Assembly: GCA_916610825.1 (NCBI GenBank)
Contig: OU744447.1
Coordinates: forward strand, 6,517,402 to 6,581,401
DNA from: Haliclystus octoradiatus
Lineage: Eukaryota; Cnidaria; Staurozoa; Stauromedusae; Haliclystidae
Length of the DNA stretch: 64,000 bases
Direction: 5' to 3'
The position numbers and the translations under genes are program-made. This document shows, piece by piece, positions 1 to 64,000 of this stretch (positions are counted from its first letter, which is position 1; each line of letters opens with the position of its first letter). A model generated the notes under the pieces. That model did no database searches and was not told where the DNA came from. It saw only the letters and a list, made by a program, of their open reading frames with translations.

Positions 1-375
1 GTTCAGATCTGTTCCAAATAGATTCACGAATACCAACCTCCATCCCGCCTGAGAACCCTTGTCAATTTTTCATACATTCACTTTTGTGACTTAAGTGACC
101 AGAAATAATATTCTAGAGTATCCTCACTTAGTTCAGCTGCAGTGACAATGCCTTGATTTTAGCATCAAAATTTTGATGCTAGAAAATAGACTAATACACC
201 GGAAAATACAATAATTCAAACCAAGGTTTAAGGTTTTTAAACTTGATTTTATGTTTTATGTTAATGTTTATTTAGTCAGAATTGAGAACGAATTTGTTGA
301 GCATAAAATAACTTTTAAATTACGATGAGATGAGTCTATCAAAATATGTAAAAATCAAAGACGGAGAAAGCCTTT

Positions 376-700
376 TCATTCTATCCTCTCTTTTGCAGCC
401 ATTTTGTTTTGAAACATATTATTTTTTTGTTCACTAGCATCAAGAAGGGATTTAAATAGCACGTTAAAGTCCAATTCAGTCTTGAATTTCTCCATCTGAA
501 TCGCTGCTGCTGCTACTGTCGTCGTCAGAAATCTTAATGGCAAATCCCGCTGCATTCTTTGACTGCAACCTCCTCTTCTGCCATGTTGCGTCAAATGGGA
601 CGGTTATGTCTAAGTTGCCATTTAAATTTAGGGTACTACCTGCTTTAAGGTTTGCCTCCTTTACTTTTGCTCAACTTTCTGTAATACACTATGAGATTCA
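376..700 (-). pseudogene. Mutator-like (MULE) transposase fragment, copy 1
   Basis: One minus-strand frame reads a fragment containing VPFDATWQKRR, close to the FDGTWQKRG signature of Mutator-like transposases of animals (PF20700-type); the Asp is probably the first catalytic acid. The frame then enters an acidic Ser/Asp stretch and stops near 476. A second frame nearby reads LDFNVLFKSLLDAS, the segment that precedes the DGDSS motif in copy 2, so the coding sequence is broken by frameshift. It is a short relic with no complete domain. The family assignment is by motif only. Confidence 0.55.
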
Positions 701-785
701 ACAATGAACAATATAGGTTATCCGTTATATATATAGGATTTAATTGTATTGTTGTCGTTTTTACCTTTGATTTTGGGTACGAATT

Positions 786-875
786 CTTAGACTCGATGTA
801 TAAGTCGACGTCTTGATTTTAGCTTCAAATTTTTGAGGCTAAAAAATCGACCTATACACCAGAAGATACAGTAAT
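786..875. repeat. Imperfect hairpin next to MULE copy 2
   Basis: A segment with the motif GTATAAGTCGA is followed about 40 bp later by its imperfect inverse. The same arrangement occurs at 2017-2081, and degenerate parts occur near 150-205. It recurs with each transposase fragment, so it is probably part of the repeated element. Confidence 0.4.
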
Positions 876-1009
876 TCAAACCAAGGTTTAAGGTTTTTAA
901 ACTTGATTTTATGTTTATGTTAATGTTTATTTGGTCAGAATTGAGAACAAATTAGTTCAGCATAAAATAACTCAAGTTACGATGAGATGAGTCTACCAAC
1001 ATATATCAA

Positions 1010-1450
1010 AATGAAAGATGGAGAATGCCTTTTCACTCTATCCTCTCTTTTGCAGCCATTTTGTTTTGAAACATATTTTTTTTTCCTTATATTTTCTCCA
1101 ACTTCTTTTAGGACATAACCTTTTAATAACATAGAAATGTCTTCATATACCTTGGCTGAAGTTAAGGCAGTGCCTTGAGATGAATCACCATCATCAAGAA
1201 GGGATTTAAATAGCACCTTAAAGTCCAAATCAGCCTTAAATTTCTCCATGTGAATCGCTGCTGTTGCTACTGTCGTCGTCAGAAATCTTAATGGCAAATC
1301 CCGCTCCATTCTTTGACTAGAATCTCCTCTTCTGCCATATGGTGTCAAATGGGACGGTTATGTCTAAGTTGCCATTTAAATTTAGGGTACTACCTGCTTT
1401 AAGGTTTGCCTCCTTTACTTTTGCCCAACTTTCTTTAATACACTATGAGG
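1010..1450 (-). pseudogene. Mutator-like (MULE) transposase fragment, copy 2
   Basis: This is the longest of the three copies. Minus-strand frames read KESWAKVKEANLKAG, then VPFDTIWQKRR (first catalytic Asp region), an acidic tract, and in another frame LLDDGDSSQGTALTSAKVY. DGDSS is the second conserved acidic motif of PF20700-type MULE transposases. Both motifs are in the expected order but in different frames, so the gene is broken. About 120 residues of the second frame stay open through a Lys-rich end (GENIRKKKYVSKQNGC). Non-autonomous MULE-like insertions elsewhere in the window (28804-29787) fit a genome that once had MULE activity. Confidence 0.55.
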
Positions 1451-1548
1451 TTCAACAGGAAACGCTCATTTATGTCTACAGGGAGGGAGGTATAGTATTT
1501 AAAATAAATAATGGCTGCCAAACGAAACTAGAAGCTTGAAGCTATCGA

Positions 1549-2010
1549 ATGATACTAAATGTAACAACCATTGCATTTATATTATTATCTCTGCAGTCTG
1601 AGGTATGCCTTACACACAAAGCAAAATCATTTTACCTAAACCTTATCAGATATCCCAGTGAGTTCAAATGTTTACATACCTTTCAATGCTTGATATTTCC
1701 TCTGTAAAATAGCCAAGCTGGTCCAATTTGCAACTCATTTTCCTTGGAGAGGATTTTCAACTATTTCATACCTATTCCTCCACTTTCCTGCTCTAACATA
1801 TCATTTGCCTCTTTCTTTCTTCTTTGTAGGGTTATTTTGCTTATGAGAAAATGAAACTGAACGAACAAAATGAACAATATAGGTTGTCCGTTATATATAG
1901 GATTTAATTGTAATGTTGTCGTTTTTGCCTTTGAATTTGGGTAGAAATTTTTAGACTCGGTGTGTGTGTGTAATTTTATTTTGATTCGGTTGTCTATATG
2001 AGCAAATTGC
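1549..2010. other. Intergenic repeat debris
   Basis: No supported gene. The stretch 1880-1975 repeats sequence seen near 705-790 (a motif reading ATAGGTTRTCCGTTATATA), so this is again part of the MULE-associated repeat. Confidence 0.4.
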
Positions 2011-2016
2011 CAAATT

Positions 2017-2081
2017 GGTGTATAAGTCAACCCCTTTATTTTATCTTCAAAATTTTAGGCTAGAAAATCGACTTATACACC
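2017..2081. repeat. 12-bp-arm inverted repeat of MULE-associated family
   Basis: Arms GGTGTATAAGTC (2017-2028) and its exact inverse (2070-2081) flank a 41-bp AT-rich centre. It lies 3' of copy 3 of the transposase fragments. Confidence 0.5.
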
Positions 2082-2214
2082 GGAAAATACAGTAGTTCAA
2101 GCCAAGGTTTAAGGTTTTTGAACTTGATTTTATGTTTATGTTAATGTTTATTTAGTCAGAATTTGCAAAAAAATTAGTTCATCATAAAATAACTCAAGTT
2201 ACGATGAGATGAGT

Positions 2215-2389
2215 CTACCAACAAATATCAAAATGAAAGATGGAGAATGCCTTTTCACTCTATCCTCTCTTTTGCAGCCATTTTGTTTTGAGACATATTA
2301 TTTTTTTCTTATATTTTCTCTAACTTCTTTTAGAACATAGCCTTTTAATAACATAGAAATGTGTTCATTTACCTTGGCTGAAGCGGAAT
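2215..2389 (-). pseudogene. Mutator-like transposase fragment, copy 3 (truncated)
   Basis: Only the end of the copy-2 coding segment remains (KVNEHISMLLKGY through the Lys-rich tail). It is fused at about 2390 to the unrelated FQHPISN repeat family described next, so the junction marks an insertion or recombination breakpoint. Confidence 0.5.
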
Positions 2390-3960
2390 TTAATGATGTA
2401 TGAATGCATAATTCTGTGATCCATAACTTGGATATTTCTGGATGAACATAATGATAGAAAATTCATAGGCTCTGTAGGGCTAGACGTTTCACCAGGATGG
2501 ACAGGACACAGGTACTTTATTGCCTTGAAGTGGTCAGTAGGGTTGATGTCACAACTTAGGGATTGTGTTGCCAAGTCCAACCTTAATAATATTTGAAGAA
2601 GTTCTTTGGTATATATTGTAGGTCTTTCTCGTTCAGAATACACGTTGGAAATTGGATGTTGAAACACTCAACATCGCGTATTCCCGTCCTTGTCAATCAA
2701 TTTTTACACTTTTCCTTTGCAATGATTATATCCCAGTAAATATTATCTAGTGCCAAAGTATTCTTGTCTGGAGTAAAAATCATACCAGCTAAATAAGTTG
2801 TACTGCATCGTGGCCGCTCTGTCTCTAAACCTGCCTTGAAAAATTATAGTTTACTAATGGAGATTCTTGACTCTGTTGTACTTGTTACTATTATAGTGGT
2901 ATTATTACAATATTTTCGTTTGAACATTTATCTCATCCGAGATTCAGAACTTGTTGATAACAGAAAATTACAAACACAGAACAGAGACAAAAAGAAAAGA
3001 TTGAATGGATCATTTTGGTACATTTATTACTGTTAGAATTACTCAAGTAATATATCTTCCTTTTGAGGCTGCGGGGGCAGTGGATCCACTCCAAAGAAAG
3101 GCAAGGGTTGTGGTGATGGTGATGGCGGAGGCAATCCCTGTCTAGGGGGGGTAAGGAGATTGGACATTGCTTCATCTCCCTTTTTACCTTGACGAAGTTT
3201 GTTCTTTGACTAAGAAAAAAAAAATATATATCTATATATGGAAGTTGGTTGATTGGCTTCAGTAACAGAGGATACATTGGTGTGGTTGCCGGTGCATGGG
3301 CTCTGCAAATGGATACCTTAAAAAGAAAGAAAATTGAAAAGCATTCTTTAAATAAATTTGTGCACTTGTTTTGAATAACAGTAGTCTGGCAAAATTTGTC
3401 TAGACTTGTTTTGAAAGGCAGTAATCTGTTGAAAATAATTAAGGTGTTTGTTTTAATTTGAATTTCATGAGTTTGGTTGAAAATGCTATGTATGGTTACC
3501 TGTCCTGGGATGTGTTGTCTTCATTGTGGTAGATGCAATCTTTTGGAAATAGCAGTCAACTGGCCATTGTCATCATGCGCAGATGCTGAAGATTGTGTAT
3601 TATACTTTTTAATGAAATATCTTATGTCTTTTGGCAGTGTATAGACATTTACAAAATCAACAATCGATTGCATGAAATCGAGATCTAGGATATACTAAAG
3701 ATCTCCAGTCAAACAGATTTCTCTTTGAAGTGATTGATGCTGGGATTCAGTAAATTTCCTGTGCAAAATAATGAATGTTACTAAAAGATGTATAAATAAA
3801 GTAAATTAGATGTTGTGATAATGTTGTTAGTACAGTTACGTAAATGTTTCACTGCTTACCTGTGAGTTTGAATCTTTTTGTGGTATAATGTTCTTAGCTG
3901 AGCATTGATTTGGGACTAGCCTTTACGTATAGAGATGGTTACGGAACGCATATTCTGTCG
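2390..3960 (-). pseudogene. Unrecognised spliced repeat-borne gene(s), copy A
   Basis: Reading the minus strand from 3960 down, coding-like exons with GT-AG borders appear. They are about 3960-3862 (frame of MRSVTIS..RK; stop inside), 3757-3502 (KFTESQHQSLQREICL, then LDLDFMQSIVDF, with internal stops), 3305-3043 (Gly/Lys-rich SKNKLRQGKKGDEAM then a Pro-rich tail ending DILLE-stop), and 2832-2390 (AGLETERPRC, MIFTPDKNTLALDNIYW, a 1-nt deletion near 2698, then FQHPISNVYSERER and LCPVHPGETS). An AATAAA lies just after the DILLE stop, so two adjacent genes are possible. Copy B (9352-10250 plus 4829-5536) is the same set. I do not recognise the protein; its repetition and link to BEL-like fragments suggest a transposon or a duplicated host locus. 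Confidence 0.45.
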
Positions 3961-4186
3961 CTCTCCCCTCGCTACTTCAAATATATTGTTTGTAGTTAAA
4001 TATTCTTTCTTTCTTTATAGTTGTATAGTATTTATTCTATAGTTACTTTGTCTTCCTTGTTTGTTTTTTCTTCTGTATCTTTTATTTTCAATCTTGCAAT
4101 GTCTACTGCATTTCTTCTTAGTCTTTCTTCTGTTGTTTGATATTTTGAATCATCTAAACTAAATCATCTTCTGAATACATCGCTGC
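3960..4186 (-). pseudogene. BEL/Pao-like integrase C-terminal tail, copy 1
   Basis: Near-identical to the end of the fragment at 11900-12250. The minus strand encodes the acidic/Arg-rich terminal peptide (ERLRRNAVDIARLKI then EEKTNKED-stop) plus 3' sequence. It is only the tail, joined directly to a further FQHPISN copy at about 4187. Confidence 0.4.
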
Positions 4187-4620
4187 AATGTTTAAAATGA
4201 CGTATGAATGCATAATTCTGTGATCCATAACTTGGATATTACTGGTTGAACATAATGATAGGAAATTCATAGGCTCTCAAGGGCTGAACGTTTCACCAAG
4301 ATGGGCAGGACACAGGTACTTGATTGCCTTGAAGTGGTCAGTAGGGTTGATGTCACAACTTAGGGATTGTGTTGCCAAGTCCAACCTTAATAATATTTGA
4401 AGAAGTTCTTTGGTGTATATTGTAGGTCTTTCTCGTTCAGAATACACGTTGGAAATTGGATGTTGAAACACCCAACATTGCGTATTCCCGTCCTTGTCAA
4501 TCAATTTTTTACAACTGCTACCAGCTGTAAATAAATAATTGCATAAATGAAAATGAAGTTATTTGTAATACGTTGTCTCACTGATTGAACATGGGGTTAA
4601 AATTATAAGATCACTGCACA
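4187..4620 (-). pseudogene. FQHPISN-family exon, short copy
   Basis: The minus strand reads KLIDKDGNTQCW, FQHPISNVYSERER, LLRLDLATQSLSCDINP and LCPAHLGETFSP. The flank (4505-4620) matches the flank of the copy at 10367-10790 rather than copy A, so these two are a separate subfamily. The exon ends with a stop shortly after the ETFSP motif. Confidence 0.45.
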
Positions 4621-4639
4621 TACTCAATGGATCATTTTG

Positions 4640-4850
4640 ATACATTTATTACAGTTAGAATTACTCAATTAATATATCTTCTTCTTTACGCTGTGGGGCA
4701 GTGGATCCGCTCCAAAGGGGGCAAGGGTTATGGTGGTGGTGATGGCGGCAGCAACCCTTTAATCTTGTTGTGGTATAAAGTTCTTGGTTGAGCATTGATT
4801 TTGGACCGGCCTTTACGTCTAGAGATGGTTACGGAACGCATATATCATTT
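4640..4850 (-). pseudogene. Diverged Pro-rich tail and MRSVTIS exons
   Basis: The minus strand reads MRSVTISRRKGRSKINAQPR (4840-4770) with no internal stop, unlike copies A and B, then continues directly into a shortened Pro-rich tail. The intervening exons are missing, so this looks like an internally deleted copy. Confidence 0.35.
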
Positions 4851-5536
4851 ACACCGCTGCAATGTTTAATGACGTATGAATGCATAATTCTGTGATCTAT
4901 AACTTGGATATTTCTGGATGAACATAATGATAGAAAATTCAAAGGCTCTGTAGGGCTAGACGTTTCACCAGGATGGAAAGGACACAGGTACTTTATTGTC
5001 TTGAAGTGGTCAGTAGGGTTGATGTCACAACTTAGGGATTGTGTTGCCAAGTCCAACCTTAATAATATTTGAAGAAGTTCTTTGGTGTATATTGTAGGTC
5101 TTTCTCGTTCAGAATACACGTTGGAAATTGGATGTTGAAACACTCAACATTGTGTATTCCCGTCCTTGTCAATCAATTTTACATCTTTTCCTTTGCAATG
5201 ATTATATCCCAGTAAATATTATCTAGTGCCAAAGTATTCTTGTCTGGAGTAAAAATCATACCAGCTAAATATGTTGTACTGCATCGTGGCCGCTCTGTCT
5301 CTAAACCTGCCTTGAAAGATTATAGTTTACTGATGGAGATTCTTGACTCTGTTGTACTTGTTACTATTATAGTGGTATTATTACAATATTTTCGTTTGAA
5401 CATTTATCTCATCCGAGATTCAGAACTTGTTGATAACAGAAAATTACAAACACAGAACAGAGGCAAAAAGAAAAGATTGAATGGATCATTTTGGTACATT
5501 TATTACTGTTAGAATTACTCAAGTAATATATCTTCC
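4851..5536 (-). pseudogene. Unrecognised repeat-borne gene, copy B 3' half
   Basis: Parallel to 2387-3060 of copy A, with the same FQHPISNVYSERER exon and upstream AGLETERPRC exon. It is intact in order but ends abruptly at 5536, where copy A continues (3060/3061). Its 5' half resumes at 9352 after the viral/LINE insertion. This defines the insertion site to within a base or two. Confidence 0.55.
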
Positions 5537-6192
5537 ATAAGAACTCTCCTCAAGTTAAGCAAGCTGTTATAGGAAGTGGAGAATTGGCATCTTATTTTGT
5601 CGACCAGAGTCACGTGCCTAAGATGATGACTAGAAACTTCCTTCATATTAAAACGTTTCATATTGGTGACAGAGTTTACGAGAGGCTAGATTCTATGAGT
5701 CCGTCATGTGGAGATTTTAGAATCTATGTTGGCGGAAAAGTTGAGAAAGATCGTCGTACCAAAGTCATTAGAGACAAGGTGCTGAATCCTTCTACGAAGC
5801 AACTTCCAGCAAGCCAAACAAATTTCGCTGATGTATTTGAAGAGATCAACGTATCAGATGACGGAACTACGTACAGGATGCCATGGGTTAACAAAAAGAT
5901 TAACCCACCGATGTTGATTTCGTCACAAAGTCCGATTTCCTCTAATGGAATCCAACAGACTCTTACTCAATTTCATTTTGAGATAATTTATTCTGTCACG
6001 TTTATTATGAAAGACATATCGCCATTAGGAGATAGAGCATTTAATGATCCAATTGGCCTATTTGAGAAAAATCATTGTGGTTTCACACATAGCAGAGACA
6101 GTGGTCAAGGATCTCAACACACATCAAGACCATACGTTCAAGATTCTACGGTTTTACATCCGTATTATTTCATAGATATGGTATCATCATAA
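5537..6192 (+). pseudogene. Viral structural protein (VP-like), C-terminal part
   Basis: The frame is open from the host junction at about 5539 to the stop at 6190-6192 (about 217 residues). There is no in-frame ATG near the junction, so this is the 3' end of a gene cut off by the integration breakpoint. It has no recognisable enzyme motif. It is rich in Ser, Asn and aromatic residues with beta-type composition and ends in YYFIDMVSS. Its stop lies 4 bp from the stop of the opposing NS1 gene, as expected for the convergent 3' ends of ambisense parvo-like genomes. The VP assignment rests on position and on the matching 5' piece at 8249, not on sequence similarity that I can confirm. Confidence 0.55.
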
Positions 6193-6196
6193 ATTA

Positions 6197-7654
6197 CTAT
6201 TCTAACAATGAGGTTAAATAATCATTATCTACAACTGTATCGTTGTTAAATATTTTATTACCATATGTATCATTAGCAGTATTTACCATATAGCACCATA
6301 TTTTTTGTAGCGATTTTTTATCATTAAAGTCAATTAATGTAGTTAAATGGTTGATTGATGTGGTCGTTGATATCTTCTTGTTCATTTCTAACCATAAACA
6401 TCGCGCCTTCACTGCTGCTGTATGAGTTGACACGTATGCAGTTGGCGATTGATTACATGATACTAGTACAGGTTTCCTTGTTACACGTGATTTGTTTTTA
6501 AATTTCACATCACTAACACAACTTGGTGAACCCTCGCACAACAATTTGAAGTGTTCCACTGTAATTTCGTTCAACATTAACTCTTCTCCAATATATAACC
6601 CTTTCCCAGGGAGATCATCAAACCAAAACGTACCAGCTTTATCGGACGTGCTCTTAAAGAACCCGGTCTCGTGATGTTCATAAAAACGTGATAGTAACTT
6701 TATAATAGCTGACTTGCCACTGTCAGGACATCCTTCAAACAAAACACAGTTGATCTTTGAATGATCTTCCTTAAGGATCTTATGAATTTTCCAGCATAAT
6801 AACTTCCAATCACTGATGTCATTAGCCTCTGCTATATATTTCATTAATTCGATATACACAGTGATAGTTGCTTTGATTGACTCACTTTCATTTAATACGT
6901 CTTTGTCTTGTATTGACTTGCTTGATAATAAAAATCTCTCGTAATACGTTACATTCGATGTTCGACTTCTGATAATGTCGAGTGCCAATCGCTTATATTT
7001 ATCCCAGCACGCTGCGTAACGCGTCATCAGGTTTGTAATATCTTTTTCTTCCGTTTTATGTAATAAGGTGACTTCGTCAACGATTTCGTGTTGTATGAAT
7101 GCATCTAATATCTGCTTACATGGACCGTCTTTCTTCTGTTTCGGCTCTTCACTAAATTGACAATCGTCAAATCTTGCCAGTTTCATATCTGGTTCATCTT
7201 CAACTTGGTTATCACCATCGACAATGTCTCTGATATATCTTTTACCGATTTTTAATGCTGACTTGCAGATACATTTGAGCAATGGAAATGCGCATTCCTT
7301 GCAGAATGTATGTACCAATGTGTCCAGAATACCATCTTGCTCATCAGATGTGTTCAGATCGTCCTCATCGTCTGAGATTAATATAACTTCTGGTGTGATA
7401 CATTGTTCTTCGTAATCAGGATCAGGTCGATTGATTGTCGCAACTCTGTCCCATACTTCTTCTGCGGACATATCTGATGACATTCTGGAGGTAAGTGGTA
7501 GTGCTAACAACGTGGCATCTGAAATATTGTCTGCAAACAGAACATCGTTGAGTATAGAGTTTGCATTGGTACTCTCTTCCACAACTACGACAGTCTCGTG
7601 CGCAATACCGCTTGTAGTTGCGACACATCGAGGGTCTGATCCTGCGCATGCCAT
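6197..7654 (-). CDS. NS1-like superfamily 3 helicase of endogenous virus
   Basis: A 485-residue uninterrupted frame. It contains Walker A GCPDSGKS (about residues 309-316), Walker B-type GLYIGEELM (about 350) and motif C PVLVSCN (about 396), in SF3 order. SF3 proteins form hexameric helicases that unwind small DNA virus genomes in the nucleus; NS1 of parvo-, denso- and bidnaviruses is the closest architectural match. The N-terminal third is acidic with a Cys cluster (FCKECAFPLLKCIC, about residues 117-130). No HUH nickase domain is obvious in this frame; a possible HxH motif lies in the overlapping upstream frame. The ATG has a purine at -3 and G at +4. An intact frame in an otherwise decayed region suggests a young insertion or retained use. 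Confidence 0.8.
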   Translation of the reverse strand: MACAGSDPRCVATTSGIAHETVVVVEESTNANSILNDVLFADNISDATLLALPLTSRMSSDMSAEEVWDRVATINRPDPDYEEQCITPEVILISDDEDDLNTSDEQDGILDTLVHTFCKECAFPLLKCICKSALKIGKRYIRDIVDGDNQVEDEPDMKLARFDDCQFSEEPKQKKDGPCKQILDAFIQHEIVDEVTLLHKTEEKDITNLMTRYAACWDKYKRLALDIIRSRTSNVTYYERFLLSSKSIQDKDVLNESESIKATITVYIELMKYIAEANDISDWKLLCWKIHKILKEDHSKINCVLFEGCPDSGKSAIIKLLSRFYEHHETGFFKSTSDKAGTFWFDDLPGKGLYIGEELMLNEITVEHFKLLCEGSPSCVSDVKFKNKSRVTRKPVLVSCNQSPTAYVSTHTAAVKARCLWLEMNKKISTTTSINHLTTLIDFNDKKSLQKIWCYMVNTANDTYGNKIFNNDTVVDNDYLTSLLE

Positions 7655-7847
7655 TTCTTAAATCTCCAGCAACTTTTACAACGAAGTGATAATGATCCAA
7701 ATGATCAGCGAATTCTTCTACAGAAACGAATTGTAAAGCTCCGTTATTCCACGTGAATAATAATCGGAGCAGTTGAATTGTTGAATGGTTCTGCAGAAAA
7801 CTTTCCGTCTTTGATGTCTTGCTAGTTATGATGTGAAGCACAAACAT
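7422..7847 (-). CDS. Upstream overlapping viral frame with possible HxH motif
   Basis: This 141-residue frame starts 193 bp upstream of the NS1 ATG and overlaps its 5' end in another register. The non-overlapping first 65 residues look protein-like and include DHYHFVVKV, which could be the His-hydrophobe-His of a HUH nickase. The overlapping Arg/Cys-rich part is probably a shadow of NS1. It could be an upstream exon or a frameshifted N-terminus of NS1, or a separate NS ORF as densoviruses have. The ATG context is weak. I cannot decide between these. Confidence 0.35.
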   Translation of the reverse strand: MFVLHIITSKTSKTESFLQNHSTIQLLRLLFTWNNGALQFVSVEEFADHLDHYHFVVKVAGDLRNGMRRIRPSMCRNYKRYCARDCRSCGREYQCKLYTQRCSVCRQYFRCHVVSTTTYLQNVIRYVRRRSMGQSCDNQST

Positions 7848-7885
7848 GACTGACGAGATTTCATTGCACGTCTCCTAATATGCTA

Positions 7886-8035
7886 CATTTTGATTGACAG
7901 ATAAGTCACGTGGGGACGCTGTCAAACCTGTTTTTAACAAAAGACGCGGTCAGATTGGCATTTTGATTGACATATAAGTCACGTGGGGACGCTGTCAAAC
8001 CTGTTTTACACTAACAAAAGACGCGGTCAGACTGG
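7886..8035. repeat. Two tandem 73/77-bp direct repeats upstream of viral genes
   Basis: Units 7886-7958 and 7959-8035 are adjacent and nearly identical, differing mainly by a 4-base gain. Each carries TCACGTGG (E-box-like) and GACGCGGTCAG. They lie between the 5' ends of NS1 and VP, next to the hairpin. This is the position expected for promoter or replication-protein binding repeats, but function is inferred from position only. Confidence 0.75.
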
Positions 8036-8055
8036 TATTTACCTGTTCAGTGACC

Positions 8056-8233
8056 TTCACTCTATTGTTGGATACTTATAACTGAGATGTAACTATCTGG
8101 GAAACAAAAAATCTACGGAAATGACCCGAGGGGATTAGGGTTAAGGGGGTGAAAGGTCAAAAGGTCGGTTAGGGTTAAACAAGGTTTCCCAGATAGTTAC
8201 ATCTCAGTTATAAGTATCTAACAATAGAGTGAA
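8056..8233. repeat. Viral terminal-type hairpin, 50-bp arms
   Basis: Left arm 8056-8105 and right arm 8184-8233 pair at 49 of 50 positions around a 78-bp loop. The loop is G-rich on the plus strand and contains TTAGGGTTA twice (8135 and 8169), like the animal telomere repeat. Parvoviral ends are hairpins; here one hairpin sits between the NS1 and VP 5' ends, so it would be a fused terminal repeat or the origin of a circular genome. Confidence 0.85.
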
Positions 8234-8248
8234 TGTATCATTTCGACG

Positions 8249-8702
8249 ATGGCTTTGAGACAGATCGGACGCGATACTGCCGTTGGTGCTGGCAGTGTGT
8301 TAGCAAGAAGATATCACGATAGTGAAGCAGCTTCTATTGCTGGTGGAGCTGCTGGTGGACAACTATATGACTATGGAGAGCAAGCTGCCGGTGCAGTCTA
8401 TAATTCAGTTACTGGTATGTACACACCTGGTTATACGCCTAAACGGCCACGCATGGAGGGTCCTTCTAATATCATGCCACAAGAGGATGCAGCTGGCGCT
8501 ATGGATTCTGTCGACGGAAGCTCTGTTATGGGATTAGGCGGAGGTGGAGCCGCTGCAGGAGCGAATAATTTAAACGGGAATATGTCGTTATATACCGGAC
8601 ATTCTATGAAGAACGCACGGAGTCATACTCAATTGTTTAAATATGAAGGTGTGATGAACGTTCCTACTCATAAAACATCAGAAGATACACAATATACAGC
8701 AG
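8249..8702 (+). pseudogene. Viral structural protein (VP-like), N-terminal part
   Basis: An ATG with A at -3 and G at +4, 15 bp after the hairpin, opens a frame of about 150 residues. Features: Ala/Gly-rich start, a basic nuclear-localisation-like PKRPRM (residues 64-69), and a Gly-rich run GLGGGGAAAGAN (about 95-106), as many densovirus/parvovirus capsid N-termini have. The viral part ends near 8700, where a LINE fragment continues in frame by chance, giving a 303-residue chimeric frame to 9160. The matching C-terminal piece is at 5537-6192. I cannot tell whether internal VP sequence is missing. Confidence 0.6.
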
Positions 8703-9351
8703 AGATGATCTTCAACACCATAGTCTTGCCACATTTCGACTACTGCGCTGTCGTATGGGGGAATTGTAAAAAACAACACATCGATCGCCTCCAGAGACTA
8801 CAAAACAGAGGAATGAGGGTCATTCTCCGCTGTAATTATCGAACTCATGTCTCAGACATGCTCAACCAACTTGGTTGGCTACCAGTCAGAGACAGACTAA
8901 CTACACAACAGCTAATATTCACACATAAACTAAAATTCAATTTAGCTCCTCCCTTGCTCTCCAATTTGTTTCAAAAACCACACTCCATTAGAACACGTGC
9001 ACATTCCCACAATGACATCTACATTGAGTCAAGCCATAGACACTCATTCAAGTATGCTGGTGCTCATAAGTGGAATGACCTTCCGTCTGAGATGAAGATT
9101 GTTGCTAGTGGAACCAGTTTTAAGCATCTTCTCAAGAAGCAATTGCATAGCAAATCGTGACAAATTTTCTTTTTTTAGCCATAGACTTTATTGTAAATAT
9201 TATCTATATACCAACTACAAACCTTACCTTTTATACTTATCGTGTACACATGTACACATATATATTATATTTGTTTCAATCAGTCCTGTGAAAAAAAGCT
9301 CCTGTAGCTTATCAGGTTCTGAATAAATGATGATGATGATGATGATGATGA
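8703..9351 (+). mobile_element. 5'-truncated L2/CR1-like LINE 3' end
   Basis: It encodes the C-terminal end of a LINE reverse-transcriptase protein: VLPHFDYCAVVWGNCKKQH, LQRLQNRGMRVIL, LGWLPVRDRL, HKWNDLPSEMK, then a stop at 9158-9160. The 3' untranslated part ends with GAATAAATGATGATG and a (GAT)n run directly against host repeat at 9352, typical of L2-clade 3' ends. The same family appears at 15389, 21870 and 62155. The 5' truncation point coincides with the viral border. Confidence 0.85.
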
Positions 9352-10255
9352 TTTGAGGCTGCGGGGGCAGTGGATCCACTCCAAAGAAAGGCAAGGGTTG
9401 TGTTGATGGTGATGGCGGAGGCAACCCCTGTCTAGGGGGGCAAGGAGATTGGACATTGCTTCATCTCCCTTTTTACCTTGACGAAGTTTGTTCTTTGACT
9501 AAAAAAAAAAATATATATCTATATATGGAAGTTGGTTGATTGGCTTCAGTAACAGAGGATACATTGGTGTGGTTGCCTGTGCATGAGCTCTGCAAATGGA
9601 TACCTTAAAAAGAAAGAAAATTGAAAAGCATTCTTGAAAAAAATTTGTGCACTTGTTTTGAATAACAGTAGTCTGGCAAAATTTTTCTAGACTTGTTTTG
9701 AAAGGCAGTAATCTGTTGAAAATAATTAAGGTGTTTGTTTTAATTTGAATTTCATGAGTTTAGTTGAAAATGCTATGTATGGTTACCTGTCCTGGGATGT
9801 GTTGTCTTCATTGTGGTAGATGCAATCTTTTGAAAATAGCAGTCAACCGGCCATTGTCATCATGCGCAGATGCTGAAGGTCGTGTATTATACTTTTTAAT
9901 GAATTATCTTCTGTCTTTTGGCAGTGTATTGACATTTACAATATCAACAGTCGATTCCATAAAATCTAGATCTAGAATATACCAAAGAACTTCAGTCAAA
10001 CAAATTTCTCTTTGAAGTGATTGATGCTGGGTTTCAGTAAATTTCCTGTGCAAAATAATGAATGTTACTAAAAGATGTATAAATAAAGTAAATTAGATGT
10101 TGTGATAATGTTGTTAGTACAGTTACGTAAATGTTTCACTGCTTACCTGTGAGTTTGAATCTTTTTGTGGTATAATGTTCTTGGCTGAGCATTGATTTGG
10201 GACTAGCCTTTACGTATAGAGATGGTTACGGAACGCATATTCTGTCACTCCCCTC
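9352..10255 (-). pseudogene. Unrecognised repeat-borne gene, copy B 5' half
   Basis: Continuation of the copy interrupted by the virus, parallel to 3061-3960 of copy A. On the minus strand it holds the MRSVTIS exon, the KFTETQHQSLQREICL exon (9790-10045, with a stop in place of the Tyr of DIRYFI), and the SKNKLRQGKKGDEAM/Pro-rich exon. Donor and acceptor sites are conserved between the copies although both carry stop codons. Confidence 0.45.
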
Positions 10256-10372
10256 GCTACTTCAAATATATTGTTTGTAGTTAAATATTCTTTCTTTCTT
10301 TATAGTTGTAGAGTATTTATTCTATAGTTACTTTGTCTTCCTTGTTTGTTTTTTCTTCTGTATCTTTTATTC
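10256..10372 (-). pseudogene. BEL/Pao-like tail, copy 2 (very short)
   Basis: Matches 3965-4090 and 11895-12015, then breaks at about 10372 into an FQHPISN copy at the motif CGCTGCAATGTTTA, the same join point as at 4187. Confidence 0.35.
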
Positions 10373-10702
10373 GCTGCAATGTTTAGTGACGTTTGAATGC
10401 AGAATTCTGTGATCCATAACTTGGATATTACTGGTTGAACATAATGATAGGAAATTCATAGGCTCTCGAGGGCTGAACGTTTCACCAAGATGGACAGGAC
10501 ACAGGTACTTGATTGCCTTGACGTGGTCAGTAGGATTGATGTCACAACTTAGGGATTGTGTTGCCAAGTCCAACCTTAATAATATTTGAAGAAGTTCCTT
10601 GGTGTATATTGTAGTTCTTTCTTGTTCAGAATACACGTTGGAAATTGGATGTTGAAGCACCCAACATCGCGTATTCCCGTCCTCGTCAATCAATTTTTTC
10701 AT
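10373..10702 (-). pseudogene. FQHPISN-family exon, copy D
   Basis: The minus strand is open for 111 residues: KKLIDEDGNTRCW, QHPISNVYSEQER, LLRLDLATQSLSCDINP, LCPVHLGETFSP and DHRILHSNVTKHCSE. It is the longest uninterrupted version of this exon. Protein-level conservation between copies exceeds what neutral decay would leave, but I know no homologue. Confidence 0.5.
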
Positions 10703-10816
10703 CTGCTACCAGCTGTAATTAAGTAATTGCATAATTGAAAATGAGGTTAAAAATGTAAGATCACTTCACATAGACAAGTGAATAGCAGTGGTATAATTGT
10801 TTTTTAGATGAATTAC

Positions 10817-10875
10817 CTTTCTCGCAGCCGTGCTGCTGCAGTATGTCTGCTAATTCAATTTTTGTATAAATCATC
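10817..10875 (-). CDS. Possible short exon (KIELADILQQHGCEK)
   Basis: The minus strand reads KIELADILQQHGCEK, then a consensus donor AAAG/GTAATT at 10817/10816. It lies between the copy-D exon and the frame at 11213-11542, so it may join them. The acceptor is not clear. Confidence 0.3.
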
Positions 10876-11212
10876 CAAATTTTCTATTTACTCATGATCC
10901 AGAAGTAAGTCAATTCCTAATTTAGCTAAATCATGGGCTCGACAAATAATTCTTTCATCAGTTTTATGTGTTTATTTGAATAGCAGTATTCCTGGACAAA
11001 TTTTTTGTACTTATTTTGAATGGCATTATACTTATTATGAATGTTTATTTTCATTGATGGTTGTGGCAAGAAAGAGCGTCCATGCATGTGCTCACATGTT
11101 TGTAATGCAAGAAAAACGCTTGGATAGTTTTCATTGGTTCCCCCACTAACGAATGCTCAATTAATGCAATATGATTTGCTAAAAGTAATAAAATATAACT
11201 TAACTGTGTTGA

Positions 11213-11542
11213 TTAGTTACCAGCCTCTGATCTCATCCCACAAGTGTTCCATGCTGTTATGCCATTGCATTCTCTGACGATGACTGTTGACTCAATGTCA
11301 GCAGATTGGTATGCAACCTTATATCTACCAATACTTTTACAATTTCGCTTTGTTATCAAAAAGTTACGTTTTCTGTCGCCAGGTCTTTCTTCTTCATTTT
11401 CAGCCTTTACATCTACTTCCCCATGACCATGATTCACTGGTATAGCTCTTTGTAGTTTTGCTGGATCCGCCTTTGTTGAATTAACAACGTTACTTTCTGC
11501 CATTTCAAGTTTCAATTCTTGAGGACCAGTGCTCTCATTCAC
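11213..11542 (-). CDS. Possible exon of unrecognised minus-strand gene
   Basis: A 109-residue open frame, hydrophilic: LKLEMAESNVVNSTKADPAK, ENEEERPGDRKRNF, then a donor-like GGCTG/GTAACT at about 11219. It has no known domain. It could be an upstream exon of the FQHPISN gene family or part of the neighbouring BEL-like element. Confidence 0.3.
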   Translation of the reverse strand: MNESTGPQELKLEMAESNVVNSTKADPAKLQRAIPVNHGHGEVDVKAENEEERPGDRKRNFLITKRNCKSIGRYKVAYQSADIESTVIVRECNGITAWNTCGMRSEAGN

Positions 11543-11894
11543 CTTAGTCGTTTTTTTCTCCTTGTTTTGGTGCTTCGGTGACTCTATTTACATACTCCAT
11601 GTCTATAAATGGCTGTTTAATGATAATGGTCCTTTACAAAAAGATTGACATAGAAGTGATGCAAGTTGAGCAGCGTATATGAGAAGATGGAAGAACGACG
11701 CGCAAGGCAAAATCATGACACATTAGCATCTAAGAGTGTTCTAGATTATATGTCAGCGTCATAGTCAGCATCGAACCTTTTAGCTTTGTCTTGAAATAGA
11801 ATACTAGTGATATCAATCTTAGAATACAATAGATGCTATTTGATGACGTTAATTCAAACAATGACATTTCGTTCTCTTGCTATTTCTTTCACTC

Positions 11895-12360
11895 GCCCCT
11901 CGCTACTTCAAGTATATTATTTATAGTTAAATATTCTTTCTTTCTTTATAGTTGTATAGTATTTATTCTATAATTACTTAGTCTTCCTTGTTTGTTTTTT
12001 CTTCTGTATCTTTTATTTTCAATCTTGCAATATCTACTGCATTTCTTCTTAGTCTTTCTTCTATTGTTTGATATTTTGAATCATCTAAATCATCTTCTGA
12101 ATACATATCACAGCTCAGTTCAAACGGGTAAATATGTTCTACTGATCGTTGTAATTCTGATTTATTTGTTTCAACTTTAACGCATCTTAACACTCTATCT
12201 TTGCCGTATATTAATCCCTCAATAATACCCGATGTCAAATGGTCTCTATTCTCGATTGAAATCGATCGTGTTTGGCCATCTGCCCAAACCTGATTTGAAG
12301 TTATGTTTGATGCTGTACCAATAGGGTGATTATCGTTACCTTGAATGAGGAGATGTATGT
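11895..12360 (-). pseudogene. BEL/Pao-like polyprotein C-terminal fragment
   Basis: The minus strand is open from about 12355 to the stop near 11980. GIIEGLIYGKDRVLRCVKVE and LQRSVEHIYPFEL fit the C-terminal domain after the integrase of BEL/Pao retrotransposons (DUF5641 type, with the xxGxDGxVRxVxVxT...YPLE pattern). An acidic/basic tail ends in EEKTNKED. The catalytic core and upstream polyprotein are absent. Shorter copies of the same tail lie at 3960-4186 and 10256-10372. Confidence 0.5.
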
Positions 12361-13259
12361 GCTGATTGATTCTAGGTAAAAATACCTAATGCAAGCAAAA
12401 TAAACCACGTGCATTGTCTAACTGGAAACTTCAAGGAAACATAATATAGTTTAAAACAAAAATGTGTACCCATGATACAGATCTCGCTAGTATCGTTCTA
12501 ATCGTGACGACTTTTGGTTGATTTGGTATATCTTAAATATCTGAAATACTCCGAATAATTATAATTAATGCCTCCAGGTATAGCCAGATTTATAGAAAAA
12601 CACCAGTTCGTGAACTCCTAATCGAAGAAGAATTCACGAAACGCGATCTTTAAATAAATGGCCTGTTTTTTTTTAACAATTCATAAAATTGGCGGTGCCA
12701 TGAGAAATCATAAACTTTGGAAACTGCGTTCACAGTGGTAGTTGTCACAGAATATACGCATTTCTGTTGATAATTATATAATTATGCAAAGACATATTAC
12801 TTATGATACAACAACTGATAAACAATACTCTGCCGATACCTTTGCACGTGATCCGTGAAATAGAATGAAAACAAATTTGCTCTGCTGACCTCATTTGCTT
12901 TCTTGTGAATATTCGTATCTTCTCACAGATAGCCATTTCAACATGTTTGATCTGGAAGAAATCATTTGTTGCCATTCCAACGTTTATTAACTAGCTTCAG
13001 GGCTCCATTTATATTGGCCCAATTTACATATGTATTGTTCTAACAGACTTCCTATAGACAGCCATACTAACGTAGCTAAATAAAATTGTGAATTTGTCAC
13101 AGTCAACCCCAAATTTGGATTACTTATCGAAAATTATTGCTATTGCTCAATTTTTTCTGGTCTACATTGTTTGTTTGAGATTAATGCAATTATTAGTCAG
13201 TTAAAAGATATCAATTTGATTGTTATACTGATTAAATTTGTTTTTATATTTATTTTCAG
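12361..13259. other. No gene recognised; presumed intron or upstream of TOPORS exons
   Basis: AT-rich sequence without convincing coding frames. I looked for a RING-finger exon on the plus strand and found none. Confidence 0.5.
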
Positions 13260-16200
13260 CTGTCAATTTCTTTCGTAATAATCCTGCAGTTAAATACAGA
13301 ATAGTTCCTTGGCTATTGCGTGACCTCAATGTACTACTTGGAAAATCACATGTGTCCTTTGTTATGAACTACATAATCGCTCTCATTGACAAGTAAGTTA
13401 CTTTCGTATTTGATACCAGCAAGTCTCTGTGGTTTTATTGCATAGTGCTTAAATGGTATAATTATATTACATTTTCAATCATATATAATAGGGTCGACTC
13501 ATAGAAAATCGAAACTCAAATATTTGAGCATAACTGCCCCTGCGAAAACAGTTCATGAGTTCATAAACAGTTCATGATCGTTAAATGGCCCAAGTTTTCA
13601 TGAATTGTTTGTGAACTGTTGGTTCACGAACCGTTCATGAAGAGATCATGAACAGTTCATGAACAGTTCGGGAAAATCGGAGCCATTTAACGTTCATGAA
13701 CTGTTCATGAACTCCTGAACTGTTATTCTCAGGGGTGGTTGTACTTACATCCTTGATCACTTTGCCATGTTTTTCGATAAGCACATAAGTGTTTTTTGAA
13801 ATATAAGCAATTGGAAAGTGAGAATGTCTAATCTTGAAAAACGGAGAATGAAAGTTAAGTGACATCATACTGTAAAACTCCGCCTATTGAGTATTCGCCA
13901 ATAACAGCAACACGATTTTCTAATATTTCCTTCTTATAAACGTATGCACGATAGGTGTTGTGATCTTATCGCGATCACTCATCGTGATAGCAATTATTAC
14001 AGTACGACGTTACTTAACTTTCTCCTTTTATCGCGATTTGAAATTTTCAAATGCTTATTTCTCAAACAATACCCCAGGGCAGGATTTAGGCGTAATTACA
14101 ACAAGCACCAACTTTAGGCCCAAGGAAAGATAAGCCTTCTCAAGTAAAAAGGCCTGTTTACCAAAGAAACTTAACGAATTGATGTTTGACTCAACAAAAT
14201 TATGATGAACTAAAAGCTTCTATATATATATCTTTAACAAACAGAGAAATGTTTTGGTATAGATGTTATTGTTTTTTGTATATGCTGTCTATTGAATTTG
14301 ACTGATCAATCAAAGCGCCAACACTTTTTAGACCTGTCCCTGCGAAAACAGTTCAGGAGTTCATGAACAGTTCCTGAACAGTTCTCATGAACGTTAAATG
14401 GCCCCAAATTTTCATGAACTGCCTGTGAGGGTTCGTGAACAGTTCAGGAAAATTGGAGCCATTTAACATTCATGAACTGTTCATGAACTCCTGAACTGTT
14501 TTTCACAGGGGTGTTTAAATTGGTGCTTTAGGCCTCAAAAAGTAGATCCGGCCCTGAACAATACTAGTCTGTTTATCAAAAAGGCAAAGTATTAATTGAG
14601 GCACTCAATACAACAAGTTGATGTTAAAATTAAGTTTTACTGTTCTATGAGTCAACCCTATTGATAGTCAATCTCGTAAGCACACATGTTTGTTTATTTG
14701 AGGGACATAACGAATTTACAAACATATACAAATAACATTGTTATATGTTTGTACCGATGCGGAATCGAACCCCAGTATAATAAAATATGTGTACTCACGA
14801 GGAATGGATCCCCGGTCTAATAAAATGTATGTACTTACGAGGAATCGAACCCTGGTCTTATAAAATGTGTGTAATAGCGATGAATCGAACCCCGGTCCAA
14901 TAAAATGTGTGTACTCACAAGGAATGGAACCCCGGTCTAATAAAATATGTGTACTCACGAGGAATGGAACCCCAATCTAATAAAATGTATGTACTGACAA
15001 GGAATGGATCCCCGGTCTAAGAAAATGTGTGTATATTAGATATATACATTTTTCACAAAACATTAGAAACACTATTAGAACACTGTCTTCAGACTGACAT
15101 TTCTAGAAACGTAACAAGCTTTGAGCCTCAATTCAAGAATGCAATGAATACGAACATTTTGTTTGCAAGGGACAATGCATAACTTATTTATTTTGAATGT
15201 AATTCCCTTCAATTTAATACTCTTATTCGTCTTTTTGTGGTAATGTTTGTTGTATGATGTGTGTCACGTTGAATCGTCTAGCTGATCTGGCAGTTGTGTT
15301 TTATTATATTCTTTAATATAAAATGTGATTAAAAGGCAACTGAATGCCATGTGATTTCATTTCCACTCTTAATTTACTGATTTTGCTCTGCATCATCATT
15401 ATCATTTATTCAGCACTCTATAAGGTTGGAGCGTTTTTTTTTTCAAAGGACTGTACATGATAAGTAAAAATGTAATAACAGGTTATAATATGTTATGTAG
15501 TAGAAAGAGATAATTTATCTCTATATGCGAGTGAGTAAAAATTTAGTTAATTGTGTTACTGACATGCATTTGATTCTTGCGCTTATTAATCACGTATTCT
15601 CTACCTTGTAAATAGTAATGTATTATCTTTATTCGTCCTCCTACTCTTAAAGTGTCATCGTGTGAACATTAACTTGTATAGCTGGTTCACTGTCATAGAG
15701 GCTCTGTTACTACAGTCATATGATACTCATTATTCATCCTCTCCCTGTCGGTGGCCAGCTACGTATATACAAATCTATTACTTCATCTCTATTTATGTGG
15801 TGTTCTATTAATCTCAAATTAGAATATTACAAATATGTTTCAATTTTAATTTTCAGAATCGAGATAACTTCAATTGAATTTCGCCAGCAACTATCACAAT
15901 TTTTATTTGACAAAGCAGACAAATTTGCTGATGAACTTTACAATTTTGCTCGTTCGCCTTATGATTTGCAAGCATTTGACGACAATGCAGTTTATGAAAA
16001 TCCTACACACGGTGAGTAATATGTGTTGCAGTGTTATCTCTATACGCAAATACGCAATTACGCTGTATGATTACGTCAGACTATCAACATATAACTAAAC
16101 TCATTGGAAAAAGTCGTTCCACTCAATCAAATTAATATGAAAGATTTGACTGGAAAAGTAGCAACTATGACACTTATATGTCAACACATGTGATTAATCG

Positions 16201-18368
16201 TCTTCATCCGCTTTACACGTCACTGTCTCCTTACGAAGTGGTATCTCATTGTGAAGCAGCATCATAATTCCATCAAGAGGTCGTATCTGATTGGCCTTTC
16301 TCATTTTAGGAATATAGAATGACCATTAAAGAAGTTCCGCTAGCCCGTGTGCTTCGACTCTCAGTTTCACGGAGCAGAATATGGAGTATAGTCTCTTGCC
16401 TGTGTAACCTCATTAGTATCACTGTTCTGTGATGTAGCCAAAGTTATAATAATAATCGGGTTTATGATATTAACTGTAGAGAAATAGTTCGATATTAATG
16501 GCAGGCAGGTTGTGATATTAATTAACAGGGTTATACGCTGAATTATGTAATGTGTAATTGTGTAGTGTATGTGTAATGTTTACGAATATACGTGAAACTC
16601 ATGATCTACGATCCGTCTATGGTATTTCACCTTTACTGCTAGATTGTGTATTAATTACACTGCATGATCTATTGCAGTGTATCCTGCTATTAGGAAATGC
16701 ATCCGTATATAGATATAGATAGCTTCACATACTGCTGTCACACTATGTCAAACTCATCAACATTGGTTATTGACCGTATAAAAATACTATAAGGATACCT
16801 ATTTCCCCTTTTCCTGCAATAGTAGAATTTTGCGCCCAAGGAATTTTCTTCCCCTTTAGAATTGATTCAAATGAATCGAGTACTTTTTGGTTCTTTTTGA
16901 ATAGTTTCAATGGCGCCAGATGTGAATGTCTGTGTAAATTTTTGTGCATTTGATACCTTTAAACATGAATGATTCTCATCTGATGAGACGATTAACCACA
17001 AAATATCAGCTCCTTCAAATTGATTGCCGGTGTTAGATGCACAATATACTCCACTGAAAGTTGTATTGTATTGTTTGAGACATTAAAATCATCAAAAGAA
17101 CCAAAAGTATTTGATTCCTTCAAAGCCTATTTGAAGGGAGAAGAAAAGCCTTTGACGTAGAAAATTCTGACATCTGTTAGCAGAAATTAGATTAAAATAT
17201 GAAGAGGATTCTGATGCTGTTTGCACTTTAAAACAAGTTATTCCTTCCCTGTGATCTCTCGTTTTCTCTGAATCAACTGATCAGTATTTACTGAAGTGGT
17301 CTGTGGCAGGCTAATATTCAGATATAGATAATGCTGTTCTCTTCAACTAAATATTACTTTATTTCATTTGTTCTAGGTACTGGAAATAATTGGCAAGGAA
17401 GTGTACATTATCGTACAGCACTTATTGGAAGTTCTCAATCAATCCTCATTACCAATGATGATGGCGGTGTCGATAGCTCGATTTCTCTTTCAAGTGATGA
17501 ACCAAGTCCACTTGCTGATTACACAAATGAAATGTTTCCTTTTGGATCCACAAGAACTGAACTGATTGAGGATGGAGCTGTAGCTACTACAAGTGGGTCA
17601 TGCAACCATTTTGAATCGACGTTACAAAGTTGTTCAACTGAAAATAGTGGCAAAGCAGCAAAAGAACGACGAAAACATTTGAAACATAAGAAGAAGAAGC
17701 ATAAAAGGCAAAAGGATATAGAGCGTTCTTCGTCTACTGCTTCCTCTGAAACAGGGAACAGTACTCCTTCCAATTATGTCAGAGATAGAAATTCAGATAG
17801 TGAAGATCTAAGAGAGTCACTTGATCGAGTAAACTCACTCCTTGGAAGCAGTATAACTTGTAAATCAACAAACAAAACTTGTAAATCTAAGCACTCTTCT
17901 ACCCGTCATCGTAAAAAGTATAACTCTGAAAACGAGATTTCACGATTACACTCTAAAAAAGCTCGACATCGGCGATCACATTCAGGGGATGATTATAATT
18001 TGAGCTCCTCAAAATTATTTAAACGGAGAACAAAAATACATAACCGCGATACACAGTCGAATGATAGTGATACCTTGCTGAGATCTAATTGTTTTACTGC
18101 ATACGAAGTAAACACCAACAGAAACTTGAATGATTCTTTACAAGTTTCAAGTGACAGTGATAACGATACACCTAACGTCACGTTACGAAGTGTTGTTCAC
18201 GTTGTAAATCGGAACCCTGGACCATCACATGATACAATCTATCCTAGTTCCAACTCATCAAATATAATTGAAGATGTTTCAACATCGAAAAATGTATTAA
18301 TTAATGAAATCAAAGATTTGGAAAGAAGGATTGCTGAAAATCGTCAGCGTCTTACATCTTATCAATAG
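13260..18368 (+). CDS. TOPORS: TOPORS orthologue, three 3'-terminal exons
   Basis: Exons 13260-13392, 15857-16011 and 17377-18368 (stop TAG) join with consistent phases and GT-AG borders. The first two encode FFRNNPAVKYRIVPWL, LNVLLG and FARSPYDLQAFD, matching the conserved region after the RING finger of topoisomerase I-binding E3 ubiquitin/SUMO ligases. The last exon has SSISLSSDE, Lys-rich HKKKKHKRQK and Arg/Ser-rich tracts and ends in a coiled-coil-like DLERRIAENRQRL. TOPORS acts in the nucleus on p53 and other targets. Exon 13260 begins in phase 1, so earlier exons, including the RING, must exist but are not in this window. The tail is much shorter than in vertebrates. Confidence 0.85.
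13537..13735. mobile_element. Hairpin MITE (AACAGTTCATGA family), copy 1
   Basis: Ends CCCCTG...CAGGGG; nearly the whole 199 bp folds as a hairpin built from the motif AACAGTTCATGA and its inverse. Nested in the 13491-14658 element. Confidence 0.65.
14338..14510. mobile_element. Hairpin MITE (AACAGTTCATGA family), copy 2
   Basis: Same family and same ends (CCCTG...CAGGG) as 13537-13735, 173 bp, with arms pairing over about 35 bp at each end. Nested in the same element. Confidence 0.65.
14761..15040. repeat. Seven-copy 40-bp tandem array with T-arm/B-box-like core
   Basis: Units start exactly every 40 bp at 14761, 14801, 14841, 14881, 14921, 14961 and 15001. On the minus strand each unit carries a core like GGTTCGATTCC (units 1, 3, 4) or GGTTCCATTCC/GGATCCATTCC (others), which is the tRNA T-arm and Pol III B-box consensus, followed by an AT-rich spacer. 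There are no A boxes or acceptor stems, so these are not tRNA genes. Confidence 0.8.
15389..15470 (-). mobile_element. L2-like LINE 3' end fragment
   Basis: The minus strand reads TATAGAGTGCTGAATAAATG followed by an ATGATGATG-type tail, the same 3' end pattern as at 9310-9351. It is untranslated only. Confidence 0.5.
16012..17376 (+). other. TOPORS intron
   Basis: Bounded by GTGAGT at 16012 and a TTCTAG acceptor ending at 17376. It shows short inverted segments near 16870-16910 and 17090-17130 around GATTCAAA; nothing else was recognised. Confidence 0.7.
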
Positions 18369-18935
18369 CTTCTTTTATAAATTATAAATTATAATTATTA
18401 TTGTATCTGGTTTTTAAGTTTTTTGAACAAATGATGCTGTGATAAGATTTAGATTATTTTATGAATTAATCTATTTTGATAATGTCAATGAAATTAATAT
18501 GTTTTTAAATCTTCAGTCTTGATAAGGACCACAGCTTGACGCAGACTAGAAGGCATCGATATTTGCGGTCAAACTCTTCTTACTTCAGAAGCATATAAAT
18601 CGGACAAGACTATAATTTAACACTATCAAAATTATGTGATGCTACAGTAAATTAATTAGGAATCTAACATCATCAAAATCTTTCCAAAAACAACCGAAAT
18701 GAGGTCTTGAAACGTCATAACAGTATATCAGAAATAGCAAGTGTTTCTATCGGACGGATGTGTTGCGATCGTGATATGTAACTGTCAATTAGAAGCAAGT
18801 TAGGGTGCGGTATCCGGAGTTGAATACACAACACAAGGTTTTGCAACACTTCGGAACACTTTCCAAGCTGATCAAAGACCAGAAGTTGTAGATAATTGTC
18901 CCTATCTACAGTATTCATGATTTTTGTGGACATGA

Positions 18936-19312
18936 ATAGGTGGAGGAGGATTAGCTCAGATGGCAGAGGAATCGAACTTCAGATCGGATCATATCTGATC
19001 GAATGTGGTTCAAATCCCCCTAAGGTCAACTCAGCCTTGACTTTATCTGAAACATCAAATGAGTACCATCTGAGGATGGCGGATGGAATGGTCCAGAGGG
19101 AATTGCATTGTGAGTAGCTGCGGCGCATCGTTGCGCATTGACAATCAAGACCTATCTGCCATGAAATCTGTTGAAATTGATCTGCAGTGTCGCGGCTGAG
19201 ATCAACAAAGAGCGTTGAAAACCATTGCTCTCAGCGAAAAAAGCCACTCATCTAGAAATAGAGGAGTGGTACGGGTGCCTTCGGTAGGGCGACACCGTCT
19301 ACATTACGTTAC
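18936..19312 (+). mobile_element. tRNA-derived SINE
   Basis: An A-box-like TTAGCTCAGATGGCAGAG (18949 on) and a B-box GGTTCAAATCC (about 19008) form a degenerate tRNA head. The following body contains CTCAGCCTTGACTTTATCTG and GAGTACCA, resembling the conserved central domain shared by several metazoan tRNA-SINEs. The 3' boundary near 19312 is approximate. The head does not close into a functional acceptor stem, so it is not a tRNA gene. Confidence 0.65.
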
Positions 19313-19466
19313 TTTAATAGGTGGACAAGAATTGAAATAATTATCCTACTTCTACTCTTGGAAACCGAACATCACATTCCTTTGCAGTATTTTCCCTTTT
19401 GCTGACTGGAGACATTTCGTGGAGACATTCCAAGGAAGATTTGCTGACTTAACAAGTCGTCAGGGA

Positions 19467-19710
19467 GGGAGTGTCACGCCCCCAATACCCCCATACTAGG
19501 AATAGCCCTAACTAAGACATAGATAATATTCAATGAAAAGCGTTTTGATAAGTTCAATAATGTAATACACACGAAACAAATCCTACTAACCAACTGATTA
19601 GACAGATAAAGCTTATGTTATATCAATTATCATAAAGCGATATTAAAACGAGCATAGGTGCTGTAATAGGAAGTGAATAATGAAAATTAGTGCAATGAAT
19701 ATCCGTTCAA
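19467..19710 (+). other. Possible solo-LTR-like segment
   Basis: A purine-rich tract (GTCAGGGAGGGAG) runs straight into TGTCACGCCCCC, the way a polypurine tract meets an LTR start. The far end is not clear and no coding part is attached. Confidence 0.25.
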
Positions 19711-19721
19711 TGATATAATAA

Positions 19722-19789
19722 AAGGAGTCAAAGACTACACATTCATAATTGTTACAAAACAATTATGAATGTGTAGTCTTTGACTCCTT
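19722..19789. repeat. Perfect 32-bp hairpin with 4-base loop
   Basis: 19722-19753 and 19758-19789 are exact inverses; the loop is ACAA. Further AT-rich bases on both sides pair partly. No gene is adjacent. Confidence 0.9.
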
Positions 19790-20680
19790 AATTTATTATA
19801 TTTAGCTCTGTCAAATGACATCGAGCACTATATTTTGCTATTAGATAACATCTAATATTCATTCAATAATAGATTTATTGTGTCATGCACAGTCTCCCTT
19901 TGTTAGACACATGTATTTAATACCATTTAGCAATCCTTCCAAGAATATGGTCCATGTATTATTCAGCAGCATAACTAGCCCAATGTATACATATTATTTT
20001 TGCACTATATCAAGATGTTCTACAGCTTCAATCTACATGCAAATATTCATTGTGATAAAAATTCCAGCTGCTATGTTTCACTCATACTAAAAGTGCACAT
20101 GATACGACTAATTCTAAAGCAGATTCGGGTAGCTCAAGCTAACTGGTGAAGAATGGTGTATTGTAATTTGGTGGCACATATGCGAGATGCTGATAATCAG
20201 CTATTTTCCAAACTTGTAACATTCGGAATGACAAGATTGCTTGCTATAGGAAAACGGACAATTTAAAGCTTCGAAAACGCGTACCTTAGTGCGGAAAGTT
20301 TCTAACGTCTGATATGTCCACACCTTTAGGACACGTATTCGGCTTTATATAAGTGATATAGTATATAATTTAGTCAGAAATACATGAAGTACAAGGTCTT
20401 TTCTGTCTTTGGATTTCCTTTCTTCTGTAAAAAACGTGTCAATCATCTTCCACTAATTGTGGTCTGGATTTTTGAGATATTCAAATATACCCATAACACT
20501 AAAATAAAATATAGAAAATCCCAGCGTTACCCCTCTAGTCTACATATATATTTGTCTTGTGCACAGTTTTGAGGATTAATATCTCGCTTTAAACGAACTA
20601 TCCAAGTCAATACCTGATATTTGTGATGCATTTAACCCGTTCAATAAATTGTGTTATTTTTAGCCAATTGATATTACCAA

Positions 20681-21083
20681 TTACAATGGCTTCAAAAGGA
20701 TAGCAAAGCAAGTTGTACCAGAATTGTTGCTCTCCCATATGTTAGCTAAATCATCATGATGCCATATTCGATAAACATTCCCAATGATCAAATTAACAGC
20801 AGTTGTTGTTTTAACTATCTCTGCCATTGGACCTTTATCATCCCCTATTGCCAAGAGATGTTGCTCTCCATTTTGTTCATTAGTCAAGTAAGTTGTAATT
20901 CTCAAGGAATTAGGATGCATACAGCCAAATGGTGAGGCAGCATATGAAGGGCTACAGAAAATACCTCCAGATTTATGTACAAGGGCAAGCCAATAACTAC
21001 CACTTGGATTTGTGTGTGTGAAATATCCAAAGTTATCATCTCTACCTTCAAAGCAAGCCAGAGATTTTGCGAGTATGTCGTAG
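20681..21083 (-). CDS. PAN-domain gene A, terminal exon
   Basis: The exon begins after TTTCAG with GC+TAC (phase 1) and runs to the TAA at 20681-20683, encoding about 133 residues. Landmarks: YDILAKSLACFEGRDD, GYFTHTNPSGSYWLAL, YAASPFGCMHP, GDDKGPMAEIVK and CFAILLKPL at the end. Genes B (57615) and C (63952) have the same exon in the same phase. I do not recognise the domain; it has several Cys and looks extracellular. The first exon of this gene is probably 36548-36913. Confidence 0.7.
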
Positions 21084-21434
21084 CCTGAAATTAAAGCGAT
21101 GTAAAGTAGGATTGATTCAAAACTCAGATCTTCTGACAGATTATCGGATGTAGATTATTTGTATACAATTGCTTGTTGCATTGTTTTCGAAGAGAAAGAG
21201 ATAGAGATAATGAAGATTGATGTTATCATTATGAAATGAGGACGGGAACCACCCAGACGGAATTACAAAGCCATTTTTTTTGTTTTAACATTTTCTATCA
21301 CATACCTATGGCATCAGCAGGATTAATTTATCTGGAATGGACTTCTGTCATGTTTAATCCGATTTCCAGTAACGTAGCATAGCAACACAATAATCATGTT
21401 GATGTGATAAGTATAAAGTGTTAAAGCAAAAAGT

Positions 21435-21650
21435 TACAACTATTTTTTAAAAACCAGATGGTCAACGACCTGCTTCATCGAGGATGGCATTGCATTTCTT
21501 CAATGAGCACCAGCTGTTTCGAAAAAGTGACGGTGGCTGGATTTTATGCAGATGTCGTTATTGGTATAGGGAAGTTTTTATCGCTGTGTATAGAGAAGAG
21601 TATGTAACAGGGGAGGAGCTTGCTGAAAATTAAGTTTGTTTGTCCAGGAA
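21435..21650. repeat. Dispersed repeat, inverted relative to 62650-62870
   Basis: This sequence returns on the opposite strand at 62650-62870 (markers: CGAGGATGGCATTGCATTTC, CAGCTGTTTCGAAAA, GGGGAGGAGCTTGC). The pair is part of the inverted duplication that carries genes A and C. Confidence 0.6.
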
Positions 21651-21739
21651 AGCTCCTTGAATATTACCCTGTCTCGTGATACCAAGTAAACAAACTTGAC
21701 TAAACATCAGTGAAACAACGGTTCTATGAAATTGGTTAG

Positions 21740-21855
21740 CTGTATATTATGTATGATCACTTTACTTCCCTTAAAGTTGTAAAGCACCATTGGATTATTC
21801 AAGAATGGCGCTATATAAATGCATTGTTATTATCATTATTATTACTATTTGAATT
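21740..21855 (+). mobile_element. Retroposon 3' tail
   Basis: GGCGCTATATAAATGCATTG followed by an ATT/TTA microsatellite, the usual 3' end of several invertebrate LINE/SINE families. Confidence 0.45.
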
Positions 21856-21884
21856 GAAGTATTGCATTATATAAATCTGCTCTG

Positions 21885-22045
21885 GAGCTTCTGAGTGCGA
21901 TCAAGGTTTTGCTGTTTGCATTCCCCCCAAACAACAGAGGTGAAATAATCAAAATGTGGTGAAACAAGGGCATATAACAAAAATCCAAATTTGACAAGTA
22001 CCTTGCACGTATGAAATTCGATGCAGTGCCTGGAAGAAAAGTTGA
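21885..22045 (-). mobile_element. L2/CR1-like LINE reverse-transcriptase fragment
   Basis: The minus strand reads YALVSPHFDYFTSVVWGECK and LDRTQKLQSR, the same protein segment as in the LINE at 8703. The paralogous position in gene C's intron (62155-62330) holds the same fragment. Confidence 0.6.
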
Positions 22046-22490
22046 AATATAGATGAACAGTATTATTATTATTCATGATTTCGAACTCTAGTATGATCTT
22101 AACTAATGAGCACCAAGATAATTCTAAGTATTTGAGAGAAAACACGACATTTCGGGCTACAACCCTGGCTACAATGTGTCATACCTCGAGATATTGATTT
22201 GGTCGGCATATTTCTTTTGTTTCAGTAAAAATCAAAATCAATATCTCATTCCCAAGTCCCCACAAGCACAGCGCAGTTGATTTGACGTAAGCACAACAAC
22301 CGACATTTTTGAATGATTTTTAAAGAACTTTTGAAAATTCGAAACTTGTACGGAAACAAGCGACAGAGACAATGTTATCAGAAAAAGAAGAGACTTTACT
22401 AACTTGCTGATTAATTATTCCCAGATAATGGCACTTGAAAACTATGATGATAAGATGTAAGTAAGCAAAATTAATTGCACAACTATTTAA

Positions 22491-22529
22491 AATCATAATT
22501 TTACATTTTGAACTGTTTTTTTACATTGA
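22491..22529 (+). repeat. 39-bp direct repeat, left copy
   Basis: Identical to 33443-33481 in the same orientation. The two copies bracket the 10.1-kb TIR element plus the gag-like fragment. Confidence 0.7.
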
Positions 22530-22929
22530 CGTTATTGTATGTTGATGTTATCTTTACACAGGAAAATCCATTTGCTAGGGTAGGCTTTTATTCTTGTTTT
22601 AAGCAACACATTTTCTTAAAACAAGAAAATAAGTGGTGTGAATATTTCATAAAGAATATATTTTCTTGAATCAAGAAAATTTTTCTACGCTAGATTAAAA
22701 TTGCTTGAATTATTGAAATTTGCTAGCCTAGTTTAAATTTGCTTGTTGTCATGTATTTGATTTATAAAAATATAGAGTATCAATTCTGTTAAAATTAGCC
22801 CTATAATTTCATACTGTTTTGTGCTCTTGGCTCATAAATTCAATATTCTACATTGTTTAACAGTTAGATAATGGATCTTGAAGTAGAAATTATTACAGCA
22901 AACTTTTATAATTGATTGAAATTTCTATT

Positions 22930-24915
22930 ATCTAATACGTCTTAGATAACAGAATAGTTCACAAAATATCATCACGAAAATTCACAATGCTTTTTGCTTT
23001 TTGCTTAAAATCAAAACTTTTAAAAATTATTTAACAAAACTACTCATTCTAGTTAGCCTATGTGAAATAGATAATATAACTTATGTTACAAAATTTAATG
23101 ATCAGCTGAAGTTCTAATTATGCTGAGGGTACTGATTTTGTTAATATCAACACGATAATTCACAATGTTATTTGCTAATAAATTCAAAAATTCTCAATAT
23201 CGTTTGACAAAATTACTCATGGTAGTTAGTTTAGCTTAAGTGAAATAGAAAATATGATTTATTTTGAAAAAATTAAATAACTAGCTGAAATTCCAATTAT
23301 GCTAAGGGTACTGATTTTGTTAATATCAACACGATAATTCACAATGCTATTTGCTAATAAATTCAAAAATTCTCAACATTATTCAGCGAAATTGCTTATG
23401 GTAGTTAGTTTAGCCTAGGTGAAATAGATAATATGATTGATGTTGAAAAAATTTAATGATTAGCTGCAATTCCAATTATGTTAAGGGTATCGATTCAGTT
23501 AATATCAACACAACAATTCAAACTGCTATTTGCTAATAAATTCAAAGCTTCTCAATATTATTTGACAAAATTACTCATGGCAGTTAGTTTAGCTTATGTG
23601 AAATAGAAAATGTGATTTATTTTGAAAATATTCAATAATTAGCTGAAATTCCAATTATGCTAAGGGTACTGATTTTGTAAATATCAACACGATAATTCAC
23701 AATGCTATTTGCTAATAAATTCAAAAATTCTCAATATTGTTTGACAAAATTACTCATGGTAGTTAGTTTAGCTGATGTGAAATAGAAAATATGATTTATT
23801 GAAAAAAATTCAATAATTAGCTGAAATTCCAATTATGCTAAGGGTACTGATTTTGTTAATATCAACATGATAATTCACAATGCTATTTGCTAATAAATTC
23901 AAACTTCTCAAGATTATTTGTCAAAACTACTCATGGTAGTTAGTTTAGCTTATGTGAAATAGATAATATGATTTATTTTGAAAAAATTCAATAATTAGCT
24001 GGAATTCCAATTATGGTAAGGGTACTGATTTTGTTAATATCATCAAGATAATTCACAATGCTAATTGCTAATAAATTCAAAGCTTCTCAACATTATTCAG
24101 CGAAACTGCTTATGGTAGTTAGTTTAGCCTATGTGAATTAGATAATATGATTGATGTTGAAAAAATTCAATGATTAGCTGAAATTCCAATTATGTTGAGG
24201 GTATCAATTCAGTTAATATCAACACGATAAGTCAAACTGCTATTTGCTAATAAATTCAAAGCTTCTCAATATTATTTGACAAAATTACTCATGGTAGTTA
24301 TGTTAGCTTATGTGAATAGAAAATATGATTTATTTTGAAAAAATTAAATAATTAGCTGAAATTCTAATTATGCTAAGGCTACTGATTTTGTTAATATCAA
24401 CACGATAATTCACAATGCTATTTGCTAATAAATTCAAAAATTCTCAACATTATTCAGCGAAATTGCTTATGGTAGTTAGTTTAGCCTAGGTGAAATAGAT
24501 AATATGATTGATGTTGAAAAAATTTAATGATTACTTGAAATTCCAATTATGTTAAGGGTATGGATTTATTTAACATGGACACGATAATTCACACTGCTAA
24601 TTGCTAATAAATTGAAAGCTTCTCCATATTATTTGACAAAATTACTCATGGTAGTTAGTTTAGCTAATGTGAAATAGAAAATATGATTTATTTTGAAAAA
24701 ATTCAATAATTAGCTGAAATTCCAATTATGCTAAGGGTACTGATTTTGTTAATATCAACATGATAATACACAATGCTATTTGCTCATAAATTCAAAACTG
24801 CTCAACAATATTTAGCAAAATTACTCATTGTAGTTAGTTAGTTTAGCCTATATGAAATAGATAATATGATTTATGTTGATAAAATTTAATGATTAGCTGA
24901 AATTCCAATTATGTG
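22930..24915 (+). repeat. About 178-bp tandem satellite, about 11 units
   Basis: The motif GCTGAAATTCCAATTATG recurs near 23104, 23284, 23462, 23642, 23819, 23997, 24176, 24354, 24532, 24711 and 24893, a mean spacing of about 179 bp. Units are AT-rich and about 85-95% alike by eye; units with the sequence variant CATTATTCAGCGAAA recur at intervals, hinting at higher-order structure. Confidence 0.9.
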
Positions 24916-24999
24916 CTATATGTGTATAGATTCTATATTAAACAATGCCTGTTTCTTTTAAACAAATCATTACGTCACAAAATAATTTATTCGAACCCT

Positions 25000-26983
25000 T
25001 TCGGGATAATTTCTACAATGTCTCTGACATGGAAAATATTGGGAAGCTTTCTATATAGGCTAGACACTTTATAATATTCTTAAAGTCTAAAAATCGCTAT
25101 GACGCTATTGAGCCTACACGCAGACGTAAAGGGAACACTGAATTGTATTTTTGGTCTGCATGCAGGCTGCTTGATATTCGGCACCTCCTGAAGTTTCTTT
25201 ACAGCCAATCCCGAGCGTTGTTGCATCCAGACCCCAATTTGAAAAAGTGTGAAAACGAAAAGCTCTGTCAGTTTACGAATTTTACTGTTTTACCATGGTT
25301 TTACAAACTGAATTCAACTACAAGTATTTGTTTCCCCGATACATAAGGAACGTTTAGCCTACGATGAAAGTAATAAAATGATGTACTGCGATATCACAAC
25401 AACTTATCACTGGAACGAATTCTTTAACTTTACCGTTCAAAACGAAATATGGTTTGTTTTTCTACTTGCTCTGAACATGCGAGATTCGGTGAAATGTTTT
25501 GGCGGTCATGGTCAATACGTATTTTACGACATCGTACTCTCTCTCATCCATTTTTCTGAGAATTGGACATGTTATAGGTAAGTTTATTTGCTGTTTTCTT
25601 TCAATTGCTTCTTTATATCAACAAGACTTATGTTGCTGCTATGGCACTGTTGCAATACTATACTAGGCTATTGAACTTGGAAGATATCATTGCTAGCTAA
25701 TCCACCATCTTAATTCGAAAGCATAGGATAACAGGCCTTCTAGATAAATAAACACATCGTTATTAAAGATATGCTGCGGTATTGGCAAGTAGTTTATGTC
25801 TATTTTGTAAGCTGCCCCAGCGTCGAATTTCTTTTCAAAAGATCATAAGATTCCTGATATTTTTGTCGACCAATCAGTTCAGATCAGCAGACTAACTCAG
25901 CCTGACTGTTCGAATTGGGCTAATCTAATATGCTTGTTATATTTCTATACTTTCCAAGCATTTAAAGTTTTCTTATGTTTATATCTGACAGTAAAAAAGT
26001 ATTAATTATGTGCTGCAAAGGTTATGTTTGGCTCAAGTTTGTTTCTAGCCTAGGGCAATTCCATCGTGACCCACTTACAAGGTTGAGAGTGTTTTCTTTC
26101 AGGGCTTTAAAATTCTTTTAACATTTGGCTTCATTTTTATTACCAGTTGTTTAAAATGATAAGGGGGACATTATTATTCAAAATAATTTAACAGATATGA
26201 AAAATCAAGTAGATTAGAATGAGTTTACAAGCCGTAACTCACTTACTGCAATCTGCCATGTTCCCCAATCAGACTGAAAAACATAAAATATCCTGGTCAT
26301 CGTTTTATTTGGACATGATATCTTGAAAACACAATCGAAGTTATTAAATGCCTTTATTCAACTTAGAAAAAGCAAGGAAGTTACAATGTGACCCTCTTAC
26401 GCGCAGTTTGTGATCCACTTACAGCTACAAAGCAGATTATTATATGAGCTTCAACATTTTCTGTATTGAATTGAGGCTATACTGAATCTTTCTGTAATAG
26501 CTATTCCTAATTGGTGTTGCTGATATTTTTCAAAACATATCTGATTTATTGTAATCATTAGTTGTAATACATTCTATCTGAAGAGTTCTCAGCCTCTAAA
26601 CCTATAGTCCTTGTCAAAACATCACATATTCTCCTACGATTTGCATCTTGATATTCTACTGTCTGCATAGGTTTATTATCTTAACTTGTTTGTTGTGTTT
26701 TTCTATACGAACTATAGGAATTTGCTGGATGGGAATTTGAAAAACATTCATGGCTATTGTTTTGTCACCATTTGCCTGACTATGCAACCCAATTAAAAAT
26801 AGGTAATCATGGTATATATTTAACTGTACTACGTTTGTAATTCAGGATTCCTAAACTTCCGAGTAGTTATTTCGGAAATTGAAAATTGCGTTTCTCATTT
26901 TTTTGTAAAAAGAGATTTACGCGTTCAACCCTCTTTCACTCCATTGCAGGATTCCAAAGCTTCTGAAATCGCAAAAGATTATG
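25000..26983. other. Interior of the 10.1-kb element; no gene recognised
   Basis: Two open stretches on the plus strand (25143-25346 and 25378-25581, the second ending at a donor-like ATAG/GTAAGT) show no known motif. Confidence 0.4.
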
Positions 26984-26989
26984 TACCCA

Positions 26990-28635
26990 CTAGACTGGTC
27001 CAAAAAACATGAAAGTTTGAAATGTTATCGGGCCCATCGATTTTCTTGTTCAGAATGCTTTGAAAATAAGTTGTGCACACATTTTATTGTAATTTGACAT
27101 TGGGAAATGGGGTCCCAAGGCCCCTCTAAATTAATACGTAAAGTTAATGGGGAAAACGCTGATATTTTTCAAACGTTAATACGTCATCTTTGTGAAAACA
27201 TATTCTAAAATTTTCTCACATGGCCGTGGAGGTAATGATCTGATAATCTGAATTTATTAATTTAAATGTTTGAATCTTTATCATTGCCTTAAAACTTTGG
27301 GGTTGAATACGATGCATAAAGAAACATGGCTTCTGCTGTAAAAAAGGATTAATCTATAAGTGTCTGCTGTCAATCTGTCAATCTAAAAATATTTCCGTGA
27401 AAGGTGTCACCGCCGTTGATATCGTAGTTTGAAGAAAGTTTGTAACTCTAGAAGGTCATTCTGTTGAACGGTGACTGTTTTATAGATTCAGATCATATTG
27501 ATGTTGTTATTGAGATATTCATTATTGTTACGGTCGCTATTATTTAGATAAACAAAATATCTAATAAAGTTTAAATAAAGTTTCGAATATAACGTTGGAA
27601 ATCAAACAAAGATATCGCATATATTCGTATGTCGATTCCTATTTATATTCATATTCATATTCATTAATTTATATTCGAATTTATAAAACATCTAATAAAT
27701 TTTGGGCCACTGAGAACGGTGAAGCACGAGCGATCAACTGTTCCAAACGTCGAACGATGATAAAGTTCAGTAATCCACGAAGAATTTTACAAATACATTT
27801 TCGGAAGTCACATGTGAGCAGTTAAATGTTCAAGCTTGAATTTATGAAGACATCGAATTATTTCTTTTGTCACGTAGCAAGGGATATAGCTCTTTAAAAG
27901 TTTTCAAACATTTTGAGATTCAAGTAGGCCTAATTACCTCCGTAGATCAAGTTGAACAATGTCAAGGTCTTTGTTTCCGAAGTTTTATTTCCCAAATGGC
28001 AGCTAGTTCTGTTATAAATTTTAACTGAGTTAAACAAAATGAACAGCTTTCTGAGTAATATTTCTGCTATCTGAGTAAAGCGGCCGTAGCAAGAATGAAC
28101 ATTTTAATAACAAGTTAACGACATATTGTGTCTATAAAACAGCCACTGTTCAACAGAATGACCTTCTCGAGTTACAAACTTTCTTCAAACTACGATATCA
28201 ACGGGGGCGAAACCTTTCACAGAAATATTTTTAGATTGAAAGATTGACAGCACACAGCAGACACTTATAGATTAATCCTTTTTCACAGCGGAAGCCACGT
28301 TTTTTTATGCATCGTATTCAACCCAATAGTTTTAAGGCAATGATAAAGATTCAAACATTTAAATTAATAAATTCAGATTGTTCAGATCATTACCTCCACA
28401 GCCATGTAAGCAACATTTAGAACATGTTTTCACAAAGATGACGTATTTGCGTTTGCAAAGTATCAACGTTTTCCCCATTAGCTTTACGTAGTAATTTAGA
28501 GGGGCCTTGGGACCCCATTTCTCAATGTCAAATTACAATAAAATTTGTACACAACTTATTTTCAAAGCATTCTGAACAAGAAAATCGATGGGCCCGATAA
28601 CATTTCAAACTTTCTTGTTTTTTGGACCAGTCTAG
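26990..28635. mobile_element. 1.65-kb foldback element with about 500-bp inverted arms
   Basis: Left arm 26990-27487 and right arm 28131-28635 are inverted copies around a 640-bp spacer. Ends are CTAGACTGGTCC. A perfect 6-bp duplication TACCCA flanks it (26984-26989 and 28636-28641). The spacer has no recognised gene. Confidence 0.8.
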
Positions 28636-28803
28636 TACCCATAGCCTATAGAATTCTAATCAGATTCTGTTTTTTTACAAATTTTCGCTTAAATCAGATA
28701 TCCTGAATTCTACGTTGACATAATGTTAAGCCTATTAATGTTTTATTGTTAAATGTCTCATAATAGGCCTACAGATAAAAAGACAGGGAATGAGGTTCTA
28801 TGT

Positions 28804-29787
28804 CACAGATTATAACGACCAGATACGGCACTGAACGTTCGAAAATTGTGATTGGTCAAATAACGGCCATTATGTTTGTTGCCCATTTTTTGACGCATTT
28901 CATCGTTGTCCATTACGATTTTAGGGAATAATTGACAAAATGATGCTTGAAATAATTTACTTTTGAAGCTGAATTCAGCCTTCTCAAGCTACTCAATACG
29001 AGTGGATGGATGGTACGCTATATGTAAAATTTAAAATCATAATTTTGATATTAGCAAATTTATTTTAAATGCCATAAATTCAAAAACCTAAAAAGTATAC
29101 GGTTGAAATGAAGAAAGTACGACTATATTTATGGTTTATCACATAAATTTCATTGCAAACTGTAAAATAATATGCACTGATGCTTGGTGATATGGAATAA
29201 CGCAATCACTGTCAAAGAATAGACTATTTGGAGTGGATTTCTACGGAAATTACTGCTTACGTTTTTGCCATTATTTTTGATCGAATATGATCACACGCAC
29301 TCCAAAACCACGGCATTTCAAACTCGGAAAATTCGTGTAAGGAGCCACTTACATTCGACAAATTAATGAAATCATAATATGAAATATTATTTGCAATGTA
29401 ATTGTAAATTTTATTCATCAAAAACTGCTTGTATTCATAATTTATAGCCAGTTTTTCTCTTCAGTAAAATCAAAGATTTTGTTCAACTTTCAGAAGTCAA
29501 TAAAATATTGTCTTCCAGACACAATATATCATTATCAAACGATCATCTCAAACTAGAAGATATTCTTTCCTGTTACTTTCCTTTAGCATGAAAATTGGGC
29601 GCAAAAGAAACATGTAACTTGCCTATACAATAGGTGCAAATTTATCGTGTTTTTCCGTTGCGATTTTAGCGCATAACTGCTGCCAGGTCATCGAGAGGCA
29701 ACAAATATAATGGCCGCCGAGAACAATTGAATTCGAAAATACAATGAATTCGAGTTTCAGTGCCGTATCTGGTCGTTATAATCTGTG
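28804..29787. mobile_element. 984-bp MULE-like non-autonomous element
   Basis: The terminal inverted repeat is identical over 32 bp (28804-28835 and 29756-29787, starting CACAGATTATAACGACCAGA) and continues with gaps. Nine-base flanks GTTCTATGT (28795-28803) and GTTCTACGT (29788-29796) differ at one base, the 9-bp duplication typical of Mutator-like elements. No coding frame. Confidence 0.75.
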
Positions 29788-29799
29788 GTTCTACGTTGC

Positions 29800-32230
29800 C
29801 TGGATTTTACGAAATAGGAATATAATTGATTTTCATAAATTAGTAATGGTCTGTCTTTTCGATTCACAACCATTCTCATTTTTATTATCAGAAAACTGTA
29901 CATGTGTTTGGAACTAACAACCCAGAGTCACTGCAATACATATGTTTTGCAATGATTTAGTGAAATTATGGCTTTCCTTCTTCATTTGTAACAATTGACC
30001 TAACCTTTTCAGTTACATCTCTGTATTTACGGATTTTTGCCGTGTGTGTTATGAATGAAAATGAGATATTTCCTCTTTATGAAAAGAAAATTTAATCTTC
30101 AAGATTACTTTCACAATTTGTTAATCCATAATCCACAGTTAATATCAGTGAATTGTCAATGTAACACTTTGAAGCTTTTTATACAAAAATAATATTACGT
30201 CTGGAAGTAATATTACCTCCATGTCAAAAAAATAATATGAAATCATACAAACTGTTAAGAAACATCCATTCCTACTGTGTCAACTGTGTACATTTGAGGT
30301 TATCAAAATTAAGCTTGTTACGACTGCCGGTGTTTTTCTTCCTGGTCACTGTGACCATGAACTAATAAATACTAATTTGAAGCAACTTCATTTTTTAATC
30401 CCACAGAGTACAGTGGAACCCGCTGTGCTAGTGAAAATTGTCAACAATTTTCATTGCAGTTATTTAAATTTGCACATACCTGAAATTGTTTAAAAAAGAC
30501 ATGACTACAAAATAGTCAATAGATTTTAAAAGCCAGGTTGCATATGTGCGGGGATTTCAGTTATCGGAATTGAGCTTGCAATTCCATTGTGTTGTAGAAT
30601 ATTTACGGCTAAATAATAATCCGAAATTAAAAAGTTTTCTTATCAATCAAATTTTGTTCAAGAATATAATACGCTGCTGTAATTTTATTTGAATGTTTTA
30701 TAAACATATCCATATATCTTTTCTGCTTATTATTGTATACCAGTGTGTATCTGCACAGTCTAGCATGGAAATTGAAAAATGTTTTTTTGAAAAATTATGA
30801 TATTGACAGGGATTTATTTGATTATGTTCCAATCCTTTAAAATCAAAACTACAGCCTACTTAATTGTTGTTATTAGGTTAAAATTTTATCAAATGCGAAA
30901 ATATTCAAATTTTCTCACATCACTGTTCCAGAACAGTGAGTAGGCCTAATGTTGGGTATCATGAGTATTGCCGTTAATATTGTGCATTGTCTGTATTATT
31001 ATTGTTGAAAAATAGTGTATTGCATGATTAACATAATGCATAGAATGTTGCATTGTTAATCATAAATTTACATAGATATGTATACAAGCTTTCTTGAGAT
31101 TGTTTTTGCTATGATTGTTTTTTTTGTTCCCAAGTAAACAGTTATGGATGTAAGAGTGTAATTTAGGTGCAGCTGCTGTCAGCAGCTCATAGGACTTCAT
31201 GGGCCAGAAGGTCTATGAACCGCTATCAATATTTTCTGATAAAACATACACAGCAACATACATAGCAGAGAATAATGGTTTTGGAATTTGACTGCATTTT
31301 TGCTACTGATTTAAGCTTGTCAGTATATTGCTCTTTATAAGGCATTGTATCATAATATAATATGTGATATTGACTGAGGGTTTGTGACAATTTTAATTTG
31401 ATAAATTAGGATCTATCCTACTTCTTTTGAAACTTAAATAAAATCTGCATGTTTTTATTTTACTTCTGTTCACACATCATCAGAACGATAGCAATTAATT
31501 TTCTATTTTTTTATTACCAAGCAACGTAATACCGTCTACATTGGCACATTGTCCACAACATACTTTTCTTAAACTTTCACCGGCGTTGCCGGCAACCGAT
31601 TTCACTGTGTTTTGCTAGTTGTCACTTTCATCTTAATGTAGATTTAATCTTTTATTACTTATCTAATCAGTGTTATATGCATTTGTTTTTCAGAGTGAAA
31701 ATCCTGGATCTCAAAATTGACGAGCAATACTTTAATACACTGTAGCAATCAATACACTGATATGATAAAGAAATGTTACACTCTGCTCACAAACCATCAA
31801 ATATTACATGTGGTTGAATATTGATGATTTTACTTGCTGGATGTAATAACACAAAAAGCGGATGAAATTTACTTACAAGCTATACAACAACTTTTCTCTT
31901 AAACATTTGGATCTTCTGCTGTTATTTTACAATTATCTATACATGCAGTTGTATTCTGGAATTATTATTGACATTTGGGTATTATTATGATGGACTGATC
32001 TTTTTCAATGACCAGCTGATGAATCCAAACTATTACTCTGTTACGATTGAATTGTTGCACTGGCTCTCGTCAGGGTTTCAGTTTGACTTTATTATAGATC
32101 GTAATTGATTTATATTAAATGTTTAATCTAATCTAAAATTAATATTGTGCTGTAATATGATGATTAACATTGTATAGACAATATTTTGATTAGACTATAT
32201 GTGCAACATTTTGATAAGCAATCGTAAAAA
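29800..32230. other. No gene recognised (inside 10.1-kb element)
   Basis: AT-rich sequence; no supported coding exon, RNA gene or clear repeat boundary seen. Confidence 0.5.
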
Positions 32231-32234
32231 TATC

Positions 32235-32669
32235 TTAATTCAAGAAAATATGTTCTTGTTTCAAGAATCTGATGAGAATATTTGATTTGTAGTTCCAAAT
32301 ACGCAAGCAAATATTATCTTACTTCAAGAAAATATATGCTTATTTCAAGAAAATGTTTGCTTATTTCAAGCATATATATGCTTATTTCAAGGATCCAATA
32401 ATTCTGACTGCACACTATCTTCAGAAATGAAAGCAAAAAGGGTCTTGTTTTAAGCAAAAATTTGCTCATTTCAAGAAATTTAAGCTGGAAAAGAGAATAA
32501 TATGTCAAGTAAATTTGTGCTTAAAATAAGAAAATATAACAAGCAAATTTGTTCTAGGGTAGGAATATTTGCTTCCTATGTGGACAAGTACATTTATTCT
32601 TATTTCAAGCAAAATTTCACTTATTTCAAGAAATTTTTTTCTTGATTTAAGCACATGGATTTTCCTGTG
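32235..32669. repeat. Subterminal short repeats at right end of 10.1-kb element
   Basis: About a dozen copies, in both orientations, of variants of CTTATTTCAAGAAAAT. Fewer copies lie just inside the left end (22585-22690). CTAGGGTAGG also occurs near both ends. Confidence 0.7.
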
Positions 32670-32671
32670 TA

Positions 32672-33225
32672 TAAAGTTTTATAGCACTTATCTGGAGACC
32701 ATTTGTCAGTATTGTTTCCAACACTTTCGCAATTTTATCTGGGATAGCACCCGCTTGTAAATTTGTCCCTTCGACTTCGGCAACCAGTGTGTCAATAATT
32801 GTGTTTGGTGCCATACTTGGACCTGAAGAGTCACACCCCTTTTCTGATTTCTTTTTTCGTTTTGAAGGTGTTTCACAACTCTCCCTTTCGTTATCCGACT
32901 CACAATCAGCATCCACTGTGTTTTCAGTATCGGTATTATTGGTAGTCTATTGCATTGATGTCATTATAGGCACAATTTGATTCATCATACCCATTAAATA
33001 CGTCATTTGCTCTTGCATTTTGGCAAGTCCGCTTTTTTCAACTTCTTGGGCGTCGTCAGAATTGCTCGGAATCTCACCTCGAGCAAGGGAACTAGCTTTG
33101 ACAGAACTATTGCCTGCTTCGCTGTCCTTTAGACATATGTCCCTGTTCTGATCAGAAGTACGATTAGTTTGCACACGAACTAGATCGCTGAAATGGTCGC
33201 CGTCGTAAATAAAGGTTAATACAAT
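32672..33225 (-). pseudogene. Gag-like retroelement fragment with in-frame TAG
   Basis: A single minus-strand frame holds LARGEIPSNSDDAQEVEK, a Met/Gln-rich helix (KMQEQMTYLMGMMNQIVP), a TAG at 32947-32949, then CETPSKRKKKSEKG (basic) and VEGTNLQAGAIPDKIAKVLE. The last part resembles the N-terminal gag-like ORF of DIRS-type retroelements. It ends at the right TIR of the 10.1-kb element and does not resume beyond the left TIR. The family call is tentative. Confidence 0.4.
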
Positions 33226-33442
33226 TGATAACAGAGAAACCTTAACAACTAAATACCATCTGCAAAAATTATAAACAAAATTATAATACAAAAATTATAT
33301 AAACACACTTTCTCCAAATTGAAATAACCGATGATCATTAAGTATATTAACAACCGTCTATGACAGTGCATGCGACAAAATTGAGTTTCAACTTAAGCAT
33401 GTGCATCTCAGATACAATCTCTGCTGCGGTGGTCTGGGTTAG

Positions 33443-33481
33443 AATCATAATTTTACATTTTGAACTGTTTTTTTACATTGA
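33443..33481 (+). repeat. 39-bp direct repeat, right copy
   Basis: Identical to 22491-22529. Confidence 0.7.
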
Positions 33482-33489
33482 TCAATGGA

Positions 33490-34935
33490 AATCCACATTT
33501 TATCATAGTTTTTTAGCTGTATTATTTGGAATCATAAATATTCAAGTACATAACAATTTCTTTCCTCCGATGCTTGTTTTCTTACGATTTGGTTTAGAAA
33601 ATTAGAAATAATAATAAAACAATTATTAAATTCGGCTTTGCATAATATTGAGCATTATTCAGACCTCGGTCAAAATTATCTGCCTCAGCCTACGAAAAGT
33701 CATCGTTATACAAGAGTTGAGTCACTATTTTTATTTGTAGTCCCGATCTGATAAGTTTTCTTATTCTTATTTATGCTCGTGACAAACGAGGACATCCTTT
33801 CGCAGCTCATTTCCTTTGCTATATTGACAGGAATGCTCATGTTTTTCATGAGCGATTTAGATTTTGTTAATTCTAAGGTTTTGTTGTTTTGTTGATTAGT
33901 TAACAAGGAAAAGTGTACTTCGGTGAGATTTCAAATCCACAGAACACATTTGATCCCAACTGTTTTACTTTTATATTGGTTTGTTAAAATTGGTTTGATT
34001 ATATTTACTGGACGAATTCGGTAGCTTTGTGTTTCGAAACAATGCCTTGCCTTGGAGTGGAAATGAAATAAAAAAATCAGTATAAAATCAGTAGCTGAAG
34101 CCTGGACTGGAAGTTATGCTTTAAAATATTGGTAGACTTACATTCATTTACAAGCGCTTCCATAGTGCAAGGTTAGATAGTAAAACACGTGTTTTATTTA
34201 AATTATTTAAGTGTAGTCCCTCCTTCCTACTATTTCAAAGTTGCAGTCAAACCTGAATAAGTTCAAGAAACCTTAGATGTTTGATTAGGAAACCAATCGG
34301 CGATATTAGCTGCCATATATATTTGTTATTGGTGAACGCTATCTGATCTTTGTTTTGTTAGTAATCTGTATAATACATATAATACAGTATAGTGTATCAT
34401 CATCAGAATTGTAAAATGCAAAATTAATATAATGAATTTCCACACAAAATCGACCAAATGATTCAATTTTTTTTTATCGTGTGCATTTATGTCACACCAA
34501 AAGCATAATAATCTAGCCTTGTCTCCAGAAGGTAAGAAAAATAATTAATAAAGGTGATCTGTAATTTCAAATATGAATTTAAATTTTTATTATTATTTTG
34601 CAGCTTTGGGAAAATCAATTATAGGAAACTATACTCACTATTCCGACTTTCATATTTTATTCTATCAAATAGCTTGTGATAATTCAAATCGAAATTTTCA
34701 AAATATATAATATATCCATCATCTCAGAGCATGTCATTTATAATATCAAACCAGAAATTGGAAAAATAACTATATTTTATTACGACATAGCTTGCAATGT
34801 TTACAGCCTTTGAATACAAAACATGTGAAGTATCCTAACGCTAGATTGAAAATTTCAGAATAAGGAACAAAAATGGCATCTATGTGTCACGTGATAGCCT
34901 TGTTGGCCAATGAGAAACTCAACGGCAACATGAAA
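33490..34935. other. No gene recognised (intron of gene A)
   Basis: Short open frames only; a motif CTCAGCCTACG next to GAAAAGTC near 33680 recurs near 35890, so diffuse repeats are present. Confidence 0.45.
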
Positions 34936-34946
34936 GTGTGTCCCAA

Positions 34947-35873
34947 CCATAGACATAATAGATATAGACCGCTGATGGGGTCACGTGACGCGTGGCACTC
35001 ATGGGCAGCCAAAATGGTAGACACATGCGCCCAAATGTTGCAGTTGTATGTTGTAAACTGACCGCAAAAGGCTAAATTCCAATACAATTTGGTATTTGAA
35101 GTAGACACAAAGTGCTTGAATTGATTTAAATCGCTGCATATATCTATTTGTCTTGCTTTTGAACATTTTTAATATGGTTTTAATGATACGGAAACATTGA
35201 TTATGATACAAACTTGCATATTTTGATATTAATTGGTATCCGCTACGCTTGTTTTGCGATGGTACTGCTGGTTATGAGGCTTAATTTGTGGCTATCTTCA
35301 TCAATCTTAGACTTTATAACTATTATCACTATGGGGTGTAAAATATTTGGATATTTGGTGAATTAAATTTGAATATTTTTCGTAGCATTATTGCAATTTG
35401 TTTGTCATTGTTTCAATATCAACTTTTCTACACTCATTCTGCGTCCTGTGTTTTGCTGTAACCAGCAGTAAACATGCACCTTGTCATGTAAATACAGCTT
35501 GGATGATTAATAAATGTTAAATCTGAGCAAACTCTGAAATTTTGATGTCTTATTGTTACAAAAGCGGCGATATATCTACTTGCAAAATTGGAATATTTCA
35601 GTGAAAATTTGATAAAATAATTGAGCAGATTTGATTCGAAATTGAGTGATACACAACAAAACTGTTAATTTCATTCATATTTAATTGCTTTAAAAGTAGC
35701 TCGAAATAATCCGGCTCATCTATTCTTTTATTTTCTAACAACAACATTGGGTCAAAACACTGCTTTCCCCGCCACTTTGGGAGCATGTGTCAGCCATTAT
35801 GGATCCCCATAGGTGCTACGTTTTAAGCCCGTTTTCGAACGCCATCAGCAGTCTATATCTATTAAGTCTATGG
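34947..35873. mobile_element. 927-bp TIR element with 6-bp target duplication
   Basis: Ends CCATAGACATAATAGATATA and, inverted, CCATAGACTTAATAGATATA; inverted similarity continues past CACATGC. Flanks are TCCCAA at 34941-34946 and 35874-35879. No coding frame. Confidence 0.65.
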
Positions 35874-36547
35874 TCCCAAATCTTTTATATCGACTCTGAG
35901 CCTACGGCTTCGGCAGATAACTCCGACCTCGGTCTGAATAATTCTCAATATTAGGCGCAGCCTCATTCAATAAATATTGCTAAAAGTCCTGATGCAATTG
36001 AAATGTTTGAAAGTTAACTATATCATAACATACGCATTATACAAGTGCTTTATGCGATACCTGTAATACAAAATGCAAAATAATTCCATAAATTATTATT
36101 ATATAGCTATAAAAGTAAATAAATCGAGTGGGAAACTTGTACATGTTAAACGATTGAATTGTGTAACAAAATTTGAAAACAAAACTTTGTTTGTCAAGTC
36201 CAAAAGTGCGAAGCTTGGCTTGTAGCCCGAGGGCGCAAACAGCAATACGGAACTCATTATATTACAGTAATTGAATATTGTACATAGCAATTTGTAACTC
36301 TTAGAATCAAAAGGGGTGTTAAAATGTTGTTTAGTTCTATGTAGACAAGAAACAATGTAAAAGATATTTTTCAAGAAACTTGTTTGCCTTTGTAAAGATG
36401 GACCCTTTAATATATTGAACGTGCTTCCATATGACTAATTCGAATGAGGTCCTCGACAACAATCGATATTTACTCATATAAATCTGTATGACAGTAAAAA
36501 TAAAGATTAGAAATGCTTAGCAGATAAATTAAATTGTAATTACTAAC

Positions 36548-36913
36548 CGGCATGAAAATAATGGTGTCTTCTCTTTCATCTGCCAATAGTAATCCGTAAA
36601 AACCATTTACCGTGTAGAGTTTACAATTAGCATTCCCATCACTTTGCTTATCATAAGTAATTGCTTCACAAAACAAAGTTTGATTACATTTATGTCGACA
36701 TGAAAAAATTGATTTAACTTTGATGACATCCAAATAATCAATTGAACTGCTGATTGATTTATTAGCAAAATATCTTCCCAAATATCTGTCTTGCTCGACG
36801 GTTAAATTTTTGCAAACACTTCCTAGAGTGATATTTGCATAAAATAGCCACAATATGAAACAAATAGTAAAAGTCCTGAGAAATCCATGTTCAGAAAATA
36901 TTGTTATCCACAT
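36548..36913 (-). CDS. PAN-domain gene A, first coding exon
   Basis: ATG at 36913; 122 codons to a donor CATGCCG/GTTAGT (phase 0). A signal peptide of about 30 residues (hydrophobic FTICFILWLFYANITLG) precedes a PAN/apple domain. Cys pattern: VCKNL, FSCRHKCNQTLFCEAITYDK and NCKLY, matching the disulfide core of that fold, which binds proteins or carbohydrates outside the cell. N-glycosylation sequons are present (NLT, NKS, NQT). Paralogous, in inverted orientation, to 60003-60368 at about 85-90% identity including upstream DNA. The phase does not match the last exon (20681-21083), so at least one middle exon is unseen. Confidence 0.75.
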
Positions 36914-36949
36914 AATTGAAGCGGAGCTTTTTCAAACCTGCGAAATCAA

Positions 36950-37846
36950 AAATATAAATATGTCTATACTGAGATAGACTTAAATATCTTAAGTTAATTC
37001 GATCAATTTCGTGTGTTATCTTATTTTTCTGTATCTTTCGGTGTCGTGTTTACCATTCATAATTTATAATGCATAATATATATCCATGTTTCATATAACT
37101 AGTAGAACAAAGTATTAATAATGCATATATACACATACCATTTAAGAATTATATTATAAACCTAGAAAAAAAGTCTGCCTCCGGCAGCTTTTTCCTAGCT
37201 CCTGCGGAGGGCCTTGTTGTTACTGTTGGGAAGCTGTATTTAATTTTCTTCAACTAAGGAGGTGGTTTACCTCTATATATATAGTATATGGATTTCAGAA
37301 TCAACAATTTAACAATTTAACTCTTACAATTTAAGGGTTACTAAGAATTCAAAAGCGTTATTTAATTTCAGTTAGTTAAATCATGTTGAAAAATATTTTG
37401 CTCAAGTTAAAAATGACTACAATGTTACAATGATTACTGAAGTATTTTTAAAAATTTTAAACTAATAATGGTACGGATTTCAGTTACACTATTTACCAAA
37501 ATGAGTAATGTTTATTAAAATCAAAGAAGTATTGGAGACATACATGTATGTAGCATATATGTATATACGCTTAAAACTAAAATGTCATAATTCCCCCGTA
37601 TTCCAGTACCGTTTATAATAGCATTTCACAGTTTAAAAGAAATCCGCCCATACCAGTAAAGTAGTAGTTCATGATTTGAAAAAGAAAGTATGAATAATAG
37701 TAAGATTTTGCCAAATATTCTCGAGACTTCCAGTTGCAGTTTGATATTAATAATCTACTACAGATAGCTATAGCATATAAAATACAAAATGATTTACTAG
37801 TGTGTGAACAAAAACGGTCTCTCTTGTCTCGTCAATGTGTTGTATA
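36950..37846. other. 5' region of gene A, shared with gene C
   Basis: 36950-37100 matches 59820-59990 inverted, so the duplication includes the promoter side. No distinct regulatory element was recognised; the rest is AT-rich with no gene. Confidence 0.5.
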
Positions 37847-40337
37847 CAGAGCCATCTACTTACAAGAGTTGGGACATACTTTGAACACGCCGCTCCGTAT
37901 GCTGATTGGTTGAGCGCTTTACACGTGACTACAGGACGCCATTTTTGTTCAAACTTTTTTGCGCGAAACAGAATCTATGGTGAATGTTTGGTAACTTTGT
38001 TACTTTTACGTCGATTTAAATTTAGTTTTGTATTGCCGTTTATAATTATTTAATCAGATTGAAGATGCCAGGACGAAATTCAAGATACATTATTTACATA
38101 TTGGCAGTTTTTGACATTATAGGCATCCGTAAAATGATAAAAATCAAAATTTAAAAATGAATACAAATCGACAAGACCGACTAGCGATGACGACAATCGA
38201 TAGGATTTGATAGATAAAACTGACTTCAAGCTGAATAATTTATTGTGGATTTCGATTGATTTGACTCATTTGGAATTCTTTTTGCGAAATTAAGCTAGGT
38301 AAATCAATTGTCGTACATTGTTATATTTTAAAAGACGCAAACTCAAGAAGACAACAATTCGTAACCTCATAACTTTTGAACGGCACTTTGATCAGCAGCT
38401 CAATATTAATTTGATCATCATTTAGAAAAACATAACAAGGAATTTCAGCTGTTCACAATTTATCTAATAACTCTTATAAATTTAATATCATAAGAATCAT
38501 ATAGATATGTTTTATACTAATGAGCATATAATAATTTAAAAATATTGTCACATTTCAACTTCATCACTATTGGCATAGCCACATATTTACTACTACGTTT
38601 TTTGAAGGTAAAGTAATAGGGTATATCATTATAAAAACTTATATTCCTAGTTAACAAGGTTGCCATATCAGTTTCTAGCATGATATCAAGGTCATATAAG
38701 TCGTTCGTTCATTTGGGGACATCCTCAGCACATCAGGGAAACTGCAACAAGAGTAATCTCATCACGATTATTAAATGCTGTTTTGCGAATTAACAAACAA
38801 ATCAGAATTCTTTATATTATTTAGCACAAGAAAGGATTAAAACTGGTAAGATTATTTCAAACGAGTTCAACTATGATCATGCTGGACAGCTTCATGATGT
38901 ACAAATTCCCATGCAACATTATTCAACAACGACGTTCTAGTACAGTACAGCTGTACATATACAGTCATAAATTGTGAATATCATAAATATAGTACGAAAA
39001 AAACAAAATGCTATCATTCAATGAAAAACACATAATGGTCACAAATAAATTCACATAAAAATAATAGGAGTTAAAGCTATCAAAGCATTTATATTCCAAA
39101 TTGATAATCTGATAACCCCCAAACAGAAATAATGCAGATACAATATTAAAATAGTTAACATATCCATGATATACCTGGGATCTCTACTGGGTTCAGCGAT
39201 GATTCAGCTGAACTCAAAGACAGCCAAATTTAGATCAAGAATGGTACTATGGTATGAATCTGACCAAGATGGACCGGCTTTCTAAGTTTCCAGTATTTGT
39301 GTTTGATAAGCTTGTTGCTAAGCCTTTACCCACCAATCTGCAGATTATGGCAATGGCGCAGTCGAGATTCAACGATATTTAGATATTTTACGGTGAAACA
39401 TCAACAAAGTATTCGCTGTTGCGCACCCGAGATCTCGGCGAAAACTGCCATTATCTGTAGACTGGTTTATCCAAAAGAACTATAAATATTCTGAAATTTA
39501 TCCAATTCATAGGAGATCTTTGACTGACATAGCAGCGTCTCAATATGCAATAAATTCTAATTTTACTAACAGTTAAACTCAAACTCAGCGAAGGTTTCTA
39601 AAAATTCGATAATACACAATGATTTGAAATGGATAAATTTGAGTCTTTCCAGTAGTGTGATAATAGCCAAAGTAAAGCAGCAGTGACATTTTCCAAAGCA
39701 TATTAGAACTTTATCAGGATTAAATAAAATTTGAAGCAACTAAAATACCGTGTCAATTTATAAATAAGCCAATTTCGAGACACTGTCGAAGTCAATTGCA
39801 ATGAATGTGTGAAGAGATTTCAGATTTGACAGGTTTATTTAACTTTCAAATATCAATTGTGAGCTCGACGAATAACTTTTGCTCAAAATTATATCATTTT
39901 AGTGTTATTCATTGTAAAAAACACCACAAAACATATTTGAGACAAACTAGCTGCTGGTAACTGTGTAATACAGATGCCAATTTAGAATCACTTTCGAACT
40001 CAATCTCGGCTGAATATAAGAAGTTGATAGAAAACTAACATGCCTTTCCATTGCTTTTATGATCTCGCTGTACAACATTTAGCCAGAATTATCCCGCATT
40101 TGTATTTTCCATTGCATTATAAACCTCTAAAATCTAACTTCAGGCAAGTAAAAGCATATTTTCATGCATTAAATATGCCAATTACGTTGACATCTTTCTT
40201 CAAACATACCAAACTTTTGACTGAACTTCGGCGTGAAAAATGCCGACCTCGTTTTTTTTTAACAAAATAGCGTCCATGAACTCTCTGGAAAACTCATTTC
40301 GAGGCTATGTTCCAACTCTTGTAAATAGATGGCTCTG
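37847..40337. mobile_element. 2.5-kb non-autonomous hAT element
   Basis: Ends CAGAGCCATCTACTTACAAG and inverted CAGAGCCATCTATTTACAAG, continuing to GTTGG. A perfect 8-bp duplication GTTGTATA flanks it (37839-37846 and 40338-40345), diagnostic for hAT. No transposase frame was found inside. A shorter relative lies at 46007-46665. Confidence 0.85.
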
Positions 40338-40345
40338 GTTGTATA

Positions 40346-41540
40346 TAGTGTGATTTTGTATCAAACGAATCACGTAGAATACCTTCCGACACTTAAATCA
40401 ACGCATTGACGAGCACAAGTGAAAAGGGTCTGCTGGTTACGCACATGTTGATAAAAAACACTGGATATTCGTTTATGAAGACCATTTAGATTTCTAAAAA
40501 AATGCAAAGATTACTTTTGACTACTTAATCCACGAGATGCTTGCAATCAAGCGAATCAAGTCAAACGTTAACGCTCAGTCTGACTCAATAAAATCTTGAC
40601 TTTTCCCTGCAGCATATTGAAAATATGTTATTATTGTCTTAGCTTAAAATAAGCTATTGTTACATAAGGCCTTCCCGTTTTGAAACTATAGTTAGCAATT
40701 TTTAAAAGAGTTTCAACATTTTTTACCCTTGAATATTACGCATTACATAAACTATAAAAAATTCTGTGATAATAATTTTGAAACACTTACTTGTGATAAT
40801 TTATCAGCCAGAAGTTTCTTGCTCTTCTCGCAGATCAAGGACAAGTCAAAGGTAGGTTAATTTTGGCTTACAACCTGCGTGACATTCAGAGATTTAGTAA
40901 AACAATTTCATTTATTTGTGTTTCTAGTTTTCCCATTTGAATGTTCGAGCAGGTTGTAGCTATTCATGTCTTCTTCTATCTATATACATTCAGAACATAA
41001 TAAGGATTTGCTACGATTCATTCTTGATTCGTTGCAATTTGACCCCGTCAATTCAAAATAATTTATGAAACTACCAAACAAGCGATAATTTTTTAAACAT
41101 GGCATAAACTAGCAATTAATTGTGAGTTAATGAAAACATTGTACAAGAGTGTTTATATAATTCATAATTGAATGTTAATATGTGAACCGTTTGGTTTACT
41201 AGAGGGCAGGTTTTGATTTTCATATTTTATTTCCATAATTAACGAAAGAGTTTAAACCTTATTATATTCAGATTTCATTACGTTGATCAGCAATAAGATC
41301 AAGACATAGTATTTTGCTACACTTTAGAAATAGAAAATAGTTGTGAAAATGTCTAATTTCTAGTTATTCCTCATCAACATTTTAATGAAGTTTAATTAAA
41401 GGATAAATAACTCAACAAATTTTAATTTGAATTGAAAATAAGGCGTATGATTTGTGATCAATAATAATTGTAATATTCCTATCGTTCAAAAATAGCTTTC
41501 AACTAATATAAAAGACACAAAAACATAACTAAAAACATAC
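40346..41540. other. No gene recognised
   Basis: AT-rich intergenic sequence; no supported exon or repeat border. Confidence 0.5.
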
Positions 41541-42159
41541 TGATGTAACTTTTACTATATATTTCTAATATGCAAACATGTTTGAAAAACAATTATGTTG
41601 AATTCTTCACGTTATATTTTTAAATGATATTCGTAACAATTTTATTGAAATTCTACATAATGAAAAGTCAATGACCCATTAATTTAAAAAACAAATCATT
41701 GTTGTAGTGAAATTGATGAGAGATAATTGATGTTCCAGATAAAGGTTATGTGACATGATTATTAAAATGATTACATTACCCTAGTTCGTGGACCATCGAA
41801 ATTTAGACCCACTCGTTCTCTAACAATATCGTAAACGAGGCCGCCGAGTTTACGATATGGATTTCGAGTTTGTTGTTAGAGAACGAGTGGGTCTAAATTT
41901 CGATAACCCACGAACAAAGAGTGATGTAATCATTTTAATAATCATGTAACATAACTTTTGTCTGGAACATCAATTGTCTCTCATCAATTTCCACACAACA
42001 ATGACTTGTTTTCTAATTTAATGGTTCTTGATTTTTCATTAAATACAATTTGAATGAAATTCTTACGAATATCATTTCAAAATATAAAGCGAAGAATTCA
42101 ATATAATTGTTTTTCCAACATGTTTGCAATATTAAAAATATAGTAAAAGTTACATCTGA
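41541..42159. mobile_element. 619-bp foldback element, arms about 300 bp
   Basis: Arms about 41541-41836 and 41848-42159 are inverted copies, tightest near the centre (CGAAATTTAGACCCACTCG and its inverse) around a GC-richer core. The arms differ by scattered substitutions and indels, indicating age. No gene inside. Confidence 0.75.
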
Positions 42160-42341
42160 ATATAGCAAATCCTAAGCTGTTACTTTTTTAATTTCTCAAT
42201 TGAATTTTCAATTACCGATTATACATTTGATTTGATTTTATGAAAAAATATTCAATCTGTCGCAGCTACTCGCCATTTTAAAACATGTTTTCTAGCTGTC
42301 TGGTTAAAGCCGTGCAAGTATAGCTCTATAACCGCACACGT

Positions 42342-42363
42342 GCGGGTATAGACCTATACCCGC
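42342..42363. repeat. 10-bp-arm perfect palindrome
   Basis: GCGGGTATAG, AC, CTATACCCGC. It is preceded by ACCGCACACGTGCGGGT, a second nested palindrome. Confidence 0.7.
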
Positions 42364-42369
42364 ACTCTT

Positions 42370-45228
42370 TTAGTGGTTGCCATGGAATATCGTGGGTTGT
42401 ATTGACATAACTGCTAAACGCGTGGTACAAATCCACCAATCATAACTCGAGTATTTTGCAAGTGATTATTAAATTCCGATAACACACTAAAAAGAGTGAT
42501 GTAATCCCTTAATACAATTCTGAAAGAGAATATTAAATATCAATATATTATGAAGTAGTAATTGAAAATCAAAACAGGAATTTGAAATCTGAATATATAG
42601 AAATTAATAAAGATATGTAATTAATCCGATCTGAGTAAATCCGAACCAGATCCGTAAGTTTTCACGTAACCCCACAAGAATGACACTTCCCGGTATAGCC
42701 GATTTATTGAAGTACACCTAACCATATGGCCTGGAAACATTTACATAATGAAATAAAATTAACTTGATGGGTACGATAAAATATGATTATGATATTAAAT
42801 CATACAACAGATAATTCGTGCAGGAATATAATCCCAGCTATGGAAACACTATTGGAATAACTATTATATTGTGCGTCGGACATATCTGGATTTTGATTGA
42901 AGAATCAATGGCTCAAAAGGAATACCTTGATGTATGCCAGTGAATGAGAAGTCACATGGTATCGACTAAGTTGATAATAGTATTAAAGATCAGGGTGAAA
43001 CTAAAGGGTCTGGAGCTACGATTTACCATAGAGGATTCGCAGCACTGTCTTTGAGGAAAAGGTTTTGTCTGTCAGATGTTTGCTATTTCGAGCAAATTTT
43101 CAAATAATTTCTGTAAATATCGCCCCCTCTCCAGGAGAACTTACGCCCTTACCGGGGAAATCCTTGTTAAGAAAATCGATTACAGGTACGAATGCGATAC
43201 CGATCCGAATCCGATCCGATTCAAGGCAATAAAACACATTGAGGAGAGGTCACTCTCTAATGCTGGAATCAGTTAAAATGATAAATGGCACCATTGGTTC
43301 TACCTTTTATCATCGTGTTGTCAATGTTTCGAATTCATTTTCTGATAGAGTATTGTGACAGCTAAACATCATATCTCTTTTAGCAATAAATTATCAAGGT
43401 TCATTTATCGCCATATTGCAGAAAATTTTAATTTTGTTTAACTTTGAACAATATCTCAATATATTTGATTATTCATTTTAACAATTATACATAAAGCACT
43501 TGTAGGCTCTATTTAAGTGGAAGTTATACTTCCCCATTATTCGGATCAGGTTCGGACTCGGATTTGGTTCAGATTCGCACATCTTTATAAACGAGCATAA
43601 ATGGTCAAACTCTAGCGGACAATATTTGAGTGAGACAAGACAAGTTTGCTTGGACAATCTTTTCAAGTTTTAGACCTCTTGAAGTAAAGGACTTACATTT
43701 TACATGTTCTCAGAGTGTAAAAATTGTTTAAATACTTTTGCTATTTAGTAATTAGAAAGCTTTATCATCCAAGGTCCAGTACTGGACTTACACTAGTTGC
43801 TAGTAATATGATAATATTGATAGTGAGATTGCTCCCCACAAGCTTTTGATATAGCGCTCAATGAAAATAATCAAAGCATTTATAGAATGAGAGTCAAAAA
43901 TGAAAGATGCTAGATTTTCGCTACTTCAAATTTCACACCAGAAGGTGATCATCATGCGATTTATTTCAACTAGGCTACAAAAAATTCATTCCTATCCTAC
44001 ATGAGCTACTACGTTTTACAGTCTATTGGTTATTGATTATGCTATTGTTTACTTAATTATGTCTAAATTCATACTAACATTTCATACTAAATTCATGGTG
44101 GAGATAAAAATCCGAGTTATACAATGTCGAGCTCTTGTAGAGCATTTGTAGAGCAGATGTTAAATAGGGTGGTTAAATGAACCAAACATTGCATTGACAC
44201 GAGCTCTACATCGATTTAAGCAAATATTGTCAAATATTTCGTTCATTCAGCCGGGGCTAAAGAAGTCACGTGACTTGAATTGATTGTTTATATTCGGATC
44301 CGTCTATAAAATAACAAGAGTTAGGATCTCAGTACTCAAGAAAAAGAAAGTTGCAATAAATACACTACAAACTAAGGCGATGTAGTTTTGAAGAGTTAAC
44401 GTATATGAATCCTTCTTAAATTCATCGTTTTATAAACACTCTTCGTATACACAATAATTTACAAAATTAAAATTATATGCAGCGACTGTTATTACTTAAT
44501 TCATTATCTCGTTCTTTATTGTATTGGCTCAAAAAATTCTCGAAGCTCTAACTTTTCCTTGAATTTCATAAAGAAATATCTTGCTTTGATTTTGCATTTG
44601 ACAAAGCCGTAAATTAATCGTAAAAGCCATAAATTGGACATTCAAAACTTTGTATTAATAATAGATATGTAAACGTGTATCATATTAATTCACCTTGAAG
44701 CAGCTCTTTATAATAAGATTTTAATAAGAAAGCCAACAGAGATGGAGATTGCCGCTTTGAACAATATTCACGTTTAACGCTCCGAAACAACTGTCGATTG
44801 AACTTTCAATCCGCTTATTTATAGAAAAACATATTGCTTTTGAAATTGAGAAAAAAAGGATATAGATGTATACGTTATTCATTATCGTTTCTGTCTTTAT
44901 ATTTAGATGGTAGCTTATTAAAATCTTTCACGGTATTTACTTGTATATAGGAATCGTCATTCTAAAATATGACGTCATATTCGAACGTAATTCTGCAATT
45001 CGATTGGTTGGTCCGTGTGTTGGAAAAAACGAGATAAACAGTTTTTCGAAAATTCTTGTCTCTATTTTAGAAAGACTAACGTAATGAAGTTTAAATTTGA
45101 TCCAAGGACATTAATTTAGTAATTGAAAACATCGAATTTAAATTGAATTTTAAATAATTTATTCAAAATTCGAACGACCTTCCGCAAAATAAGCAATAGC
45201 TTAATTATGAAATTTGTATGATTTTAGA
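42370..45228. other. No gene recognised; scattered repeats
   Basis: ATCCGA-rich short repeats lie near 42630, 43195 and 43545. The segment 43855-43985 recurs inverted at 57265-57395. Nothing coding is supported. Confidence 0.45.
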
Positions 45229-45342
45229 AAAGGGTTACCCTACACTTTGCTTTGTTTGCATTCATATTTACTACACTTGGAAATGGCTGAAGACACTCGG
45301 GAAGAGTTGAAATCACTCGCCTGACGTGTGTGGTAACCCTTT
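45229..45342. mobile_element. Short MITE-like element
   Basis: Ends AAAGGGTTACCCTACAC and, inverted, AAAGGGTTACCACACAC; 114 bp, no gene. Confidence 0.45.
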
Positions 45343-45349
45343 ATTGCAA

Positions 45350-46006
45350 TTGAAAGAATGTCCATTTCATGCTCCCAAAGTAGATATCCAACAAACTAAC
45401 TAATCAGATAATGATGTAACATCATATAGATAACTTAGAGAAACAAATTTTTTCTAATAATCCAAACGCGATTGCTATCAAGCTGATTTTATATCAACGA
45501 AAATAGTAAAACAGCTGCCTTCAATTTCGGCTCGTGTGGTTGTAACCACCCAAATCCAGTCAGGTAATCATAGCCTCAGAACTTCAGAGCGATATGAATC
45601 CACATTAGCATTACAGTTTCAATAACCAATTCAATCACAATTACATGATGTATGAAGGTTATTATTTGCAAGTTAACCATAATACATCCTTAATAACACC
45701 CATTTACAGCTTGTTCACTTGATCCATGTAAAGAATGAGGATTATCCATTTAGATTATTATACGATTTCTGCTATAGAGCTAATTATATTTCAACAAACC
45801 TGATAATAAAAATGATTCCAACCACAGAGAACGAGGGTATAGGCTAATTCATCAGAAAGTGAGTTCATAAATTGAGCTCAGGAGCCGTCACAAGCTCCAG
45901 ACAGTTTTGTTTTGGAGTTTTCATAACGTTTGTGAATGGCACTGACAAAATTTAACGAAATTGATAATTGTATTTAAATCAGGGGTGGTTACAAAGGGGG
46001 TTCGAA
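45350..46006. other. No gene recognised
   Basis: AT-rich, no supported feature. Confidence 0.5.
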
Positions 46007-46665
46007 CAGAGCCATCTATTTACAAAAGTTGGGATCGCTTCCATGTGCCGCTATCGTCTCCTATTAGACAGATGCCATTCACGTGATTTTTTGGACGCCA
46101 TTTTCGTACTTTCGGCATCAGCTTTCCTGTTTTAAGCGAAGTGCGCGGAAAAATACAACTTTTATTAGTCAAAACAGACATAGGCTATTAAATTATTAAT
46201 TGTTGTGTTAATAGACGAAATAGTAATTGAAATAAAAGTATTGTTTACTATTCCAACTGGGGACAAGAATTAGAAAAAGTTGCCTTTGACTGCAAAGAAT
46301 AAGCGTAAGAGAGTAAGAGATACTCTTTTTACTCCACAAACTCCTTGTCCATTTAGCAATTCCAATAGCATTGATCTGATTTACTCTCGAGCAGCATGGT
46401 GATGAATTCGATAACAAAGTATTCATTGAAATAAATTTTCATTCTGATTTTGAGAGTCGAGCAAATAAATATGGTGATAGACAACTAATGAATGGTTATA
46501 TTACTCTTGTTAAACGATCGCAAACCATGTCACACAGTTCCAAAATGGCTGAAAAAACACACCACTCTCTTGCACATGCGCACTGCTGTTAAAAACGTGT
46601 TCGGGAACAGGCCAAAAATCAAAAATGGCATGAGTGTCCCAACTCTTGTAAAATAGTTGGCTCTG
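46007..46665. mobile_element. 0.66-kb non-autonomous hAT element
   Basis: Starts CAGAGCCATCTATTTACAAA and ends with the inverse CAGAGCCAACTATTTTACAA, the same TIR family as 37847-40337. Flanks GGTTCGAA and GGTTCACT share 5 of 8 bases, so the target duplication has decayed. Confidence 0.7.
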
Positions 46666-46669
46666 GGTT

Positions 46670-48180
46670 CACTAGGTCGCTTGACATTTTTTGTCCATAA
46701 GATAAGAAATATTGTACTTTAATGGACTTTTCTACATTTTATACGATTTATTCTCGACTTATTCTGCAACGATTTTCCTTTCATATTTTTGCCTCGCTAT
46801 AACGATGCTGGTCAAAATGACTTTGTATTGGTTTTTCTTTTAAATTTTCAAATGGAGGCTGCTACTATCGGCCGTAGTGACTTGAAAACAAACCTAATAA
46901 AAAAACAACAACCACTTAAAAATCTTAAGAAAATAGGTCAATTGTTCTCTGCCAATAAAATGTTTTCAGCTTTCCTATTTCTTCAACAAATTATTGATCT
47001 ACAAAGCGATGCTTCAAAAGCTTAAAGCTGTTTTGGGACATATTATACAATATCTTGTCTTTGGAAGTTCTTGTCATGAATACAATAACCAGCTTAATAA
47101 ATCAGTATCTCGAGATATGCTAGCAAGAAATTTGCTTATCTCAAGTCTCAGAATTTGATGTGAAAAATAAATGTTATGATTATTAAAGAAATATAATATA
47201 TTTTAAATTGAAATATGGTATGAGTATGAGTCAAGTATAATACAAATATGAAAAATATGTATCATAAGACGTTATTGCTTGTTTTATCAGAATGTGTGAT
47301 TATGCAATTAACTATTTCACGTGATTCATTGGTCCAGTGTTTGTCCGTTTCTTCAATTATTCAGCTCGGTCTATTTAGTGTGACTATTTAAATTCTTCTT
47401 TGAATTATGGCACCTGTATATAGTCAGGTTTTCTTAGTGATGGCGGTTTCTGTATTTGAATTGCGTGCCTATCAGAATCATTTCAAACGCTATTTAAAGC
47501 CATAACTAGATTACATCTTATATTTAATCAGGCTATTGGATATATAAATCACTGTTTTTTCACTTGCGATAATATTGAAGTCATTCCATTATTTTGTTGC
47601 TTTTTCTATATTATCTATTACTTTCTTTATTAGAAACTATAGTCTGTATACTGTATATAGTCATTATCAAGCGTGTGATTTCTATTGCTCCTAACAAATA
47701 ACGATCATTCATTGTTCAAAAGTTAATCTGTTGTTGATATATTTTTTATACATTATATATATTTTAGTTGATATATAACTTCAACGATCGAGATGACCTT
47801 TGAAATCTATTCGCTACATTGAAAAATATTAAATATGATTCTGAAAGATTTGTGTAACATTGTAGTTGTGTTTGCAGTCATAAAATTTTCATGATATATT
47901 TGACAACAACCATTATTGACTTTGAAACAGGTGTTCTGAAGGGTTTTAAAGTAAATGAATCGGTCAATAGAGAGTGATTCATTACTAAGCACAACTTGGT
48001 TGATCAAGTTTCAAATTGCCTCCCTTAAGTTACAATCTTACATAACTGTCACTTTGTGATGTAAATGTCAAATATATGGTTGAGGATATCGAAATCATCG
48101 CTAGTGATATTTTGCTTTTGTTGCTACTTTGGAAAGATTTTGGTATTTTTTCAAATATCAGATTGACTTCACAGAGAGAT
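46670..48180. other. No gene recognised; upstream of gene B
   Basis: Open frame 46789-47025 on plus is hydrophobic/Lys-rich with no motif and is not supported. No promoter element was identified. Confidence 0.4.
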
Positions 48181-48188
48181 ATGCAACA

Positions 48189-48467
48189 ATGCTGTTGCTT
48201 TTCTTTATGAACTTTATTTCTTTATTACAAAATAGTAATGGGATAGATTTTGAAGATTTCTCAATTGGACAGTATTATAATGTAACGAATAATTTTCAAT
48301 CACCATCGCGGACTGTTTGCTACGCAAAATGCATCAGAGATTCCATATCTACAAATTTTGCATGGTTTCAGACGGAAAAAAGATGCAAATGTATTATTTT
48401 GGCAAGCAAAAATGGGCCTATCAAAGACACTATCAATTACCAAGCTGCTATTCAACATCCTTCGAAG
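48189..48467 (+). CDS. PAN-like gene B, first coding exon
   Basis: ATG at 48189 opens a signal peptide (LLLFFMNFISLLQ) followed by a Cys-containing extracellular segment (TVCYAKCIRDS, FAWFQTEKRCKCIIL) and a donor TCGAAG/GTATGT in phase 0. The Cys spacing and position are those of a diverged PAN/apple domain. An in-frame TTG lies upstream, but ATG 48189 places the signal peptide correctly. The likely partner is the terminal exon at 57615-58018, by order, orientation and analogy with genes A and C; middle exons were not found and a Ty3/gypsy element lies between. Confidence 0.6.
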
Positions 48468-48474
48468 GTATGTG

Positions 48475-49880
48475 TTTCTTTTATCATATTTATAATAATA
48501 TTACAAGTATATATTAAGACCCCCCATAAATAAAAAGCAGACATTCCCTGCAGGAGAGCACGGCTTGACCCCTCTTCGGTTCACGAGATGTATAATTTTG
48601 GTGTGACAATGCACATAGTTGTTTCAATTAGATGTGTTTAGTCACGCAACGAGCTCACAGCCTTATGTGGGTAAATCTCTACTACCTTGTAATAATGACA
48701 TGACTTTGTACGCGCTAATCACAAAACCGCGTGAAGAAATCCTCAATTCCATCATCATTCAAAAGCCCTCTTTCGTGATCTCAAAATAAGCTATAGTTAT
48801 GAAACTTCAACTAAAATTGGCGTAAAAATGAAAATCGACTCTTTCGTAAGAGATGAAGCCGCTGTCATTCAGAACCAGCAATCCGTGTATCCGCGTAATG
48901 AACCGTGAATGTTCTCAAACTGTCTTGAGTGTCTTGAAATCTCAGATCCAAAAACACGAAAACTGAATTGGGATGATGATGACGAAAACTGTTTTCATTA
49001 TCTTTTTTTTTGTGATTATTTACTCTAAGATGTTTGATTGTAAGTTATATTTACTTATGTAAATTTCATTGCGAAGTGTTTACGAGAATCCCTTAGAATT
49101 TTAAACAATGATTTAGATTTTAGGATTCAAATCGTTTGAATTGTAAACATATCCCCCAAATAGCACAGCCTATCAAATATATCTATCAAAGGTATATCAA
49201 CAGCAACAAGGAATATCATCCTGTCTATTTCAAAAATAATTTGAATGATACTGTATCTAAATGCAGCATAAGCTGCATCCTGTTTCAAAATATTATTTGA
49301 GCCCGTGATGTAAATACTGTACAAATGACAATAACACTAAAGAGTTACCATACGGCAACCATGTTTGGATCGCCTCATCTGTACACGCGAGATGTTGGGA
49401 GGCATGAGAAAGCACCAGGAAAACACGAGCCCATAGTCCAGTTGTAACAAAGAGGTCCAACGTGAACCAATGGAATCCACTGCATATCCAGTAACGAAAG
49501 TATGTCAAATAACAGAATTTTGGAAAAGAAAATTGTGATTATGATCGAGAAGATAAAGAACAGCATGTGTTTTCATTGTTTATAAACGAATTATAATATT
49601 ATTAATCAACACCAGACCAACATCAAGTATTTATAGAGCAATTATTATATGTAAAGGATTTTATTTTGAAGATTCAATGTTTATGTTTACATTTGAAATG
49701 GTACAATTGTTGAACATCGAAGCAAAGCCTGCCGTGGAATTAAAATTCATTTCTCAGGCTGCGTGTGAGCTATCTTCACTATAGTTGTGTTTATAGTACT
49801 GACATTGCATTTATCTGATCCTTGTTTTGATTAATGAAGATAACTGTATAATGTTATTCTTAGTGTTATTTGATTGCTAC
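48475..49880. other. No gene recognised (presumed intron of gene B)
   Basis: Minus-strand open frames at 49293-49566 contain Trp/Phe-rich sequence but lack a known motif. Confidence 0.4.
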
Positions 49881-49887
49881 AGATGTA

Positions 49888-50018
49888 CTTGTAAATCAAG
49901 AGTTACATCATTCTATTAATATAAAGATTATGTGAGAAGTTCAACTCAAGACTGATTTATTCGTATTCAAACATTACATATCATGCTGTGCTAAGCCTAG
50001 GTGTCACATATCATTACA
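49888..50018 (-). mobile_element. Ty3/gypsy 3' LTR (approximate)
   Basis: On the minus strand a polypurine tract AGAGGGAGG (50027-50019) runs into TGTAATGATATGTGACACC at 50018; an AATAAA follows, and the far border is placed by a CA near 49888. The 5' LTR is missing. Confidence 0.5.
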
Positions 50019-50178
50019 CCTCCCTCTAGTTGAAAGGAGGTATCCTAACTTCTATTTCAACTTTAACAATACGTTTTTACGTAAGCACAAAACAAATAGA
50101 AATTATTATATGCTTTTAGATCAAATAGAAAGAAATTAGATTTAAATTTTTATAAGTCCATTTCAAGTCCGTTGAGGT

Positions 50179-50700
50179 TTACTGTCCGTAGCGGTTAACC
50201 GGTTTAGTCAGCCGCGTACTTCTACGTAATGTTGCTTTGGTTTCTTTGTTCGTGTCAGTTGACGGTGGCTCATCAAGGTCGGTTGATGTTCTTGGTTGAT
50301 CGGCATTGGTTTGTTTAATTCGTCTTAAAAATCGGCGATTACGCAAGTACAAGCGACCAGACGGTCGTTTGACGTGATAGTCTCGATTCTGTCCGATGTC
50401 AATAACGATTCCCTTTTCCATCCATCTCTTGGTTCGAGGGTCTTGTATTAGGACCGTGTCTCCGATGTTTAACCGTGGCAACATCTGGGCGGTGCGATCA
50501 TAATAAAACTTTTGTAATACTTTCATATCTTCAACTTTGTTGTCTGCATCCTCGGCGGCTTCTTGCCAGATTTTGGCAAATACTGAATAATGTGCAGGGA
50601 CTTTGGAACGGAGTTGGTGGCCATATAAAATTTGAGATGGGGATCTGCCATCAGCTCTGGGCGTGTTTCGTAGCTCTAACAGGCCATGTAAAAAAATCAA
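50179..50700 (-). pseudogene. Ty3/gypsy integrase C-terminal part
   Basis: 173 open residues. LLELRNTPRADGRSPSQILY and YYDRTAQMLPRLNIGDTVLI are the end of the integrase core and the post-core domain of Ty3/gypsy pol proteins. GRLYLRNRRFLRR and a tail with RRSTRLTKPVNR follow. It ends 150 bp before its polypurine tract. The 5' side is truncated at about 50700, so catalytic residues are absent. Confidence 0.85.
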
Positions 50701-50709
50701 TGCTTTGAC

Positions 50710-53325
50710 ATTTCAATGTATAGTTTTAGAATTATGATGTAACCTTTAATTATGTTTTGCTTAGCTGACCTGATATTAAATTGCTGAATCATGTATCAAA
50801 CATAAATAAATAGACTTAAAACAGAATGTATAATCAGTAGAAGAGTTAACGTTTGAAACAACTGTCATTAGATAACGATCCGTGAGATTTGTACATTAGG
50901 GTACGTTTTTATATATACAATTAAAGAAAGATTTGCTATATATTTGGAGATTGTTTGTCTAAGCGCAGTCTTTGACGTTCTTAGCTTCTATTCAACAAGA
51001 AAAGACCAAGCAAGATAAATATCAAGGGATTATTTAGACTTGGCAAAACAATCCTCTTCCCTTCTGCTGCCACATTAACTGCTTGATGTACGCTCAAGAA
51101 GTGAACCAGAGAGTATTGCTACATTGTCTCAAGTGTGATGTTGATGGCTTGTTAGACTATTTAAACAATGGATTTCTTGTGATTGTTACTCCTCGGTTTG
51201 ACGCTGGTCAATTAAGGTGACGCTCGATGGCGAAACTTTATCCCAGTCAACATTGATTTTGAATATTCCTCTCCTGACTTATTTCTCACCTCAGCGTAAA
51301 AGAATTGAAGATTGATATTTAATTCCTCGGTGCTCATATTCTCTAACATGTCGCTTGTTTCATGCCTTTCTGCTTACACCATTATGTAGAAAAAACTCAC
51401 TGTCAGTTGTTATTTTATGGTTGCAATGACTTTATACATATATTTAAAAGTTTCCAATATGATATTCCAATGTTACAATTACATACCGTTGAAAATATAT
51501 GCTGTGCATTTTGTTTTGTACTTTGTGCTTTTTGCCTGTGCTTCATTCAGAAGGATATGCAAATCATTACTTGTACAGGTAGAATACCTTCCGCTATTAT
51601 AAATACTAATATTATTATTACTATTTGAATTTAATTTTAAAACAAAAGCACAATTTTCTTTGTTTTGAGCTATTTTGAAACTTTTATAGGTGACAAGAAA
51701 AAGTGTTTGTTTTGTTTTTTGCCATTGTTCAAGTACTCAACACCCTGTTCCATGACATGTGTTGATCCAGTGTTTTAACACGTTTTTGACAGAAAAACTC
51801 AATTGAAGTCTAATAAAACCTTTCTAAACTCTACAATTCACGTTCAATTTCAGTTATATATGGCCAACAAGGTGTCCCAAAGATATGGGCATATCTGTTA
51901 TGGGAAGTGGACAATTTCTTTTCCACGAGAAAAAAGTAACGATTTTTTGAAGTCTAGACTTTTTATTTTTCCATAGTGAGCTCTCTTGTCATTTGAACAC
52001 GAGTTCCGACTTTCGAACGCCAATAACGCCATTTCCCCATAACCGAGCTTAACCTCATCGATTTCAAGAACAGCCGATAATTATTTAAACATGTGAATAT
52101 TTTTAAGGTCATATACAATTTTATTGAGCTACTGCATTATGCAGTTTCTCAATTGTTCATCAAAAATAAGTCAAATGGCTTGCAGGAGAAATATCAAGCA
52201 AGTAAACAAACATGCTTTGAGTGTTTCGAAATATTTTGCAGAAATTATTTATTCGAATTCAACTTTTGCTGAAATTAATAACTGTGGAACATAACATAAC
52301 ATCCTCATCCTTTAATGGCCAATTTTCGCAAGTTCTTAGCTATAGGTATAAAGATTGAATTCATGAAATAGAAAGGAAAGCTCTCGATAAAGTACCAAAA
52401 CAAAACATAAACAAAATCAACCTCTAGAATTTAAAATAATTTAACCGTTTCTTGAAATGAAAGTTAGCAATATTATAAAATAGCGTAATTTTCTGATTCC
52501 TTCTCGTTGTCTCCTTGTGTACCACCGGTGGTGCTATCAGAGTATAGTTTGTAGTAAATTGTTTACTGCATGATTTCTTTGTCGTAAGTCTGTATATATA
52601 GTCTTTGATAAGTATCGTCAGCTTTTGAAATTGTGAACTTATACGAATACTTAGTTTGTTGTTTTAAAATAATAACAACGCATATAATAACCATTGCATC
52701 ATAATTTATTTCATTTGTGTTCTTATCACCCAAACATCTCTTTATGCTTTACATAAAAAAGTGACGGATAAAGTATACAGTTATTATAGTTACGTTTTAG
52801 TTAAATGTAACTTGTAAGTTCTGACCCATACAATTTTTAGAAAAGTAACTACTATAGTTACTCTTTTCCTATGCAAGTAACGATAACTGTAACACTTATT
52901 TAAAAAGTAGCTTCCCATCTATGAATTTTAAACCTAGATTTAAGACACCTTTTATCTTTCAATCTATTTCCTTCTTAGATACTACATCGACTATCATACC
53001 TACAAGGTAATTATTAATTGGAATATATTGCAATTTAATCTATAATAAACCAAGCTTCGGAACTGTCCTTTACATGACATTTCAAGCTATTGATTTCAAT
53101 TTCTTATCTGTAATTGAAAATGATATCCACAGTAAAGTTTAAAATAGTATAGGTCTTCAATTACAAGTGTTATTTGTGGAATCTTTAGCTTTTTCGCACA
53201 TGTGTTTGAGCTTTTCGAAAGTCAACAATCAACATGTCATAAAAACCAATCAATCATCAATCCGAACTCTAAGTATTATTCCACTAGCAACACAAATAGC
53301 GACTGTCTACCTTGTGATGTTGTTT
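50710..53325. other. No gene recognised (presumed intron of gene B)
   Basis: AT-rich; short open frames at 51362-51628 lack motifs. 52770-52900 contains repeated GTTAC/GTAAC motifs. Confidence 0.45.
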
Positions 53326-53329
53326 TGAC

Positions 53330-53475
53330 ATCTTTCTGAGCCCCGGCCAAATGAAACCATCTTTTTGCCAGCATTTTCACAACATTTTGCGTTAGTTTTA
53401 ACGAATGCTGGCAAAATGTCGGATACATTTTGCCAGCCCAGCCAAGATATTTCAACAAATTTCGATGTTTGATTT
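53330..53475. repeat. MITE-like repeat (TGCCAGCATTTTCACAACA family), copy 1
   Basis: Contains TTTGCCAGCATTTTCACAAC and the inverse motif ATGCTGGCAAAAT. A relative lies at 58715-58885. Confidence 0.5.
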
Positions 53476-53903
53476 TTTTGGCTTGTAATTTGATGATGCT
53501 CAAAAAACTTGCTAAGATTCTATTGTTCTCTTCAAAGTTGTGAAAATGCAAAATTATTAAAAAACGATTTGAAATATCGAGTTCAAAAGAATAAAAATAT
53601 CTTCTCTACGATTGATCAATGATTACGCGATGTTTTTAGTGATTCACGCGAGGAAAACAGTTTGGCGTGAAAGTCTTGTCATACTTTCTAGGGAACCATT
53701 TGATTGTATTCTCGTTTATTGTTAACTATTATTATCGTATGTAAAACGAGGCAGTGTATTTGGAGTGAGGTTTTCGTAGCACGTGTGACTTTGTATTACC
53801 TCAGTGTAGTTTTGGCGTTGTGCAATAAAGTTCGTTTTCATATTCGACTCTTTGTCAGTATATTCTCTTCAGTTTAGTAACTATTACTACAAGCTAACGG
53901 GCC

Positions 53904-54650
53904 ATGGAAAGGCAAAATAGTACGACAAAGGATACGGTGAATGCATCTGTTGTGAGATTAAAACTAACTGATATAGTTAATTCATACAATGGCGACGACG
54001 ATGCTGGTGAATGGTGGTCGCGTTTTGAGGCAATAGCAGATTTAAAAGGGTACAGCGATGAAAATAAAGTTCTGAGTGTGGCTTTACTTCTCCGCGGGTC
54101 AGCGTTTAGTTTTTTTAATGAATGCCTGGGTGGAAAAAGAAGATGTTGACAGAGGTAAAGACGAAAATATTAACAGCGTTTTCTTTATCTAAATTCGCTG
54201 CCTTCGATCAGTTGATCAGTTGAAGCGACGTATATATAAACAAGGAGAGAATGTGGATGGCTATTTTGCCGATTTGAAACGATTATGTTTATTAGCTGGT
54301 GTGTGACTTGTCCAGGTTATATTTGTAACTGGAATGCCATAAGTTATTGGATTACAAATTCGTTCAATGGTAAATGCAACAGACCAAGAAATTGTAACAA
54401 GAGCAAGAGTTTTACTAAAGCTGGAGTAGGTGTTGATGCAGATGTGGTATGTGTTACTCAGGCTCGTAACTCTGCTAGTAAAGACGACCTAATAATAATT
54501 TATCGCTGTCATAAACCTAGAAATTGCTAGAAATTGTCGCAATTGTCCAAAAGTTACCAATCAAAAGGAAAAACCCGACACTCGAAGTTTAACATGTGTG
54601 TGGTGTGGCGCCCTGGGACACATGGCTAGCCAATGCTATAAGTTTCTAGG
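53904..54650 (+). pseudogene. Ty3/gypsy gag region with zinc knuckle
   Basis: Starts ATGG; early frame has AGEWWSRFEAIADLKGY and LLLRGSAFSFFNE (capsid-like gag). After frameshifts, CVWCGALGHMASQCYKF near 54600 is a CCHC zinc knuckle (with CxWCGxxGHxxxxC spacing). Confidence 0.7.
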
Positions 54651-54689
54651 AAACGAGCAGGACCGCAGTGGGCAAATGTGGAATCTGCA

Positions 54690-55640
54690 GTCCAGGACAA
54701 TTGACAAAGTTGCCAATTATTACAGTAAAAATTAATGGTGTGGAAGAAATAGGACTAATGGACACTGGGTGCTCATGGAGTGTAGTTACAAGTGATCTGG
54801 TAAAACTAAAGCGATATAGATTCGTCACGTTCACAGATTAAAATGATGAACGGTTCAGTGGTGTCTGTTGTTGGAGAGTCGATAGTATCAGTAAAGATTA
54901 ATATCATTAATGTAAATATTAATTGTTTAGTTGTGGAGGGCTTATTGTCAGGTTTGACATAATTTTAGGTATGGATGTTATTAGTAAAATTAGCGGTGTT
55001 CACTGTGTTGTCTGATAAAGACGTACGGCTTAATACACAACAAGTGCCAATGTTATATATTGATGTACAGTTGCCTTTGGCTACTGTTGTTGTTGTTGAA
55101 GATGACAATTTCCTAGCCACATTTAAGGGACAACACTGGACAGTTTCGTGGAAACGGAAAAATAGCGATCCACCAACTTTGTTAAAAAGTTGTATATCTC
55201 AATATATATGAATGATGATACAAAAAAGCTTTCAAACTTAAATTGGACGAATGGGTAGACCAAGGTTATATCATTGAATATGATGAGATTAAATACGGGA
55301 AAGCAAAAGGGTTACTTCCGATGTTCAGCGTGGTACAGGAAAGTAAGAAAAAGGTTCGTCCAATATTTGACTTTCGTGAATTAAACCAGTATGTCAACTT
55401 TTTTTCAGGAAAAAGTGATATTTGTTTGGAGAAGTTGAGGTCATGGCATAAAACAGGAACAGAAATAGCCATGATAGATTTGAAAGACGCCTATTTACAG
55501 TTGCGGATTCAACAAGAGTTATGGCCTTATCAAACAGTAGAACATCGCTTAAAATTGTGGTGTTTGACACGTATCCATTAATCAATAAAGCTACCAGCTC
55601 ATATGTAGACGATATTTGCGAAAATACAAGGTTAGTTACA
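54690..55640 (+). pseudogene. Ty3/gypsy protease and reverse transcriptase remnants
   Basis: GLMDTGCSWSVVTSDL near 54755 is the aspartic protease site with DTG. RT follows from 55243: LDEWVDQGYI, KKVRPIFDFRELNQYV, AMIDLKDAYLQLRI. The catalytic YVDD box is still visible in another frame at about 55595 (SSYVDDICEN). Sequence between the motifs is partly deleted. Confidence 0.75.
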
Positions 55641-55974
55641 CCGGAAAAAGTTCATGAGCATTTATCAATTCAACCAACCCGTGTGTAGGGTTTAATTGTT
55701 TCATGCTGAATTTGTCATTTGATATGGACACGCTCAGATTCTTGGCATATTAATGATATTATTTTAGAAGAGGAAATAACGAAGCGTCAGGGTTATTCAT
55801 TATTTGTCTTGTCAGTATATACCCTATTTGTGATTGGTTACGTGTTACCACAAGTTTTATAAAAGGTACTATAAATGCTTATGAGTGGGACAATATTGTT
55901 GCCAAAAATATTGTTACAGTTGTTAGAGAATTATTGCAAAGATTGAAAGAGGAGGACCCTGCATAAAATGAAAA

Positions 55975-56379
55975 TTGAATGTAAATGTTAACGGTGATGC
56001 AATTGTTTGGTGTGATACAAGTGATATTGCAATTGGGGTATGTTTAGAAATTGATGATGTAATGGTGAAAGATGCCTCATGGTTACGAAATGATTCGGCA
56101 TATATAAATATGGCTGAGCTAGAGGCAGTTGTTAAGGGTATAAATTTGGCTATATTATGGAAAGTAACAAAATTTACTGTTGTAACTGACTCAAAGATTG
56201 TGTATGGGTGGATGAATGACATCTTATCGAAGAAAAATAGAATTAGAACAAGGGCATTCGTAGAGCTATTAATTCGTAGAAGATTGGAGGTGATTGAAAC
56301 ATTAGTAGTAGAGTATGAGCTATTGCTGATTATGAAGCTGGTCGTATCTGAATTGAATAAAGCAGATTCTGTAACTTGA
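55975..56379 (+). pseudogene. Ty3/gypsy RNase H
   Basis: 134 open residues with IVWCDTSDIAIGVCLEIDD (first Asp), INMAELEAVVKGINLAI (Glu) and TVVTDSKIVYGWMND (Asp), the three-acid RNase H pattern, then NKADSVT at the end. Confidence 0.75.
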
Positions 56380-56391
56380 GTTAAAAAATCA

Positions 56392-56760
56392 TTGCTTGCT
56401 ATGTTAAACAACGAGGTAAAAGTTTGTGCAACTACTGCTCCGGATATACCCTATAATCAAACGTTATTTACTGCTGTCAAAAACGCACATAATATCAACC
56501 ATTGTGGATATGATCAAACAAAATGGCTCTTAAATGAAATGAGTATACAAGCACCACGAAAAAGTATCAAAAATGTTATTGCTACATGTCCACAGTGCCA
56601 ATCTATACATCCATTGCCTATTTGTGAACAGCATGGTAGTTTAACAATTGATTTAAATTGATTGAGTGTGGATGTAACGAAGTATGAAAATATATAATAT
56701 TTAACATTGATTGACTCGGGTCTTCGCAGTTTGCTATATGGCAACGAATAAAAAATGAAG
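56392..56760 (+). pseudogene. Ty3/gypsy integrase N-terminal part
   Basis: AHNINHCGYDQTKWLL and VIATCPQCQSIHP give the HHCC zinc-binding domain. A stop at 56659-56661 follows, and the core start (LTLIDSG) appears in a broken frame. The rest is missing. Confidence 0.7.
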
Positions 56761-56904
56761 GTGACGATGAGATTATTGCTCAGCTAAATAGTATATAGGA
56801 CCACCAGCAGAATTATTATTAGATAATTATACGTCTTTTAAATCTTCAGTGTTAAAAAAGTTTTGTAATGAATCGAATGTCTCGAATGTCTAATATTTAT
56901 TGTT

Positions 56905-57610
56905 GGTTAACTATTTTTTCATGTTACTTTTTTCATGTTTCAACTGTATTTTCTCTCCGCTTGTAAAATGTTTTGAATAACAAGGCAGTCCAATCACGAT
57001 GGAGAACATTTCATACAATTTCGCTACGTGAATTTGAAATTCGAGTAAAGTAGTTGATGTATTTAGGACAGTTAATGATTCTTACACGTCTTGGAAGTGA
57101 TAATAATTCTCAGTTCTTGGCATTGAAATTTCAACGTAGGGGACTATTGTAGTCTAGCCCACAAAAGCTCGCTTGAAAATACTCTTCGCTGATTCGTCCC
57201 CAGAAAATCTTTCCGATATAAGCAGTTTGAATCAATAAAAGCTGAACTATATATATTTTATTGAATATAGTCAGGTAGGATAATTGAAATAAATCGCCTG
57301 ATGATCACCTTCTGATGTAAAACTTGAATTAGCGAAAATCTAGAATGTTTCATTTTGACTCTCATTTCTAAATGTATACTAGAAACAATATTCATGATTT
57401 GTGATAATTAGCCATAATTTTAAATAATTTTAACTTGAAAAGAGCAAATGTCGATAGCCAAAACGTTATTCCTAATAAATTATGGTCATCAAAGCTGTTT
57501 ACTTTTAATTATTTTACTACAAAGCCTTTTTCCCGTAGACAAAATACAAGGACCAAAGCAATTAAGCGGCCTCGATGTCAATATATTTCAACATTTAATT
57601 TATTTAAATT
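56905..57610. other. No gene recognised; repeat segment
   Basis: 57265-57395 is inverted relative to 43855-43985 (marker GATCACCTTCTGATG). No coding exon supported before the 57614 acceptor. Confidence 0.45.
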
Positions 57611-57614
57611 TTAG

Positions 57615-58018
57615 GTTACCACATGCTCGCGAAATCTCTTGCGTGCTTTGGAGGGAAGGATGACAGTTTTGGATACTTTACACACACTAATCCAACTGGT
57701 AATTATTGGCTTGCTCTTGCTCATGTAAATGGAGGTATTGTGTGCAACTCTCTCTATGCTGCTTCACCCTTCGGTTGTATGCATGCTTCATACTTACGCA
57801 TAACCACTATATTAACTAACGAACAGAATGGAGACCAAGTTGTGTTGACAATAGGGGATAATAAAGGTCCAATGGCTGAGATAGTAAAGACACCCATTGC
57901 TGTTTCTTTGATCAATGGAAATGTTTATCGAGTATGGTATCATGAGGATTTAATTAACAGTGCGGAGAGTAACAATTCAGGCCGAACTTGCTTTGTTGTC
58001 CAATTAAAGCCAGTTTAA
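57615..58018 (+). CDS. PAN-domain gene B, terminal exon
   Basis: After a TTTTAG acceptor the exon begins GT+TAC (phase 1) and ends at the TAA 58016-58018. It reads LAKSLACFGGKDDSFGYF, NPTGNYWLALAHVNGG, YAASPFGCMHAS, GDNKGPMAEIVK and CFVVQLKPV at the end. It aligns over its whole length to gene A's exon with amino-acid differences and no frame damage, so it looks functional. The domain is unknown to me; it probably forms the C-terminal extracellular half after the PAN segment. Confidence 0.75.
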
Positions 58019-60002
58019 GGAAGCTGCCATTTTTGATAGACAAATTTTGATATTCCAGGATTCACATGAAAAACTTCATAACAGTTGAAACCTTCTCACA
58101 AGAAATACTGCAATCATCTTATTACATATTTGTCTTATATGGATGAGGGCGACTTAATTTGATTTATAACATTTTCGATTGCTAAATGCTTAGCAAATAT
58201 GAAATAGCTTGATTATAATTGATTATCAATTGCAATTTAACGAAGTTCCAAAGGAGCAGAACTTTATCCCACATTTATTAAATTGAACCGAATAAAATAT
58301 GAAACAAAGTATTTATGAATAAAGGATAGTGACATGAAACTACAAGTAGGTGTATTTTCTTTCTTTTGCACTGTTTAATTATTATCAGTATCTCTAAAAA
58401 TATAGTATGTATTAATTAATTTAAATCTATAGCCTATATAATATAGTTTGTCATTTCCTGACGTCTTTTTTTCTCTTTATGTTGGAAATTTTCGAATGAT
58501 TCTCTTATATTTACGATGTAAGACACAAGTATATAGGATAAGAGTACCTAGATCTTATTCGATACAGAGGGATTTCTAAATTATATTGAGATTAAAATAG
58601 AGACTGCATGAAGCAGAGCAAAGGAAACTAACCAAAAGAGAACATCGAATAGATCTTAATCGAACTACCATGATGATTTCCTATTCTACAGATATTTTTC
58701 CGGTATTGTGAAAATCCTTGCATAATGCTGGCTTCATTTGGCAACCCCCATCCAGCATTTACCCCGAATTTGGCAAGCAACGGCGATCGATGTTGTGAAA
58801 ATGCTTGCTTGCTGGCCAGATAAAACCAGCATTTTCACATCAATTGATGCAAAATTTCATCAAATGTTTTGAAAGTGTTGGCTTCATCCACCACTCTCCT
58901 ATTTCCATTATGCTGTGAGTGGGTTGTCGTAATTTAAATTTGGCAACCTCGTTTACGAAATGGATTTATGGTTTGTTTGTTAGTGAAATTTCTACATGGT
59001 TGATTCCCAAGGTATAATATGAGCAAGAGCATAACTGAAATATAGAAGTTGCTTCCCGAAAACGTTCCCCAATGCAGTGACTCACGATAAACCACTCCTT
59101 CATTCTAATTTTTTCGATTTAAAATTCGAAGATAAGGGAATCTAAACCATTCTCTGTCGTTCAATAGAACTCATTTCAGAAGATGAAACCGTCTTTTATT
59201 ATTGCGAAGCAAAATGTACATTAAAGGCTAGATTAAACTGCCATAAAACATTGCAAACGCGCTGATGTCTTAACAACAGCTAACACTGGAACGAATGTTT
59301 TGCCCCCGGGCATCAGACAATGCAACAGAAACAACGCGATACTTCGAGGCAACAAAATCGATCACATGTCCCACTTCCATTTGTACCGTGTCGAAGCCGT
59401 AGTTATTGTGCTGAACAATATATAATCGTTGGTACGAGGGAGCCAATCCGCAAATCAAATAAATGATTAATTCTGATTTGATGTAAAATACGTATAAAGA
59501 TTTGATTGGTAAAAATTTCAAGTCGGTCTGATTAGAAATGATAGAGATATTGATATTTTAGTACGCTTATTTTATCTCGCGTTGGTTATAAAAAATTAAA
59601 GGGACGTCACTACGTTTTTTGAAACTATATCACGCATAAAATGTGTACAGCTCAGTTCTCTCAGTACTAGTAATATGTATGTTCGCTGATGAGAAAAACT
59701 TAAATATGTTTTCTGTATAGTAAGATAGATTTTTTTTTGTCTCTTTAATACTTGACAGATCTGTGTATCTATGCATTATTTATAACTTCCTATGCGAATT
59801 CTGTGAAAACTTGAATATATATTATGCATTATAAATTATGAATAGTAAACACGACAGCGAAAGATACAGAAAAATAAGATAAACTACGAAATTGATCGAA
59901 TTAACTTAAGATATTCAGTGATCGAATCGAGTTTTGTGTATCTCAGAACAACCATACTAAAATTGTTGATTTCAGAGAATTGAAAGAAGTTCCGCTTCAA
60001 TT
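58019..60002. other. Intergenic between genes B and C
   Basis: 58715-58885 is the second copy of the MITE-like TGCTGGC/GCCAGCA family. 59820-59990 is the gene C 5' flank, duplicated inverted at 36950-37100. No gene was recognised elsewhere. Confidence 0.5.
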
Positions 60003-60368
60003 ATGTGGATGTTAATATTTTCTGAACGTGGAGTTCTCATGACTATTGCTATCTGTTCCACATTGTGGCTATTTTATGGTAATATCGCTTCAGCAGTTGT
60101 TTGCAAAAATTTAACCGTCGAGCAAGACAGATATTTGGGAAGATATTTCACTAACACATCAATCAGCAGTTCAATTGATTATTTGGATGCCATCAAAGTT
60201 AAATCAATTTTTTCATGTCGACAAAAATGTAATCAAACTTTGTTTTGTGAAGCAATTACTTATGATAAGCAAAATGATGGAAATGCTAATTGCAAACTCT
60301 ACGCGATAAATGGTTTGTACGGATTGCTATTGGTAGATGAAAGAAAAGACACCATTTTTATCATGCCG
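60003..60368 (+). CDS. PAN-domain gene C, first coding exon
   Basis: ATG at 60003; 122 codons to donor CATGCCG/GTTAGT, the same length and phase as gene A. Signal peptide (MTIAICSTLWLFYGNIASA) then a PAN/apple domain: VCKNL, FSCRQKCNQTLFCEAITYDK, NCKLY. Differences from gene A are mostly conservative, with indel-free coding sequence. It is probably secreted. Its terminal exon starts at 63952 and leaves the window. Confidence 0.75.
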
Positions 60369-61498
60369 GTTAGTAATTACATTTTAATTTCTGTACTAAA
60401 CATTACTATATCTTTGTTGTTTTCATTTTATTTAATATATGTTGTCAATGATCTCTTTTGATTAAATCATATGGTCATATGTAAGTAGGTAAAATTAATT
60501 TCTGGTTTTTCTATTTTCCTCTATCGTCATCTACTTTTAGGTCCAATATTGCTTCCTTGTCTACATAACAATAACCTAGCTCCACAAGGCCCGCTATTCC
60601 GCTTCTCTACATCTGGGCCTTGTAGAATTTCAGCAAATAAAATGACGCGCTAGCAACGCTGTGTCATTTATATTATAAACAGGATACAAAATGCCATTTA
60701 AAACACGCTTGTGTGATTTATATGTTATGCTGTAATAACACATCCCAAAAACAGCTATACCTTCTAAGTCTCAATTTTTCGTTTTAACACTTTCAAGCAA
60801 ACACTTATCACATCATCAGGATTATCGTGTTGCTACGTTGCTACGTGTCGCAAATTAAGTCCTTTTGTGTGCATCACCCCCTCCCTCAATCATAATTTTA
60901 ATTTGCGCCTATGACTCTATTTTTATTATCGAATGAAACAAATTCATAGAGGTTTGAAAAAATTCAAAGATCTGCTCTACGCCAACTTTACCTAAACAAA
61001 ATAATACATATAGAAAACATTAAGCAGCCAACTATAATCATGAAAACTCGACGAATCGCTCGTTACCTGGAAATTGTATATGGCTGTCTGCATAAAAATG
61101 ATATCAAATTAATTACTCGAATTTTTCTAATCAAGTGAAGGAAAATACGATTTAGCAGCATATGAATGAATTTATTATTTCTGTAAAACAAAAACGACTG
61201 TGAATTACTTACAGAAGATGTCATTATATACCAATTAGTTATATTGAAGAAATTTGGTAAGTCCTCAGATTTAAGTCTAGATTTATAGCGCACTAGCTAT
61301 GTCATAACCACGCTGCTAGACTAATTTATCATGAATTAATACTACTTTTGACACATTTGACAGGAATTGAGTTTGGAAAACATATGAATCGCTGACCCAA
61401 AACATGTAGCCGGTTTTTCCTCATAAAACGATTCAAGTATCCTTCAAAAGAATTTATCTAAGATTTTTTTTAAATATCAAGGAATGAGCATGCATCTA
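60369..61498. other. Gene C intron, first part
   Basis: Contains a short inverted repeat around CAAGGCCC/GGGCCTTG (60587-60622) and a segment near 60785-60845 related to 21365-21425 on the other strand. Confidence 0.5.
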
Positions 61499-62014
61499 AT
61501 CAAGATATTATAATAGAACCAAGATAGTCTAACTCAGATTTGTGTTTTAAAGAGTTTTAAACAGGCCATAATATTATCTTACATTTGTGAAAATCAACCA
61601 AATAAAACGTAAATAACATCTTCGAGTGTTAAATAATTCAAATTTAAAATATACATCTTCGTCCGACATCAATAACATCCTCGAAGGTCTATCTTTGTTG
61701 ACCCATTACTGGTCATTTCCAAACATTCTGATCGCTTCTGGCCACGGCAAAACACTGAGAATTGGCCTCAAAAGCTATTTTAAGATCATCTCGTTTTGAT
61801 GTGAAAAAAATTTTGGGGGTCAGATTATCAGACAAGCAAACTTGGTTTCTTGTGAAAAGTAAAACATTTATTCGCGCGGTTCAGATGAAATCATGAAACC
61901 CGGTTCTGTTTGATTTTTTTGCCACGAGCGACATTTCGCAACATTTTGAGTATCAGAAATGTTTGAAACACAAATCTGAGTAAGACTATCTTGGTTCTAT
62001 TATAATATCTTGAT
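61499..62014. mobile_element. 516-bp TIR element
   Basis: Inverted ends of about 48 bp (61499-61550 and 61965-62014; ATCAAGATATTATAATAGAA at the tips). No target duplication is clear and no gene inside. Confidence 0.65.
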
Positions 62015-62154
62015 CTTATTAATAATTGAGATTCATCAACAATTTACGCAGGAAAATATACTTATAGGACTGGCCACTGTGACTTTAAAATTTAGCGGAA
62101 CCGCTCACAATTCAATAACACAGTTTATTTATATCTAAATTTTTCTTTCAGGTA

Positions 62155-62330
62155 TTGCATCGAGTTTCAGACTTGCAAGGTACGTGTCAGATATGCTTTA
62201 TTGTTATATGCCCTTGTTTCAACACATTTTGATTATTGTTCTGTTGTTTGGGTGAACTGAAAACTGCATCACCTCGTTCACCTCCAGAATCTCCAGAGCA
62301 GATGTATAATGACAATACATCAATTCAAAT
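62155..62330 (+). mobile_element. L2/CR1-like LINE fragment
   Basis: Reads LLYALVSTHFDYCSVVWVN followed by a stop, then LQNLQSRC. It is the counterpart of 21885-22045 in gene A's intron, so it predates the inverted duplication. Confidence 0.6.
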
Positions 62331-62649
62331 GAAGGACCATTGCTTCGCCCCTGGAGATTAAATTATTAATTCCATTACGCTTCGCCGTGGTTGATCAAAT
62401 GGAACTTTGGTAGAATGACCAAAAATTGTTTTCATATAACGATAACGATACCTCAAACATATTTTTATGAATGACAGATCACGCCAAAAAAAAATCTAAC
62501 TCATAAGCAAAATTTGTTTCGCAAAATGTCAAAAGATACTTCAAAAAAAATTTATGATAAAGAATACCCTGAAACATTTTTCTGCATTTTGAAAAAAGTA
62601 CCCTTTAATATTTGAACAACGCCGTATAACAAAAGTATGGGAATCACCC

Positions 62650-62870
62650 TCTCCCCAGGTTCTGGGCAAACAAACTTAAATGTCAGCAAGTTCCTCCCCT
62701 GTTATCCACCTTCTGCTCTTCACCACGAAAAGATGCTTTTCTATCGATAACGATTTATACATAACATCATCATCACTATTTTCGAAACAGCTTGTGTTGG
62801 CTCACAAAAGAAATGCAGTGCCACCCTCGATGACGGAAATCGTTGATCATCTGTTCTTAAATTAAAATAT
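62650..62870. repeat. Dispersed repeat, inverted relative to 21435-21650
   Basis: Same sequence on the opposite strand; part of the A/C duplication. Confidence 0.6.
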
Positions 62871-62879
62871 TGTAAAAAC

Positions 62880-63680
62880 TATATCTATTCTAAACAAGTC
62901 TTCAGCTGAAACAATTTTGGGCCACGGACAATGTGTTAAAACTTCAGAACACTGCTGGTCCCCTTTGTGAGTTCATAAACCTTATATAACCCGAAAGCCA
63001 TAGCAGCCGAAAACGGCTTTGTAATCTTTTCAGAAAAACATCAGTGCAGTACAGACATAAGACTCATTACATTTTTGAGAACTTGGGTCTTTTTTACCGT
63101 GACAATGGTGACATTTGACACATTGAACAATCGGGCTTTGCGCTTCACGAATCGGATAACCGCCAAAACTCTATAGACCACTTTCGCCATGCGTATGAAC
63201 ATAAGGAAACGATAGCGGAGAGTGGAACAGTATTAAAAAATCATCAATGTAGCTATTTTGAACCAATACAATAGAAGACAGCTAATATAAAATCGAGTAT
63301 TGGGAATCGAAAATCACGGTAAACTCTCTGGTCGTTAATAATTTCCTTCATTTTTTTTTTGTTTCAAAAATGGAACACGAGAACATCCAAATTACCATGT
63401 TTCAGGCAAATTTTAACGGTGAACTAGTCAGGCTATATTGAAAAACCCAACAGTGACATGAAAAAAATCTAACTCCGTTGTGTAAATTAACTTGCCAATA
63501 TATACACTTTGAGAGGTGAAACAATGTAATGTAATTGCAAAATAAAAACTGCTCCATATGTAGAAATTCTAATTTCTATTATCTATCTCTCTACTATATA
63601 TTACTTGCTGCCATACTTTCCTACTCTATGAGTAATTTTGTGGTTTTAATTGACATTTCTTGCATTTACGTAATGTCCCA
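62880..63680. other. Gene C intron, no feature recognised
   Basis: AT-rich with A/T runs; nothing coding supported. Confidence 0.45.
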
Positions 63681-63681
63681 G

Positions 63682-63804
63682 CAAATGAAATGCGACTATG
63701 TAAAGCACAATTCTACAAAAGATATATACACTACTCAACACGTTACACAAGTCTCTACAAGGTTTTTCGAAAGGTTGTTAAAATGTTGCGGCCAATTACC
63801 CAGG
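63682..63804 (+). CDS. Possible middle exon of gene C
   Basis: A CCCAG acceptor, an open frame RLCKAQFYKRYIHY then FRKVVKMLRPITQ, and a donor CAGG/GTATAA leave one base that would pair in phase with the terminal exon. However, its start phase does not follow from exon 1 directly, and no equivalent was found in A or B. Weak. Confidence 0.25.
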
Positions 63805-63951
63805 GTATAAGGCTTATGAAATTTTCTGATTCTACACTACAAGGTACAGAAGAAGGAAGAAGCAAAAGTATGCAAATAATCTACATCCGATAATTCTGAG
63901 AGAAGCTCTGAACATTTGAATCAGTCCTAATTTACATCGTTTTACTTTCAG

Positions 63952-64000
63952 GCTACGACATACTCGCAAAATCTCTGGCTTGCTTTGGAGGAAGAGATGA
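63952..64000 (+). CDS. PAN-domain gene C, terminal exon (cut by window end)
   Basis: After ACTTTCAG the exon begins GC+TAC, YDILAKSLACFGGRD, the start of the same terminal exon as in genes A and B. Confidence 0.7.

Follow-up and report, generated by a model that had tools for sequence, protein, structure and literature searches.

The segment at positions 5537-9351 of the window, the 64,000-nucleotide stretch of Haliclystus octoradiatus DNA analysed here, is probably (at roughly 0.78) the germline copy left by a small parvovirus-like virus with a linear ambisense genome, which was end-joined, opened inside its VP gene and ligated at a chromosomal break that a LINE had made. The segment is a single clean insertion inside a host repeat. 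An uninterrupted version of this repeat lies at 2725-3614; the left flank of the insert (5201-5536, plus strand) matches its part 2725-3060 at 98.8%, and the right flank (9352-9901, plus strand) continues the same repeat and matches 3062-3614 at 97.1%. By this comparison, the host site is contiguous across the insert, with no target-site duplication at the edges and 1 bp lost instead. The parts of the insert follow each other in the order VP C-terminal piece (+), NS1 (-), hairpin, VP N-terminal piece (+) and LINE 3' end, and scans of the window for tRNA and Rfam families gave no hits.

The NS1 gene (6197-7654, minus strand) encodes an SF3 helicase of 485 aa in an intact frame without internal stop. 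Its product matches Parvo_NS1 of Pfam above the cut-off (7e-9), PPV_E1_C as second Pfam match (2e-6) and, in PDB, chain 9kbj (1e-4), which bears the name Non-structural protein 1; a Walker A motif stands at residue 308. None of 1000 random 3150-bp stretches, drawn from the part of the window to the right of the insert, has an ATG frame as long as this (longest frame per stretch: median 81, 95% value 219, maximum 345). The VP C-terminal piece (5537-6192, plus strand) has no interruption between the insert edge and its stop, and its frame 5539-6192 converges with NS1 with 4 bp between them. The VP N-terminal piece lies beyond the hairpin on the side of the NS1 5' end, in full agreement with a preliminary description of this DNA. 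The plus-strand ORF 8249-9160, which that description took as the N-terminal piece, is indeed VP up to 8687, but from 8688 it reads into the LINE and is thus a chimera.

Relatives of the virus are found on four other contigs of the same genome (C1, C4, C10 and C11), in a census using as queries NS1, both VP pieces and a small ORF described below, the N-terminal VP query carrying nine LINE residues at its end. The VP C-terminal piece is matched nearly over its whole length at 71-82% in C1, C10 and one C11 copy, and partially in the other C11 copy (63%) and in C4 (70%). The glycine-rich N-terminal piece (8249-8687, plus strand) is matched over residues 1-146 at 83% in C1 and 67% in C10. Both pieces belong to one gene, as had been proposed, since in C1 and C10 they stand on one strand and in normal order, which rules out an origin from unrelated genes. 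Their spacing in these two copies is about 405 nt in matched residues, and about 120 VP residues present there are absent from the window, which lacks about 360 nt of the gene. The suggested opening inside VP is therefore right as to the place of the break, but the two edges are not contiguous and the opening is not seamless, a LINE lying at one of them. As neither piece has a recognised homologue, with no sequence match in Pfam or PDB, the assignment of VP as a putative capsid protein draws on its position and glycine-rich stretch. PHROGs and NCBIfam gave only short weak matches judged to be chance, the best being that of the C-terminal piece (E 0.018 over 26 residues).

Convergence of NS and VP, the mark of ambisense Densovirinae, is seen in the window and in C1, C4, C10 and C11. 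The NS1 copies are 60-74% identical to the window protein and free of stops in all four full-length copies, and Parvo_NS1 matches six of the seven at E<=1, partial copies counted. NS1 substitutions are mostly synonymous (20 pairs, pN 0.10-0.31 and pS 0.68-0.87, two pairs apart), the exceptions being the close pair C10/C11b (pN 0.01, pS 0.28) and the short C11a/C11b overlap (pN 0.07). Such a synonymous excess is expected if the copies diverged as replicating viruses.

The C10 copy has the ordinary linear ambisense form, with VP and NS1 between inverted terminal repeats, and measures about 3.77 kb between its edges, its ends being shortened. Its left end is a full hairpin with a 78-bp stem (z -21), and its right end is an inverted copy of the left (189 nt, 98.4%) with one palindrome arm only. 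Outside the copy lie a long GATA array on the left and, on the right, a GATA stretch of three units. Because the single arm at the right end is followed by a 225-nt viral fragment, the outer edge is less clear there than on the left. The integrated C10 copy thus displays the linear genome with terminal hairpins that characterizes Parvoviridae. The preliminary description had named a second copy in linear order between two hairpins as evidence against its circular or concatemeric template, and C10 largely provides such a copy, its right end having one arm. What survives of that proposal is that the window order needs the NS1 end joined to the VP end; what falls is a natively circular virus. Indeed, since C10 is linear between terminal repeats, the virus is taken to be linear, and only the integrating molecule circular or head-to-tail. 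The NS1-side end also forms an outer boundary in C4 and, twice, in C1, with similarity ending at one common base, give or take one or two. In C11, an NS1-side end is joined to VP twice, both times head to tail and with one orientation, while C1 carries a pair of NS1 copies that point the same way; between the copies in these tandems, the compared parts show differences of about 13-28%.

The join in the window is occupied by a shared terminal palindrome (8053-8236) that links the NS1 end to the VP end. Its 53-nt arms (8053-8105 and 8184-8236) are 96% complementary and enclose a centre of 78 nt, with a DNA fold of -51.0 kcal/mol compared with -16.6 +/- 3.2 for shuffles, none of 200 being as stable. 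The arm aligns with the terminal repeat of C10 at 80% across 46 columns, and 17 nt of the centre agree with the NS1-side end of C1 and C4. Compared with that of C10, this palindrome is shorter, and the outermost sequence of the NS1 side is missing from it, which indicates an imprecise join. Two tandem repeats of about 75 bp (7886-8040) lie between the NS start and the hairpin, and sequence resembling them is present in the C1, C4, C10 and C11 copies too. The hairpin occurs once in the genome and is therefore not a mobile repeat; a host MITE is ruled out by this single occurrence and by the C10 terminal repeat (8/8 matches) and C1 NS1-side end (4/4), which match viral loci only.

At the other end of the insert, positions 8688-9351 (plus strand) hold the 5'-truncated 3' end of a LINE with an (ATG)n tail. 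Its boundary is shared, as the matches to 36 LINE copies besides that of the window begin exactly at 8688 with 98-100% identity (40 scored matches of 1135 candidates); LINE copies themselves continue further upstream. The family is young. The intact 3' tail and the 5' truncation are those of a LINE insertion, and no target-site duplication accompanies them, a point that runs against the favoured explanation. LINE copying of RNA-virus mRNAs is described in part of PMC2987831, and a 2016 survey suggested that parvovirus integration may have been aided by neighbouring transposable elements (PMC5013282); no description of a LINE/parvovirus co-insertion was found in the literature searched. Most simply, the virus segment entered together with the LINE, whose insertion very probably supplied the break for viral entry.

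Under the favoured reading, linear viral DNA bounded on both sides by palindromic hairpins would have been present in an infected germ-line cell, where its ends would have been joined into a circle or a head-to-tail dimer, so that a single palindrome came to separate the start of NS1 from that of VP. The same junction results from either form, and circle and dimer are indistinguishable. The joined molecule would then have broken inside VP with loss of about 360 nt. The LINE would have copied its own 3' end into the host site and stopped early, after which its free 5' end would have been joined to the VP N-terminal piece at 8687/8688 and the VP C-terminal piece to the host at 5536/5537, the viral molecule thus being ligated by presumed break repair, in what would be a single event, into the break opened by the LINE. 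This locus would then record a linear parvovirus-like genome end-joined before or during germline entry. Several observations fit this reading poorly: a circle cut once should not lack 360 nt of VP, a palindrome-bearing join is found at one locus only, and the shortened palindrome, the less clear right edge of C10 and the lack of a recognised VP homologue also count against it.

A less probable alternative is a tandem integration: two genomes, or a concatemer, would already have been arranged head to tail in the chromosome, and a deletion would have reduced them to a single palindrome with two partial VPs, without need of a free circle. The same-direction joins of C11 and NS1 pair of C1 agree with it, as do the head-to-tail densovirus concatemers of tapeworm genomes described in passages of PMC6880638; however, the viral insert comes to just under one unit (3151 nt of an estimated 3.5 kb or so), and the host sequence continues across it with a loss of no more than 1 bp. 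It is unlikely that the virus came first and that the LINE later jumped into VP, deleting the rest of the gene up to the host edge. The many near-identical LINE copies do speak for recent movement of the family, but with the host repeat resuming minus 1 bp, such a deletion must have stopped precisely at the former boundary of virus and host, and the head-to-tail palindrome would be left unexplained. Very improbable is a transposon with captured NS1 and VP: it would account for several copies on five contigs and for NS1 frames free of stops, but these copies are too divergent for it, are cut at different places, two of them in tandem, and carry parvoviral terminal repeats and a parvoviral gene pair. 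A natively circular virus of CRESS or papova type, polyoma- or circovirus-like and with the hairpin as origin, is the least probable, being suggested by the window order alone and by PPV_E1_C but contradicted by the terminal repeats of C10 and the common NS1-side outer end in C1 and C4.

Ambisense densoviruses (Parvoviridae, Densovirinae) share with this family converging NS and VP genes on opposite strands, inverted terminal repeats, an SF3 NS1 and overlapping NS frames. The window family differs from them by an NS1 without H-x-H and a VP without phospholipase motif, and no VP similarity was found. Indeed, no Pfam match to phospholipase A2 was obtained and HDxxY is absent from all seven VP pieces. 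The phospholipase A2 domain is common, although not universal, in the VP of ambisense Densovirinae. Papillomavirus E1 and polyomavirus large T are SF3 helicases as well, but the window NS1 matches Parvo_NS1 better and the family has terminal repeats and a linear order. The C10 genome, with its shortened ends, is small compared with the 3.9-6.3 kb given for densoviruses in parts of PMC12297876 and PMC11357303. As depicted in the passages of PMC6880638 dealing with them, the EmuDNV endogenous densoviruses of tapeworms also form germline copies with terminal repeats and head-to-tail arrays, and their NS1 likewise has Parvo_NS1 and PPV_E1_C domains and no recognised N-terminal domain. They differ in the sizes of NS1 (431 aa) and VP (321 aa) and in the placement of VP, which follows NS1 and has its 3' end close to the terminal repeat, an arrangement that reads as one-sense; a separate nickase frame is not reported in those passages. 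Circular head-to-tail bocavirus and AAV forms, as presented in part of PMC3125170, similarly have linear ends joined at a single junction where terminal sequence has been lost, but are episomes, whereas the window holds an integrated germline copy that was opened within VP and adjoins a LINE. Pattern scans of IMG/VR, which reach mainly close relatives, and searches of a large protein set with NS1 and the VP C-terminal piece found no relative, so the undescribed small-virus lineage suggested earlier is plausible. The family would be a parvovirus-like lineage that is ambisense, lacks the phospholipase and has no relatives in the collections searched. The IMG/VR loci L001 and L002 were rejected as chance matches, their ORFs reading as tailed-phage-like.

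A small minus-strand ORF of 141 aa (7422-7847), absent from the preliminary description, overlaps the start of NS1 and is conserved in 6/6 aligned copies. It is a candidate HUH nickase. The SF3 helicase of Parvoviridae is present in NS1, but the HUH nickase is not: H-x-H is absent from 5/5 NS1 frames checked (seven copies, two partial ones left out), and HYH occurs only in the separate small ORF. There, E44, E45, H52-Y-H54 and Y126 are invariant in all six copies, with an E-to-H spacing of 8 from E44 or 7 from E45 and an H-to-Y spacing of 74; the nickases of PPV1, CPV and PPV5 have spacings of 8-9 and 60-82, respectively, in the relevant part of PMC13308288. The protein holds two CxxC pairs, and pN is low relative to pS in the part beyond the NS1 overlap. 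Y1_Tnp gives a weak match in two of the six copies, below the cut-off and among four weak families, and no PDB match was found.

Judged from sequence, nickase and helicase may be separate genes in this virus; NS1 would then unwind the DNA of the terminal palindromes, and their nicking would presumably fall to the small HYH protein. A splice fusion of the two frames was considered and rejected, nine GT and two AG columns being conserved in 6/6 copies over 819 columns and no conserved AG lying downstream of the Tyr126 codon; a fusion spliced at positions unshared between copies is possible. We tentatively propose, at somewhat less than even odds, a parvovirus-like lineage with a split initiator, in which two overlapping genes, and no fused NS1, encode an HUH nickase of 141 aa that probably binds zinc and an SF3 helicase of 485 aa. 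No separate parvoviral nickase gene was found in the open-access literature searched. If the small protein is a nickase, it departs from the rule by which one NS1 protein unites both activities, nickase and helicase, and offers a direct test of parvoviral initiator assembly. The split initiator could be an early-branching or a secondarily split parvoviral form, and end-joined DNA of such viruses could be capturable by LINEs. In one decayed remote fragment of the small ORF, the first His is replaced by Asn.

The stretch 5537-9351 is one insertion within one copy of a host repeat, its flanks 5201-5536 and 9352-9901 being 98.8% and 97.1% identical, respectively, to the uninterrupted copy at 2725-3614. 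Compared with that copy, one base is lost at the insertion site and no target-site duplication is found at the insert edges. A C-terminal piece of the putative capsid gene VP (VP-C, 5537-6192, plus strand) is open from the insert edge to its stop at 6192. It converges with the minus-strand SF3 helicase gene NS1 (6197-7654), whose 485 codons exceed the longest ATG frame of every random 3150-bp stretch taken to the right of the insert (n=1000). A minus-strand small ORF of 141 aa (7422-7847) overlaps the NS1 start in a different frame. Beyond it come two tandem copies of a roughly 75-bp unit (7886-8040) and a hairpin (8053-8236) whose 53-nt arms enclose a 78-nt centre. Its folding energy is -51.0 kcal/mol; shuffled sequences reach -16.6 +/- 3.2, none of 200 being as good. 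The N-terminal piece of VP (VP-N, 8249-8687, plus strand) lies beyond the hairpin. With frames, hairpin and insert edges all found, the arrangement reported in the preliminary description stands. Of the two host-repeat units, 97-99% alike, 2725-3614 lacks the insert and 5201-9901 has it, giving a relative date.

The plus frame 8249-9160 is a chimera, with VP up to 8687 and a LINE from 8688. Searching the genome with 8660-9351 gives, besides the window's own, 36 matches starting at 8688 (40 scored of 1135 candidates), 98-100% identical to the window part. Since other LINE copies reach further upstream, 8688-9351 is a 5'-truncated young LINE, ending with an (ATG)n tail, and VP ends at 8687. Most simply, virus and LINE arrived together, because the LINE tail is directly followed by the host repeat, from which a single base is lost. 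According to the consulted part of a 2016 survey, the genomes of arthropods and flatworms contain parvovirus-related sequences that adjoin transposable elements (PMC5013282). On contig C11, a locus with two differing viral copies head to tail, NS1-side sequence being fused into VP (L024 3660-7240), has a LINE 3' tail near its right edge and is a second virus/LINE neighbourhood.

Relatives were searched in the assembly containing the window (262 Mb, 33 contigs). NS1 gives 10 matches, three weak (32-40% identity) and seven at 60-100%, located on contigs C1 (two), C2 (the window), C4, C10 and C11 (two); VP-C gives six and VP-N three. On C1 and C10, VP-N then VP-C follow each other on the same strand, then NS1 on the opposite one, so that the two window pieces belong to one gene, the window lacking about 360 nt between them compared with the C1 copy. 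VP has one in-frame stop on C1 and one frame break on C10. NS1 is free of stops in all four full-length copies (window, C1, C4, C10), and two stops lie in one partial C11 copy. Another SF3-helicase family, short and 26-40% like NS1, occurs on C2 (L026 4839-5426) and C4 (L027 4016-4366); its copies share a 1248-bp stretch 99.3% identical, indicating a recent duplication.

Change between copies is mostly synonymous. For NS1, pN is 0.10-0.31 and pS 0.68-0.87 over 20 pairs, except for the close pair C10 and C11b, one of the two C11 copies (pN 0.01, pS 0.28), and for the two C11 copies over a short overlap (pN 0.07). For the small ORF outside the NS1 overlap, pN is 0.07-0.27 and pS 0.54-0.90 (15 pairs). 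Most likely, therefore, the copies separated while functional viruses and entered the genome in separate insertions. Among the same three pairs (window, C1, C10), pS is lower in VP-N (8249-8687; 0.40-0.51) than in VP-C (0.63-0.76), perhaps owing to a packaging or regulatory signal.

The NS1 protein matches Pfam Parvo_NS1 (7e-9) and PPV_E1_C (2e-6), and its SF3 helicase region the PDB chains 9kbj (1e-4) and 9kbg (4e-4), both named Non-structural protein 1. VP-C and VP-N have no meaningful match in Pfam, PDB sequences, PHROGs or NCBIfam. A large protein set queried with NS1, the NS1 alignment and VP-C returns zero matches, and pattern scans of IMG/VR reveal no relative, the two loci matched there being tailed-phage-like. 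The virus is predicted to work like an ambisense densovirus, as an SF3 NS1, convergent genes and terminal repeats are all present. Unlike in such viruses, there is no nickase motif in NS1 and no phospholipase motif in VP; it is therefore called parvovirus-like and not assigned to Densovirinae, VP being a putative capsid gene. The nearest published parallel found, as far as the excerpted source goes, is the tapeworm densovirus relics, which likewise combine head-to-tail germline copies with an NS1 having no recognised N-terminal domain (PMC6880638). In the main text of a 2026 study on NS1 relics in flatworms, HUH, ITRs and 'inverted terminal' do not occur (PMC13055364).

Together with the LINE partner, a possible split initiator is the feature of most interest, both going beyond the preliminary description. 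The small ORF is kept in all six aligned copies; its genome search gives eight matches, namely these six, a C10 fragment and a remote one. E44, E45, H52, Y53, H54, Y126 and cysteines 86, 89, 102 and 105 are invariant, with an E-to-H spacing of 8 (E44) or 7 (E45) and an H-to-Y spacing of 74. In the partial sources consulted, these spacings are 8 and 82 in PPV1 and CPV, 9 and 60 in PPV5 (PMC13308288), and 51 from HVH to Tyr in a whitefly densovirus (PMC12297876). Y1_Tnp, of the HUH family, is one of four weak family matches, reached by two of six members over residues 43-131 below the cut-off (E 0.02 and 0.05); the small-ORF profile finds no PDB chain. H-x-H is absent from the five NS1 frames checked (of seven copies), and no intron fusing the small ORF to NS1 is conserved among copies. 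That the small ORF encodes a nickase acting beside the NS1 helicase as a separate gene is given somewhat under even odds. Against this reading, Asn replaces the first His in the single remote fragment, and a plain zinc protein could also account for the CxxC pairs. The remote fragment (C7, L060 4522-4722; 38%, one stop) is a decayed relative standing alone, the 9 kb of sequence examined there matching neither NS1 nor VP.

The C10 copy, about 3.77 kb between its edges, begins ahead of VP with a hairpin of 78-bp stem (z -21) and carries past the NS1 start an inverted copy of this left end (189 nt, 98.4%), of which a single arm is retained. Outside, the left end is bordered by a long GATA array, and the right end by a three-unit GATA stretch, then a second copy of the NS1 5' region (L023 6682-6906, 225 nt, 99.6%). 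At the NS1-side end, similarity stops at the same base, within one or two, on C1 (twice) and C4, and a few bases earlier on C11 and C10. The C10 terminal repeats and this common end indicate that the virus is linear, with free ends. A natively circular virus, one way of reading the preliminary description, is contradicted by the ordinary linear order of C10 between its terminal repeats.

The proposal of an end-joined template holds, as the window hairpin has NS1-side sequence on one flank and VP-side on the other, with one palindrome common to both. Read most simply, the template was a circle, or else a dimer joined head to tail, that had been opened within VP. Concatemers of parvoviruses usually join head-to-head or tail-to-tail; for bocavirus and AAV, circles joined head to tail and shortened at their ends are described in the part consulted of PMC3125170. 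The loss of 360 nt, the shortened palindrome and the uniqueness of the locus count against a clean circle. Tandem joining within the chromosome remains a rival to the end-joined molecule, since C11 has two more NS1-side/VP joins, in the same direction and without hairpin, between copies about 13-22% different, and C1 has two same-direction NS1 copies about 23-28% different. The hairpin being a mobile repeat is ruled out, as it occurs once in the genome and the end sequences match viral loci only (four places for the NS1-side end; eight matches for the C10 end, all within the C10 and C1 viral loci).

Elsewhere in the window, inspection by eye reveals two secreted-looking proteins with cysteines that closely resemble each other and lie about 23 kb apart (36470-36913, minus strand; 60003-60461, plus strand), and two retroelement-like fragments (50179-50700, minus; 55975-56379, plus), one integrase-tail-like and one RNase H-like.
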